From: Gautieria morchelliformis
Lineage: Eukaryota > Basidiomycota > Agaricomycetes > Gomphales > Gomphaceae
NCBI GenBank assembly: GCA_015179125.1
Contig: WHVA01000225.1
Location: forward strand, 1-64,000
Length of the DNA: 64,000 nt
Direction of reading: 5' to 3'
The notes under the pieces were generated by a model. The model saw nothing but the letters and a program-made list of their open reading frames with translations, was not told the DNA's origin and made no database searches. The position numbers were made by a program, and so were the translations under genes. Every line of letters begins with the position of its first letter. Position 1 is the first letter of the stretch. This document shows positions 1 to 64,000 of this stretch, one piece after another.

Positions 1-345
1 GTCCTGTAACAGTCATGGTATTGCCATTGATGCAGTCATACTTGAGAAGGTCAGCAAGAATTTCTAGCCATTCAGTCTCCAGATCAAAGGGGAGCCAACT
101 ATATAGCTTGAAGCCTACTGGGAATGCCACCCAAAACATGCATATCCTTCATCATATATTTCCCACTGGGCTTGAGAATTGTGAGGAATGGGGTTTGATA
201 TGGCACTGCCTGAATCTCTTTGAGGGTGAGCCAGATGCCAACTGAATGAACCATAGCGATAAGGTGTAAAACTGCATTCGTAGATTCACCAAGGACCATG
301 TGAATCTATGAGTGTGATAGGGTGAGTAATGAGATTCTGTTATTC
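1..345 (-). pseudogene. Broken duplicate of the dihydroxy-acid dehydratase gene (3' part, intron retained)
   Basis: Read on the minus strand, 299 down to 99 encodes a protein that matches the ILV3 exon at 32816-33005 almost residue for residue: a start like [13 protein letters not shown] against [13 protein letters not shown], then PSGKYMMKDMHVLGGIP against [17 protein letters not shown]. The homology does not stop at the splice site. Bases 45-105 match the following ILV3 intron (33006-33059), and 1-45 match the next exon up to the NTMTVTG segment. Bases 300-345 resemble the preceding intron. The copy is therefore DNA-derived and not a processed cDNA. Scattered substitutions change conserved positions (a Gly of the GGSTN motif is Glu here), and the intron acceptor region is altered. 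It runs off the left edge of the window. Confidence 0.85.
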
Positions 346-454
346 AGTATCTTGAGTTAGCAGATATGGATGTATATATAAATGAGGAAAAGGCATCCCC
401 TGATATAGTAAATTATAGATTTCTCAATCCAATATCACGAGGAAGGAGTTGACC

Positions 455-840
455 TCACATGAACTGGCTGTCCAGGATCTGTTCCACCACATACTGCTCT
501 TCCCCATCTATGCCAGCAGAGTTGGGGGACAAGTCGTTCAACCTGGAATTGGATCCTCCAGCACTGGGAGAAACCATGTTGAAGAATGGGTGGAGGTGGG
601 ACATGGACATCTGAAGCCAGAGGCAGTACTCATTCCGTTGACCCTCCGCATCACTGTGAAGGTCCCAAGGTAGCAGTGGGCAAGCTTCTGTGAGGGGTGT
701 GTGGTATGGATGTTGCTTGTGTCCAAATACACCTTGTCTCCAACTTGATACTCTAGGGCCAGAACTTGGTGTTTGTAGTACAGTACCTTGCCATGTCATC
801 CTTGGCCTTCGCCAGGGTGGATTTTGTCATAATCCTGTTC
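455..840 (-). pseudogene. Ty3/gypsy polyprotein remnant: integrase C-terminus
   Basis: Minus-strand frames carry the recognisable tail of a basidiomycete gypsy Pol: a segment like VYLDTSNIHTTHPSQKLAH followed by the YLG-FTV block, then SMSHLHPFFN and the GEEQYVVEQILDS motif that opens the chromodomain-like end. The match jumps between two frames (538-732 and 455-799), so at least one frameshift is present. Reverse transcriptase, RNase H and protease are not visible nearby. This is dead sequence, and its order with the fragment at 1510-1755 fits one minus-strand element. Confidence 0.75.
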
Positions 841-1509
841 CAAAACACTACTATCGTTCCAAAACACTACTATCAGTTTACTTCACCCCATCCAATCCTT
901 CCCACCTGCGACACGTCCGTGCCACTGATCCTCAGCCCCCCACTCGAACACATACCCATCCACACGACACACCACAACGTTTCCATTGCCCTGTCGACTT
1001 GACCCTGACCCAGTACTCGTGGATCCACCCCAACCCGAGACGAAGCCCGAGCCCGAGGTACATTGATCCACGGAGGAGCTAGAGGTTGAGCCACATGCTT
1101 ACATACCTTCCACACGTCTTCCTTTCCTAACCACAATCGATGTTTCTGATACATATGACTACCTACATCCCTCCCCATTCGATAGACTAGTATCTTAGCC
1201 ACCGCTGCCTCCGGACCACCGTACCCCTGAGTCCAGACATCTCAGTCGACCCACACGTCCCCCCTCCGCTCTTCGCGCCGCAGCACACCCCACAGCTAGA
1301 TAAATAGTTCAACATGTACATCCAAATCCCCCAGTCAATCAGAACTCACATTGAACCACACAGTTATTTTGCGACGCATATAATTGCGTAGTTGCTGCTC
1401 GGGAGGACACACACGCAGTGTTTCCTCTATATCCTCATATCTATAAAGCTACTCGATTCAACTTCAAACCGAAGTCTGAATATAAAACACTTCACTATCA
1501 GCCGCTCTT
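841..1509. other. Non-coding spacer inside the gypsy remnant
   Basis: No gene is recognised. A short direct repeat (ttccaaaacactactatc) occurs at about 838 and 856. The interval separates two parts of gypsy Pol that should be contiguous, so it is either an insertion or unrelated sequence joined by deletion. Open frames here look like chance. Confidence 0.4.
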
Positions 1510-1755
1510 AATCTTTCACAGATTTGGCTTCCAAAAAGGTTGAGTCCATGCAGTCTTGGAACTTGTTGACTGTCTTGAGCTGGGACTCTGCCTGGCATGG
1601 TTCAAAGCCCATATGCGGGTGTCATCCAGAGTCAAGCATGAAGGGAGTTTGCTTTGTGGCGGAATGCACATGGTTGTTGTACTGGAATTCCGCCAGTGGA
1701 AGTAGCTCGTCCCAGTTGTCCTGCCTCTCGTTGACAAAGAGGCGGAAATAGACAC
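1510..1755 (-). pseudogene. Ty3/gypsy polyprotein remnant: integrase core
   Basis: A minus-strand frame reads as the downstream part of the gypsy integrase core. Read with one frame change it gives a FVNERQDNWDELLPLAEF block, then YNNHVHSATKQTPF and the GRHP-MGFEP block. The longest intact frame (1516-1755) is the shifted one, so the coding sequence is broken. It lies 5' of the 455-840 fragment in transcription order, as expected for one element. Confidence 0.75.
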
Positions 1756-2029
1756 TAGCTTACATGAAGGCTAACGTGGCTTCAGATGGTACAACTATAA
1801 TTTTTCCTTCTAAGTATTCCATGGTATTAGAGTGTTTTTGTTTGCTAAGAAATAATTATCAAGTACAATAATTATTATTAGGGACAATCTAATATAAGTG
1901 CCAGGAGAGCTAATATGCATTAGCCATTAGGAACATGTGACAAACACATTGTGGCAGAGGGTATTAGGAGCATTGCATTCAAACAGTGCTCATGGTAATT
2001 AATTAAGCAGCCCCTGGTGCAAGATGTCC

Positions 2030-2265
2030 AGGAGTGCATTGGACATGCACTTGTCAGAGAAACCCCAATCACACACTGCATTATCACGATGTGCATTATT
2101 GCTGATTGCACATTATCGCCGTGTGCATTATCGCTGATGTATTATCATGATGTGCATTGTCACTGTGTGCATTATCACGACATCCATTATCACAGTTTGC
2201 ACATTATCGCCATGTGCATTATCGCCACCTGCACATTACCATGGCATGCGCTTTATCACAATGTG
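2030..2265. repeat. Degenerate minisatellite of TGCATTATC-type units
   Basis: About 235 bases are built from imperfect 9-20 nt units with the core tgcattatc followed by variable linkers such as acgatg, gccgtg or gctgat. At least twelve core copies can be counted. Open frames across it, rich in His, Cys and Ile, are artefacts of the repeat. Confidence 0.75.
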
Positions 2266-2530
2266 TGATAGGTCGCCCCCAAGCCTCTCCCAGCCTTCAG
2301 CATCCTTCTGTCTTGTGTTCCATTTATTTCCCCTCCTGTTCTGGCAACTTCTGACATCATCCCTTTCTTATCTTTCCCGCCCTGTTATCACCAGTGTTAT
2401 TGCTTATGTACCTCTTGTAGCTAGCTGGTGAAGGAGTTCCTTAGATTTTTCTCTTTGGATCCCCCTTTGCCAGGTATGCCTGTGTCATGTATACAGTTCT
2501 CTATCTTACTTTGGATCCCCCTTCACCAGT

Positions 2531-2725
2531 TCACAACTTGAGTGTAGAGCATCTGCCTAGGTTGCCCTTATAGCACTCCTGCATTTCAATCACCTGGTCT
2601 TGACGAGCCAGGAGGCTCATCCAGAACTCCTTCAGTTCCTCTTCCTTCCTCACCTCCCGTTCCTCACTCCTCTCCATCATTTGCACCATCATTGCCATCT
2701 CCCTGGATGTGTTGACACAGCTCAC
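2531..2725 (-). pseudogene. Possible gypsy gag-like coiled-coil fragment
   Basis: The 64-residue minus-strand frame is rich in Glu, Arg and Met (MMERSEEREVRKEEELKEF) followed by LLARQDQVIEMQ. This resembles the helical N-terminal part of agaricomycete gypsy Gag proteins. It sits upstream, in transcription order, of the integrase fragments, which fits one internally deleted element. The composition is weakly informative, so the call is tentative. Confidence 0.35.
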
Positions 2726-2939
2726 ACTGGATGCGACTGACCCAGATTCCAGAGTGCTAGTTCTAGCTGTCGCTGTCTGAATCGGAAAGTGAGCATGAGC
2801 TTTTTTTGGTTTTTCAGTGATTGGTGATCATAGAGCTCCACACAGCCTCCAATGCATTCTGGACATGGGACATATGAGAACTTTAATATATAAATACCAT
2901 GCCCCACCACCCTACTTACCTCTTTAGCCCACTCCTTTT

Positions 2940-3020
2940 CCTCCTCATATAGCAGTCTCCCCATCCTGGAGATATTTACCATATGCCTGGAAGGCTGAGA
3001 CTACATCCAGCTAGTGCTGG
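2940..3020 (-). pseudogene. Second fragment of the ILV3 duplicate
   Basis: On the minus strand about 65 bases match ILV3 near 32371-32440 at roughly 95 percent by eye, covering the codons for [17 protein letters not shown]. The match fades after that point. It lies upstream, in transcription order, of the 1-345 fragment. Together they look like one minus-strand ILV3 copy whose middle was replaced by the gypsy remnant and minisatellite. Confidence 0.75.
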
Positions 3021-3735
3021 CCAATTATGATTAAATTAAAAAAATTTACTATAATTTAATATAATCATAATATAATCAATGGTTTTGGCAAGGTTATTTA
3101 CTTATAACCATAATATAATATAATATACTCGAAAATAATCGTAATTAATCATGTAATTAAATATAATCCTCCCACTGTCTCAATGCCAGGATATTTTGCC
3201 AACTGGGCTAAAGAAGGTAGAGATCATCTGGAACCATACTGACCACCCACAACAAGGGCTTCATGCTCAGGAACAGGTACATTTCCCTTGAAAACTTGTC
3301 CAGTTCTGTTCCAGAGTATAGCCTGGACCTTACTTCTTGGTCATGCATCAGATCACTGAAGCATGTAGTAATGGGACCATCTGGAGTGCCACCTGGTAAC
3401 ACCTTTGGCAGAGTTAGGATGAGTTTTTTAAGTTTCACAAGAGCTTTGTTAAGCTGTAGAGCCTGTTGACAACAACATCCTGGAAATGCATGATGAACTA
3501 TGCAGTAGGTAGCCAGTTCAATGCTGGACACTGTTCAATAAAGGCAGGGCTTAATGTTTTTTTCTATAGACAGACTTTAGTTGTGACCATATTATAGCTC
3601 CACCACCTGACAGAAATAATCTGGCAACCATGATTATGATTAAATATGGCACCTAAGCATAATATAATATAATCTATGCAATTATAATTGGCTAAGGTTT
3701 GATTATGCATGACAGCATAATCTAACCATTCAATT
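3020..3735. repeat. AT-rich repeat pair, possible decayed DNA transposon
   Basis: Two AT-rich blocks (3025-3180 and 3625-3730) share the word taatcataatataat and variants. Their outer edges are inverted with respect to each other: ggccaattatgatt at the left against aattataattggct at the right. Between them lies a 107-codon minus-strand frame (3208-3531) with no family I recognise. The arrangement suggests a small terminal-inverted-repeat element, but no target duplication was found. Confidence 0.4.
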
Positions 3736-4005
3736 GATCAAGTCTGTACCTTGTGGACCATAGGCTGGAGCTTTCTAGCTAGACCTAACACAGAATACAA
3801 TGTTTATTTGACAGATAGTTATTACGTTTGGGAAAAATCACCCGTGGCCATGAGTCGTTAAATCACTCACAGCGCCATAAATTGGAATAATAATGTAATA
3901 ATTTACAGTGGACACACACTTAAGCCGGAATCACGATGCCACATTGGATTTGTTGTGACGGATTTTTACTGTCCGAATTGATTATCAACTTATAAAATAA
4001 TAGTC
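3736..4005. other. 3' flank of RIO1
   Basis: No gene or clear signal is seen. The stretch lies between the AT-rich repeats and the RIO1 stop codon and should hold that gene's 3' untranslated region. Confidence 0.4.
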
Positions 4006-6038
4006 TCAAGAACGAGTTGCTTTGATTCGTCGCTTCTTGTCCGCTTTGGGTAGCTTTTGTTTCCGTTTCTCCCGAGCGGCTTCTTTGACGGCCCGCTTCC
4101 GCTCCTTAAATCAACGGTAAAATATGACACGAATTTCGGTAGAAGAGGCTCACCTTCTTCGTATCTTTATCTTCATTACGATGGCCCCTTGGTTGCCGTT
4201 CTTTAAAGCCTTCATCTTGGTCGTCCTCTTCGCTCGCATTGTCAGAGCTGCCGCTCTCGTCTCCATTCAAGGACTCTACATGCTCGTTTATCCGCTCCTT
4301 TTTCAAACCCTCCGAGGTACCCACCACTCCAATCACATCCGAATAGATGAGACTCCGACCCGTTCCTCGGTTGACAAGATCAACGTCCCGTTCCGGGTCG
4401 TATACTTCGTTGAGTGACCGAGGAATATATGATTGCATGAAGACCTTGTCATCACTTTGCTTCTCGTTGCCCTGACTCTGGACATCCTGGTTGCCTTCAA
4501 TATCCACCTCTCCCGCTTCGGTGATTAATCTTTTCAGCCACGGTTCTTCGTCGTCTTCAACTTCGCACTCGCCAATTATAAACTCGAATACCCGCCTCAA
4601 ACCTACACACTGTACACCTCTCCTTCCAAAGAAATCTTCAACATTCTTTAGATCCGACCTCAGGAAATCAAATGCGGAGGGATGGTCATGTTCGACGCTT
4701 TGGCCAACGTCGATGATATAAAGTTGTGAATTGTGATACAATATATTGTATTCCGAAAGGTCTGCGTGCACCAGTTTGCAATGGTGAAACATCCGTCGAA
4801 CAGTGAGGAGAAGGCTACTATAGAGCTGGACGAACTGATCCTCGGGAATATCCGCATCCTTTAGACGAGGGGAAGCCCTACCCTTATGGTTAATAAAGGC
4901 TCATTTGCCTCTGATTGTAGCAGGGACGCTTACCATCCAGATTTGGTGCCTAAAAATCCCATGACAAGGACATTTTCTCGCACCTCAACCGGTTCAGGAC
5001 AGGGGATACCGGCAGCCATAAGTCGCTTTAAATTTCGCATTTCTTTCTCCGCCCACAAACGAACCATCTTTCGTGGATTGTGCCTACTGTAGCCGTGTCG
5101 AAAGCGTCTTTCGCCACTCACGTAGCGATCTCGATCTTTGAAAATAAGAATTGACGTTTTGAAAATTTTGAGGGCTATATGAGTTTTGTCAGGCGTAAGC
5201 GCATGGTATACGTTGGCCTGGCAAATGTTTGATTGTTTTGTAACTGGCCGCAAATGGGCGAGAACGTACCTCCTTTCCAGTACTCACACAGCCATTGACC
5301 TCACTAATTAGTCCTCTCCCAATCATCTTAAACAGAATGATACGTGTTCGTGGATCTAAAACTTGCTCATTGGTCGCCCGATCCGATTTATCCTTGGCAT
5401 TCGCCCGCTCACTCGGACCTTTCCTATTAGTAGCGATCCCCATCATAGTATATGGCTGATCAATTTGTGCAATCCGTGCCGAATACTTCGACAGAGCTGC
5501 TAGTTGATCAGAGGTTTTCTGCGATGTAGAAGGCGATGGAGCAGCTCTCGGACGATTCAAAGCAGGTAGAGGAACAGATCTTTTGGGGCCAGAAGGTCCG
5601 ATCGAGGACTGCGAATTTGAGCCTTGAGGCGTTTGAGCGCTGCCTGAGCGGACGGCGACATGCTGCCTTAGACGGTTGTATTGTTTCGTGAAATCTATGT
5701 ATGGTCAGACATGGAGTGCAACACCTATAGAAGCAGAAATTACCTCTCTCAGCAATTTCCCAATCCTCATCGTCGACATTGGACAACCTGATGTCATCCC
5801 ATTCTACATCCTCGCTGTGTGATGAGGAGTGCACCTCATCATCTTCCTCATCGGACCATGGCAATAATGGGTCATCGATAAATGTTTGCCCTTCACGAGG
5901 GTCGAAAACAGGCGCATTTTCCAATGCTTGCGTTGGATAGTCCAGTGCGTCGTCAAATTGCCCAGCTCCCATGAAGCCAGGACTTAATGTAAGCGCATTA
6001 GCAAATCGGTCACGACGCACGTGATGTGGGGTCGCCAT
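4006..6038 (-). CDS. RIO1: RIO1-type atypical protein kinase
   Basis: Five exons (5744-6038, 5270-5694, 4934-5217, 4154-4877, 4006-4104) join in frame to 608 residues. RIO1 is an ATPase/kinase of late 40S ribosome maturation. The N-terminus is acidic ([20 protein letters not shown]). The core follows: [14 protein letters not shown] as nucleotide loop, [16 protein letters not shown] with the ATP-anchoring Lys, [13 protein letters not shown] with the catalytic Asp, and [13 protein letters not shown] with the metal-binding Asp. The end is a Glu/Asp-rich stretch and a Lys/Arg-rich tail ([13 protein letters not shown]) typical of RIO1 and suited to nuclear targeting. All key residues are present and the length is normal. 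It is divergent from the PNK gene 165 bp away. Confidence 0.95.
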
Positions 6039-6203
6039 CTGACCTCGACGGAATTCATTTCTGGGCCGATTCTACAACAACGCAACAACACGCTCTACTG
6101 TAGAAGCCCAAGGCGTAAGGTTGTCGCGTACATGTCCCCTGGTACAAAGCTACATGCTTGCAGGACTTAAATTGAAATTCACATTTAATGATGATGGGCA
6201 GGC
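6039..6203. promoter_or_regulatory. Divergent promoter shared by RIO1 and PNK
   Basis: Only 165 bp separate the two start codons, so both promoters must lie here or overlap the neighbouring coding sequence. No clear TATA box is seen. Confidence 0.6.
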
Positions 6204-8023
6204 ATGAGCTCCGGCACCAGTAAACGTGGCGTTGCAAATGTCGAGGGTTCCTCGTCTCCTCGTCAATCCAAACTTGCGAAAGGTGTGCGAATCCTTCAAA
6301 GCTTTATGGGCTGTGCCTTGTCAACGATGTTTGTAGGTACACACCCTTTCTTCCTCAAGTCCAGCGAGCAACAACCTCAAAGCGATTTTGTATGGAAGAA
6401 AACCATTGATCAAACATGCTTACATGGTGTCCATCTTGATCCTGCACCTTCAAACAAAGTAGCTGCATTGGATTTAGATGGGACCTTGATTAAAACCCGT
6501 TCTGGGAATAGATTTCCTCGAGGCAAAGACGACTGGATGTGGTGGCGAGCTTCGGTAAAGAAGAAAATTACTGATATACACCTGGAAGGGTATGTTGCAT
6601 GTATTTTGTGGCAGGTCTAGCGCAGCCAATCTTGTTATTGCAGATATGCTATCGTTATTTTTTCAAACCAAGCGTCTGCAAAGAAGAAGACCATTGACGA
6701 ATGGAAGCTCAAAGTATCCTCAATAGCTAGCGAGGTAATGCTTCGGATTCATTATCGTTACAGTCTGCTAGACTGACAGCAGCTCGCAACAAGCTATCGA
6801 ACACTCCTTTTAGAATATTCGCTGCTCAACAGCACGATATCTTTCGAAAGCCAATGCCTGGCATGTGGACAGAGTTCGAAAAAGTCAACCAGGGCGAAAT
6901 AGGTCCGCATCGTAACCCACTGAGCTGTCTTATATGTACCAACACAACCGGTGATGTGACCTGATGAGATATAATTTTCAGACAAGAAATTATCATTCTT
7001 TGTTGGAGATGCTGCCGGAAGGCCGGGTGATCATAGCGATTCAGATAGAAAGTGGGCCCTCAATATTGGCCTACCTTTCTTCACCCCCGAGGTAGATAAG
7101 CGTGGCTACACATAGACACCAATTAAACCCACATTTATTTATTTGCTGCTTTTAGGAGTACTTCCTTGGTTCTGAACCCACACCGTTCCGGTTGAAAGGT
7201 TTCGACGCTTCTTTATTTCCCAATGACGGTAAGTAGCGAGTCACTGCAATGTTCGTTAAACATCTGACATGTTTTAGGCCCTCTGTTCATGCCATCATCC
7301 TCTCCTCTAGTTCCCCAAATATCTAAATCTCCTGAAGTAGTGCTTTTCGTAGGATACCCTGCGTCCGGAAAGTCGAGTTTTTACCGAAAGTACTTCCAAC
7401 CAGCGGGGTACCAGCATGTCAACCAGGACCAATTGAAAACCCGTAACAAATGCGTCAAGGCTGTGGAAAATTCTGTTAGCGAAGGAATGAGTTGTGTTGT
7501 CGGTATGTGTTGTCTAGAACACCTCTTGAGCTGACGCGGAATACCTCCTTACTACTGCAGATAATACAAATCGTGACGTAGAAACCCGCAAAGAATATGT
7601 GGAATTATGCAAAAAACTCAATATACCAGTAAGGTATGTGTCCTTGGTTTTGGTATACATTAATCGCCTATGTCCTTCTGTTTTATAGGTGTATGTTATT
7701 TTCGGCCGATCTTCAGTTATGCTGGCATAACAACTTGTATCGTGCCTTTTGTCTGAGTCCCCACGAGCAAGCTAAAGAAGTGAGCCCAGTTTCCACCAGT
7801 AGTTATGATTGTAATGGTCTATCTGTCGCAGCCCGTGCGAGGTCTACTACCTCCAGTGGCATTCACGTCTTTCCGAGCACATTATCAAGAGCCTACTGTT
7901 GACGAAGGTTTTATGGAGATCAAGCGTATCAACTTCCAGTTCGAGGGCACCGAGGAGGACAGAAGGCGCTGGAACATGTGGCTTGAAATTGACAACAAGG
8001 CTTGGCTGACTAGCAGTGCCTAG
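6204..8023 (+). CDS. Bifunctional polynucleotide 3'-phosphatase / 5'-kinase
   Basis: Nine exons give about 450 residues: 6204-6589, 6644 to about 6713, 6764-6902, 6982-7091, 7156-7228, 7278-7502, 7561-7633, 7689-7779, 7832-8023. The enzyme removes 3'-phosphates and phosphorylates 5'-OH DNA ends in strand-break repair. The phosphatase half starts at [11 protein letters not shown] (DxDGT nucleophile), then [14 protein letters not shown] and FFVGDAAGR. The kinase half has the P-loop GYPASGKSS and a C-terminal RINFQFEG block. There is no N-terminal FHA domain, as in other fungal PNKs. Exon 2 is ambiguous: a donor at 6714 gives a 50-nt intron, while a donor at 6735 would give an unlikely 29-nt one. 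It is divergent from RIO1. Confidence 0.92.
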
Positions 8024-8439
8024 ATTTTATGTATCTCCTCCAGCTTTCGTTTATTTTGGTGGTCTTAGTTTCTACCTTTCAGGAACAATGGAGATCATGA
8101 TATTCGACTTTCGACAAGTAATATATTCCCAGATGCGCACAACTCCACGCAGAAGCTAGACCATTTGCTTAAACTTCAATGATCAAGCTCCAATGGAGGC
8201 TTCAATATAGTGTCATGCAATGCATCACTATGAAGTTCGAAGGTGGGCCTGAGGAATCGATGACGCTTGATTGGCAGAAGATTTATACAGCACGATATGC
8301 GTAACCTTCCTTTGGTTCGTTCGAATTCTAAGGAACTTTATCGTGCATAAATATTTCAGGCAAGGAAATTATGTAAGCAGTAAACCGGAATAAATAATTG
8401 GCACACACTTAACCCGAAACTTAGTTCGAAATCCTGAAA
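8024..8439. other. Convergent 3' flanks of PNK and the phosphate carrier
   Basis: No coding potential is seen. The stretch lies between two convergent stop codons and should contain both 3' untranslated regions and poly(A) sites. A gttcgaattc word at 8324 resembles a tRNA B box, but no cloverleaf could be folded around it. Confidence 0.4.
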
Positions 8440-9918
8440 CTACTCTGCCTTATGAATCTCTATACCTGGCGGCGCACCAAGTGCTGATAATAACAAGCTC
8501 ACATCAGTACCTGTGACGGCTACACGGAGAAGACACGGGTGACGCACCTTCTTTGATCGCACCATATATTAAGAACTGCCCTGCGACAAGGCCAGCTGTC
8601 ATAATCATTCGGGGACCAAGCCCAGCCCATATCCCCACAGGACCGGCTTGACGCGCGAGCACGACGAGACGGTGAGTCATCGAACCTGTGGGCCCATGTC
8701 CCTTGTTTATCTTGAACGAAAGCGTAAATTCAGGACGAATGCCTCACAGCAGAACGGAGATACGCACCTGGCTCAAAAGAGTATCTGCGGGCTGTGAGGT
8801 GTCAGTGGCGCAGGAACATATGATGGATGAACAGGAATACATGACTGAGGATGGCAGCAGTGAACCCGGCCATAATTCCTGACCCGAGTGCAATGGTAAA
8901 TCGGCCCGACGGACCCAGGTTCCTCTTGGTCTCTTCGGACAGTTGACGGTAGGCAAGCTCGTGACAGAACTCATTCACGGTAAATTGTCCGATTGCGTAC
9001 GGAATTTGTCTACCAGACTGTGGTGAGTTTTCGTAAGAATAGAGATGATTAGTGCAAGTGCGTACTTGCATATAATAGGTAGGAAGCCTGCATACATCTC
9101 TCTTAAACCGCCTTCACGAGCAAGTCTGGCAAAGCCTGTCGTGAGCCCCGAGGCGTAGGTACGGTCGGAAACGAGACGGATACGGGTCGCTTCAAGGGGA
9201 GTTAGAAGTATGTCAGCGAAAAACCTGTCAGGTACGTCCAAGTCAATATGCCGGGCACATGCGCAGCTAAGGGTTACAAATTACTCTGCCACACTCGAAG
9301 CCCCAAGGTATATCGCCGTCCTGTACTGAACGGCCTTCTCCTGTGATCCTGAGACCTCTGCAAATGTCTTTTTCCAGTATCTGCAGGATGCATCACACAC
9401 ATCACAGATATTAACTACTACAGAGTGCATACTCACTCGTATCCACTGAACTTTGCACCGCCTTGGACGAAATATCCCACTGCGGTTGGCCCAAAACCTG
9501 TCAGGAGGCCTCTTGGGCCCTCTGCAGTCACAATTTTACGGCCGGCGGCGAACATGGAATGACGTGTGAGCGCTGGGTCGATTTGAATGCGTGTCTTAAC
9601 GACGTCGATGGCTGGATGTACAAGGTGGGTGGACAGGTCACTTGGGCTATATGGGCAGCATATGCGTACGGGTCATGGCTACGTGAGTTATGCTACTCAT
9701 GGCGTCAGGTGCGATGTGCGTTGCAGAAGCAAACAACATACGTGCAACATAATGCACCTATGTTTGAAATAACAGTGAGTTCCCGTTGCTATCTGTAAGG
9801 TCGATTATCGCGCACCTGCGACAGAGAACTGGGAATATTCTTTGAAGGTGAATCGAGGAACGAAGGGTATTGCTCCACCTGATACTGGGCTGCTTTTCGC
9901 TGATTTTTGGACTGACAT
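8440..9918 (-). CDS. Mitochondrial phosphate carrier (SLC25 family)
   Basis: The multi-exon gene encodes a solute carrier that imports phosphate across the inner mitochondrial membrane. The start MSVQKSAKSSPVSGG lies at 9918. Later exons give THLVHPAIDVVKTRIQ (first Px[DE]xx[KR] motif), LTPLEATRIRLVS (second motif, Glu at the acidic position as in phosphate carriers) and HPADTLLSQ (third motif). The ending is LVAGQFLIYGAIKEALGAPP and a stop at 8440. A donor after SHP-preceding His (intron about 8802-8850) and one after TGC-AA give clean joins. The small exon(s) linking SQFSVAG to the first helix repeat could not be placed with certainty. MIR1-type and PIC2-type carriers cannot be told apart here. 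Confidence 0.88.
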
Positions 9919-10076
9919 TGTAGAAAATAGCCTTGGAACGCAGATATGTTGTCCCTCTTAAGCTTGTCACGGCAAGAGTCTCTGCTTTTGTAGTAATAAT
10001 GGACGCGCAAGTGACGTCACGCGCTGACCCATTACAGTAATGTTAACGCGACATCGCGCTCCGATTACGGGTCCTC
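9919..10076. promoter_or_regulatory. Upstream region of the phosphate carrier
   Basis: This non-coding stretch runs from the carrier start codon to the left inverted repeat of the KDZ region. No clear element was recognised beyond a GC-rich tgacgtcacgcg word near 10012, which contains a CRE-like TGACGTCA core. Confidence 0.3.
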
Positions 10077-10159
10077 CGGTACTCGGTGTGACATCTATAG
10101 TTAGAGGGTGACGCCGGATGGGTGAAGCAGTCTAATTAGATATGAATAGCAGTTGTCTC
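10077..10159 (+). repeat. Left inverted repeat of the KDZ region
   Basis: This matches the reverse complement of 19833-19908 almost base for base apart from a 6-base insertion (tgggtg). It is the candidate left terminal inverted repeat. Confidence 0.75.
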
Positions 10160-10786
10160 TTATACCGGCGATGATACGGCGAAATATGAGAGGTATTACC
10201 GCCGGTATAGGAGGCTGAGGGACACGATCAGGGTCAGCGCTCGGCAAAATTACGGCGCTGCGGGGAAAACCGCCATGGCGGCCATGGCCATCACGTGAGT
10301 TTCGGAATTGCCCGCCGCCCATAACCCACAGGACATCATAATTGACTACCGTTTTACATCACGTGAGGGGCACGTGCCGGCCAACGCGTCAACGCGTACA
10401 TCATTCCTCATCTGTGGCGATGCCGTACAACTGCATCAGGTCTCATTATCTGTGTATCTAATCACCTCCAATATATATTATTAATTGTTCCGATGAGGCG
10501 TACATGTGTAGCGGTGCATGTTTCCGGAAAGTCCGCCGAATACCCACTTAAAAGCTGAAGCTACACTCCCATATCCTCCAGCGTACTTGCTACAGTTTTC
10601 CTTTCCCACTAGCCCTTGACTTAACAAATGCTTGCCATTATCTGTATACACTACACTTCGCTAAAACGTCACCTCCGACCGGCCTGCTTTCCTCCACCTT
10701 GTCACCTTATGTCACCCTTTTATTTCCTCTTCCCACTGTCACTTTCCTTCGCTCTTTCAATCTCTAACCTATTTTCTTCTCATATC

Positions 10787-13617
10787 ATGAATGTGGGACA
10801 ACCAAACCATCCTTTGCCAATCCGAGTCCAAAGGTGCGCTGTGTGTGGCCATGCTGTTAGGGAATTTGTAGCGTGCAAGGGATTGGGGACAGCGGCGAAT
10901 AGAGGAAGGGTGATGCAACAAGTGAGTATTTCAAGTTCTTTCAATCTCTGTGTTGTATCTCACCTTTTTTCCAGTGTTCAAACAAGACGTGCAATGCCAC
11001 AATATTCCACACTGCAGCATTTGAGAGCTATGAACAGGCCGTTCAACAGGCCGAACATTACAATGCTTTCGCACCGTGTGCTCAAGCTGCCCCAGTGGGC
11101 CCAGTTCCCATTGGACAACCTTTCTATCTTCCGGCACCTGGTCTCATTCCGGCTCCTGTCCAGCTGCCTCCCCCCCCTTTCCACTACCACACCCTTCAGC
11201 AGCGCCTGTTTTGCAGCATCCCAAAGGATCATTTAGTTGTGCTGGATTCTGGTGCTTGCTAAAGAAAAACGGCAAACCTTCGAGAGGTGCCCAGAATTGT
11301 ATTTTCAGGAGATGTGCTGGATGTTGCGAGAAGGAATTCAAGACTGCAGAGAAACAGAAACAGAAGCGAGCCGAATGTCCTACTCACAACAAACGCTCAG
11401 CCCAGTGGACTGCACCAGTTACCGTTCTCACTACTCAACCCCTTGACCCAGCTCTCAACTCGAGTATTCCCGCTGCATCCAGCTCTACTGCCTCGGGTAA
11501 CAAGCCAGATACAGCCCATGTTAGACCATATGCTGTTGGTCCCATGTGGAATGCAGAAGCTAGGCTGCGGCAATTGCACAGCAGCGGAAGGTTGAAAACC
11601 GTCTCCTCAAAATGGCTCCGCATCGCACAATCAGGCTTTTTATATGGCATGCGGTAATTTTGCATATCTTTTGTATCGATAACTGTACTGATAATTTATG
11701 TAATCTAGGAAAATGATCTGCCAAAATGTTTCCCAGTTGTTGTGGACTCCTACCCTGATTTTTCACTCTCCATGGCCGCACATGCCATCTCATTTCTTAA
11801 TATCAGCTGCACCGATACACTCGAGGCATGGAATCATCAACATGGCTATTGGGAACTGCACTCCTTGTCAACACATCGTCATGCAACTGAGAATAAACGC
11901 CTGCTCTACAAGCTTATTCGCAATTCTAGCTCATCTCTCGAGGATGGCAAATGTGTCGGATTGGCAGAAGAACTCGCAATGCAACCTGTGCTTGGAAAGC
12001 GCACGCGACCGACTGAACAAGTCGTATTGCCTGTTTCTAAAGGCCTGCCGTTCAACCTCATAGAGAGCTCAGCCCCCACTGTGTCTTCCCAGTGTTCTCC
12101 ATCCATATCCGTGGCCTCGACCTCTCCAATCATATACAAACCAACGAGCCGTTCAGTTTCTCCTGATTTTCTTCTTCCTCCTAAGCGCCAGTGCAACACA
12201 CTGCCCGATGAACATGCCAACACTGAACCCAAGGGTAAAGGGAAGTGCAGAGTAACTAAGAAGTTCCGAGTCTGGCCCACGAACTTCTATGTTTCAGAGG
12301 TCGCAGCCGGCTTTGATTTCATTTGGAAGGGACGCCAACAGGGCCACACAACTATCGCATCACTATTCAAGGAGTTCTATGGACAAGACATTGTTCCCTC
12401 TACATTTAAATCAAACCGCAAATACTGGCAGGAAGACTTTAGCAACGATCTCAAACAACGCTTTGTATCCTATGGAGAGACACCATGTGGCCTGTGGACA
12501 CACTTTCTGGCAACATATCGTAGTTCAGGTGTGGAGCCCCCACTCAAATTGACACTTGAGGATGAATCGGACGTGATGTTGGACATGTCCACTGATATCG
12601 CTTCTGACACGTCGGATAGAAAAACTGACCGTCAATGTGTCTTCTGCTTCCTACCTCTCCCTCAGATCCTTTCCCAGCCACTTCAGGTGCTTCTTGATGA
12701 GGTCCTGCTTCCCAAGAACAGCTATGCGGCCCCAACCAAGGAGAATCCATTGGCTCGCAAGCATCGCCCAGGAAGAGGCTGAACATTACACTTGGCATTT
12801 TGCGGTATGCATATGCAGGAGGTGGATGTTACTTTGGAAGGTAATGGTCAGAACTGGCCCGTTCCTGCAGATATTGAATACGACATACTCGGGGCTCAGA
12901 TTAAATCTCTGGAGAAAGAGCTTACACAAGCAGTTGTGGCTCCTAAATGCAACCCACTCTTCCGTCGAGCAATCTGTCAAATGGTCAAAGATGGTATGAA
13001 ATCTTTTGTGAGTTTAGACGGCATTCGCAAGCATATGGAGTGGGAGCATGCAGGCTAGTCAGTGGTTTCACCTCTTCATGTCATGTTGCGTAAACTGACA
13101 AAGCTATAGTTACGGTGACAAGGGGACAATTCTTATTAACAAGAACCTTCTCAGCCTCTTTCCGGAGCATCCCAACACAGACAAAGATGAACGGCTGGAC
13201 AAACTTCTTGATGCCCTCTTCGATGAGCCGAATGCCCACGTGCCGAAGTTACCTTCTAGTAGAAAACTAGAAAATCAGCCTGGCACAATCTTTATTGATC
13301 CTATAACAATCCATCCTCTGAGCTACACCAATTTCCTAACCTGTGTCTTGATCCCTTCCACCGCCATTCTTCTAATTCAAGCCGACTGATCTTGTGCATT
13401 CGACGAGGCTTGGAAGACATGGCATGACAGTGGTCCTTGGGGTTCACACCACTCTTTCGATGAGGAGGATTCCGAGGCTTCTGCAAGAACGATGGAGGCC
13501 GTTGTCAAACCAGAACCTGTCAAAGATCGCATGCCTACCCCACTTTATGACGGTTGGCGTGAGGTAGTTAGCATAGATGAGGAGGGCAATCCTAGGGAGA
13601 CCTTAGTCATTGATTAG
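10787..13617 (+). pseudogene. KDZ-associated accessory gene with Cys cluster and DNA-binding-like module
   Basis: The order of exons is clear although frames are broken. It begins MNVGQPNHP with a CAVCGHAVREF zinc-binding-like pair, continues in a Pro-rich linker, then a Cys/His cluster (CIFRRCAGCCEKEF to CPTHNKRSA at about 11300-11400). The segment 11742-12630 contains a Ser-rich stretch, KGKGKCRVTKK and the conserved block FRVWPTNFYVSEVAAGFDFI with TFKSNRKYW and GLWTHFLATY. That block is common in agaricomycete proteins beside KDZ transposases. The gene ends in an acidic tail at 13617. Two joins do not keep frame: a nine-C run at 11166-11174, and the exon junction near 11654/11709. Function is unknown; DNA binding is inferred only from the Lys/Arg and Cys clusters. 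Confidence 0.6.
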
Positions 13618-13812
13618 GTAGTATCCCACTCTTCTTCTTTTTGACCACACATGTGCCGCATTTTCATTTTTTTTTTTTTTCATTGACTCGATGTCTGTCA
13701 TGTATGCACATTAACCAATACTCTTGTTGCCTGTACAAAAAAATATGCAAAACTATAATAAATTCAACAGCGCACATAGCATAGCTATCTCCTAGTAAGT
13801 CGTCACAAGCTA
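13618..13812. other. Spacer between the two convergent KDZ-region genes
   Basis: The spacer contains a T-rich homopolymer (about 13666-13680) and an A/T-rich segment with aataaa-like words on the plus strand, consistent with back-to-back 3' ends. Confidence 0.4.
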
Positions 13813-16067
13813 TCAATGTCCTAGTAAGTCGTCATGAGGAATAGAGTATGGCGTGTGATATGATGCCTTCAACTGGGCGATGATAACCCGGTTACATTGC
13901 ATTATCATCTCGTCTAGAAAAAAATTAAATCTAATGCATTCATTAGCTACTGCTTGCATGGACAACAACAGTGAATGACCTATCCTGACGCATGAGGCAG
14001 GTGATAGCATGGTATCCCCCAAACCAGAGATTGACTTGTTCGGCAGCTGATGAATTAAATGTCCACCGATTTGTCATTTCATCCAGGAGCTCAGGCCACC
14101 GTGCAGGGTTGCAGTATCGACCGCAGAATGCATCTGACTCCTTAAGCTTGCATTTGTAATGAAACATGTCCACGGGCATCGCTACGTTTTCAAAGTATGT
14201 GTCATTATCTTGGACTAGCATAGCGGCCATATGACAATTATTGTCGTACCACATGACCGACGGCAGGGACTGTTTGGTGGTAAATAAAGTCTTCCAGAAA
14301 CCCTGGGTAATTATTAGAAGTTCCTTAATACACTAGTGAAGCTAAGACCTACACGGACACTGTTTGGCCCTTCCGCCCCATAGAACGTCGCTCGTCCTAA
14401 GATCACACCACATGAAGCTACGCAAAGCTGCTCATTGTGGGTTCGATGGCATCCAAATCTGGAAAACACCTTCCGGAGCCCTGCATCAGGCTTGTCGTCA
14501 CATGGGTTGATGATCTCGCCATCCGCATCTATGAGAATCTCATCAGGTGACAATTCCCTGTCCTGCACCTGTGGCGCCGCATCGGCATCTGCTGCATGAA
14601 GGGCTTCTATACCCATGGACTTATTTGTCTTTGCCATACATTCCTTCAGTTGAAAGATAGCCTTTCCTTGTTCAAGAAAGTGCGCTTCTGCTGCGCAATG
14701 TGTTGCAATCGAACATGTTCGAAAGGATTCCTCTGCTGGATGCTGCATGCATCGACAGCACATTTGTTCTTATGGCTCATGTGCAGGGAGCAATATCGAT
14801 CCTTATTACTCTCGAGTTCCTCCTTGCAATCATGGATGCCACAGCAAGGGTGGCCAAGGCTGACGCCGTCGGTTACAACCGATCTCATAGCTCCGGTAAT
14901 GTTTCCATCTGCGTCCTTGATGTGCTTCACACAGAGGTTACATGCATGATTCTATGCAGGCTGTCCGGTACCTGCCATGGTGAGGTTTCGAGCCGTGATG
15001 GCGGCATGCCATCATGCAGACTGAGAGGGTGCTTTGTGGGGAACTTGCAGTGACATCTTGTGCTCGCTGTGCCATGTAAGGAGCGCGTGGATGGTGAACG
15101 CTTCGCCAACGAGCTCATAGTTGATGTTGAAAGAAATGGGCCAATCTGGGGGTAGTGCTACAGCCGATGGTAGCGAAGCGGATTCCTCGTTGTATATTCG
15201 TGCACAGTTCAATGATGAAGTCCTGTGATAAATAAGCACAATAATACTGCAGATGAGTGTGGAGATGCGTACCAAGCCATGGCCATCTGCACCGTGAAAC
15301 GCTCACAAAGATCCCGTTCAACAAAGAAGTGCGGTGCTACTTGGATTGCACATACTGTTGCCGATAGGTCTTCATGCTCATAATTGTAGTATGCTCTTAT
15401 ATTGCCTTGAACGAAGCAGTCGGGATGGTAGCGAGTGTTGCAACCTAGTGAGGGCAAAAGATGATAAACTTAGAAGACTTGCCAGTACATATCCTATCCC
15501 TCACCTCGGCAGTACGTGGAGGTCACATTCACAGGAACTGGACCGAACGATTTGGTAAAGCAGGTAGCTTGATGTGTGTTTACCTCATGAAGTTCTGGCG
15601 GCTTTCCTGAAAGCCGCTGATATGAACTATTGGGGCAATGCAGCCTAATACACGTTCGAACCGGAGGTAGGAACTCATGGATAGCTGTTAAAGTAAGATA
15701 AAGTCACAGTAATGTAGGTGAGTAATTCATATGCACTTACAGACATGTACCAGCGTGCTGTGCCTCAGGAAGAGGGTTAAAAATGAACCCCAATTCCAAG
15801 GAGCAATATCGGGATGGTTCCACGCAATTTCTCTGAGTGCTGTCAGAGACGAGCAGTATAGTCATCTATATCGAGAGCGAGCTGCAGAAGGTCATGCAAC
15901 GACCTTGGAAGGCCATCCCGAGTGGCCTCCTGAGTCAACACCTGCGTGAACCCAATCCTTGGTTTCAGGTGGCGTAGAAGGGCAATGTACATCGTTATCT
16001 TATCAATCGCTAGGGATTCCAGCTGGGGATAGAGCCTGCAAGCATTCATGATATCAGTGAGTGACAT
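13813..16067 (-). pseudogene. KDZ (Kyakuja-Dileera-Zisupton) transposase with CxC5/CxC6 clusters, inactivated
   Basis: On the minus strand from MSLTDIMNACRLYPQ at 16067 the exons follow the known KDZ order. An N-terminal helical part comes first, then a Cys cluster GCNTRYHPDCF with APHFFVERDLCERF. The second cluster follows as VVTDGVSLGHPCCGIHDC, RYCSLHMSHKNKCAVDAC. The catalytic region gives RTHNEQLCVASCGVILGRAT, WYDNNCHMAAMLVQD, ESDAFCGRYCNPARWPEL, RWTFNSSAAEQVNLWFGGYH and NFFLDEMI. The DNN and the Cys/His residues are preserved. In-frame stops sit at 15012-15014 (TGA) and 14952-14954 (TAG). Frame breaks occur near 14700-14760 and 13980-14010. It is therefore a dead copy of a cut-and-paste transposase. 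Confidence 0.88.
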
Positions 16068-17355
16068 GGTTACGGTCCAAGGTCGTCAGTGCCACAACTT
16101 CAACGCGACTTTGACGCGTCTTGGAGAACATTCTGGACAACATACATGCTTTACACGCACAACCCATAGAAAACTCATGCCAATCGTTATTCCAATCATT
16201 ATTCTAATCTATCTACACTACTAATCCAGTAATCTATTTTAGCAGCAGTGAGATTTATATATAACTCATGCGCCCACTATGGACTATGTCCACAGTGCAC
16301 GCCGGTCCCCTGAGGTCCATTGGTTTGTAATGGCCGGCCATGGCCTTTTTCCCTGTAGCACCATATTCCTCACACTCGGCTTTGTCCCCGGCTAACACCG
16401 AGTCCATTTTCAGTCACCGCCCATGTCGTATACTGTCCGTTCGAACAGGTTGTTATTGATATTGAAGCCACTCGCCATTGTTGATTCTCGATAAGCCTAC
16501 GATTTCGTCACTCAGGAAGGAATTGTCTTTTAAAGATGACGCTATGGCTTTCTCATCTCTGGCAGCCAGGAGGTGAGTTATACAAATCTCCACTATCACT
16601 GTTACTTCCAAAAAAAAAAAGCTTTTTAATAATGTGAATTTATAGGATTGGAACTAATTTTCTACGCTTACAGGTCCGTACAAGCGACCACATGCACTGC
16701 CTCAGCTCTTAGCGCATACGCCGATCCTGCCCATCACTGGTGGAGCAAACTCGCACAGGCACAATGAACGGCGTGCGCAGGACAGCTAGTAGTAGCTGCA
16801 GTGCATTTACTGCACTCGCTCCCACAGCTTCAATGTCAATGCATGTCCAGGTGATGACCATTCGCTGGATCAGCGCCGACGGGATAGTATGAGCTGCTCT
16901 GACGCACCTCTTGATCACAATCAAGAGCGAGAGCGTCGTAAATCACATGTAGGTTGGCCACCACCCCCGGCAGTCCCGCCTTCGTTAGCACACACAATGG
17001 TGGACGACAACGCCCTCCTCACCGCTCGCGGATGCCACCACCCCCCGTGCCATCATTGCGCGGTGCACTGGGACAAGACTTGCCCCCTCGAACCGTCGTT
17101 CTGTCTCCGCCACAATTTTCCATGATGCTATTTATTGTCTTGTGAGCCAAACTGAGTTTCAATGTTCCGCTCCACATTCTAACACTACAAATTATAGCAC
17201 AAATATCTCTTTCCCCACATCCATCATTCCCCTAACCATGTCAGCAAGTGCTCCAGACAATTCTCGTTGTGCCACTGATGTCCCCGGCGAGGTGTTAATG
17301 TCCACAAAGGAGGAATTACTCACCAGATATCTCAGAAAATGAACATCCGCCGATG
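16068..17355. other. Non-coding part of the KDZ region
   Basis: No gene is recognised. Open frames at 16889-17145 and 17142-17342 have no family features. An A-homopolymer lies at about 16610. The stretch probably contains the 5' region of the KDZ gene and the lost beginning of the integrase remnant. Confidence 0.35.
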
Positions 17356-17782
17356 GTTTTCTTAAAGAGTATTCACAACACCACCATTGAAAGTATATAG
17401 CACTGGCTGCGTAAGACGACCGAACGTAATTTTCTTGATGAAGTTCGACGAGGTTATGACAATGGGATGTTCAATCCGAATGACACCCTGCACATGTATG
17501 TCTAATAACTCACCGCCATAAAGATGCTAATCATGAAGCCAGCTCCCTATTCAACTGGCTGTGGCCGCCTATTTGCCAGGCCATCCTCGATGACTTCGTT
17601 GCATACTGGAATAGTCACAGAGCCCAGACACAACGCAATAAACTAATGCTATCTGGTGCTACCCCTCGCGACGTCTTTACGTCCCCTCAAGCTTACGGGG
17701 GTGAACGTTGTTCAATACCGGTGCCACAAGACGCCATCGATGCTCTACGCAAAAACATTCCTATCAACTTCGATACAGTATA
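17356..17782 (+). pseudogene. Fragment of a fungal rve-type (integrase core) protein
   Basis: The plus frame from 17362 reads KSIHNTTIES, a stop (TAG, 17398-17400, where the family has Trp), HWLRKTTERNFLDEV, GMFNPNDTLH. After a short intron-like gap it continues LFNWLWPPICQAILDDFVAY, WNSHRAQTQRNK, SGATPRDVF and ends near GGERCSIPVPQDAIDALRK. This is the C-terminal half of the integrase-core proteins abundant in agaricomycetes (SIHNTxIE and LFNWLWP-x-QxxLDxFV-YWNxH motifs). The N-terminal catalytic part is missing. Confidence 0.7.
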
Positions 17783-17978
17783 ACTAGCTACCATTAGATA
17801 CAAGAACGAACACGCTATATAGCTATTCGCACTTGTAACACATCGTGAGAGATTGACTACATATTTGAAAAGTTATACCTCAGTCACTCCGCCAGAGTCC
17901 TGACCCCATTCACGCATGATTAGGGCCATACCATACCTCATTGTGGTTGCCGTCTGACAATGTCGGTGCCGTCGCACT

Positions 17979-19225
17979 TAGTGATGCTCGGGCCGGGCTG
18001 GGCTCGGAAAGCCCGGGCTTGGGCTCGGCTTTAGCAGGCTCAGGCTCAATGAAACCTCGAGCCCAGCCCGTTAGTCAGGCTCGGGCTGGGTCGGGCTCGA
18101 GCCCAGGCTTCACCTATGAAAAAAACAGATACGAAAAAAATAATATGTTTAAGCCGTAGCATCAATATCAAATGTTTTCTTATTCATTCACTCTTCTCAA
18201 TGCCCTAATGGTTGTCTAGCGACTCAATATGTCGACGCGGGGTCGTTGCAACGTGTCACTGACGAGTCTTAATCTGGACAAATGACAGCATGTGATTTCA
18301 CAACCCAGATATCAATCCGACGCACTTACTCACAGATTTTACAAGCACGACATTTCCGAACTTTTCCATCCTTGCCAGTCAGAGCTGCTGGTTCTTCAAA
18401 AAATTCGCTGAGGTCGCGATTTGCATCCTTTCGAATCGTCTTCGTCGATGGTGCAGCAGAGAGATCGACGATGTTGATGTCAGCGAGCACATTGTTGGCA
18501 TCAACATCAATGGGATCTACAGCCGACCTGTGGCGCTTCATAGGTGGGCAACAATGCAAGGTAAGCCTACTAAATCATCTGAACCGAGAAAATTCTGCTT
18601 ACCATGCCTTTGTTTCTTCTTATGCTGGGTTTTGGTGCTGCCAGTCGAATCACTGGAATTTTCTCTCTCGTCCGCTGCAAGTTCTGAGTCGGTGAGTTCA
18701 AGAATGTCGAGCGTCTTCCTCTTATTCACGCGGGAAGAGCTGTTGTCTTCAGTCGTTTCACCAGTTGTTTGAGCAGATCCCTCCTCTGCAGCCGGTTCAC
18801 CGATGCTCTCTGGCGATGGAGCGGAGGGCAGTCTGGCCACGGCGAGCCGTTTGGCAGCAGCATGTGAAGCAAGTGCCAGAACGGACACATTGCTGGGGTC
18901 GGTGACCTTCTCTGTTGCAGTAATTCTGCGCTTCGGTCGACTGCTGTTGGTGATCCCCGACATACGTCTTCAGGCAGGAGGGAAAATCGAGAGAAAGGAG
19001 AAAGAACTCTGTTTAATGTATATACAGTTGCCGTCCAAATCGAGGCAAAGGCGTACCATATAAGTGCCGCAAAGCCCGGGCTTAAGCCCAGGGCCTGGGC
19101 TTCCGCAACTTAGAAGCCCAGCCCATTTGGTGGGCTCAAACCGGGCTGGCTCGGGCTCGGCTCGGGCTCAAACAGGGCTTGGTCGGGCTCGGCTCGGGCT
19201 TGAGCCCGAGCCCAGAGCATCACTA
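17979..19225 (-). mobile_element. Non-autonomous hAT transposon, nested, with 8-bp target duplication
   Basis: The element starts TAGTGATGCTCGGGC at 17979 and ends in the matching inverted GAGCATCACTA at 19225. The flanks are GTCGCACT (17971-17978) and GTCGCACT (19226-19233), a perfect 8-bp direct repeat and the hallmark of hAT insertion. Long GC-rich subterminal arrays of gggctcgg-type words occupy 17988-18110 and 19068-19215 and are largely inverted to each other. The 1247-bp element keeps only the start of a transposase gene, so it would need help in trans. The intact duplication indicates an insertion younger than its KDZ host. Confidence 0.92.
18326..18963 (-). pseudogene. hAT transposase N-terminal remnant
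   Basis: Two exons on the minus strand, 18963 to about 18560 and about 18550 to 18326, read MSGITNSSRPKRRITATE, a Ser/Glu-rich linker and KRKTLDILELTDSELAADE. They continue with DINIVDLSAAPSTKT, DANRDLSEFFEEP and GKDGKVRKCRACKIC. The last part is the beginning of a BED-type zinc finger as found at the N-terminus of agaricomycete hAT transposases. The rest of the BED finger, the RNase H fold and the dimerisation domain are absent. Confidence 0.7.
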
Positions 19226-19233
19226 GTCGCACT

Positions 19234-19832
19234 TAGCTGTAGTAGTGGCGTAGGTACATACCAAGTCACAGCTGAGTAACAGTCCGGAGGTAAGCACAAT
19301 AGTGGACCGACCCAGTTGTTTTTGATGGAAGTTGAAGCGAAGTTGAAGCGATGATGAGCGCAGCGAATCGAGCGCTACAACCGGGCTGATTAAAGGAGCT
19401 GAGGTAAGCCACATCTATAAATACCAGAACTGTCACTTCATGCGGTCATTCCTGTCTTTCGCCTCCATCTACCCCCACTGGTAAGAGGTAGGCGAAACTT
19501 TTCTTTCCCCTCCCTCCACTCCCTATTCCGATTAGCGCTTTGGGTGGTGGTATAGCCTGCCACGTCCTCGCGCTTGAGGCTTGTCGGCCTATGATGCGTT
19601 CCGACACGATCACGTCATGCTGTGGACGTGTTGTGGGTTGCACGCCCTCAGGGACCTGCAACCGGAAGTTCCCGCCTCTCGGCAGTAAATTCCGCGGATC
19701 CGTACCTGGCCGACAAATTCCCTCGGCCCCCAAACTCAGCGGAAATAACCAGGTTGAGTGTTTGCCGCCACTTCACTCCTCGTGATTCAGCGTCTCATTA
19801 ATTAGCCCGTGTCCTTCCGGCAAACCTCATAG
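19234..19832. other. Right part of the KDZ region
   Basis: No gene is recognised. Overlapping open frames at 19446-19785 have no family features. This is probably non-coding subterminal sequence of the KDZ-type element. Confidence 0.35.
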
Positions 19833-19908
19833 GAGACAACTGCTATTCATATCTAATTAGACTGCTTCCGGCGTCACCCTCTAACTATAGATGTCACACT
19901 GGGTACCG
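19833..19908 (-). repeat. Right inverted repeat of the KDZ region
   Basis: Reverse complement of 10077-10159, lacking the 6-base tgggtg insertion. Candidate right terminal inverted repeat. Confidence 0.75.
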
Positions 19909-20481
19909 CAGGTGCTTCCTCGTCTTCCTCAACTGAATATTCTGTAGGCTTGCTAAAGTGCATTATTTGACTAATAAACACATTATGTAACTAGTAAGAC
20001 TTCCACTGGCACAGTCTCAGGCTGCTCAGCGCTCACAGACTACTCTTATGCTTCTGATCGGTGCTTTATTATCTAACGATTGTAACTTGAAGTTATAGTA
20101 AATCGCAGGTTGTTGGAATACCAGCGAAAGTGCTACTAGAAAGTTGAAGTACGCTTCTCTTTCCTTGTACTCCTTTTTTTGTACTCAAAAATTTTCAACG
20201 GTTCCACTGAGCATGAAATGTCATTTTGGTGATCGGTACAAGGACGCAAAGAGTAGGAAAAAATAGCAGGAACTTGAGATGCGGCAAATGTGAATCGGAC
20301 TGTGACAAGGTGATAAAGGACACGAGAAGGTATGGAGACAAGATGGGTAGGGTAGAATGACAAAGGAATAGTCCTCTCCAAAACAAAACAAGAGATACTC
20401 TTGGTAATGCGAATGTACGCGACTGGTGTGTGGTGATTGTTTGCGTTGCAATAAAAGTGGCAGGTTGTGGGTGAGATCGCC
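19909..20481. other. 3' flank of the CDC25-type gene
   Basis: No gene is seen. The interval lies between the KDZ right repeat and the Ras-GEF stop codon and should include its 3' untranslated region. Confidence 0.4.
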
Positions 20482-23400
20482 TCACGACGGGGAGGACTTC
20501 AGGAGGGGAATTGAAGTCTGGCTGCGGCTCAAGGTGCCGAGTCCCCAGATCTGAAGCATTGGCTTCCCGTCACCTGATGAGATGGGAGAGTCCGCAGGCC
20601 GCCGGGGTTCAACCAGGAGGCTATAAAGGTAATTCAATCTGAGAATCATGCGACATCCTAACGTGAAAAAAAAAAAGAAAACATACCTTCTTCTGTATAG
20701 ATCGTGGAGGTCTCCTCCATTTTTGGCATCATCAAATTGGGCCACGAGGTAATTTTGCACTTCGGGTATTTCCTTCAAATTATAAGGCACCTGGAAACGT
20801 TGCATGTCTGTAAAGTGTGTTAGCACTGTGGAGTTCGTCCGCAAGAACGGTGGCACCTTGAACGATTCTCGCCAATTTATGATATTTATTGAAGTTCACG
20901 AGCTTCCGACTGGGATCGCGAGGAGAGTTGCGATGGCTGGGGTTACCTTCACGGCAGAAGGTAACATCAGTCAGATACAACCCTATTGAAAAGAGTTATT
21001 GACAGCCAGGAGTAGTAGCACTAGGTACGCACCCAAGAAAGGAACTGCCGGTGGACTGGTATTTCGTAAACGTGATCGATATGCAGAATAGTTGCGAGCA
21101 TGGTCGGCCATTTTGCGGAGTGCTTCTAATTGCACTTTGCTCTTTTGGGGTAACGCCTAGGAGGTTCAAACCGTGTGTGAGAGATATGGTATATGGAAGT
21201 GGACCATGTGTATGCCTACCACCCAAGTTTGCTGTAATCTAGAAATAGTTGAAGAGTCTAAGGCAGCGAGGATAGACCGGGAAGTACTGTAGTTGTTCAA
21301 ACCCAAGCAGCGCTGTATGTGATGCGGATTAAAGATGGCTCCCCACTATACAAGACTTCACCACTTACATCCGCTACCTTGATGAAGAACTTCACTAGGT
21401 GGGTGCGCTTCTTTGTGTCAGACTCGTCTAAAATACTCTCGGTCACCCAGCCAGTGATCGCTGTACTAAGCGTGCTGATCGCCTTGACGTTGGTAGCGGG
21501 TACACCTCCAGGTTGGCCTAACTCGAGCACTTCCTCCGGCTGGACGCGGAGGTACAGCTTGGACTCCATGACCGTAAACTGTCGAGCAAGTTCCAGTGCG
21601 TCAAAGTCGGTGATAGCGATGTTCTCAAAAGCCTTGGTTTTCAACGCGGCAAACAATGTTTTATTGATGGTCGGTCTAGGTATTTCAGAAAGCGTGACAG
21701 GCGGGGGTAGTGAAGGTGGGCCTTCTCTCAATCGATCCACAGATTTTGTTCTGTCGATGGGACGAGGGTTAAGGAAGGAGTTGTCCGAGATCGTACGCGC
21801 ACGAATTATTTCCAGGATCCTCTGTGCCGGTGCAGGGAACTGATGAACAACTGTCCCACGGACAAATTGACTCAGCTGCGTCAGTACGGTATCATCGGTA
21901 TCTGGCCGCCAGTAATTTTCGAGCCAGGTTTTGATAAAATTAGATACTCGAAGCTTGATGGGCGTTGCCTTCCGCTTCACCCAGACTTCACGATCACTGT
22001 CCTGAAGTACCGCCGGGGCACGTAGATTATACCGCTCTATCAGGGCGCTGACCAGCTCAGAAGGTGACACAAAGAGGTGCCAAGTCATCATGAAGATCTG
22101 GTGGAACGCGGGATCAACAAGCGCGTCGTGCGGTGTCATCTTCTCTATCATGACGTCCAAGGTCGCCCCGACGATGGACCCTTCGGCGTTGTAGGCGATA
22201 TCTCGAATGTCATAGTCATGGGAGAGAAGGCTGGCGAAGACGCTGTCCACGTCGAGAGGTGTGAGGGGAGGGTTGGGACTCAATGGCGTTGGCGGAACCG
22301 TACTAGATTCGGAGGGGGGAACGGGGAGATCGCCATGTAAAAGCTTTTCTTCGAAAGGCGAACAAGGCGAACAAGGCTCTGTGTGCATATAACTTCGTTA
22401 TGTTGACTATAATCGAAACATAAAAAGAAACACATACCCTTTTCCTCCGGTGAGTCTGTGCTTTCCCGACCAGCGTCCGCCTTCGGAGGGAAGGAACGGC
22501 TAGGTCGTCTGGACCTATTATCGAGCAATAGCCCTTCGTCGGATTCTTCGTCCACCGTGCTCTCTGATCCACCAGACGACACCTCACGCATAGGAATATC
22601 GACCGGTGGCGGCATGGGAACATGCACTGGATGGATCGTCATCTCATCCTCTGCGTGAGTTTCGCCATCCTCTGTCACCACGCTAATAACATGCTGAGGC
22701 AGCACCAGCTGCTCAAGGCCTTGCATAGACGAGGTGACACTGACAGACCTGCGGCGGAGGAAGGAGACAGGCCGTTGACCTTTTCCAACATTGTGCGCTG
22801 TTCCAGGCAGCAAAGGGACAGTGCCATTTGACGAAAGGCTGGGGAGACAGATAATGAAAGGCTCCTCGCCGAGCGGTCTACTCAAACATATCTTGACGGC
22901 CGCTACGCAATCCGCCGCAATCTTGAGCACACCTGTGGCGCCATGAAGCGTTCTACGGCGTTCCTCCTCCTCGCTCACGTCCGTAGTGGGGCTAGTTGTC
23001 TCCCGTACTGCTTCCACGAGTTCGTTTGTGGCAGAAAAAAGGGCGTTCTTGGCCTCCTGCAGCGCCTCAACTTTGGCGGCGCCCACGTCAGGATGACGTG
23101 CGACAGCTTCGACAAGTGTGAGCAGCTGTCTGACCATGTCAACTATTTCCCGCGCGAGCTCAATTAGGTGGCCCTTGCTTGACGCATGCAAGTGACGGCC
23201 ATACGAATGCACGTGCCCAATGAAAGCCGCAATTGAGGACAGCAGATCGTCATGTGTCACCCGAAGCGAGGATAGCACTTGAGCGGTACTGCATGGACCT
23301 GACGGGAACGGTAGGGGTAAGAGCGAGCCATAGGAGTCAAGTGACCCTGATGACAGCGACGACATGCTGCTGATGCTGTGCTGTTCCGGTCCTTGAAACT

Positions 23401-25364
23401 GTTGCTGGACAGCGGATCGGAGTGGTAGACGAGGCGCACCATTGGTCAGAGAATTCGGCATGGGGACCGGGTGTAATTGCCTTGAACGCTCGAGATGTTG
23501 CATGCGGCGCCGTTCCCGCAAGTCATTGAGGCTTTTTGTACGCATCGCGGAAAGTGGTACCGGATTGTCCAACGGTCGGGCTGCAGGCACATGTGTGGCC
23601 TCATGTGCGCCGTCTGAGCCAGTACCACGGCGTAGCGTTGGAATGAACCCATGCTGGGCTCTTTTATGCGATATCACATAGGGCTGCGGCACCCCCGACT
23701 CAGTTAAAAGTCTCTGCTGCATTTCTTTCTCACTGCCACTGCTCCCAGAGCTGGACGTGTGCGCAAACGTATTGCGGGGGACAGGAAGCTCGACATTGTT
23801 CGTCTGGCATATGTCGAGAAACTGCGTCACGTTCCTCAACACTTCCCCACCCATGCGGAGCATCTGCTCCAACTCCCAGTCTTGCTGCTCGACCTCCGCT
23901 TGAGCAACCGCGGTTCCATCCCACGCCCCATCCTCGCCCGTATCGCCGCCAGGCCAATCTGAACATCGCCGCGCCTGTGATACGAGCGTGGCAAGATTTC
24001 CAAGTATAATTTTCCGCTCCTGTGCAAGCTGTGGGACACGCTGCAGTGTTGGTGCGTCGCGATGCAGGCACTCCGCGGAGGTTAGTAGACTTCGGACACA
24101 TGAAATGACGCATGCTGTCGATGGTTGGTAATGTGCCTGCCGGCGAGAAGCAACGGCCCGATGAAGTAAGGACAATGCGTGGAATAGTGGGGTGAGGCGC
24201 GGTGAACGACTATGATGGGAAGTGGAGAATGAGGGTGTCGGAGAAAATGCGCGTGGGGAAACGTCCCCGTCTGCGATAGCACGATACAAAGAGGATGTAG
24301 GCGACAGCGTACCAGCGAATGGTCTGTCATTTTCTGAATTATCTGGCGGTCATGGGTAAGAAATCAGAGATACATTGCGGTCAAGCATCAGGGACAAACG
24401 GGATGCATCAGTCTCTGGTGATGTGTATTCTGGCGGGGGCTCTGCCAGAAGTTGATCTGAATGTGTCGTGAATGTGGGCAACATGGGAGTCTGCGCTGGA
24501 GTTTGTTCCGCTTGAACTGCTGAAGACGAAGAAAGTGCTGACGTCCACGAAGCAAGCGAGGGCGTTGACTCATGATGACTCGTTTTATGTAACTGTATCA
24601 ATGTGAATGGCTTGACGTAAAAAAAGGGTAACCCACGATTCTCACCTCGACAAGTACTTCATCTTTTAACCTACCCACCTGATCCAAACCGCTCACATAA
24701 TTGCTAGGAAACCACCCGCGTCGACCTTCGAGCTCACCATCCCACCAACCAGAGGCATCTCGATTCAAAACCTGCCAAACACCTCGATTAACCTATTGCG
24801 TCGGTTCAGCTGAGCAGAGGCTCACCTGGATGATCTCTCCTGCTCTGAATGACAGATAAGTGGCATTGGGTCCGATTGGGGAGAAGTCATGCAGAGCCAG
24901 CACGTGGGAGTGCAACTGATCAACTGTGCCAAGGGAAAAGATTCAGATCGGATGGACACCTGATCAGTCAGGCCATGCTTACCGATGCTGCCTAGACTCC
25001 CCGAGGAGCTTAGCCGTTGTTGAGAGTTGCATTCATCGGCACAAAAAGAAGCTGTTGACGTAGAGGCGTGTGGTGAGCCAGATGAAGTGGCCGTCGTCAT
25101 GGTCTCTCCGGAGTGAGAAAATAGAGAGATATTGGTAGTAGAGGCTATCGAACTAGAGGAAGCCTGTCGGGCCTGAGGGGAAAGATGGGACTCTGGCACG
25201 GGTCGACTCGCAAACGAGTGATTAACGGGAAGCGAAGTATATATTTCAGGACGGGGTTGAGGCGGGGAGCGCGAAGGATTGTGGTGATGTATCGGCCGTG
25301 TATGTGACGAGAGGCGGGTTAGCGGGGCGGCTGTGTTGGATGTGGCGTTCATGATATGATGCAA
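20482..25364 (-). CDS. CDC25: CDC25-type Ras guanine nucleotide exchange factor with SH3 domain
   Basis: A large multi-exon gene of about 1,250 residues that loads GTP onto Ras and so activates cAMP/MAPK signalling. It starts MHHIMNATSN (25364) or the internal Met at 25352. A Ser-rich head is followed by an SH3 domain (LALHDFSPIGPNATYLSF, ASGWWDGELEGRRGWFPSNY, about 24640-24890), a Ser/Pro linker (24350-24601) and a large helical region (22430-24289). Then come the RasGEF-N module (AEGSIVGATLDVMIEKMTPH) and the catalytic domain. The catalytic domain includes ITDFDALELARQFTVMES, LGLNNYSTSRSILAAL, YSAYRSRLRNT, PFLGLYLTDVTF and NFNKYHKLARIVQ. The order SH3, linker, RasGEF-N, RasGEF is that of fungal Cdc25/Sdc25. 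The C-terminus ends in LEPRRPADS-like VEPRRPADSPISS and a short tail. Confidence 0.93.
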
Positions 25365-26718
25365 CGAGAGCTGTGTTGGTAAGTATAAGCCACGTGCTGG
25401 AGGATTCCATCAACCTTGTTCATGGAATCGAGGTGGATGGCTCACTGGCTAGAACACGACAGTGGCTCCTGCAAGAAAGCGGGAGGAAAGGTTCAAATCA
25501 CACGTATTAAGGAGCTTGGCCTCTAGGGAAAAGCGCCAGGAAATGTTATGAATGTCGTAAAGAACCAAAACGCGAGGCAATGTGATTTGGAGCTAACCGG
25601 GGGATGTGGAAATGGAATAGATAGCACGCTCTGAACGGAGGAGGCCGTTTGCAGAGGTGACGGTGGAAAGAGAATCGAGCAGAGCGCGTAAGAAGCGTCT
25701 CAAATCCGTCGAAACTTTGTGTAGAAACATGAAATTTGAAACACCGCCACCCTGATGATTTTGGCGCGCGTAACGTACGCGTACCTAAATAAAGCTGTAC
25801 ATAGTACAGGGACAGGGCTGTCAGGCAAATTCTGCTCATGGTATTCTGTTTTTCGGCAATGGAAGGCGTCTCGAGTCTGCACCTGGCAGTCGTAGCGCGA
25901 ACGCTGTCCTTGCGGTTGGTATGCTGTCTCAGCTCGCCAGCCTGAGTGTGTTATTCCATATCGGACCACACCTGCGAGTCCGCAAAGATGTGCACGGATC
26001 CGATGTTTATAGCAAGAACCCCCAATGACACATGAACGGGCGCATTACGCCTATCCGTAGCACCCCCGGCTGCGGCAGATTCGTTCGGCCTTGTCCGAGG
26101 AGATTTCGGCCGCCTGGCATGACATTGTGCTAACCCCACAATTTCTCATTTGTATGTAACACCGAGCGTCGACTCCTGCAGGGCTGCATGCAGCGGATCG
26201 CTAGCTGCTCACCGGACAGCTGAGTTACCTAAGCCATCTCGGACGATCTGAGACATGTAACTGGCAACTAGTCGCTCAGGCAACCACGGACGATCGTCAT
26301 TGTAGCGCCCCACGCAACCAATTTCTACACGATTCTAACGGTTTCCAGTTGCACATATCAAGGTTGACTCAAATTTGTGCGTCAGAAACAGTCCAGATCA
26401 GAGAGAGTTGAGAACAAGGGGTCCCAATAAGTATTCAATAGGCGATCCGTGTGCTAGATCTGAGGGCGAAGGTCACGTGACTCGTCAGAACCGTGTCTCA
26501 CCCACTTGGGATATTCTTGTTGTAGGCCCGGTCGAGGACTCCCTAAATATAAACCGCTACCGATGGAAACATCGGTTGCATTTCGCTCCAGTGACTGCGC
26601 CCACCTTCATATGCATTAACCTCTTCGGCACTCCTGGCGTAGAATTCTTTACATAAGAGGCCGCGGGCACCCGTCGTGGACTCTCGTACGCATCCGAGAC
26701 TGTGCTCACACGCTAGTA
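25365..26718. other. Upstream region of CDC25 and intergenic sequence
   Basis: No gene is recognised in 1.35 kb. Open frames on the minus strand between 25546 and 26139 have no family features. A ggttcaaatc word at 25490 resembles a tRNA B box but no tRNA fold was found. Confidence 0.4.
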
Positions 26719-27455
26719 TCACATCAGCTTAGTCTCCGCACCCTGTTGTATTGATGGGTGAACCATTCTCTCGCTTTCTTCTCTAAGCCTCATGCCTGCG
26801 TTCTGCATGCAGAATGACCCCAGATGCGCATGAACAATACACATACATGTTAGGCGAAATGAGGCTTGATACAGCATATAAACGTTGCGGTAAGAGCTCG
26901 AGAAGCTCTCATCGGCTCCTTTGTTCAGCTGTAACCGCACAATGCTGTCGTGTCCCTCCGCCGCATGCAGCGTGGGTGTTGTGTTCACCGCCTCATGAGT
27001 TACAGTAACCGCTGAATCCTATCATGACAGTACCCTTCGACACTTCCGCGAGCAGTGCAGTGTAATAATATCCTTCTTGTGAGTTTCATCCGCCCCCTTC
27101 CCCAGCGTTACTCGAACGGTCCCCTCGCGCCTTTCAACCTGCAGTGCAGTGCCAATGCCATTATATCCTGCTGGTGCGGTTACTTCCACCCCCTTGCTCA
27201 CCAGAATGTAACTGAACCATCTCGTAGGAGCCACTGCATGTGGCTCCTCCCCCTCTCTCCGATATCCAGCAGGACACGAACGACCCCATTACGGCCAGCT
27301 CCTTCGAGATCGTTCAGTTACTTACTGGTGAGCATGGGGCGGATGTGGGGTTGAGGTCGTTCGTGTCCTGCTGAACAATGGGGTGGATATTGAAGTGCCA
27401 GCCTCCCGCTCGTTTCGATATCCACCCCATTGTTCAGGAGGACACGAACGACCCC
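26719..27455 (-). pseudogene. Scattered ankyrin-repeat debris
   Basis: Minus-strand frames contain isolated pieces of ankyrin repeats: TPTLHAAEGHDSIVRLQLNK followed by GADES (26900-26988), GTALQVERREGTVRVTLGKG with ADET (27060-27160) and GYNGVVRVLLNNGVDIETSG (27395-27480). Each keeps the TxLHxAA / VVRLLLxxGAD consensus in degraded form, but stops and frame changes separate them. They look like relics of an agaricomycete ankyrin-repeat gene. Function cannot be assigned. Confidence 0.65.
27355..27453. repeat. Palindrome made of ankyrin-repeat sequence
   Basis: Left arm 27355-27390 and right arm 27418-27453 are 36-bp inverted copies with one mismatch, separated by 27 bases. The arm encodes the VVRVLLNNGVDI piece of an ankyrin repeat. 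Confidence 0.9.
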
Positions 27456-27482
27456 ATTATAGCCCCGATACGATAGTCTAGT

Positions 27483-27568
27483 GTTTTTGCTACAAATAGA
27501 TAGTAGCTCAACTGAATTGAAAATATTAGGCACATTCAGTTGAGCTACTATGTATTGGTAGCAAAAAC
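27483..27568. repeat. Second foldback palindrome
   Basis: Arms 27483-27517 and 27534-27568 are 35-bp inverted copies with two mismatches and a 16-base loop. The arm is unrelated to the ankyrin palindrome next to it. Confidence 0.9.
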
Positions 27569-27779
27569 AAGAGAAGTATAGAGTACCTATGCACCCCCTT
27601 TTGCTAACCAAGTTTCTGGGGCCTCACTACACTTGTTCGACTCGGGGAGGTTGGTTTCATGGTCCAAATTCTGTCTATCAACTCGAATTCTACAGACATT
27701 TCTGGCTAACACTACGACCTATCTCAGCTGTGGTGTGGTGCGATTTTTCGTTGGCTCGCATCACGGCAATTCGCAAATC

Positions 27780-28810
27780 GTACCAACTACGCTTTATGCT
27801 AAGCCCATTATCGGTATCCATTTAGATATCCTAGACACCTCCAAAAACATTGCACCAATAACGGATGCAATTTTTGTTGATGCAATTCTGGACAGGTTAA
27901 TCTCTCCCGCGACACCTTCTGGATCACCTGTTTTATATTTATTTATATTTATATTTATATTTATATTTTCATTTTCATTATTTCCTCCCGCCCACAGGCA
28001 ACGCCCTCATATCGATGCAAGACATCGAGGACGGCACGCTCAGCTCCCTCATCGTACGTCCCCCGCCCCCTCCTCCCCCCACCAGCCACCCCCTCCCTCT
28101 TTATACTAACCACTACCCGCCAGCCTTTCACCCTCTTCACCGCCGCCTTCTTCACCGCGACAACCTACATCGCGCTCGACGTTGCGCTCACGCTCATCCA
28201 TACTTTCGGGCCGTCGACCCCACCCGCGGCATTGCCTTAGTGTGCTGTTGTTTGTGTTTACGAGTGTGTGGCCGGCGTGAGTGGCAAATTTTTATTTTTG
28301 TTTTATTGGTTTTTTGAGGGGTTTTGGGTGAGGGTGGGGTGGGGGGATTTGAGGTTATGTGGTGGTGTGGTGGCGGCGGTGTTGGCTATTTCTCGCGGCT
28401 CGCGGCCACTATCTTTTTCTTTTCTTTTTCTGTGTCTGCGCCCCCATGCTGATGTTCATCCCTATGCTCCCCCCGCATCCCCCCCGCAGCGCCGCGCTCC
28501 TGTACTTCGGGATGATGGTGTACGTTGTGCTCGGGGTGCTGCACGAGGTGCGGCCACTGTGCGAGTCCCCCCTTTTCCCCGCGCGTGTCGTGTGCTGGGC
28601 TTGGCGTTGTGCTGATCCTGACCTCTTTCCCGCCCGGCCGGCCGCACAGGGTACTACATCCTTGCTAGCACCGACTTCGAGGGTGAGTCGCTTTGCTCCC
28701 CGTGTCTCTTGCCACGACGGCTCAACCTCCCATCATCGCTGTCCGCTCATGTACCTGCCTCTAAACAGGAACCGGCTGCAGCACCCGCTTCAACTGGTGC
28801 TAGTGCTGTG
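27780..28810 (+). CDS. Possible multi-exon membrane protein, model incomplete
   Basis: Several plus-strand exons have good splice borders. One is 27998-28053 (ALISMQDIEDGTLSSLI). The next, 28124-28239, is a hydrophobic helix PFTLFTAAFFTATTYIALDV. The third, 28490-28547, is a second helix LLYFGMMVYVVLGVLHE and joins the previous exon in phase. A later exon at about 28770-28810 gives TGCSTRFNWC, a stop, then a CCGPD-like continuation. Two or more membrane helices followed by a Cys-rich stretch would suit a tetraspanin-like protein, but this is a guess. Start, last exons and integrity are unresolved; a stop in the Cys-rich part may mean it is broken. Confidence 0.3.
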
Positions 28811-29119
28811 GCCCAGATGCTATCATTCCCATCCGCATCCTCAAGAATCACAGTGTTGTCGGTGCATCAATGGGTCAGCTCCTCTCTCCCAACCATTGTC
28901 GTGTCTGGCCTGTGTTTGTATTGCGACCTTGTCTGGTCTGCGCCATTTTCGTTCTATTGTTGTTATTATTACCTGTATTTCAGTACTATAATACACTGAT
29001 TTATCAGTATTTCATAACGGCATTTTTAAGTGCAAAAATGGCTGAAATTCAGTGTAAATTGTTTCTGAAATGGACATTCTCTCTACTAGATTTCAGGGTC
29101 ACGCCATAAGGTACTTAAG
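28811..29119. other. Spacer before the Crinkler-type kinase gene
   Basis: No gene is recognised. The stretch contains the convergent 3' ends of the unresolved membrane gene and the kinase gene. Confidence 0.4.
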
Positions 29120-31512
29120 TTAAATGCCCGGTCTTCCTGCAGTGAATACAGGAGGCCTAGAGTCAGGGTTATCATCCATCAGCCGATGAGAGAGCTCCTC
29201 CATCCACGTAGCAAGTGTTGTACGTTGCCCAAAGTAGCGAATCATCTTCCCACACGCCCATCGGTCTGCCAAGATCGGACTGTAACTCTCTGCCACAATC
29301 ACTTCGGGGGCGATCCATCCACGTGTCCCGCATTTTTCATAAATCATCGTCTTGATGCCGTCAACCTTCACAGAGCAATCCAAGTCAATAATGAACACGG
29401 TTGGTCGTTCGCATAGCACGACCACTACGTTGTCCGGCTTTAGATCTAGGTGGGCTAATTGGTGCCGGTGCATAAACGCCACCCCTTCGAGGAACTGTTG
29501 TAGAAGTGATGTTACTGTGACTTCATCTCGGTAGAGGGGTAGAGCCAGAGGAAGAGGTGTGTACTGAGGTAGTACAATTATCTTGCCTTTGTCCTGTTGC
29601 AATACATCTAAAAGTTCAATGATGTGGTGTGCTGGTCCCCCAAGCTTCTTGAGGTATTCGAGGTTCTCAACTTCGATGGACTGGTCATCGACAGGTTTGA
29701 AGATCACACGTGAGCCATCGGGCGTCATCCCTTTGCGCATTTTCCTTGGTAGCTAAAGATAGAATAAACTCTGTGAGTCCAACCGAAATACAGAGGAATG
29801 AAGATAGCTCACCGTTAAGAGAGACCTCAGGGGACCCATATCTGAAGTGACAGTGACGGTATACCCAGCTTGGATAATGGACTCGTCTAGCTGAGACCTG
29901 TCTCCTTCTGATCCTCCACGTCGTCTCTTTCTTTTGGTGCTTCCTTCCTCGGCATTGTCATCGCAATGCTTTCGCTTATGTGATGTGATGACAGGGTAAG
30001 ATTTGTCTTCAATCTCGCAAGCCACTTGTTGGATGCGATCACGAGGAATAAGAATGTCTTGGCTCTGTTGCCTTGCTTGAGCAGCAAGGTTGTACAGTTG
30101 AAACACAAATTCAAATGCCTGGCTAGCATCATTCAGCGCAAAATCTGTTGCTGTATAGAATACCTGCGAGAAACATCAGCAAGTGCTGCCTACCCCCCAG
30201 CAATATATATATATATATATATTTACCTGCTTATTGGAGATGTCTGGTTGATAGACCAGATACTGAGTTGCACGGAAGTCACTGTGGACATATATGGCGG
30301 TGACAATGAACGGACTTGATGGGTTTTGGCGCAGAGCATTGCCTAATCGGGCAAGGCAGGCTGCCTGCAAGAGCATCCGGTAACAGTCACTTTCACCATG
30401 ATTGGACACTATTTCCAAGATCATATGAAGGACGCCCTCGACACGCAGTAAGGCGTTGCTTCTGGGAGTGTACGTTACCATCTCAGCATCATCCCACAAC
30501 CAGACCACGAGAGGAAATGGCCATAGTGATTGACTAGAGTTTCTGTAAGATCAATAGCTACAGCTACAAATGAGATAACTTACAAAGAAAAGTCCACTGG
30601 CCTCGTAGAATCTCTCTGAGCCCGGAGGTTCAAAAGAATGGCATAGATGGTCGGCTCCTTACTTGCTTGGAATAGGCGAATATTGCGTAAATACTTGTTT
30701 TTCAACAAATATGCATAGTGAAAGGCTTCTTCTTCGTCGACGACGGCAAAGGCGTCGAGCTCATCGGATGCAAGGGCCTGGTAAAAAAAACTGATCAAAT
30801 GTGTCCGGAAGATGGACTCGCATACGCTGCATCTAGAAGGTAGACCGTGATAAATAGCAACTGCATCTAGGATGAGGTATAACCTACGCTTGCTTCGCAT
30901 AGAATTGCCCGCCTTTTCCTGAGCGTGGCCTGAAAGGCTAGCACGGATTTTGGAAGTTGCACAGATGTGGCCGCCAAGATATGGTTGGCAGTGAGGGTCA
31001 ACATTGTGGGGCAATCATACAATGACAAGGTTTTCAACTCAAATGTGACGAACTCTTGATAAGATGGCACCACTTCTTGGCCTATAAACGCTATGTCAGA
31101 TTGCAACAAAACAGTTGGAAATTAGCCTACCAGATGGTACCAAGTTTGCGGCAGTATTCTCATGATAAACGAGAATATGTAAGGTTTTTACAACCGGGTC
31201 CGATAAGCCATAGTCTGCTAGCATATAAGTTGGATTGAGCCTGGTAAGAGCTGAAGCGCGGCCTTCGGGGGTATCTAGATGCAATTGTGCAATTACATTA
31301 TCGAAATCATCTTCGGTGGCAGTGGAGATGGGCTGTTTGGGTGTATAAAGTATGAGATGGCAGGGGTTTGGGGGGTTAGGTGAGATGCGATTTGTGAGCC
31401 ATATCGCTCGGCTCAGCATCCCAAGGGGCTCAGTGGACCGGACTTCCATTGGGAAGATGGGGTTCAAAGCATTACTGCCAATAATTGTGCAATTGAGGAA
31501 GACTGTACTCAT
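29120..31512 (-). CDS. Crinkler-type protein: ubiquitin-like header plus protein kinase domain
   Basis: The start MSTVFLNCTIIGSNAL lies at 31512. The first exon has the features of the Crinkler N-terminal (ubiquitin-like header) domain: CTIIG start, FPMEVRSTEPLGMLSRAI, an L-LYTPKQPI block, LSDPVVKTLHILVY. A middle region follows (VPSYQEFVTFELKTLSLYD, EAFHYAYLLKNKYLRNIRL, LHMILEIVSNHGESDCYRML) and a Lys/Arg-rich probable nuclear signal KRKHCDD, KRKRRRGG. The last exon (29740-29120) is a protein kinase domain. It has HLDLKPDNVVV with the catalytic Asp, IIDLDCSVKV, where DLD stands in place of DFG, and GTRGWIAPEV. The glycine loop is weak, so activity is uncertain. This header-middle-kinase architecture is common in expanded agaricomycete families. 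No signal peptide is seen. It lies 76 bp head-to-head from ILV3. Confidence 0.75.
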
Positions 31513-31588
31513 GCTGGACGGGGGTAGAAATTCAAAAGGGGACCTTACTAAGCAACGCGTTCCGAACAACTCAGCTCATTGGTACAGT
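31513..31588. promoter_or_regulatory. 76-bp gap between divergent Crinkler-kinase and ILV3 start codons
   Basis: The two start codons lie only 76 bp apart. This is too short for two separate promoters with 5' leaders, so the leaders must overlap or the first exon of one model must be wrong. Confidence 0.6.
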
Positions 31589-33954
31589 ATGCGCGTCCTT
31601 CCACGCTGTGCTCGCAAACAGACCGTTATATCTTTGCGAAGTTACTCTTCCAATGCGCCCAGGCCAGATCGAATCAACAGATATAGTCGTACGGTGACCG
31701 AGCCGAAAGCCCAAGGTGCTAGCCAGGTCAGCATCAACGAGTTACTGTAATTGTGGCCTGTAAATAGCTTTCTCAAAAGAAGTTTAGGCTATGCTATGGG
31801 CCACTGATGGCATAAATCAAGACTCTGATCTTAACAAGGCGATGGTTGGTGTAGGGAGCGTATGGTGAGCAACCTGGCCCATCATATTTCTCGACAGTCG
31901 GTGCGCTAACTAGCGGTCAGGTATGAGGGCAACCCGTAGGTTATTATTCTCTCACCGAAATAGCGACATAACCGTTATATACGATTAGATGCAATGGCCA
32001 CTTACTTGGCCTAGGTGCTCTTGTGAAAAAATCCATTGCTTCAACGGAAGCTATTGTTCCATACCAATTTGGCACTGTCGGCGTATCCGACGGAATATCC
32101 ATGGGAACATTCGGGATGTCATACTCACTCCAATCTCGGGACCTTATTGCAGACCAAATAGAGACTGCCGCGGGAGGCCATTGGCTGGACGGAATGGTTG
32201 TTATCCCAGGATGTGATAAAAACATGCCTGGAGTATTGATGGGATGCGAGTAACTTCCTGCATTTAATTGTTAAGTAATCACTGAAATTTTGCCTTAGTG
32301 GGACGCCTCAACCGTCCTGGACTGATGGTGTACGGAGGGACGATTCGCCCCGGCTCGTGCGCGGGTGCGCCACAGCTGGACGTAGTCTCAGCCTTCCAGG
32401 CATATGGTAAATATCTCCAGGACGGGAAGACTGCTATGGCCGAAGAAGAGCGATACAACACCATTAGACATGCATGCCCAGGTCCCGGTGCTTGTGGAGG
32501 AGTGGGTTGTTGAACTTCCTCAATCACTACGTCTGATTTGTAACCATTTCCAGATGTACACCGCTAATACCATGGCCTCCGCGGCGGAAGTCCTCGGCAT
32601 GACTCTTCCAGGCTCTTCGTCATTTCCAGCAGAGTCAGAAGAGAAGTTACAGGAATGCAGATCAGTCGGGCCTGCGATCTTGAATCTCTTACAAAAAAAT
32701 ATCCTTCCGCGTGACATTATGACCCGTACCGCGTTTGAAAATGCCCTAGTGACTATCTCTCCTATCATACAGATGAATAACGGAATCTCACTTACTCGCA
32801 CCATCGCATTCATAGGTTCTTACCATGGTCCTTGGTGGATCTACAAATGCAGTTTTACATCTTATCGCTATGGCTCATTCAGTTGGCATCCGGCTCACCC
32901 TCGAAGAGATTCAGGCTGTGTCAGATCGAACCCCATTCCTCGCGGATCTCAAGCCCAGCGGAAAATATGTGATGGAGGACGTGCATATTTTGGGTGGGAT
33001 TCCCAGTAAGTTTCAAGCTACACAATCAGCTCCCCCTTTGATCCGGAGACAATGGCTAGAAATTCTGGCTTACCTTCTCAAGCACGACCGCATCAATGGC
33101 AATACCATGACTGTTACAGGGCGTACGCTTGGAGAAAACCTAGAACAATGGACTGCAAAGTATGGCGAACTTACCGATACCCAGGATGTTATCCGGCCTC
33201 TCGACAAGCCTCTTAAGAAAACAGGCCATATTAGGTACGTTGTTAACGGCAACATATAAACCGGACATACAGGTATATTTTTGAACAGAATTCTTCGTGG
33301 CAATCTGGCCCCAGGAGGCGCAGTTTCAAAAATCACTGGAAAAGAGGGGCTTACGTTCACGGGAAAGGCACGTACTTTCGATTCTGAAGATGACATGGTA
33401 CGTGCTGTAGAAAACGGAGAATTGAAAAAGGGTGAGAAGACTGTAGTAGTCTTGCGATACCTCGGTCCCAAAGGTGGTCCTGGTACGATACAACACCGTT
33501 TTCATGTTTGCGAATTGACCGTGAGTTCAGGAATGCCTGAGATGCTGAAGCCCACTAGTCTGATCATGGGGGCCGGACTTGGGAAGGATGTCGCCTGCCT
33601 CACGGATGGTCGCTTCAGCGGTGGGTGCGTGTTCCCAACAACAGGATTTCTTTTCCTCCTTCACAAAGTCATGTTATTAGATCACACGGATTCGTGGTCG
33701 GGCACGTCGTTCCCGAAGCACAGGAGGGTGGACCGATCGCCCTCGTCAAGGACGGTGACACAATCCATATCGATGCTGAGGCGAATACCATCGATGTCGA
33801 CGTGCCGCAAGCAGAACTTGAGGAACGTCGAAGAATGTGGGCACCACACCCTCTCAAAGTCACACAGGGCACATTGTACAAATACGCGAAAGTCGTCGAG
33901 GATGCCAGTCATGGGTGTGTTACTGATGCAGGCGGCGAAATTATCCATCAGTAA
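31589..33954 (+). CDS. ILV3: Dihydroxy-acid dehydratase, mitochondrial
   Basis: Eleven exons join in frame to 603 residues: 31589-31726, 31788-31864, 31921-31935, 31989-32245, 32299-32501, 32554-32748, 32816-33005, 33060-33234, 33289-33482, 33531-33624, 33681-33954. The enzyme is an Fe-S dehydratase for the third step of valine/isoleucine synthesis. The Arg/Ser-rich start [20 protein letters not shown] suits mitochondrial import. Motifs in order are [26 protein letters not shown] (cluster Cys; family usually CNxHLLDL), [50 protein letters not shown]-like [21 protein letters not shown] (catalytic Ser) and [10 protein letters not shown]. Exon 3 is only 15 bases (WYEGNP), and intron 4 (32246-32298) fits only as a GC-AG intron. 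Fungi carry paralogues, so this may be one of those and not the main enzyme. Confidence 0.95.
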
Positions 33955-34629
33955 GCAGTGGGGAAACAAAAAAGAAATATCTACCCTTCTGGTCACCATT
34001 AGGTTGTTTTGTAGATGAGTTCTGAAACCTCTTGGAATAATGACACAATGTTTTCAACCTCAAGTATAGAGAGTTGAAGCGGAGGCGCGCCTACTCTGGT
34101 GCTGAAGGCTACGCCCATCATATCAGTTGCCCCAGGCTAGTAGCTCTCGTACATGAGTTATTACTTAGTAATGGGCAGTGTCTATACCTGAGGATGGCCG
34201 ATTCGGTACCACTCGTGGTGTATCTTTCAACGCGGACTGCTATGTATTACATAAATAGCTCGGCTCAGTAGGGGGATAGATATGTTCGTACTGAGCGTGT
34301 TCGACTATTGGCTAGGAAATCCTTGGGTCTTGAATTCTTCGTCGTGCACCTGGTGGAAGTTATATTCCCAGACAAAACAGTATTATAAAACCTCTTTGCA
34401 ATGGCAAGGAAGAACCCAGGCCATTTATTTGAGAAGCATTCGATCTACCACCTAGAGACCTCATCCTGAGCTGTCAATATTGCTAACCTTCAAATTCCAA
34501 TTAACTAAAGCGAAAATGAGATAAATCTGGACGAACCTATCAGGGTTGCCATGCCCTTGTATATATATATATCTACAAAGGTGGAAGGTGGTACGTCGAA
34601 CAAAGAGATCGATTGAATTTTAGATAATG
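33955..34629. other. 3' flank of ILV3 and intergenic DNA
   Basis: No gene is recognised. A short (ta)n run lies near 34560. The first part should hold the ILV3 3' untranslated region. Confidence 0.4.
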
Positions 34630-34640
34630 TTATTGGAGTC

Positions 34641-34792
34641 TGCACTACGTTAGGCTCAGACGTTCAGAGTGGCATGAACGACTATGTATTACCTGCACTA
34701 CGTTAGGCTACAGTGCGAGTAAGTAATTGGTAAGATAGCGAAGTAGTAGCTGAGCTTTCTTACCTCAGACGTTCAGAGTGGCATGAACGACT
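34641..34792. repeat. Two interleaved direct repeats
   Basis: A 29-bp word occurs exactly at 34655-34683 and 34764-34792 (cagacgttcagagtggcatg within it). A 16-bp word, tgcactacgttaggct, occurs at 34641-34656 and 34694-34709. The interleaving suggests an old local duplication with a small insertion. Confidence 0.85.
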
Positions 34793-36762
34793 GAGGAGAG
34801 AAGCGGAGATGCGGAATCTGAACTATATGGACTCAGCGTGTGTGGGTCCATATAGACGAACCACATCGAACTCCAACAAATGTGCCAATAGTGCACTGTC
34901 TTCTTGCATGGCTAGAGAGACACTGAAGGCTCTCAGCAGTGCAGGACGTCTGGAGTAGGTAAGTTGGAGACAAACCTCAAGTATTATACTGTTTAGCTAG
35001 GACCGACGAGGTACGGTAATTAGAGTCATGATACCAGGATGTCTTCTTCTTTTCTGGTCAATAGTCACGGTGTTAACAGCCCCCATGAGAATAGATAGCG
35101 CAATTACAATAATTACTGTAATGTTTTGAAAGCCCTGCTAGCAAGTTATATAAGTAGACGTGCAGCATTGGTCCTGAATTAAATCAACCTCGAGGACCAT
35201 GCGACACCATTCTCACTTGTTGGGACTCACAAACTTCCCAGACGACTTGCTGGATCGTGGCTCCGCGCACCAAGTGTGCCGGCCGAAATCCAACTCTAAA
35301 AACGAACGCGTCACCTTGTCATGACGCGTCTATTTCTCATATTCAGGTGCTCTGTCTTACCATTTGTCACCCCATCTCTGTGGTCGTTCCGATCGCCATT
35401 GTCATATTCGGCAACCAATTCTCGCTGTTCGCGACAATGACCATGGTTATACCGTCAACAAGCGATCGACGTCTTCGGACTAACCTAGCAGTCATTGTTG
35501 GGCCTACCACCTCCCCTGCTCGGCCCTCTTCGATGGTGTTCTGACAATCGGATTGCCATGACCTATGTATTTCCTGCACCTTGTTACCCCCATTCCCTCG
35601 TTCGCTACTCCTCCTCCATGTTCGCTTGGCCTCGCCCCTCCCTCCGGCCACGCCTCCTCTATGTTCTCTCCGTTCACCCTTTGCCGCATTTCGCCGAACC
35701 GCTATTCGCTGCTCACACATTTCATCAATAAGGCACGCCATCAAATACGATCGGTACCATTTACCCGGTGTGATGATTCATCACTAACCCTATCATCATC
35801 TTAAATCCAACCCCTTTGGGTTTTCGTATGGCCAAAGTATGTTCGCGGAGCTTTCCCTCAGAAGGTCGTGTGGGATCGACCCAGTGAACGAAGAGTCCGT
35901 GCAGGGTGACATGTATGCAGGCCCCAAGACATGGTTTCATACATAAGTACCTTCGCCACCTTTACTCTCCGTCGTTTCATATTCGCACCCCTCCCTCACT
36001 CTATTGTATGTTTATTCCATCTCCTTAGTATCATGACTGCGCACCCCTATCCAACCCTGACTCATGACGGCCTCTTTCCTATTCGCTGATACCGTACGAG
36101 CATTAGATATAAGTAGTTTACATTCGCATGTATATTCTCCAGTTCAATTATCATACGTCGTCCATCTTGTGCAAACTTGACCTCGCTGTGATCATCGTCT
36201 TGAGCCTCTCCTTGAAGATCTCTATCTTCGACCAGCCAAGGACTTAGGCATCACTGGTGAGTTCTCATACTTCATCTTCGTTACCTTAGCCTTTGAACTA
36301 CTTTCTGTGCTGTTGGCGAAGGGCTCCGAAGGAGCACCTTCGCCAGTGAAGGGACCGTCGAAACTTAGACAGCCCTTCCACAACATCTTGCACGTTACAT
36401 CGTCAAGTGCTGTGAGCTGTTCCGCTACGACTGTAGACAGGGCGAGCCCCGTTCGGGCAACCCCTTTGTTTCGTGAACATTCATCGGTTCACTTATTCGC
36501 TGAACGGCATACTTATTCGCACAAGTTATTCGGGCATTCATTGTGTTCACTAAATACACGATATTAACGCCTAAAAACCAATCTTGACACACCTCCAGAG
36601 TCGATTTGGGAGTTTCGGAATCAAATTAAACCTCTACTCTGATAGGCCCTATTGGCTGTGCTCTGACGCGTTGTACATGGTCCAGCTTATGAGAATTTTC
36701 AGTGAAAAACGACAACTACTGTGACACAGCAAGTGGTACTTAGTGATAAATTCGACTTACAA
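34793..36762. other. Gene-poor DNA, possible solo LTR material
   Basis: Two kilobases without a gene I recognise. Short Pro/Ser-rich open frames at 35257-35804 occur on both strands and look like chance. A tgttaacagccc word near 35069 resembles an LTR 5' end, but no matching terminus or target duplication was found. Repeated ttattcgc/ttcgtgaac words occur at 36460-36530. Confidence 0.35.
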
Positions 36763-36768
36763 TAGGGC

Positions 36769-36897
36769 GTTTCACGAAGGTGAATTCGACGTGAATTCGG
36801 TCACGAAATCGGTGTGAATTCGAACGTGAACTCCGGAGTTCAAACACGATTTCATGGCCGAATTCACGTCGAATTTGGCTCCTTCGTGAAACCACCG
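36769..36897. repeat. Foldback palindrome at the left end of the element
   Basis: The sequence gtttcacgaaggtgaattcg at 36770 is met again inverted as gaatttggctccttcgtgaa near 36870-36892, with cgaattcacgtcg in between. The left terminus thus forms a ~125-bp hairpin of its own, which could be a small MITE sharing the same terminus. Confidence 0.75.
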
Positions 36898-37200
36898 CAC
36901 TTTGAACCAAAAAATCTCCTTAAGAAATTTGAGTAAAACTCAAAATATCTTCTGAGTATTTGCCAAATATCTCCTATCGAAATATTTAGCTTATATGTGA
37001 GCCAATATTCCAAATATTATCCAAGTCTCGGCCGGGGATATATATGGACTTGTTATTTTTGCTTCAGTGCATAGTAGTGTAAGTAATATATATATCATAT
37101 ACATAATTCTATGTTGCGCGTCATCACCCTCGACGCGTTGTTGACGCGTCACTGTTGCACAAAAAGTCCGACGTGCCGACTGCTACAGTTGTACCGTACC

Positions 37201-38130
37201 GTCAACATGCCATCCATACGTTCACGCATCCCTGCACCCTGCCACTGCACAGACTGCAGGGGGCACTTGCTTCAGATCCCTCGCACCCGTGAGCGTCACC
37301 TCAAGGCAGATGAGGTAAACCACGCACTCGAGCGCAAACGCTAAGCTGTGGCCCGCCAAGCTTTGAGAGACAAGTCTGCGATGAGATCCTCTCCTTATGG
37401 TCGTGATATAGCCTCGATGCACGTGAGATCATCAGGGAACGCACGTCATGAGGCATCAATCACCACGATCGGCGGCTTTGACTTTGAGCAAGGCCAATCA
37501 GGTAAGGATAAGCCCAGAATAGGCGTCTTCGATGTTCCAGAAAGTGAGGGAGATGGAATGGATTGCTGGAGTCACGATATGCAGGATACGCGCAGCGAGA
37601 GCAAAGGTGAGCCCGGCCTACAGGAAAGCACAGTTCCTAGTGGGCCATCTCCATTGACCGAATGGCCACAGAGGCACATGGCAGTGCAGCTGACTCTGAG
37701 CTTTCATCTATGGCTGGGTCTCGGGGACCAACTGTGGACTTTTTTTCTGATGACTCGCTTTCTAGCTCTTTTGCTGAAGATCTTCCTGCTGGTTCCGACA
37801 ATGACGACGATCTGGTTGATTTGACTCATGACCCGGCCTTTGTACAAAGGGGAACCTTGTTTCCGTCTGATGATCCTTCAGCTGAGCCAGATCCATCGGA
37901 CCCCGATACTCCTTTCGACCCCACTCTTCTGCCAGCTGCTTTTGCTGAACATCCCATCGTCTGCGAGGCCTATGTTCGCGCGTTTATCGCCAGCACATTT
38001 GGAGGAACCACAAATATCACAACACAAGCCATGCTAGAATCATCCCGAAGTACAATTGCTTCGTTTCTACAGCGAGACCCTGCGCTCGGCGAAATTGATC
38101 TCAAGAGCTTCGCTTCCTATCGGTACAGTT
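37201..38130 (+). pseudogene. N-terminal part of an agaricomycete transposase-like protein
   Basis: A first exon from about 37207 reads MPSIRSRIPAPCHCTDCRGH with a TRERHL block. This is the CxC...C...H start seen on large agaricomycete transposase-domain proteins. After an intron-like gap the frame 37662-38127 is acidic (FFSDDSLSSSFAEDLP, SDNDDDLVDL) and then reads FAEHPIVCEAYVRAFIASTF with TTQAMLESSRSTI. That resembles the helical segment preceding the transposase core in such proteins. The coding sequence then runs into the opposite-strand gene at 38117. No catalytic region remains. Confidence 0.45.
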
Positions 38131-38749
38131 TGTTTTTCTTGCCTTTGCCTCTCTTGTTCTTTGGGGCTGACTTTTCCTCCTCTTTTGCCTTCTTTGCGGA
38201 ATGCGCGTTGACCTGCTCGGTCAACTCACCGATTATCTCATCCATATGCTCCATACGTCCCTCGATCTTGACCAGGTCCTGTTCCTGGCTCTCCATGGTA
38301 GCGGCAAGTTCTTCATGGGCCGTTTGAAGAGTTTTTATTTGTTGCTGTATGTCCTCCCCAATGTTTATGGCCTTTTTGACGTGATTCTCAAGCGCCAACG
38401 AAACCAACTCGAGGATGTGACCATTCGACTTCATTGCGGCAACTGTAGCCTGCAGTTCGGTCAGCGCATCGGTAAGACTTTTCATACCCGTTATTCCTTT
38501 GTTGCCTGCTAATACACCTTGCTGGACCCTCACAGACCCAGCCACTGACCCGGAGGAAGCACCAGCTAGGATTGGTGCTGGACGCATGAAAGTGCGTTTC
38601 GGTTTCGGTGAGATAGACCTATTCTCATCTTCAGCTGCTTCCTCTTCACCTCTATCTTTGTCCAGCTTTCTTTTCAATGACCTAGAAGCCGGATGCGGTG
38701 GGAAAATCGCGCCAGTACAGCGCGGCGTAGCAAACAGCTGTTTAGGCAT
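38117..38749 (-). CDS. Coiled-coil protein of unknown function inside the element
   Basis: A single open frame of 210 residues starts MPKQLFATPRCTGAIFPPHP. A basic/acidic region (KRKLDKDRGEEEAAEDEN, SPKPKRTF) is followed by a long predicted coiled coil (LTDALTELQATVAAMKSNGH; HEELAATMESQEQDLVKIEG; MDEIIGELTEQVNAHSAKKA) and a Lys-rich tail NKRGKGKKNKLYR. Similar small coiled-coil frames are frequent in agaricomycete repeats. It overlaps the end of the plus-strand transposase fragment. Role unknown. Confidence 0.5.
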   Translation of the reverse strand: MPKQLFATPRCTGAIFPPHPASRSLKRKLDKDRGEEEAAEDENRSISPKPKRTFMRPAPILAGASSGSVAGSVRVQQGVLAGNKGITGMKSLTDALTELQATVAAMKSNGHILELVSLALENHVKKAINIGEDIQQQIKTLQTAHEELAATMESQEQDLVKIEGRMEHMDEIIGELTEQVNAHSAKKAKEEEKSAPKNKRGKGKKNKLYR

Positions 38750-39927
38750 CAGGAAGAAGATAAATCACCCTTTCAACGATTAAGTCACACTAGGTAAGCT
38801 GTATTTACTTATATAGTTCTACTCATACCTTCTGCAGAAGGTACTAACCTTTTTGAGACAACTCCACTCAACGTCCGCTGCGCACACGCACGCGCATGCC
38901 TTCATTCTCAGCTCTCCCTTCGTCTCAGATCCATGTGTATATTATTATTGCACACTGCAGGTGGCCAGTGCATCAGAACAATTTATTTTATTTTATTTTT
39001 CATTGTCGAGGGTGATCAGCGGCTGGAGCGGCGGCCCCGCTAAATATTATTTTACCAGAATTATATTAATAATAAATATATTGGGGCGATCCTTGGTTAA
39101 TATGTAGCAGGAACGCGGTAAGAACGTCGACATTTACCCAAGTATCGAGTCCGCGCTATTCGGTGAAAACATTGAGGATATCCCGTAGATACGTAGAATA
39201 TCATCTGGATTTCTAAGTCAGGTATTTAAAGCAAAGTGCGGTGAACCCCTCCTCCATATCTGTGAATTTAACAGTGAGCCGGCTTGCGCGGCATACCAGC
39301 GGCACAATGGAATGTTGCAGCTGTAATATGTAATTAATACTACATAATTACATGCCCACTCTCCCACTGCGCAAACGACTGCTACGTGTTGCCCACAAGC
39401 ACGCTAGGATGCTTCGGCGCATCCGTCGTCAGGCTGACGAATTAAGATGAGGTGGTTGCGACATTTGTGTGAACCGGATGGCTCAGAGGGTGGGCATGGC
39501 TCAGAAGAGGACTATAATTATGTCAACTACTTATCTATAGTACAGTACCGTCTCCAGCAGCTCCAGCATCTCCCTCCTCTCGGACTCGGCTTCCCTGTCA
39601 TCTCATATATGGATCTTGATGAAGAGGAAGAGGCAAGATACTTGCGGAGGCTGCGCACAGTACTGCGACAGCGCATGTGTGTACCACGGAAAATTAAGAA
39701 AAAGGAAGGCAAAGAAAATTGTTTAGTACTGTAGTAATTAATTTTCACATTGGACATCAGCTGTATGTGCCGCAGAACGGCATGCTGGGGACCGAGTTGG
39801 GGAGCGAGTTCACGGACGAGTGCGCGAGCGAGTTTGCTGCGAAAGGAGGGTCGAGGCTGCTTTCGCAAAGTTGCGGAATTCACTCTGCGAGTTCGCGTCG
39901 GAGTGCGGGACCGATTTCAGGACCGAT
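38750..39927. other. Right internal part of the TIR element
   Basis: The stretch contains one 95-codon plus ORF (39447-39734; MRWLRHLCEPDGSEGGHGSE, YLRRLRTVLRQRM) without recognised relatives, and a second overlapping frame (39719-39961) that is TIR-proximal repeat sequence. Otherwise non-coding. Confidence 0.4.
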
Positions 39928-40119
39928 TTCACGTCGAATTCACCTTCGTGAAACGCCCTAATTTAGCCTGACATAATCAAGGCGCTTCAAGAAGTTAGCT
40001 AGCAGTCGTGGAACACCAATGACTGAGTACTGGTACTGAGTACTGAGTGGTAACAATCAAATGGATTACAGGAATGTAAAGAGTTTTGGTAGGATGACAC
40101 CACAATCACGTCCACTCAG

Positions 40120-41552
40120 CTAGGGATTGACCTTGTCGAATCTCTTTTGTTTGGAACCAGATGGACCATCGTCTTCAAGAGAACTCGAAACATACCGCCT
40201 CCTTGATCGAGGACGTGATGTTCCTTCGTTGTCTCCCTCCTGGGTGGGAAACTCCAAAGTCTTTGATTCAGCTGATGATTCGCCACGATGCACGAGGCTC
40301 ACCGTCTGCGAAGAATAACCTGATACTGATGAGAGCATTTGTGAGTATTCCCCCGCTAACGAGTGCGCATGCGGATAATTTTGCGAGGTTCGCCGAGGTG
40401 GCTGAGATTCAGCAGGTGGCAGATGATTGTCCTTGTCGTATCTCCTTCGTCTGGAACTAGACGGACCATCGTCTTCAGGAGAACTCGAAACATGCGGCCG
40501 CCGGGATCGGGGACGTGATGTTCCTTCGTTCTCTCCCTCCTGAGTAGGAAACTCCAAAGTCTTTGATTCAGCCGATGATTCGCCACAATGCACGAGGCTC
40601 ACCGTCTGCGAAGAATAAGCTGGTGCTGATGAGGGAGTTTGTGAGTATTCCCCCGCTAACAAATACGCATGCGGATAATTTTGCGAGGTCGGCCGAGGTG
40701 GCTGAGATTCAGCGAGTGCCAGATAGGATCGGTATTGCCTGCGCTGTGGTGGTCCCATAGACTGCTGTTGCGAAGATAGTTGACCATCAAGAAATCCATA
40801 CTCCCTACTTATCCCACTGTTATATCCGCCACTTGGTATAAGTCCGGTGTCAGGTCTGGTCGATGCGGTGCATGTTTGACCCAGAGGAAAATTATACTCT
40901 GGTATCTGAGGTCGCGGTAATGGCGTCGGTGCGTGATACGGCAACGATGGTACATCTCGAGAAGTAGAACTTGAAGAGGGAAGGCCAACGAAGGTTGGTG
41001 TTGACGTAGCCGCCTCGGGTCCCTGGCCTTGTTCTCGCCGTCGTACCCGCGACTCTCGTATGATAAGACCCTTATTTTTGCGTCCAGGTCCACGACGGCG
41101 CACACCATCCTGGTAGCGGCAAATTTTTGCTCGCTGAGAACAATTGTGGCACGTGGGTCTACACCCGTCACATTTGAGTTTACGCCCTAGAAGTAAGGGG
41201 GAGGGGTAAGTCCCTGTTTGACGTCCGCCATAGGCCAGGTGCGCGTAGTATCGAATATGGTCGATAAAACCAGACATTTACCTCTACAAAAGTCGCAGGC
41301 CACCTCTGTTTTCTTGGACACCTTGTTCCTCCGTGGCCTTTTCCTATCACTATCGTCGTTACCCCTCCGGTCTCGATCGTCATTACCTCCTCCGTCTCCA
41401 CCGCCATCACCCTTTTCGCCGCTGCCGTATTCACCCTGCCAGGTGTCGTCGTTTCCCTCCTTACCTTCTCGGTCTCCTCCACTATTTTGTGGAATATCAC
41501 GATCTTCATCCCCCTCGGGGTACTTGGAATATGGCGGAGGGTTGATATTCAT
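40120..41552 (-). CDS. Zn2Cys6 transcription factor with a 100-residue internal duplication
   Basis: Two exons (41282-41552, 40120-41186) give 445 residues. The start MNINPPPYSKYPEGDED (41552) was chosen because it precedes the acidic/Gly-rich head directly. The binuclear zinc cluster spans the intron: CDFCRGRKLKCDGCRPTC then HNCSQRAKIC, with the usual C2-C6-C6-C2-C6 spacing, followed by a basic linker RRRGPGRKNK. The rest is Ser/Pro/Gln-rich. Two successive copies of about 100 residues (from AESQPPRPTSQNYPHA and from AESQPPRRTSQNYPHA) make up the C-terminus. The fungal-specific regulatory domain is not visible, so it is a short DNA-binding protein with unknown targets. It is divergent from the 42046 gene. 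Confidence 0.85.
40140..40740. repeat. Two tandem 300-bp units inside the zinc-cluster gene
   Basis: The word gatgttccttcgtt recurs at 40217 and 40517, exactly 300 bases apart. Flanking sequence matches along the whole unit with scattered substitutions, preserving frame. Confidence 0.9.
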
Positions 41553-42045
41553 CCTACAACGCACTTTCCAGGGAACGTGGAATTGAACACGAACGACTTT
41601 CCACTCGTTGATCCGCCGAAACAGGGGTTTGACCCATGGTCGAGGGAAGTGCAATCCCTGTCGCTGGCTTATCTGCGACCCCTCCAGAGCCAGAGGGGGA
41701 GATCGGCATTCTGAGACAAGTTGGTTTGCGTATAACTGCGATTTTTATAATTAAGTGTGAAACATTTCGGTTATCGACAATGATCCCCGTTGACCCTATA
41801 ATTATTAATTCCCTGCAGTATTTTCCGCATCTGTTCGCTACTATGGTATTATTTAGCTGTTATTATGAGCCTACTGTGATGACGCCAGACATAGATAGCA
41901 AACATTGTACCACGTCAATATTACAGGAGCAGAGCCGGCCACACGAGCGGAACGTCTTTTTTTTGTTTTTCCCTAGTCAAAATTCTTTTTGTCCGGTAAT
42001 TACATAAAAATTATGTAACACATTAATCGGGAAGATCGGGAAGAC
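41553..42045. promoter_or_regulatory. Divergent intergenic region of the zinc-cluster gene and the small membrane protein gene
   Basis: 493 bases between divergent start codons. No gene. A T-run at about 41958-41970 and AT-rich words are the only features seen. Confidence 0.45.
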
Positions 42046-42811
42046 ATGAACAAGTTGAAGCAGCGGAGTGCTTTCAAATTCTCCAACGACAACGAAGTAC
42101 ATGAAGATACTCAGGTTCTAGACGAACAAGGTAACGTCAACATGTGAAATGGCTCTGTTGCATGGTTCTAACCGAAGATGGATTGATCATAATATCTCTA
42201 TAGAGCAGGAGGAAGTCATCGAGGCTCTGCGCAGCGAGCACGCGTCGTCTTCTCGGCATTACTATAAGTTCCTGCAGGGATGCTTAAGCTTCACCATCCT
42301 ATTGTAAGTTGCATGTATGCAGGCCAGTATCATGACATAACTGGCTTTATGAAGGCAATGTTGGTTTTTTGTCTCACCACGTCTGGGAACGCCAGTTCAT
42401 GTCTTCATCCCAAATGTGAAGACGCCGTTACCAAACCTAATCCCATTCGCTACGTGGTTCACCCTGCTCAACATCATAATGCTCTTGAACTTGATGCTGC
42501 ATCTGCCGAAGGATATGTCCTTCCCTCGGCTTCTACATTCCATTCTTAGCAGTCTGATGTCCTGGCTACCCTTGCACATCCAAGAGCTGGCAGGCCGTCA
42601 CGTACCGTTTCCCATTACGTGGACCGCCGGTCTATTCATTTCTCCTGCAATAATTGCCATGTTCACCGTCACTGACATTCCCCAAATCTTGTGGTGGTCA
42701 CTACCGAATATAGTTTTAGGGATCGTTGTGCTTGTGACGTCTTGGATCAAGCAAACCAGCCTCGACATGGAAAGGCTGGAGAAGATGAAATACGAGGCGA
42801 AGGGAGCCTGA
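42046..42811 (+). CDS. Small membrane protein of unknown function
   Basis: Three exons (42046-42130, 42204-42303, 42355-42811) join in frame to 213 residues. The N-terminus is hydrophilic (MNKLKQRSAFKFSNDNEVHE, EQEEVIEALRSEHASSS). Four hydrophobic helices follow: YKFLQGCLSFTILLQCWFFV, FATWFTLLNIIMLLNLML, AGLFISPAIIAMFTV and LPNIVLGIVVLVTSW. The tail LDMERLEKMKYEAKGA is charged. No family was recognised; the layout suits an endomembrane protein with a cytosolic N-terminus. Confidence 0.75.
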
Positions 42812-43211
42812 GGCCTGAGTCACCATGGGCGTCAATGTTAGGGTTTTTGTAAACAGAGAGCTGCAGGCCTGTCCCCGCTTACGGTAATCCTTTTGTGACC
42901 TGCACGTGCTCCTTTCTGCCTCTATTAATACACGACGAGATTACAACTGAGAGCCTTTTCACGGCAATCGGGATCTTCAACAAGCTTCTAAGTGAAGAAG
43001 GCTCAAAACAGGTCAGACCTGCATGAGGTATGACCTACTTGCCATATATGGCGCCTATCCCGGACACCGGTTAGTTTCATCGTTACGTACTGTGCCTAAA
43101 AGCGTTGAACGTCATTGATCGGGAGTACCCGGTGTGAGAGTAAAACATCAGTGAATTGATCACAAGCAACACACAAGCTGTCTCTTGATTTACCATCTCA
43201 CCTCATCGTGC
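42812..43211. promoter_or_regulatory. Upstream region of the second Zn2Cys6 gene
   Basis: 400 bases between two plus-strand genes. No gene or distinct site recognised. Confidence 0.4.
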
Positions 43212-46200
43212 ATGTCGTCCAAACCCGCAAGTACGCGAAACAAAGTTGTATCTTGTGCTGAATGTCGACGGTATGTCTTGGTGTGTGTTTCTTATTACTT
43301 GTGCCCAGAAGTGACCGAGCTCTTGAAGACTCAAGTTGCGATGCGATCGTGCGTACGACTTCCACAAGTTGTTTTGTTCAGGAACTGGAGCTGCAGGTCA
43401 TTACAGGGCAATTCCCCTGCCACAATTGCGTAAAAAGAGGGTTAAGTGCTATCTGCCCAGACGGTGCGTTCAGACACAAAGCCGTGCGCTTGAATTTATG
43501 GGTCCATCCTATCAGGTGCTCTCCCCACCCGTCCCAAGTGATAGCGAGATCTTTATGAAGCTATTGGCTGAAGGCTCATTCTATATCTCTAGGATGCTCA
43601 TGCAGGAAGCAGATCGACTTAACAAACGGAACGCTGAGCTTTCTGAACGAATTCGTTTATTGGAGGAGGGTTTGGCAAGCATACAAGCTGGAATTTCAGA
43701 TGAAATACACCCTCTTCTTGCTAAGCACGTCTCAGATGCCCCAGATGGCGGGGCTGAACCGACCAGTGTCCAGCGGGAAGTGGATGAAGTCAACGATTCC
43801 TTGGGAACGTTGACGATCGGCAAGGATGGCCGTTCGTTGTTTCTGGGAAATACGGCTGGTATCGAGGTGAGTTGTTGACTCGGTAACTATCACCTGATTT
43901 GCTGTAATATCTTGACGCCACTTGTATTTCTGGTTCCGCCAGACATTGTTTCGCGTATGTTGTCTGCTCTATCCAGTACAACCTCTTGACATTGACTACG
44001 AACCTGCAGAACGAGTCACAGGAAACTGGGCAATCCGAGTCATTTAATTGGCCAAAGCAGCTTCCCAGTTTCCCGAATACCTTGCACTCTCTTGGGATTT
44101 TTTCTAGTCTGCATGACTGTAAGGAGACAGTTATAGAGAGGCTGCAACAATGTCTCCCCTCGTCAACAGTAGCATCTTCTCTCGTGGAGATTTATTTTGA
44201 TCATGGGGCTTGGCTGTTTGCATTTTTTTGTCGACTAGTGGTCCGGCATCTAGCTTGGCTGACTCTTTGTGGTCTTCTAGGTATAATTCCATATCAATGT
44301 CCAGGTTTTTTGACGAGGTCTATAATCCCGTTTATGCTTCGGAATCTGGACAGAATACACTCTCGGATATAACTCCACATAACACAGCTCTTCTGTTCAT
44401 CGTTTTTGCGCTGGGTTCGTTTCTTTCTAACGATAATGATACCGATACCACAGAGCATTATCACCAGCTTGCGAGGACCGCAATGAGCTGTGATGCAATC
44501 CTTGTTGATCCTACAATGCCAGCTATCAGGACGTTGGTGAGTACGCTACTCCCACTCTAAGAAATCCCTTGTAAAGCATCATATCTGCTAGATGTTGATG
44601 GCATACTATCATCTATTACGCGACAAGAACGGGTCGCAAAATTGTTGGGCAATGTTGGGACTTGCCTCCCATATGGCCCAGAATGTGAACAAAGAAAATA
44701 CTACATACTTTACTTTACTGACATAACATTTCTAAGATTGGTTTACGTGCGTATTCATTCATACCGCATTACCTAGGCTAGTCGGCCTTCCCTCAATTTA
44801 TTGCTATTTCTCAGATCGTGATAGCTGGCGCTGGAAACTCGACGATGCAATAGTCCAAGAACGACGTGCTCTTTTTTGGGAACTGTATTGGCTTGGCATT
44901 AACCAGGTAGTATATGAGTCAGACAATGATATTCTACATAGGGTAATAGTTTCGCCGTAGTGTTTAAGTTTTGGACGGCCACCTTCACTGTTGTTAGCCT
45001 ACTGCGATTGTGAGATCCCACATGAAGAACGACTCGAAAACCGTGCGGGGGAGATCAAGCCTGGTTGTGAGTCTTCTTGTTCTCGCCAAGTGCATGTCAT
45101 CTGATCCGGTACCATTCCAATATCGTGTTACACGTCGCAGTCCATCTTCGAAAATTTCAATTTGCTTCTGAGTGTTTATCTCAGGTCGTGGACGCTGTCC
45201 TGGGGATAAAACGCACGCCTTACTCTACCATTCTCGCGTTGGATCGGAAGGTACGGGACCACCAAGCTCTCAAGGTGCCTCCAAATGGTGCGACCGGTCC
45301 CGCTGAATTGGGTGCGGCCACTGTAACGTTAACGTTGCAGAGGTTTATGTTGAAGGCTATCGTTGAGATGAGTCAGTATTTTGCGCCATTGCTTAATATG
45401 TTTATGTCATGTGTTGCCTCTTCTCTGCGGCTCCCTCTGTGTAGCACTGCTGTAAGTCGACACTGTCTAGAACTTGTAACCTCACTTTTTCCCCTGGGCA
45501 TTGTCACTCATTGCACTATAGGTATTTACACCGTCGATACTTTTCCCGTGCACTGTGCGACTATCCCTCTGACATTCTGGGCTGTCGATTCGGGCCGTCG
45601 GTCTTGGCTACGTACCGTAGTGCTTGTATGTACATTTCCCTCATGCACGCTTTGTGTACCTTGCAGCCCTCGGTTCCCACAAAATTTGTGTAGGTGTCTC
45701 TTGTTTCTACCTGGTAGGGTGCTTAGTCGTAAACCAGGGTGTTTTGGAATCATCTCCTTGCATCCTCAGTGAGGAACAGTCTATCCATTGCCTTATACTA
45801 CGTATTCATAAGGAAACACAGATTGTAGTGGGGTCGGTCGCCTTGAAAAGTCCTAGATGCGTTCTCGCCCCGTCAGCAATTTCCGAACTAGAAAAGTGTT
45901 TTCTCTTGTTCGAGAGCGCTGCTAAGTTTAGGGACAGCTCAGCCAGGCCTGCAAGAGGACTGGTGCGCAATTAATTGACAAAAATGTCGACATTCAAGGC
46001 TGACTTGTTGTTAGGCGATAGTCTCGAGGCTCCGTGATCGTGCGCATCAACTCGCCGCTGCACTGAAAGCCGGCCTATTGCCTAAAGAACCTGCTGAGGG
46101 AACGAAAGCCCCCGATTCCGACCATGAGCCCGATGAACTCTTGATTTTATCGGGGCGTGGTCGTCTCGTAGAAGCAAAACCTGAAGCAAGCCCTTCGCAA

Positions 46201-46704
46201 CGATCATCACAAGCGTCTCCCGTTCGTTCATCGAATGCCACCACGAGGGAGGCTGGTACAGCTCATTTTCAAGGCAAATTGGACGCATACAGTATCGTGC
46301 ATCCTATGCTGTTAGACAATCTCCGAGCAGCAACACAGCAGGAGCCCACGATATTATCCAATGAATCGTTTTGGAACGACGTGACGTGGGGGACCAACGT
46401 ATATGAACCTCCAATACAAGCATTGATGCAGCCAGGTGCTGATTGTTCTGCCTGTACCAGCCTACCTAGATTTAGCTCTGACTTCACCTCCTTCGCAACA
46501 GGTGTCGCCTCTCAGCACCCAACGGTTGAGCATGAATCGGCGAATATCACATTGCAACCTTGGTATGCCACACCTTCGCCACCACAAGAGAGTCCGGAAG
46601 AAGAATGCCACGGGGGACTGGGAACGGCCATGAGTTGGGAATCTAATTGGCAGGGATACATGCAGCAGCTCGGCGTGCCTTATGGTAATGATCTGGGCTT
46701 CTAA
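43212..46704 (+). CDS. Zn2Cys6 transcription factor with fungal-specific regulatory domain
   Basis: A gene of at least ten exons starts MSSKPASTRNKVVSCAECRR. The zinc cluster is cut by two introns and reassembles as CAECRRLKLRCDRQFPC then HNCVKRGLSAICPDG. The second intron begins GTGCGT near 43352. A predicted leucine-zipper-like stretch follows (NKRNAELSERIRLLEEGLAS), then SLGTLTIGKDGRSLFLGNTA. The middle homology region comes next: FALGSFLSNDNDTDTTEHYH, WKLDDAIVQERRALFWELYW, FGRPPSLLLAYCDCEIP, IHRRYFSRALCDYPSDILG, APSAISELEKCFLLFESAAK. The C-terminal tail is Ser/Glu-rich and ends GNDLGF at 46704. The family controls metabolic genes in basidiomycetes; the specific pathway is not evident from neighbours. 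Confidence 0.9.
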
Positions 46705-47221
46705 GGCATGCCTACCATCATGTGTGGCCCGACCCCCACATGAACCCGTTCCATGGGGCAGAGCCTGGGACTACTTTCTTGTGGCCCTAGCGTCCTTAGT
46801 CCTCTTCCGTGGATGTACTACTACTGCTCGCCAAACTCGTTTTGATTGTAGTTTGGAATACACAGAAAGCAATGTACATAGTAATTTACTCGACGCCTCG
46901 TCCAACCCAGAAATTATTGTACAAAAACCATATGCTGCTCTCAAAGATTCTCAGAGTCATAACAAAGCGTTTGAAGGCCCCGTCTCTGGCAATATTGTAG
47001 TACTGGTCCACCTTGTATCGCAGTGATACTACGTAGTACGTACTGTGCACATTCATGAAGCACATTCTGATCTTGATGCAGAGTCCTAGAACGAATACAT
47101 TTGTAAATACGTAATATAAGCAGTCTCGCTTGAAAACCATGATGCGAAAAAAATGTGACAGTCCGCGACAAACTGAAGTCACGTGACACCTGCAGCGACG
47201 CGCTGCCGATCTTCAGAGGCC
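46705..47221. promoter_or_regulatory. Upstream region of the Aurora kinase gene
   Basis: 517 bases without a recognised gene. Open frames on both strands here have no family features. Confidence 0.4.
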
Positions 47222-48695
47222 ATGTCCCAATCTTCATTATCTTCCCTTGTTCATGGCGTGGCCGCTATGGGCATTAGCCAAGAGATTAAATCAAAAGCTT
47301 TTGTTCCGGGTCACAAGCCAACGCCTTCGACAGCAAACAACGAGGTACATACACAACCCCGCACTGGGCCGCCATCGCCCTCAAACGAGGCAGATGCAGC
47401 AGCAAGTATTCTTGATATTGGTCGATATGATGGTGGATTTGAAGCTGAGAATGCGGAGGGCCGAGGACAGGCTGTCTACGGAGAGGCTGCAAAGGAATTG
47501 GCCTTGGACTCCAGTCAGGCGTGAGTCTATTTAACCCATTGTTACTTCACTCTATACTTTAAATATTCATGTATTCCCACAGTCTTCGCCCAACGTCCTC
47601 GTGGCACCTGTCCGCGTTCGACATTGGCCGACCATTAGGTAAAGGCAAGTTTGGGCGAGTGTACATGGTCAGAACGAAATGCCAGCCAAAGTACATCCTT
47701 GCCCTTAAGTGCCTGTACAAGTCAGAGGTTGTACAGAGCAAGGTAGAAAAACAAATACGGAGAGAGATTGAAATCCAGCAGAACCTAAGGTGCTTGAATC
47801 GGTAGCAACCTCTCCCGTGCATTGACAGTTGTACACAGACATCCAAATGTATTGCGGCTTTACGGATACTTCCATGACGAGAAGCGCATATTCCTCATGC
47901 TCGAATTTGCTGGTAAAGGCGAGCTCTACAAGCAACTCAGCAAGCATGGTAAATTTACAGACAAGAGGAGCTCCAGAGTATGAATTTGTCCCTAAAAGAT
48001 TGTGGCATACATGTACTGACGCTATGTCCAGTATATCGCTCAGATGGCCGATGCTTTGGCGTATCTGCACAGCAAACACGTCATTCACCGAGATATTAAA
48101 CCCGAAAATCTCCTCCTTGGCATTAACGGTGAGCTCAAGATAGGCGATTTTGGTTGGAGCGTTCATGCTCCGGGAAACCGGTTTGTCCAGTAGCTCACCG
48201 TGAAATTCTTTTGATTTAAATCGCACCTCCTAGTCGGAAAACACTCTGTGGGACACTGGATTACTTGCCGCCAGAAATGGTTGAAGGTAGAGATCACACA
48301 GAAAAAGTCGATCATTGGGCATTAGGTGTATTGGCATATGAGTTCCTTTGCGGCGTCCCTCCATTTGAAGACTTGAGTGGCTACCGCGGTATGTCCTCCT
48401 GTTGACGATCGTGGAACATGTGCTGATTACGCATATAGCAACCTACAAGAAGATCTCCAAAGTGGATTTTATAATCCCAGACACAGTCAAAGACGACGCC
48501 AAGGACTTGATCAAGCGCGTGAGCATATTGGCTCGATTTTTTCATATGCCACTTCCCCCTAAATACGAATCTCGCGTTTTTACCTAGCTTTTGCAGCATA
48601 ATCCGGCAAAGCGCCTCCCCCTGGCACAGGTCGCAGTCCATCCATGGATCCTCAGACATCAACGCAGTAGCCGGAGTAACAGCAACGAGGCTTGA
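47222..48695 (+). CDS. Aurora-family mitotic serine/threonine kinase
   Basis: A gene of about seven exons starts at [17 protein letters not shown] and stops at 48695. Aurora/Ipl1 kinase works in the chromosomal passenger complex, correcting kinetochore attachment. The N-terminal head is short and disordered. The kinase domain begins [18 protein letters not shown] (glycine loop) and continues ALKCLYK (Lys), [49 protein letters not shown] (DFGWS) and [20 protein letters not shown]. That last segment is the Aurora activation-loop signature with the phospho-Thr. It ends [17 protein letters not shown]. All catalytic residues are present. Basidiomycetes usually have one such kinase. Confidence 0.95.
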
Positions 48696-49482
48696 AGTTC
48701 TCTGTTGATTTGGGACAATGTTGACGGGTTATGATATTATACCAGCCCTACGATCTATGATACTTGTGTCGTCACTGCCACGTGTTAAGTCATATTTGTT
48801 TGTTTGAACTGCAGGTCACTCGCTCCATTGAAGTTGGCACGCCCAGTGGCTGATATTTTAGATATAGGATGCCCAGCAACCAGGACCGTAGCATGAAGAT
48901 TAATGTTACTATAGGATTTATTCAGGCATGCGCTTGGTCAGAAGTACGGATTCTCACCTTCCAGTAATCCTGGTATGGATTTTCGGTGGCGATGTTGCAA
49001 TCCAGGTGTCCAGTACTTACGTGTTCGGGTGCCTTTGTACTGACTCATACTTAGTGTAAACTGACAAGGTTGCATCTATCATATATATGCACCCTGACTC
49101 CTACACAGGGTGAGGGGTTCTACAGCGAGGCTCCCCTTTTGTGGTCTACAACACTTACAGTAAGTACCTGTGACGACGACGTTATGTTCGGTAGTACTGC
49201 CTCGAACAAGGCCTCGTCTGAGAATTTGGGCGTGCCTTGAAGGGAGTCTAGGGAGAACACTTTCAAAACCATGCAGATGCAAGTATGGCGCGCACGTCGG
49301 ACACGAATCATACTGTATGATAAATAGTTTTTTTTCAGTGCTTTACAAGGCGAGCAATATTGCAATAAGACACCATAAAGTGATCATAGGATCGTTGCTT
49401 AAGAAAGCCGGAGAGGTCAAAAAACCGTGACGCCGTAAGGGAGAATATCCATGCAAGGGCTCACACCTTGCATTTGTATCTT
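48696..49482. other. Intergenic between Aurora kinase and the Ser-rich gene
   Basis: About 790 bases with no recognised gene. The interval is between convergent 3' ends. Short open frames at 49079-49430 look fortuitous. Confidence 0.4.
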
Positions 49483-50394
49483 CTACACGCCAATGAACCT
49501 AGCGTCACCAGCATTCCAGGCCTTTACCTCCTTCCAGGCCATCACTCCACCCTCCACTACAACCTTCAAGAGCGGCCAGACTGGTAGCCTGGTCGGACTC
49601 ACTAATAACATATTAGTATCTCCGGACATCTCAGATGGGTCTATCCCAGCTTTCAACAACGCGGTATTCTGTGATTTGTCCGGGTTGCTAAGAAGGAGCT
49701 TCAGCGCTCCATGCGGAGGCTCTTCGTCGTCTTCCAAATCTGAATGGGGACCGGGGGATACGGGGAAAAGAGAAGACATATGCGGATCCGGAGAACGAGA
49801 AATGAGGTGTAACGTTGATTCATCAGTGGTTAGGAAAGATAGCAGGAATGAGATGAATGGAAGGCGAAAAGGTGGCTGTGGGGAGGTGCTAAGCGGAAGC
49901 GTGAAAGGGGAACTAAGGCTGGAAGTCGTGCGGATATGGCTTGTACGAGGCGGATGGCTCGTTAAGCTCATGCTTTCTGGTCTCGAATAAGCACTGGACA
50001 GCGCCCATTCTGACCGCTCTCCAAGATGTGATTCATCCCAGCCATGGTCCTGGGTGAGAGTAGGCAACATCTTTGGCCAGTTCTCGTTGCTATTGCTGAC
50101 CCCTTCGCCATTGGGGCGTCTGCTCGGGCTTCGCACACTCTCGAGGCTCACATCGGTCGGTAGACTAAGGGTCGACTCTGATGAGCCAAATCCAACCCTG
50201 ATAGACGACGACTCCTGCTCAGAGGGAGGGCTGGGATAGACAAGAATCAACGAGGATGAGGCGAGTTGATTGTCATGCGAGTCAAAATTGGATTCACTGT
50301 GGTACGAGCCATTGGTGGAGGAAGGGACCAGGCTATGGCTGTCGAGTGTGGCTGCTGAAGATGAGGGTCGACGTTGATGGAAATACTGGAACAT
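49483..50394 (-). CDS. Ser/Pro-rich protein of unknown function
   Basis: One uninterrupted frame; MFQYFHQRRPSSSAATLDSH at 50394 is taken as start because the sequence upstream lacks the Ser/Pro character. About 300 residues. The first two thirds are low-complexity Ser/Pro/Glu (SSSLILVYPSPPSEQESSS, ESVRSPSRRPNGEG). The end is more ordered: LRLPFISFLLSF-like FRLPFISFLLSFLTTDESTL, DLEDDEEPPHGALKLLLS, LPVWPLLKVVVEGGVMAWKE and FIGV. The ordered tail may carry the function; the head resembles regulatory proteins. No family recognised. Confidence 0.6.
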   Translation of the reverse strand: MFQYFHQRRPSSSAATLDSHSLVPSSTNGSYHSESNFDSHDNQLASSSLILVYPSPPSEQESSSIRVGFGSSESTLSLPTDVSLESVRSPSRRPNGEGVSNSNENWPKMLPTLTQDHGWDESHLGERSEWALSSAYSRPESMSLTSHPPRTSHIRTTSSLSSPFTLPLSTSPQPPFRLPFISFLLSFLTTDESTLHLISRSPDPHMSSLFPVSPGPHSDLEDDEEPPHGALKLLLSNPDKSQNTALLKAGIDPSEMSGDTNMLLVSPTRLPVWPLLKVVVEGGVMAWKEVKAWNAGDARFIGV

Positions 50395-50918
50395 ATAACG
50401 GGAATGAGGAGTCCAGGCTCCAAGCTCCAAGGCCTAGTATTACAGTATATCCCTACGTAAATTCCGCACTAGATGAACCCAGACCAAATAAGTATAAGTA
50501 CTGGAACGGCTATGTATGTTACATTTACCTGCACTGACCTGTACTTCGGGGAAGATTAAGCTGTAAGCGCAAGGCGCCGGTGAGCCGACCCTAGAATTTT
50601 CTCAGCCGCCCCCGCCGCCCCTGCCGCGCGTCGTCAGGGGTCAGGTCATTGGTCGGTTCACAAGACGGAGGCTTAAGAGGACCATGGCCATTCTAAGAGC
50701 TCTGCGCAGTTGTGTCCGGATTCATGCAATATTTATTACAGAAATAATAAGCCGTCAGCAAGACGCTCGCTATATAATAAAGCTTGGCAAGGCAACAGTC
50801 AAGCTACCCAAAAAATATATGATGCACATGGCCTGCTCATGACCAATCCTGCATCAACCAATGGCCATAGCCCTGAACACAATTTGATAATGATACAGTA
50901 ACACCTCCGATCATACCT
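50395..50918. other. Intergenic region
   Basis: 524 bases without a recognised gene. Includes a GC-rich run of cgcc-type words near 50600. Confidence 0.4.
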
Positions 50919-52476
50919 TTATATCATCCCTGGTCGCGCGAAACGGTACGGGGCAACACGATCTCCTGCATCACGGCCACTCTTCAACTTGAAGTCCGAA
51001 TTGGTACCGGCATTCGAAAGCCGGCGTCGTGATCCCTCCTGTGGAAAGCTTGCAATGACATGCTCCGCGCCAGGATCCTTCACGCTACTCAAGTCTTTAG
51101 CCACGTACGTGTCCTCTTCCTCTAATTCCATGTCATGCGTGGAGCTTTCCATGTCATGCGCCTTGGGGCTTTCCATGTCCGAAGAAACCCAGTTGAACGC
51201 TATACGTGGGGGAACTGGCTTAGACCGACCTAACCACGCTCGCCAGATGTCGGGCTGTGTGCCAAGAATAAGAGAAAGCGCTGTCCCGACGGATGCGGCG
51301 AAAAGGTCCGGAAATGGGCTCTTGGGCGCAACGATCGATGTCACCGACAGGCTACAGGAAGAAGGCATGAGTGCGTGTTACACTAAATCAGTCGCACGGA
51401 GAAAACGGACACGAGGGATAAGAAGACGTATACACCAAACACACCAACACGGGCTAGAAAATGCATGTCAAGGGTGCCAGCTTGTCGTAAATCACGCCAG
51501 TTCCTGCGAAGGAACACACTGATGGCCACTGCACACAAAAAGTCGTAAGCAAAGAATTAATAACGCACAATGAACGCACCCGCAAATCCCAAGGCTGTAA
51601 GGAGTGAAAGGGCGGAGAAAACCGCATATACGTTGGAACTGTGGCGTCTCAACGATAAGCAGGACGAAAAGAAAGAACCCCTGATAGGACGCACATGGGG
51701 CTTTCGAACGAGCAATAGAAAAAGCGTCGCGCCCGGTTGACGGTTTCTGGTGTCTTGACAGCGAGAAAAGCCGCACTCGTTGCGAAAGAAAAGAATGTAA
51801 CATAGGGTGCAATCAGAAGCTGGATGAAGCATATATGCACTCATTAATGATGGTATACTAGAGAGGTCTATGACAAAGTACGAACGGCGTAGGTGCGCAT
51901 TATATGTGCCTGGGCCTTTGGGTCGCGAATACTTTGGTTCACCTAGGGGATTCGGCATGTGAACCATGGGGTCTATCAAGAAGCATACCTGGAACATGAG
52001 TGCCAATACAGCCACTGAATTCCTGCGATGCATCCGGTGATTAAGATGGGTGTATAAAAGGACAACAAAAGCTAACATTGGTAGTACACCGTCCAGCAGG
52101 CTTGCTTGTGACACACAAAGCATCTTCGGAGGTTCAGGTCCAACGTGTTTCCCTGCATACCACCTACTCCCGTCTTGGTGAGACACAAGAAAGGGAGGTC
52201 TGGTTATTATACTCACAAGAGAGAAGAGACGATGCCAGTAATAACCCACGTCATGCACATATTGACAAGAATCGGATGTCGCTTGACGGTGGTCGACAAT
52301 AAAAAGGTAGCAATAAGTATTGGAAGAAGAATCTGGTCGACCAGCTGAAACGCCAGAAAAAGGTACAACAGCCCAATAGAGCTTGTCCCCACCGTCGAGG
52401 TAGACGTAGCTCGCCGAGCTATGTCACCTGACAACGAATAAATAAAGGCTGAAACAGGTCCATCCATGGAGGTCAC
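50919..52476 (-). CDS. Multi-pass membrane protein of an agaricomycete seven-helix family
   Basis: A multi-exon minus-strand gene starts MTSMDGPVSAFIYSLSGDIA. Hydrophobic helices are seen in IGLLYLFLAFQLVDQILLPI, LPILIATFLLSTTVKRHPIL, MCMTWVITGIVSSLL, LCVSQASLLDGVLPMLAFVV and SIPSLMSAYMLHPASD. Further helices lie in YVTFFSFATSAAFLAVKTPE and in ALSLLTALGFAGAFIV. The C-terminal exon (51368-50919) adds the last helix (LFAASVGTALSLILG) and a cytosolic tail rich in Met, Glu and Ser ending FARPGMI. The layout is that of the orphan seven-helix proteins expanded in mushrooms, often described as GPCR-like. Ligand and signalling role are unknown. Confidence 0.75.
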
Positions 52477-52809
52477 TGAGAGGAGGCGGAAGGGAACGAC
52501 TTGCGTTGACGCCTTTACAGGTAGTCAGGAGCAAAGATGATGAAACCAGGACTCAACGAAGGTGAGATACACGATAATACTTCGCCAGGTACTAATACAA
52601 CATTGAGAATGCCGATCGACGGCCGATCAATTGCATCAAAGCACAATCAAGCAGTCTCCATCATCTCCATCATGATAAGTACTAGTACGTACACGTATAT
52701 TACTTACCCTGTGATATACAGTATTAGGTAATATCAATGTCCATGTAAAGCTCTATTAACTATCCCGTGACACTCAGGAAAGCACCTGGAACAGGCCATC
52801 AATGGTATA
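52477..52809. promoter_or_regulatory. Upstream region of the seven-helix gene
   Basis: 333 bases between two minus-strand genes. No gene recognised. It should hold the promoter of the membrane protein gene and the syntaxin 3' untranslated region. Confidence 0.4.
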
Positions 52810-53973
52810 TCATCTTCGAAAACGAATAGCTCTCACCGCCAAGAGTACGATGCAGATCACAATGACCAGAACTATCATCAGGCACGCCGCTCGCCGGCCT
52901 GCTTTGCGCTGATACTCGTGGGCCGTAGTTAACTCTGAGGCTGCGGCACTCGTGTCCACCGCTACAGACGTGATATTCGACTCAATGTTGTCTGAATATT
53001 TGTTAGGGGGCTGGTTTACAATGGCGGAGAGAAACGCACCCAACATCCCGCCCTGCTCACTTACAAGCGTTCCAAGGTCTCGGAAGATCTCCGACAACTC
53101 GTGGATGCCCGTCTCGATCTCTCGGATTTCTGCCTCACGCTCATGTATGAGGGATTCTTGGTGAGAAAGTTCGGCTGGTGAAAGTTGGCTAACCATTGTG
53201 CCTCAGCGAAGAGTAGTGATGGGTATCCGACAAACTTACGACTGGAACATTTGCGCCTGCCGCTGTCCTGGGGAAGCAACAGCCGCTTGCTCTCTGATTT
53301 GCAATGACTCAGTACACCTAATTACCAGCAGGTGTCAACAAGGCAGACCTTGCTTCATCCTCCTCCACCGCAATCTTGGCACCTTCAACGACCGCGCGTT
53401 GGCGCTCCGCACTGATCTGCTGCGCCCGCTGGAACGCGACGAGGGAAAGCTGAAAGTCATGAGAGGTCTTCTGAAGTGGAGTTTTCTGATGAGGCTGAAT
53501 AGACGACGCAGGTGTAAATAATAGGAGATCTGCTGCAGACAAAGACGCATACTAGCTCCGACTGAAGGGAAGCGAGTTTCTTAAGATCGTCGGTCCCCCG
53601 CTTCGCCATATCACGGGTAGTCTCGGTAAGATCATGCCTACAAATATGCAAGGTCGATTAGCCCTTCCCCGAGGTACCTGAGTCACGGTCAACCCTCACA
53701 ATCCCTTGCGCACGACTCCAGTGTCCCTCCCAGTTCCCAGCTGCAATCATTCAAGGTGAAAACATTAACATCCTTGTAAGACACGGAAAGAAGCACGAGA
53801 AGACGTACCTGATCCACAAGCTTCAACATGCCCTGCACGTTTGAGTTGATCTTAAAAACTTGCAAGCTGAGGCTTGACTGTAGTTGGAGAAAAGATGCAT
53901 CTTGAGGAGACTGCGGTGCCCCCAAGGGCGTTGCTCGTGAGGGCTTCCCAGCTTCGAGGTCTTGGAATGACAT
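52810..53973 (-). CDS. Qa-SNARE of the syntaxin 7/12 (Pep12/Vam3) type
   Basis: A multi-exon gene starting MSFQDLEAGKPSRATPLGAP and ending in a membrane anchor. Such SNAREs drive fusion at endosomes and the vacuole. The Habc part is visible as SLSLQVFKINSNVQGMLKLV, RDMAKRGTDDLKKLASLQ and RKTSHDFQLSLVAFQRAQQI. The SNARE motif runs LIHEREAEIREIETGIHELS, EIFRDLGTLVSEQGGML then DNIESNITSV once the intron at about 52994-53042 is removed. The zero-layer Gln falls in VSEQG. The C-terminal helix is RAACLMIVLVIVICIVLLAV with a short basic end RAIRFRR. It is divergent from NAS2 with a 107-bp gap. Confidence 0.92.
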
Positions 53974-54080
53974 GAGCGTATGCCGAACACTAGCTACAGG
54001 CTACGGCCCACCCACAAGTGACCATATGGCAAACGTCACTCTAAATTCGAAACTCAGACTAATCATAGCACATAGTCACC
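53974..54080. promoter_or_regulatory. 107-bp divergent promoter of the syntaxin gene and NAS2
   Basis: The start codons are 107 bp apart, so the core promoter must be shared or overlapping. No clear motif was recognised. Confidence 0.6.
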
Positions 54081-54892
54081 ATGGGATTCACACTTCCACC
54101 ACCGCCCATGGAAGTTGCTCGATCACTCATGGCGCACAAGGATACCATTCAAGCAGATCTCGATGGCCAGTTTGCTATTCTCTCCGCTAATGATTCTACC
54201 CTGCATACACCACTCGTGGATCCTCAAGGCTTCCCTCGAGCTGACATCGATGTATATGCCGTTCGACATGCTCGCGTTCGCATAATAGAGTTGAAGAATG
54301 ATATGGAATCGGTAATGAATGATTTGGCGAAGGCGCTAGAGGGGGTGTACGATCCACGGAACGGCGGCAACGTTACAGGGAATTTGCTGGATAGCAGTAT
54401 TGAACCCACTGGTAATGCCTCTGATGCTGGAAATGTATTTGCCAGGGTGGATGGTGTAGCACCAGGAAGTCCCGCTGCTCAAGCTGTCTGTTTTTTTTTT
54501 GTCCCATGTCCATGCAAGGACTTATGTTGAGCGTCTAGGGCTTGCTGCGTGAAGACCTCATCTTGCAATTTGGAGCTCTCACCTCGACCTCACTTTCAAC
54601 GCAGTCTCTTCAGCCAATTGCAGAACTGGTGTCATCGCATGAGAACGTGAGTTGAACAGTGGCATGACTACTGGATGGTTACCCACAGCTCCTACTATGG
54701 CTATGCTTTCTTAGCAAACCCTGACTGTCGTTGTCCTTCGCAAAGATTCCCCAAAACGGACACTTTCTCTCACTCCGCGGAAAGGCTGGGGAGGTCGGGG
54801 ACTATTGGGGTTTGTGTTGTTATTCATTTCCCGATTTTGCATTTATATCGTCTTCGATCAGATGCCACATTGTCCCATTCATCCAATCATGA
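54081..54892 (+). CDS. NAS2: 26S proteasome assembly chaperone Nas2 (PSMD9/p27)
   Basis: Four exons (54081-54485, 54539-54646, 54715-54809, 54862-54892) join in frame to 212 residues. Nas2 binds Rpt5 during assembly of the proteasome base. The N-terminal helical domain includes LMAHKDTIQADLDGQFAIL, LVDPQGFPRADIDVYAVRHA and RVRIIELKNDMESVMNDLAK. The C-terminal PDZ-like domain includes FARVDGVAPGSPAAQAGLLR, EDLILQFG and LSLTPRKGWGGRGLLGCHIV. The last exon of 31 bases completes the conserved GLLGCHIVP end. It is needed, because reading through the intron would give an unrelated tail. A piece of this 3' end recurs inverted at 58590-58665. Confidence 0.93.
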
Positions 54893-55343
54893 CAATACGG
54901 CAGTTTAAGTGGCGTTTGCCATCCGGACTAAATGCTCGACAAATCAAGCTTTGACTCCCGAATTAATTGCCAGCTAACGTCGTTCGCCGTCGCCGGTCCC
55001 TAAGCTTCATAATCATCGAAATTGCCTACTTTTTACGCCTATCCATCGAGTACGGCGACACCTGGACGCTTAGAAAACCTAGATCCTGCCTCGTTTGACA
55101 GTGTGGCATTCAAGCTAATTTCAGTATCCATTGACTATGCAGGTGATTTCGACGCTAGTGGCGATACTTTTTCAAGGTAACATTATCTGTAGTCTGATGT
55201 ATATAAACATGATGCAGTCCGATGGATAAGGTGATGTAGTCCGATGGATATAAACATGTAGTCCGATGGATATAAACCTGATGTAGTCCGATGGTATAAA
55301 TATGATGAATGGGCATAAGAATGGATGGGTATCGATGAAGACA
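54893..55343. other. Spacer downstream of NAS2 with a short minisatellite
   Basis: No gene. The right part (55190-55305) is a tandem array with unit about 25-27 bases, core agtccgatggatataaac, present in about four copies of varying length. Confidence 0.7.
55190..55305. repeat. Minisatellite with gtagtccgatgg core
   Basis: The core agtccgatgga occurs at about 55216, 55239, 55261 and 55288, each with a tataaac-like tail. Unit lengths are unequal. Confidence 0.8.
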
Positions 55344-57937
55344 TCAAACGTTTAAACTCCATAAATCACCCTTGAGAAACTCAAGGGTCAACGACTGAAA
55401 CCCCGACCCAGATGGTGTTACAGGCGAGTACCCTGACGTGGTCGTATCTGTCATGGGCCAAAGAGTGATCAGAAGACCGCCACCGCTCGCCTCGCCGACA
55501 CTTCGAGTATCAGTTGAGGTGTCATCTCGGTTGCCACCAATATGTTCGATGACCTGGCTGCGTCCCGGCTGTTCGAACGGCTCGTCCTGAGCAGTATCGT
55601 CTAGCATCTGGTTCAACATGTCCGTTTGTTCTTCGGAAAACTCGTCAATATCCGTCTCAAAGATGGCAAGTCTCGCGGACAGGCTGCTCAGACGGGTCTC
55701 TCTTGAGAATTCAGGGAGTGGAGCAACCGCGACCTCCTGCTGGTTGGAGGAACTCCAAAAATCACCCTTGAGGAAGTCAAGACTCAACGACTGAACCTCC
55801 GACCCAGATGGTATTATGAGCGAATACCCTGACGTGGTCGTATCTGTCATGGACGAAAAGCGAGAGATCAGGAGACCGTCATCGTTCGCCTCACCAACAC
55901 TTGGAGTATCAGTTGAGTCGTCATCTCGGTTGCCACCAATATGTTCGATGACCTGGCTGCGTCCCGGCTGTTCGAACGGCTCGTCCTGAGCAGTATCGTC
56001 TAGCATCTGGTTCAACATGTCCGTTTGTTCTTCGGAAAACTCATCAATATCCGTCTCAAAGATGGCAAGTCTCGCGGACAGGCTGCTCAGACGGATCTCT
56101 CTTGAGAATTCAGGGAGTGGAGCAACCGCGACCTCCTGCTGGTTGGAGGAACTCCAAAAATTGCCCTTCAGGAAGTCAAGACTCAACGACTGAACCTCCG
56201 ACCCAGATGGTATTATGAGCGAATACCCTGACGTGGTAGTATCTGTCATGGCCGAAAAGCGAGAGATCAGGAGACCGTCATCGTTCGCCTCACCAACACT
56301 TGGAGTATCGGTTGAGTCGTCATCTCGGTTGCCACCAATATGTTCGATGACCTGGCTGCGTCCCGGCTGTTCGAACGGCTCGTCCTGAGCAGTATCGTCT
56401 AGCATCTGGTTCAACATGTCCGTTTGTTCTTCGGAAAACTCATCAATATCCGTCTCCAAGATGGCAAGTCTCGCGGACAGGCTCAGACGGATCTCTCTTG
56501 AGAATTCAGGGAGTGAAGCAACCGCGACCTCCTGCTGGTGGGAGGAACTCCAAAAATTGCCCTTCAGGAAGTCAAGACTCAACGACTGAACCTCCGACCC
56601 AGATGGTGTTACGAGCGAATACCCTGACGTGGTCGTATCTGTCATGGTCGAAAGGCGAGAGATCAGGAGACCGTCATCGTTCGCCTCACCAACACTTGGA
56701 GTATCGGTTGAGTCGCCATCTCGGTTGCCACCAATATGTTCGATGACCTGGCTGCGTCCCGGCTGTTCGAGCGCCTTGTCCTGAGCAGTATCGTCTAGCT
56801 TCGTGTCGCTTGGTTCTTGCAAAAACTCGTCAACATGCGGCTCAAGAATGGCAGGTCCCGCGGACAGGCTGCTTAGACCGATCTCACTTGATAGTTCAGG
56901 GAGTAGAGCAACCGCGACCTCCTGCTGGTTGCAGGAAATTTCCTCGCACGCCTCCACTTCTTCATCGGTGAAACTTTGCACGAGGCTACCGAGAAGATCA
57001 GCGATGTCACCGACGACATATGCCCCACGAAGGTATAGTTCAGGGGATAGAGCAGCCGCGACCTCCTGCTGGTTGCAGGAAATTTCCTCGCACGCCTCCA
57101 CTTCTTCATCGGTGAAACTTTGCACGAGGCTAGCGAGAAGATCAGCGATGTCACCCACTACATACGCCCCACGAAGGTATAGTTCAGGGGATAGAGCAGC
57201 CGCGACCTCCTGCTGGTTGCAGGAGATTTCCTCGCACTCCTCCACTTCGTCGTCGGTGAAACTTTGCACGAGACTACCGAGAAGATCAGCGATATCACCG
57301 ACTACATATGCCCCACGAAGGTATACGTCGTCTGCATCCTCTAAGTCCGTGCTTTCCGCATCGCACGGCTGGTGCAGCTCACAATCGATATCTGTCAAAA
57401 TATAATTGGGCCTACACTCATCGCCTGAAATATGATGACGAGCTCACCATCTGCGAGACTCACCGCACACGCCCAGGCGGTTATCTGGGCTTGTTTGTCG
57501 CGGCTCACGAATCGAGGGGTGCTCATAACGTCCGGCGGATAAATAGGGGGCTCCTCCACTGCAGCCGCCTCTACGCCAGCATTACTGGGAATCTCGCCCA
57601 TGTCCGCGCAAAGCCCCTCTAGGAGTCGTGCTATATCACCGATGGCTATCGCACCTTGGAGGTATAGGTCGCGCGGGGTGCTCATGACGTCCGACGGATA
57701 AATAGGGGGATCCTCCACTGCAGCCGCCTCTACGCCAGCATTACTGGGAATCTCACCCATGTCCGCGCAAAGCCCCTCTAGGAGTCGTGCTATCTCACTG
57801 ATGGCTATCGCACCTTGGAGGTATAGGTCGCGCGAATGTTCCGTCTCAAGTGCGGTGACGGCCTTGTGCGACTGGGGGTATGTCTCGAATTCAGAACCGT
57901 CTAGAGCAGAAGCTGGGATATTCTGAGAATGGATCAT
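55344..57937 (-). CDS. Protein made of three classes of tandem repeats, function unknown
   Basis: The first exon (57937 to about 57453) starts MIHSQNIPASALDGSEFETY and carries two 53-residue repeats (DLYLQGAIAIGDIARLLEGL, then CADMGEIPSNAGVEAAAVE). An intron with donor GTGAGC at the ADG codons joins it to the long second exon ending at 55344. That exon has three 48-residue repeats (LYLRGAYVVGDIADLLASLV, QSFTDEEVEACEEIS). Four repeats of 132-133 residues follow (LDDTAQDEPFEQPGRSQVIE, SVGEANDDGLLISRFS, TDTTTSGYSLIIPSGSEV, LSARLAIFETDIDEFSEEQT). The 53- and 48-residue units share the pattern L-YL-GA-GDIA-LL. About 840 residues, very acidic, with no signal peptide, membrane helix or Cys pairs. 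The long units are nearly identical at DNA level, implying recent homogenisation. No family recognised. Confidence 0.7.
55531..56870 (-). repeat. Tandem array of 396-399-bp units within the repeat gene
   Basis: The word ttgccaccaatatgttcgat begins at 55531, 55930, 56329 and 56725, giving periods of 399, 399 and 396 bases, all multiples of three. Neighbouring units differ by only a few percent by eye. Confidence 0.95.
56930..57330 (-). repeat. Three tandem 144-bp units within the repeat gene
   Basis: The word aggtatagttcaggg occurs at 57031 and 57175, exactly 144 bases apart, with a third unit ending at about 57320. This is the 48-residue protein repeat. Confidence 0.92.
57516..57830 (-). repeat. 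Two tandem 159-bp units in the first exon
   Basis: ggggtgctca recurs at 57516 and 57675, 159 bases apart, matching the 53-residue protein repeat. Confidence 0.92.
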
Positions 57938-58589
57938 AAGTAATAGCTAAGTGCGGTATAAGGTGGAAAGGACGTATAAAACCGTGGAACGTTCCAGTCG
58001 TTCTCTGGGTAGTATGTGGACAAAAGCAAGAAGTATGAGATAGGTCCAGGCGATCCCAAGACGTTATAAAGGTCGTTTTAACCCTATCTTGGGACAGACA
58101 TCCGAAAGTGTCACATAGCGGCAAGAGTGAGACAATCTCACGGGACACAAACTGGCTAGCTTTGCAGCAGATAAGTATGAGAGCAATTCCCCTGCTTCAC
58201 CGTTGAAGGAGAGGAACATGCTCTCATATTTATCTGGCAAAGCCAAGTTGTGTCCACAGCCATGTGGAGAACCGACTTCTGCAACTAACACGTGATTCTA
58301 CCAATCATGGAGCCACGTGATAGTACGCAATACGGTGGCGCCTCGGCTGCAGTCGTACACGCACCCTCCGCATCTAGCGCCAGAGCGCCCACAGTTCGAG
58401 GTAGTTAGTTCCCTATCTTAGATACTGTACAGCAGCGGAGACCACCGGGGAACTCAGATTAGCCTTAGCTTTGTTCTTCCTACTAGACTGCGCGTTCGCG
58501 TTCTCTATACTATTTAGACACGATCTACGCTTGTCTCGCTTCTTCCTGGCACACTCCGTGTCCACAATGGCAAAGTATCGTGTCGCCGC
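57938..58589. promoter_or_regulatory. Upstream region of the repeat gene
   Basis: Non-coding. Bases 58030-58345 recur with about 90 percent identity at 59787-60100, so this is the promoter-side part of a segmental duplication. Confidence 0.6.
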
Positions 58590-58665
58590 CACTTAAACTG
58601 CCGCATTGTCATGATGGGGATGAATGGAATGGGACAATGTGACCATATAAATGCAAAATCGGGAA
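58590..58665 (-). repeat. Inverted copy of the NAS2 3' end
   Basis: The reverse complement reads cccgattttgcatttatat, then cattgtcccattc and catgacaatgcggcagttta. This matches 54832-54910, which covers NAS2's last intron, last exon and downstream bases, with small indels. Confidence 0.88.
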
Positions 58666-58724
58666 ATGCCACCAACATGTTCGATGACCTGGCTGCGTCC
58701 CGGCTGTTCGAACGGCTCGTCCTG

Positions 58725-58853
58725 AGCAGTATCGTCTAGCATTTGCTTCAACATATCGGATCGTTCTTGCGAAAATTCATCAATATCCCGGATATTGATG
58801 AATTTTCGCAAGAACAATCCGACATGTTGAAGCAAATGCTAGACGATACTGCT
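58725..58853. repeat. Near-perfect palindrome, 64-bp arms, 1-base centre
   Basis: Arms 58725-58788 and 58790-58853 are inverted copies with two mismatches and a single base between them. The arm is coding sequence of the long repeat (DIDEFSQEQSDMLKQMLDD). Confidence 0.95.
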
Positions 58854-59712
58854 GTCTCAAAGATGGCAAGTCTCGCGGACAGGCTGCTCAGACGGATCTC
58901 CCTTGAGAGTTCAGGGAGTGGAGCAACCGCGACCTCCTGCTGGTTGGAGGAACTCCAAAAATTACCCTTGAGAAGACTCAACGACTGAACCTCCGACCCA
59001 GCCGGTGTTACGAGCGAATACCCTGACGTGGTCGTGTCTGTCATGGTCGAAAAGCAAGAGATCAGAAGACCGCCATCGTTCGCCTCACCAACACTTGGAG
59101 TATCAGTTGAGTCGCCATCTCGGTTGCCACCAATATGTTCGATGACCTGGCTGCGTCCCGGCTGTTCGAGCGCGTTGTCCTGAGCAGTATCGTCTAGCTT
59201 CGTGTCGCTTCGTTCTTGCAAAAAATCGTCAACATCCGTCTCAAGAATGGCAGGTCCCGCGGACAGGCTGCTTAGACGGATCTCCCTTGAGAGTTCAGGG
59301 AGTAGAGCAACCGCGACCTCCTGCTGGCTGAAGGAAATTTCCTCGCACTCCTCCACTTCTTCGTCGGTGAAACTTTGCACGAGGCTAGCGAGAAGATAAG
59401 CGATGTCACCGACTACATATGCCCCACGAAGGTATATGGCGTCTGCATCCCCCAAGTCCGTGCTTTCCGCATCGCACGGCTGGTGCAGGTCACAGTCGAT
59501 ATCTGTCAAAATATAATTAGGCTGACACTCATCGCCTGAAATATGATGCCGAGCTCACCATTTGCGAGACTCACAGCACACGCCCAGGCGGTTATCTGGG
59601 CCTGTTTGTCGCGGCTCAGGAATCGAGGGGTGCCCATAACGTCCGACGGATAAATAGGAGGCTCCTCCACTGCAGCCGCCTCTACGCCAGCATTCCCAGT
59701 AAGCCCCTCTAG

Positions 59713-59767
59713 GAGTCGTGCTATCTCACCGACAGGCGCGATGGCTGTCGGTGAGATAGCACGACTC
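59713..59767. repeat. Short palindrome in the first-exon remnant
   Basis: Arms of about 23 bp (59713-59735 and 59745-59767) with a 9-base spacer. The arm encodes the GDIARLLE segment of the 53-residue repeat. Confidence 0.9.
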
Positions 59768-60110
59768 TTGGAGGTATAGGTCGCGCAGGCGATCCCAAGA
59801 CATTATAAAGGTCGTTTTAACCCTATCTTGGGACAGACATCCGAAAGTGTCACATAGCGGCAAGAGTGAGACAATCTCACGGGACACAAATTTGCTAGCT
59901 TTGCAGCAGATAAATATGAGAGCATGTTCCCCTGCTTCACCGTTGACGGAGGCGAACATGCTCCCATATTTATCTGGCAAAATTAAGTTGTGTCCCGTGA
60001 GGCAACTCACCGCCCACTCTGCAACTAACACGTGATTCTACCAAGGCTTATGGAGCCACGTGATACCGCGCAATACGGTGTCGCCTCGCCTGCCGTCGTA
60101 CCCGACGGCA

Positions 60111-60427
60111 ATCGCCGGATCTTCATAGCTGACCAAGCAAGGCCAAAGAATCGGTCACTCAGCCGATCAAACTCTGGGGTTGTGCTTACCCAGTTCGCTG
60201 AGAACACTCAGCCATGACTGCCACCTATTTACGTAGTGCGCGCCGCTGCTTCGCGGACTCAATGTTACGGCAAGCTCATTCTTACTTCAGCCTTTTCCCC
60301 AAAGGTCAACAACGTACCACCACTTCCTGCACCTCAATACCGCGCACCTCAAGAGCATTGGGCCTCAGTGAGAGGGTTATGGCTCTCTTTTTGTCGGGCA
60401 TATTCTAACTAATGTCCGGTGGTTAGT
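60111..60427. promoter_or_regulatory. Upstream region of SUR2 with a small ORF
   Basis: A 64-codon plus-strand frame at 60214-60408 (MTATYLRSARRCFADSMLRQ, then HSYFSLFPKG) looks like a mitochondrial presequence. It has no identifiable continuation and ends 20 bases before the SUR2 start. It is either an upstream ORF of the SUR2 leader or chance. Confidence 0.4.
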
Positions 60428-61506
60428 ATGACATCTACTCTGAACCACCATTTTAATGTTTCCAGCGACATTTGGACTTCGGACACCTTTCCGTGGTATC
60501 ATATCCCTCGGACGTCTCTCATTCCAGGCATTCCCGACCACATAACTCTGCTCGCGACACCTGCGGTCGTTTATTGGACCGTGTCCCTCGTCTTTCATCT
60601 GTTGGACGTATCAGGTTGGGACTGGCTGGAGCAATACCGCGTGCAACCGTCAGCCGAAATCCTCAAGAAGAATCTTGCAACCAAGGGACAGGTTGTTGCA
60701 GCTGTTATGAAGATACAGGTGATGCAAGTGGTTGCCGGACTGCTATGGACATACTTCGTTGGCCAGGACTCGAGTGTCCAGAATCATGCCGCAGAGTTAC
60801 AAGCGCTGAGCGAGGTTATTGTGCGTTGGTCTATCAGGATAGTTGGAAGGGACCAGTCAGTGCAAATCCTGGCTAAGCATGGTCCCATGCTCACCTATTA
60901 TGCATATTGGTGGGCTGTTCCACTCATCCAGCTGGCGTCCGCAATGTAAGTTCTCTGTCGTCAGAGGAGTCATGCAGCTGCACATATGATATCGTATAGG
61001 TTTTTCCTTGACACCTACCAATATTTCGTTCATCGTGCCCTTCACGAGGTTCCTTTCCTCTACAAGCATCTACATTCCGTGCACCACCGCCTTTACGTTC
61101 CATATGCGTATGGCAGTCAATTTAATCACCCATTCGAGGGTGCCATTGTTGACGGACTCAGCGTTGCGCTCGCCGCCGCATTTGGAAGACTATCTGATCG
61201 ACAGGCAGTTCTGCTTTTCTCAATAGCCACCTACAAGGGAGTCGAAGATCATTGTGGATATCAGTTTCCGTGGCATCCACTTCGCTTCCTCTCCAGTAAT
61301 GACACGGAATTCCATGAAATCCACCATCAGGTGACATTGATTCCATCAAAAGTTTAATTCACATCTAACACGTATATGGGCAGATCGCTGGATTAAAGTC
61401 GAATTTTTCACAGCCATTGTTTACATTCTGGGATCGTGCCCTAGGAACTTACATGACCATGGAGCAACTGGAAGCCAAGAAAGGCAGGAAGACGAAAATG
61501 CTTTAG
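60428..61506 (+). CDS. SUR2: Sphinganine C4-hydroxylase
   Basis: Three exons (60428-60945, 61000-61330, 61384-61506) join in frame to 323 residues. The ER enzyme hydroxylates dihydrosphingosine to phytosphingosine in ceramide synthesis. Early residues WYHIPRTSLIPGIPDHI match the family. Membrane helices include LLATPAVVYWTVSLVFHLLD and TYYAYWWAVPLIQLASAMFF. The diiron histidine boxes are complete: FVHRALHEVPFLYKHLHSVH with HRLYVPYAYGSQFNHPFEG, and DTEFHEIHHQ. The C-terminus LEAKKGRKTKML is basic and may serve ER retention. All His residues of the HxxxH, HxxHH and HxxHH set are present. Confidence 0.94.
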
Positions 61507-63482
61507 CACGGCTTACAAACACTCACACCTATGCGCTGCTCTCATCATCTTTTTCATCTCATATATTTATTACGACTCCCTTCTATCTCCCCGGTTAACG
61601 CTGGATCCTTCCGTACTAACATGGATCATTTCCCGGGCAATTGTGTCCGTTGTATCGGTCTATACCCTGCTTGCTTATGTTCACTAACAACTTTGATACG
61701 TCGGTGACTGGCGACATCAAAAATACTAATAGGGTCTATTTTGAATGGTCTTGGCTTTCGGGGGATTTTTTTTGTTACTCGGTGAACTTGTCTCATGACT
61801 AGATCGGGAAACAAGATTTGCTTACTGGACGGTCAAACTTGAGGCAAGCTGTGCAAGTTCCAAACTAGAGGCCACCTCAGCCCAGTATCGGTGGCGCCTC
61901 CGGCGGAAAATGTTGCGCTTGAACCTGGCTTGCGCCACTTCAACTCGTGTTCTCGATGTTGCGCAGCCTCTCAGGGTGCCTATAGACGCGCACCTATGCC
62001 TGGAACAAACGTTCTCCCAAACCGGCTTCGCCTCGCCCCCACCGTTCTATAATTACTATAATTAACCTGGCTGCCCCAAAAATCAGAGAATCGAGCCCGC
62101 TGCGCGAGACCGTCTCCGGACTAGACTCGGCTGACTCGGAGACTCTCGCAGCCAAACAGTGATCCTCGATCCACCGTCTACTGACAGCATGACACCCTCA
62201 ACGCGTCCACGACTTAAACCCATCCCGGTTCCTGTCTCCCAAAAATTGTTTAATATATATATATTAGAACACATCTAAACATTACCCGCGTGCCTGGGAA
62301 CCATGTTGTCGCCTTCGCCCGGTGTGCGACGGCGGGGTCTGGTACTGTCCCCTAATGCATATATCGGGGTGATACGCTACGCCGCATGCACGTGCATTAA
62401 GTCTTTTGCGGATGAGGTTCCTGTAACGTGTTCCTCAGTGGCCACATGCCGATGTACTGCCTCTACTAGTCGCACAGCCATCCAGCTATCTATATATATC
62501 CCCCGCTTAGCTGTAGGAAAGTACCTTGCGAATTATACGGTAAGTGTGATAAGTACTGCACAGCTAGGTTTTCATGATTTGATAACTGTAACGGCATTCG
62601 CGAACTGCTCTGATCCTCTCTCTGATATCTGATAAGTTGATAACTGGATTCAGAGTGAAAATCGATTATTGAAACTTACAGGAGAGTACTTGACGTATGT
62701 GTTGCGGGTGACGAGTGCACACGACATTTTCTATCGTATAATATTCATCAAATCTGCTTGTGTGCGTCGCCCGGCCTGTAGTACACTTATAACCTCATGG
62801 GAGATGGTCGAAACGGTATGAAATGTGCGTTATATATACGTGACGTTGTGTACATCCTGCTGTTTTGGAAGATGCACCCTAATCGGTTACTAATTTATAC
62901 GGATAACTCCGACATCTCCCTGGAGTGGAGCAACGCTTTGTATCTTCGCCGCGATTCTTATAGGTACCGACGTACAAAATGTGCTGTTTTCCCACGTCGA
63001 GGGTACCAGTTAATTTCAAGGCCACCCCTAGTCATGATCTGTCAGCATTGGACGTCTGGACGCCCTCTCCCCCCCTCTCTTCTTTTTCTTAGGCTGTGTG
63101 CACAAATACGGTGTTCATCTATGGGGACACCTTGACGCCTAACGCTCGCTGTAACGTACCTAGCTGTCTGTACTCTGGGCCTATTCTCTGCTCCGAGTCG
63201 GTCTCGGGTGGGCGTGCGCTAGAACGTTTTCAATGAAACTTGAAGCCAGGGCCCTAACACCATCATGTCAGTCTATGTGCCAAGTTCGTACGAATTTAAC
63301 CGGGCGTTATAAACTAATCGGGTTGCATTTTCGGTAGCTTCGGTCCCAGAGTCTGCAGAGAATCGAGTCCGCTGCGCGAGACCGTCTCCCGGAGACTCAC
63401 GGGTCTCCCCGAGTCCCTCAGAGACTGTCTCGCGCAGCGGACGCTATGTCCTCCAGAGTCTGACAGCCGCCCACCTTTTTCT
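61507..63482. other. Gene-poor stretch with a dispersed foldback repeat
   Basis: No gene recognised in almost 2 kb. The word agagaatcgagcccgctgcg starts at 62085 and recurs (one change) at 63357. A T-run lies near 61765 and a (ta)n run near 62252. Small open frames at 62303-62632 and 62797-63135 show no family features. Confidence 0.4.
62085..63442. repeat. Possible 1.36-kb MITE-like unit bounded by a shared terminus
   Basis: The word gtccgctgcgcgagaccgtc (63367 on) is present directly at 62085-62119 and 63357-63389 and inverted at 63421-63442 (gtctcgcgcagcggac). Thus 62085 and 63442 form an inverted pair, and 63367-63442 is itself a hairpin with 22-bp arms. No target duplication was found. 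Confidence 0.55.
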
Positions 63483-63992
63483 ATGTATATTCTGCCTCTG
63501 CCATCAAATGCCCGTCCGTCGTCCAGCGGGTTTCAACGGCGTGTCTTGCAACTAGGAGCACTCCCACTAGTCAATTTTTCCAGCGACTATAGACTCAAGG
63601 CAACAACTATGTCTGTCTATGACACTGTGGCCTTTGAAGGACCAGTTACGCCGGTTGGCTTGGGCTCACAGGATCGGCCAGAAAGCGTGCCATCCGTCGA
63701 TGAAATGGGGATTGTTCAGTTGCACTATAGTGGTAGGGGATCTCCAACTATTGAACCAGGTCTGAGATCTGAACTTGGACTGATACCGCCCCAGCATTTC
63801 TATGCACTAACCCCCAACCCCAAGCAAATCCGTGATTTTGCCTGTTGGTATATTCTCAATTATCTGGCAACGTCCGGTGAGTGCGGGGAGTCATTTAGGC
63901 TGCCATATCTCACCATATCTGGCCAGAGTCAGTTTTCACTGGGCGTAAGGTTCCCTTCAGCTTTGCCGCAGGGCGCGGCGCTTCACAACTAG
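63483..63992 (+). CDS. Open reading frame of unknown function, possibly a gene start
   Basis: A 169-codon frame; the Met at 63609 (MSVYDTVAFEGPVTPVGLGS) is a more convincing start than the first Met at 63483 because the preceding part has no protein-like character. Contents include PPQHFYALTPNPKQIRDFAC and WYILNYLATSGECGESFRLP. It stops at 63992, or a splice site may lie earlier. No family recognised. Confidence 0.35.
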   Translation: MYILPLPSNARPSSSGFQRRVLQLGALPLVNFSSDYRLKATTMSVYDTVAFEGPVTPVGLGSQDRPESVPSVDEMGIVQLHYSGRGSPTIEPGLRSELGLIPPQHFYALTPNPKQIRDFACWYILNYLATSGECGESFRLPYLTISGQSQFSLGVRFPSALPQGAALHN

Positions 63993-64000
63993 AACAACAT

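Follow-up and report, generated by a model that had tools for sequence, protein, structure and literature searches.

What kind of gene is the repeat-rich open frame at positions 55344–57937 of the minus strand of a 64,000-nt stretch of Gautieria morchelliformis DNA (contig WHVA01000225.1; the stretch as a whole is called the window here), and how did it come to consist so largely of tandem copies? A preliminary description had seen in it a minus-strand gene with a single intron, encoding an acidic protein built entirely from three classes of tandem repeats. The reading favored in this work, to which a probability of about 0.5 is assigned, is that this gene (denoted here as gene A) is a fast-evolving orphan, in which an ancestor of ~300 residues was lengthened by three in-frame tandem duplications, and that its product is an acidic helix-and-linker protein for which a scaffold role can be proposed.

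Architecture of Gene A

The region 55344–57937 (stop codon included) is an open frame with a single intron, whose predicted translation is a protein of 845 residues (91.2 kDa, pI 4.05, net charge −124) containing 8 lysines. Exon 1 (57448–57937, minus strand) would start with the ATG at 57937, and exon 2 (minus strand) spans 55344–57391. The best placement of the intron is 57447..57392 on the minus strand (56 nt, GTGAGC...TTTTGACAG); alternative in-frame splice choices are present, and the one chosen has a standard donor and a standard acceptor. Both splice sites are identical in a neighboring copy of the gene, paralogue B. The proposal of a minus-strand gene with one intron was borne out.

Tandem Repeats Finder (TRF) identified three arrays within this gene, with periods of 159 nt (2.0 copies, 57516–57834), 144 nt (3.0 copies, 56891–57325) and 399 nt (4.0 copies, 55355–56937). 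Each of these periods is divisible by three, a coincidence expected by chance once in 27 cases. When read from the frame, the arrays correspond to two units of 53 residues (57674–57832 and 57515–57673), three of 48 residues (57183–57326, 57039–57182 and 56895–57038) and four long units of 130, 132, 133 and 133 residues (56541–56930, 56145–56540, 55746–56144 and 55347–55745, respectively), all on the minus strand, the last one reaching the C-terminus. TRF and the frame therefore agreed with the three classes proposed, with the long units measuring 130–133 residues. The notion of a protein built entirely from repeats holds for the arrays, but not for ~35 N-terminal, ~22 pre-intron and ~22 post-intron residues, which are unrepeated. 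Counting a single copy of each unit leaves ~300 residues.

The relationships between the units were evaluated by comparison with shuffled sequences. The core YLxGA..xGDIAxLL, common to the 53- and 48-residue units, gave a local score of 57 (null 21.8 ± 4.3), which none of 2000 shuffles equaled, and the suggestion that both short classes derive from one ancestor was upheld. By contrast, the 53-residue unit and the long unit matched each other no better than shuffled sequences did (692 of 2000 were as good), and so it was for the head of the 48-residue unit and the tail of the long unit (894 of 2000). A link that was absent from the preliminary description is that the long unit opens with 12 residues that form the tail of the 48-residue unit (42–43 bp shared, 83–88% identical): the two arrays overlap, and the last 12 residues of the third 48-residue unit double as the head of long unit 1. 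It follows that the long array originated in a duplication starting inside the last 48-residue unit.

The long units had been described as almost identical in DNA. In plain nucleotide alignments this was true of units 2 and 3 (9 of 396 nt differ), but not of units 1 and 4 (56 of 387 nt), with units 3 and 4 differing at 30 of 396 nt. The inner units are therefore the closest and the edge units have diverged, as would be the pattern of an array with exchange among its inner units, and this lends support to the recent exchange that had been postulated. Long unit 1 differs by 34 nt from each of units 2 and 3, and its nearest counterpart is the initial long unit of paralogue B (19 of 384 nt differ), which suggests that the first long-unit duplication predates the duplication that gave rise to genes A and B; gene conversion could mimic this pattern. 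A further clue came from the internal joins, which at each array were compared with its 5′ and 3′ edges. By eye, the sequence shared between unit joins and array edges amounts to ~1 bp for the 53-residue, 3 bp for the 48-residue and 2 bp for the long units, indicating that the duplications were not seeded by long homology. Microhomology-mediated or replication-based duplication would be the natural reading of such joins.

These observations can be integrated in a model in which an ancestor of ~300 residues, a length deduced from the present units, would have undergone three tandem duplications of distinct segments (53, 48 and ~132 codons), each of them initiated where homology was all but absent. 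Unequal exchange would later have spread or homogenized the long array at least, and selection would have retained the in-frame products. The resulting protein would display five amphipathic helices, carrying the YLxGA..xGDIAxLL core and separated by linkers, and after these, four acidic segments that are rich in Ser/Thr and largely disordered. Each helix might act as a docking site, and the number of copies would tune avidity.

Evidence for a Coding Function

The alternative that survives best is that the region consists of repetitive DNA, or of a gene that died recently, and makes no functional protein; it would be open because its periods happen to be multiples of three and because an open unit was copied. 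This explanation is considered possible, albeit doubtful. Five non-overlapping unit pairs, hand-picked from 24, contain 53 differences in 409 codons, and these were confronted with a null in which the counts of transitions and transversions were kept equal. The differences were distributed as 15, 9 and 29 over codon positions 1, 2 and 3. The 29 changes at the third position exceeded the null mean of 17.7 (P 0.0008), and 22 of the 53 were synonymous, for a null mean of 13.6 (P 0.0065). In addition, frame-blind nucleotide alignments revealed internal indels between units of 21, 9, 6, 3 and 3 nt, and a further length difference of 3 nt exists at the C-terminal edge; the 5′ flank common to A and B, which is a small control, shows two internal gaps, of 1 and 3 nt. 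Finally, an open frame across ~300 unique codons has a chance of ~3e-6 in one given frame, as calculated from the base composition. The excess of third-position and synonymous changes, the indels in threes and this open frame argue against dead DNA, and the differences and indels provide moderate support for a coding gene and, equally moderate, for the earlier claim that the frame is under selection.

Other observations weigh on the opposite side. Pairwise dN/dS between units ranged from 0.16 to 1.11 over the 24 pairs, with small counts, so that any constraint is loose, and the absence of stop-making changes among the 53 differences was not significant (P 0.17). The array of 48-residue units is open on the plus strand as well (206 residues from stop to stop), which makes openness alone a weak proof at that point. 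Furthermore, paralogue B is disrupted and the locus is rich in rearrangements. Taking both sets of data together, the coding nature of gene A is moderately supported, not proven.

How common open arrays are was assessed in a sample of 294 kb in 24 records, comprising the window, 30 kb adjoining it and 20 stretches of 10 kb; the sample is not random, as these stretches come from contigs picked for carrying an LTR-like repeat that is described below. TRF produced 21 rows with a period of at least 60 nt. Seven of them have a period of at least 140 nt: the four from the window are all multiples of three and fully open, and the remaining three, two of which overlap each other, are neither. The 14 rows with periods of 60–139 nt all lie outside the window, and six of these are fully open. 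Therefore, open arrays are not rare in the sample, a point in favor of dead DNA as far as the shorter periods are concerned.

Two further arrays deserve mention in their own right. One, with a 104-bp unit repeated ~10 times, lies past the right end of the window (L043 3813–4809); 949 of its 997 bases are open, although a period of 104 is not divisible by three. The other, within the window, is an in-frame repeat of two 300-bp copies (89% identical, 40125–40724) in a second open frame (40120–41277, minus strand), which yielded no Pfam match and whose Cys-rich start resembles a Zn2Cys6 cluster; this array supplies one of the four window rows just mentioned.

Search for Relatives and the Genomic Surroundings

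The preliminary description had recognized no family for this protein, and the search for relatives led to the same result. With exon 2 as query, six families were listed in Pfam-A, none of them above its curated cut-off; the best was NBP1 (E 0.00048, 20.2 bits for a cut-off of 25.8), of which no stretch passes alone. Exon 1 yielded two Pfam-A families, both below the cut-off, and paralogue B none. The ten families listed in NCBIfam were all far under their cut-offs. Among the 23 PHROGs listed, whole-protein E-values went down to 1.8e-6 with no stretch passing, and these were read as scores summed over repeats. A PDB sequence search with exon 2 gave no match at E up to 5. Neither TPR, ankyrin, LRR or WD40 repeats (most matches above ~0.1 being filtered out) nor HET, NACHT or NB-ARC domains were listed by Pfam at E up to 1. 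When an alignment of the 48-residue and long units was used as query, viral contigs and prokaryote genomes returned 183 and 123 pattern matches, respectively, and none was confirmed. In the literature consulted, no report of the protein was found, nor were the letters of the core motif. In the 122-Mb genome of the fungus itself, the matches to gene A are confined to this locus (9 of 9 and 3 of 3 protein matches). A match to a transposon protein, which had been named among the results that would speak against the original view, appeared neither in the genome nor in the Pfam searches: this copy number and the lack of any transposase- or gag-type domain in Pfam led to the rejection of a transposon protein as a candidate. 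Gene A may thus be regarded, with due reserve, as an orphan, in the sense of having no relative in the collections searched, among which its own genome was the sole fungal one.

The locus is flanked on one side by a gene with a Nas2 N-terminal domain (54069–54530) and on the other by one with a fatty-acid hydroxylase domain (60.4–61.4 kb), which we take to be Sur2-like; the domains found by Pfam among the neighbors are Nas2_N, FA_hydroxylase and SNARE. In the single assembly considered, the Nas2 flank was found a single time, as was the complete Sur2-like flank, which also gave partial matches of 66–73%, and no second haplotype was seen with flank and dehydratase-region queries. With regard to this dehydratase region, 121 nt of it (~33000–33120, plus strand) are repeated in inverted orientation at positions 3–124 of the window (minus strand), with 87% identity. 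Short tandem repeats (55188–55308, TRF) are located 3′ of the stop codon of gene A.

A dispersed repeat with at least 26 further matches outside this locus of the contig is represented between genes B and A by a 212-bp fragment (58355–58566, minus strand). Five pairs of these matches are 6.8–7.4 kb apart and three are 12.8–18.6 kb apart, spacings that earned the repeat the name LTR-like. The outer end of the fragment begins TGTGGACA, and its other end is cut a few bases from the edge of the A/B homology.

The presence of this fragment bears on a second alternative, which is considered quite improbable: that gene A is the cargo or the relic of a mobile element, represented by the segment 54825–58668. 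Inverted repeats of 82–90 bp do bound this segment (54825–54914, plus strand, 3′ of gene A, and its inverted partner at 58587–58668; 81% identical), facing inward and having the same outer end, and the LTR-like fragment lies inside. However, the inverted repeat found no match elsewhere in the genome, and an inverted-repeat element is disfavored precisely because its ends match nowhere else. Moreover, no target-site duplication was seen by eye, gene A lacks any transposase-like family and paralogue B lies outside the segment. Elsewhere in the window, ORFs at 13943–14769 (minus strand) gave no Pfam match but resemble remnants of a KDZ-type transposase.

Predicted Product and Its Possible Role

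The AlphaFold models are of low quality (mean pLDDT 36.7 and 42.8), which makes the assignment of helices weak. In these models the short units contain helices and most of the long-unit tail has none, and the 12 highest hydrophobic moments listed all fall on the five core helices. No stretch of the N-terminus is hydrophobic (the highest mean over 19 residues is −0.25), and the maximum hydropathy overall, 1.18, is not that of a membrane-like segment. The surface location that had been suggested is thus disfavored, a verdict drawn from hydropathy only, with no dedicated predictor. The product is accordingly predicted to be an acidic, mostly disordered and non-secreted protein with five amphipathic helices. 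It might conceivably act as a multivalent binding scaffold, with docking helices repeated along a backbone that is acidic and disordered.

The weakest alternative, the original suggestion of a protein that diversifies rapidly and serves in self-recognition or surface interaction, is very unlikely: near-identical internal repeats are common in proteins of this sort, but gene A encodes neither an N-terminal hydrophobic stretch nor a membrane-like segment, no NLR, HET or adhesin family was listed by Pfam, and amino-acid change between units is not in excess, with no sign of diversifying selection in pairwise dN/dS (24 unit pairs, small counts).

Fungal adhesin-type genes carry in-frame internal repeats, as gene A does, with probable exchange between units. 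Unlike adhesins, the product of gene A is strongly acidic and, by hydropathy, has no signal-like or membrane-like segment, and on hydropathy a secreted or surface adhesin is disfavored as a candidate. PMC6023273 deals with such repeat-bearing fungal genes, adhesins among them. Gene A, having no recognizable family or relative found, also resembles the lineage-specific (orphan) genes of fungi such as Neurospora (PMC10684091); it differs in holding three dissimilar tandem arrays inside one gene. An orphan gene with intragenic repeats is thus of a known kind, and gene growth by internal duplication is likewise known. The unusual part is the cluster of scars resembling template switches that accompanies it.

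Paralogue B and Its Palindromes

These scars were found in a damaged tandem paralogue adjacent to gene A, which was absent from the preliminary description. Paralogue B (~58587–60104, minus strand) comprises a 5′ flank, a remnant of a 53-residue unit, an intron (59503–59558, minus strand; 56 nt, splice sites as in gene A), one 48-residue unit and one complete plus one partial long unit, with its frames broken. It retains ~320 nt of the 5′ flank, identical to A at 274 of 314 aligned positions, and its 48-residue unit and complete long unit are identical to A at 466 of 492; by eye, its exon 1 lacks the N-terminus of A. Paralogue B is probably a pseudogene.

Two palindromes break its coding regions: a perfect one in exon 1 (59713–59767, 23-bp arms, 9-nt loop) and one of 129 bp in the second long unit (58725–58853), with 124 of the 129 positions (96%) self-complementary. 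As judged by eye, the right arm of each runs in the same direction as the matching sequence of gene A, and the left one is its inverted copy. The 5′ flank of A (58143–58255) holds a third palindrome, an imperfect one, which has its counterpart in B (59876–60001), where it is more perfect (folding z of −11.3, vs. −7.1 in A). The mark of template switching, one arm that is new relative to paralogue A, was found in B, and its changes look like the result of such events: two new palindromes and a third with one arm apparently homogenized. By eye, with A as reference and no outgroup, the new arm is on the same upstream side in all three events, as expected from one replication direction. In the 294-kb sample there are three perfect palindromes (arms of at least 16 bp, loops up to 12 nt), and two of them are in B.

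A precedent exists in yeast coding DNA, where, according to what PMC8604942 reports on this point, template-switch mutations at inverted repeats alter genes through arm homogenization and spacer inversion, with up to five neighboring replacements. The events in B are like those so reported in that one arm of an inverted repeat was copied from the other and a coding block was changed, and unlike them in that the inverted duplications are longer and the paralogue was broken.

The hairpin-forming palindrome upstream of both A and B might act as a fork barrier or give rise to small RNAs; in Rfam, no RNA family was found at the gathering threshold in 52000–62000. A tentative scenario would be that this pre-existing hairpin was a fork trouble spot, at which repeated template switching wrecked B and, through microhomology-mediated tandem duplication, built the arrays of A. 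If so, one fragile locus would preserve both outcomes, the dead copy B and the enlarged protein A, and a copy that failed, adjoining one that seemingly succeeded, could show template switching becoming protein innovation. The nearly homology-free joins beside fold-back scars make this mechanism testable among strains of one species; the importance of the protein itself is conditional on demonstrated expression.

The last 104 nt of the common 5′ flank (58048–58151) contain one A/B difference, a divergence below that of the exons, which either a conserved promoter or gene conversion might explain. The longest perfect palindrome of the sample, with 56-bp arms, lies outside B, on another contig (L022 6173–6291, contig C138).
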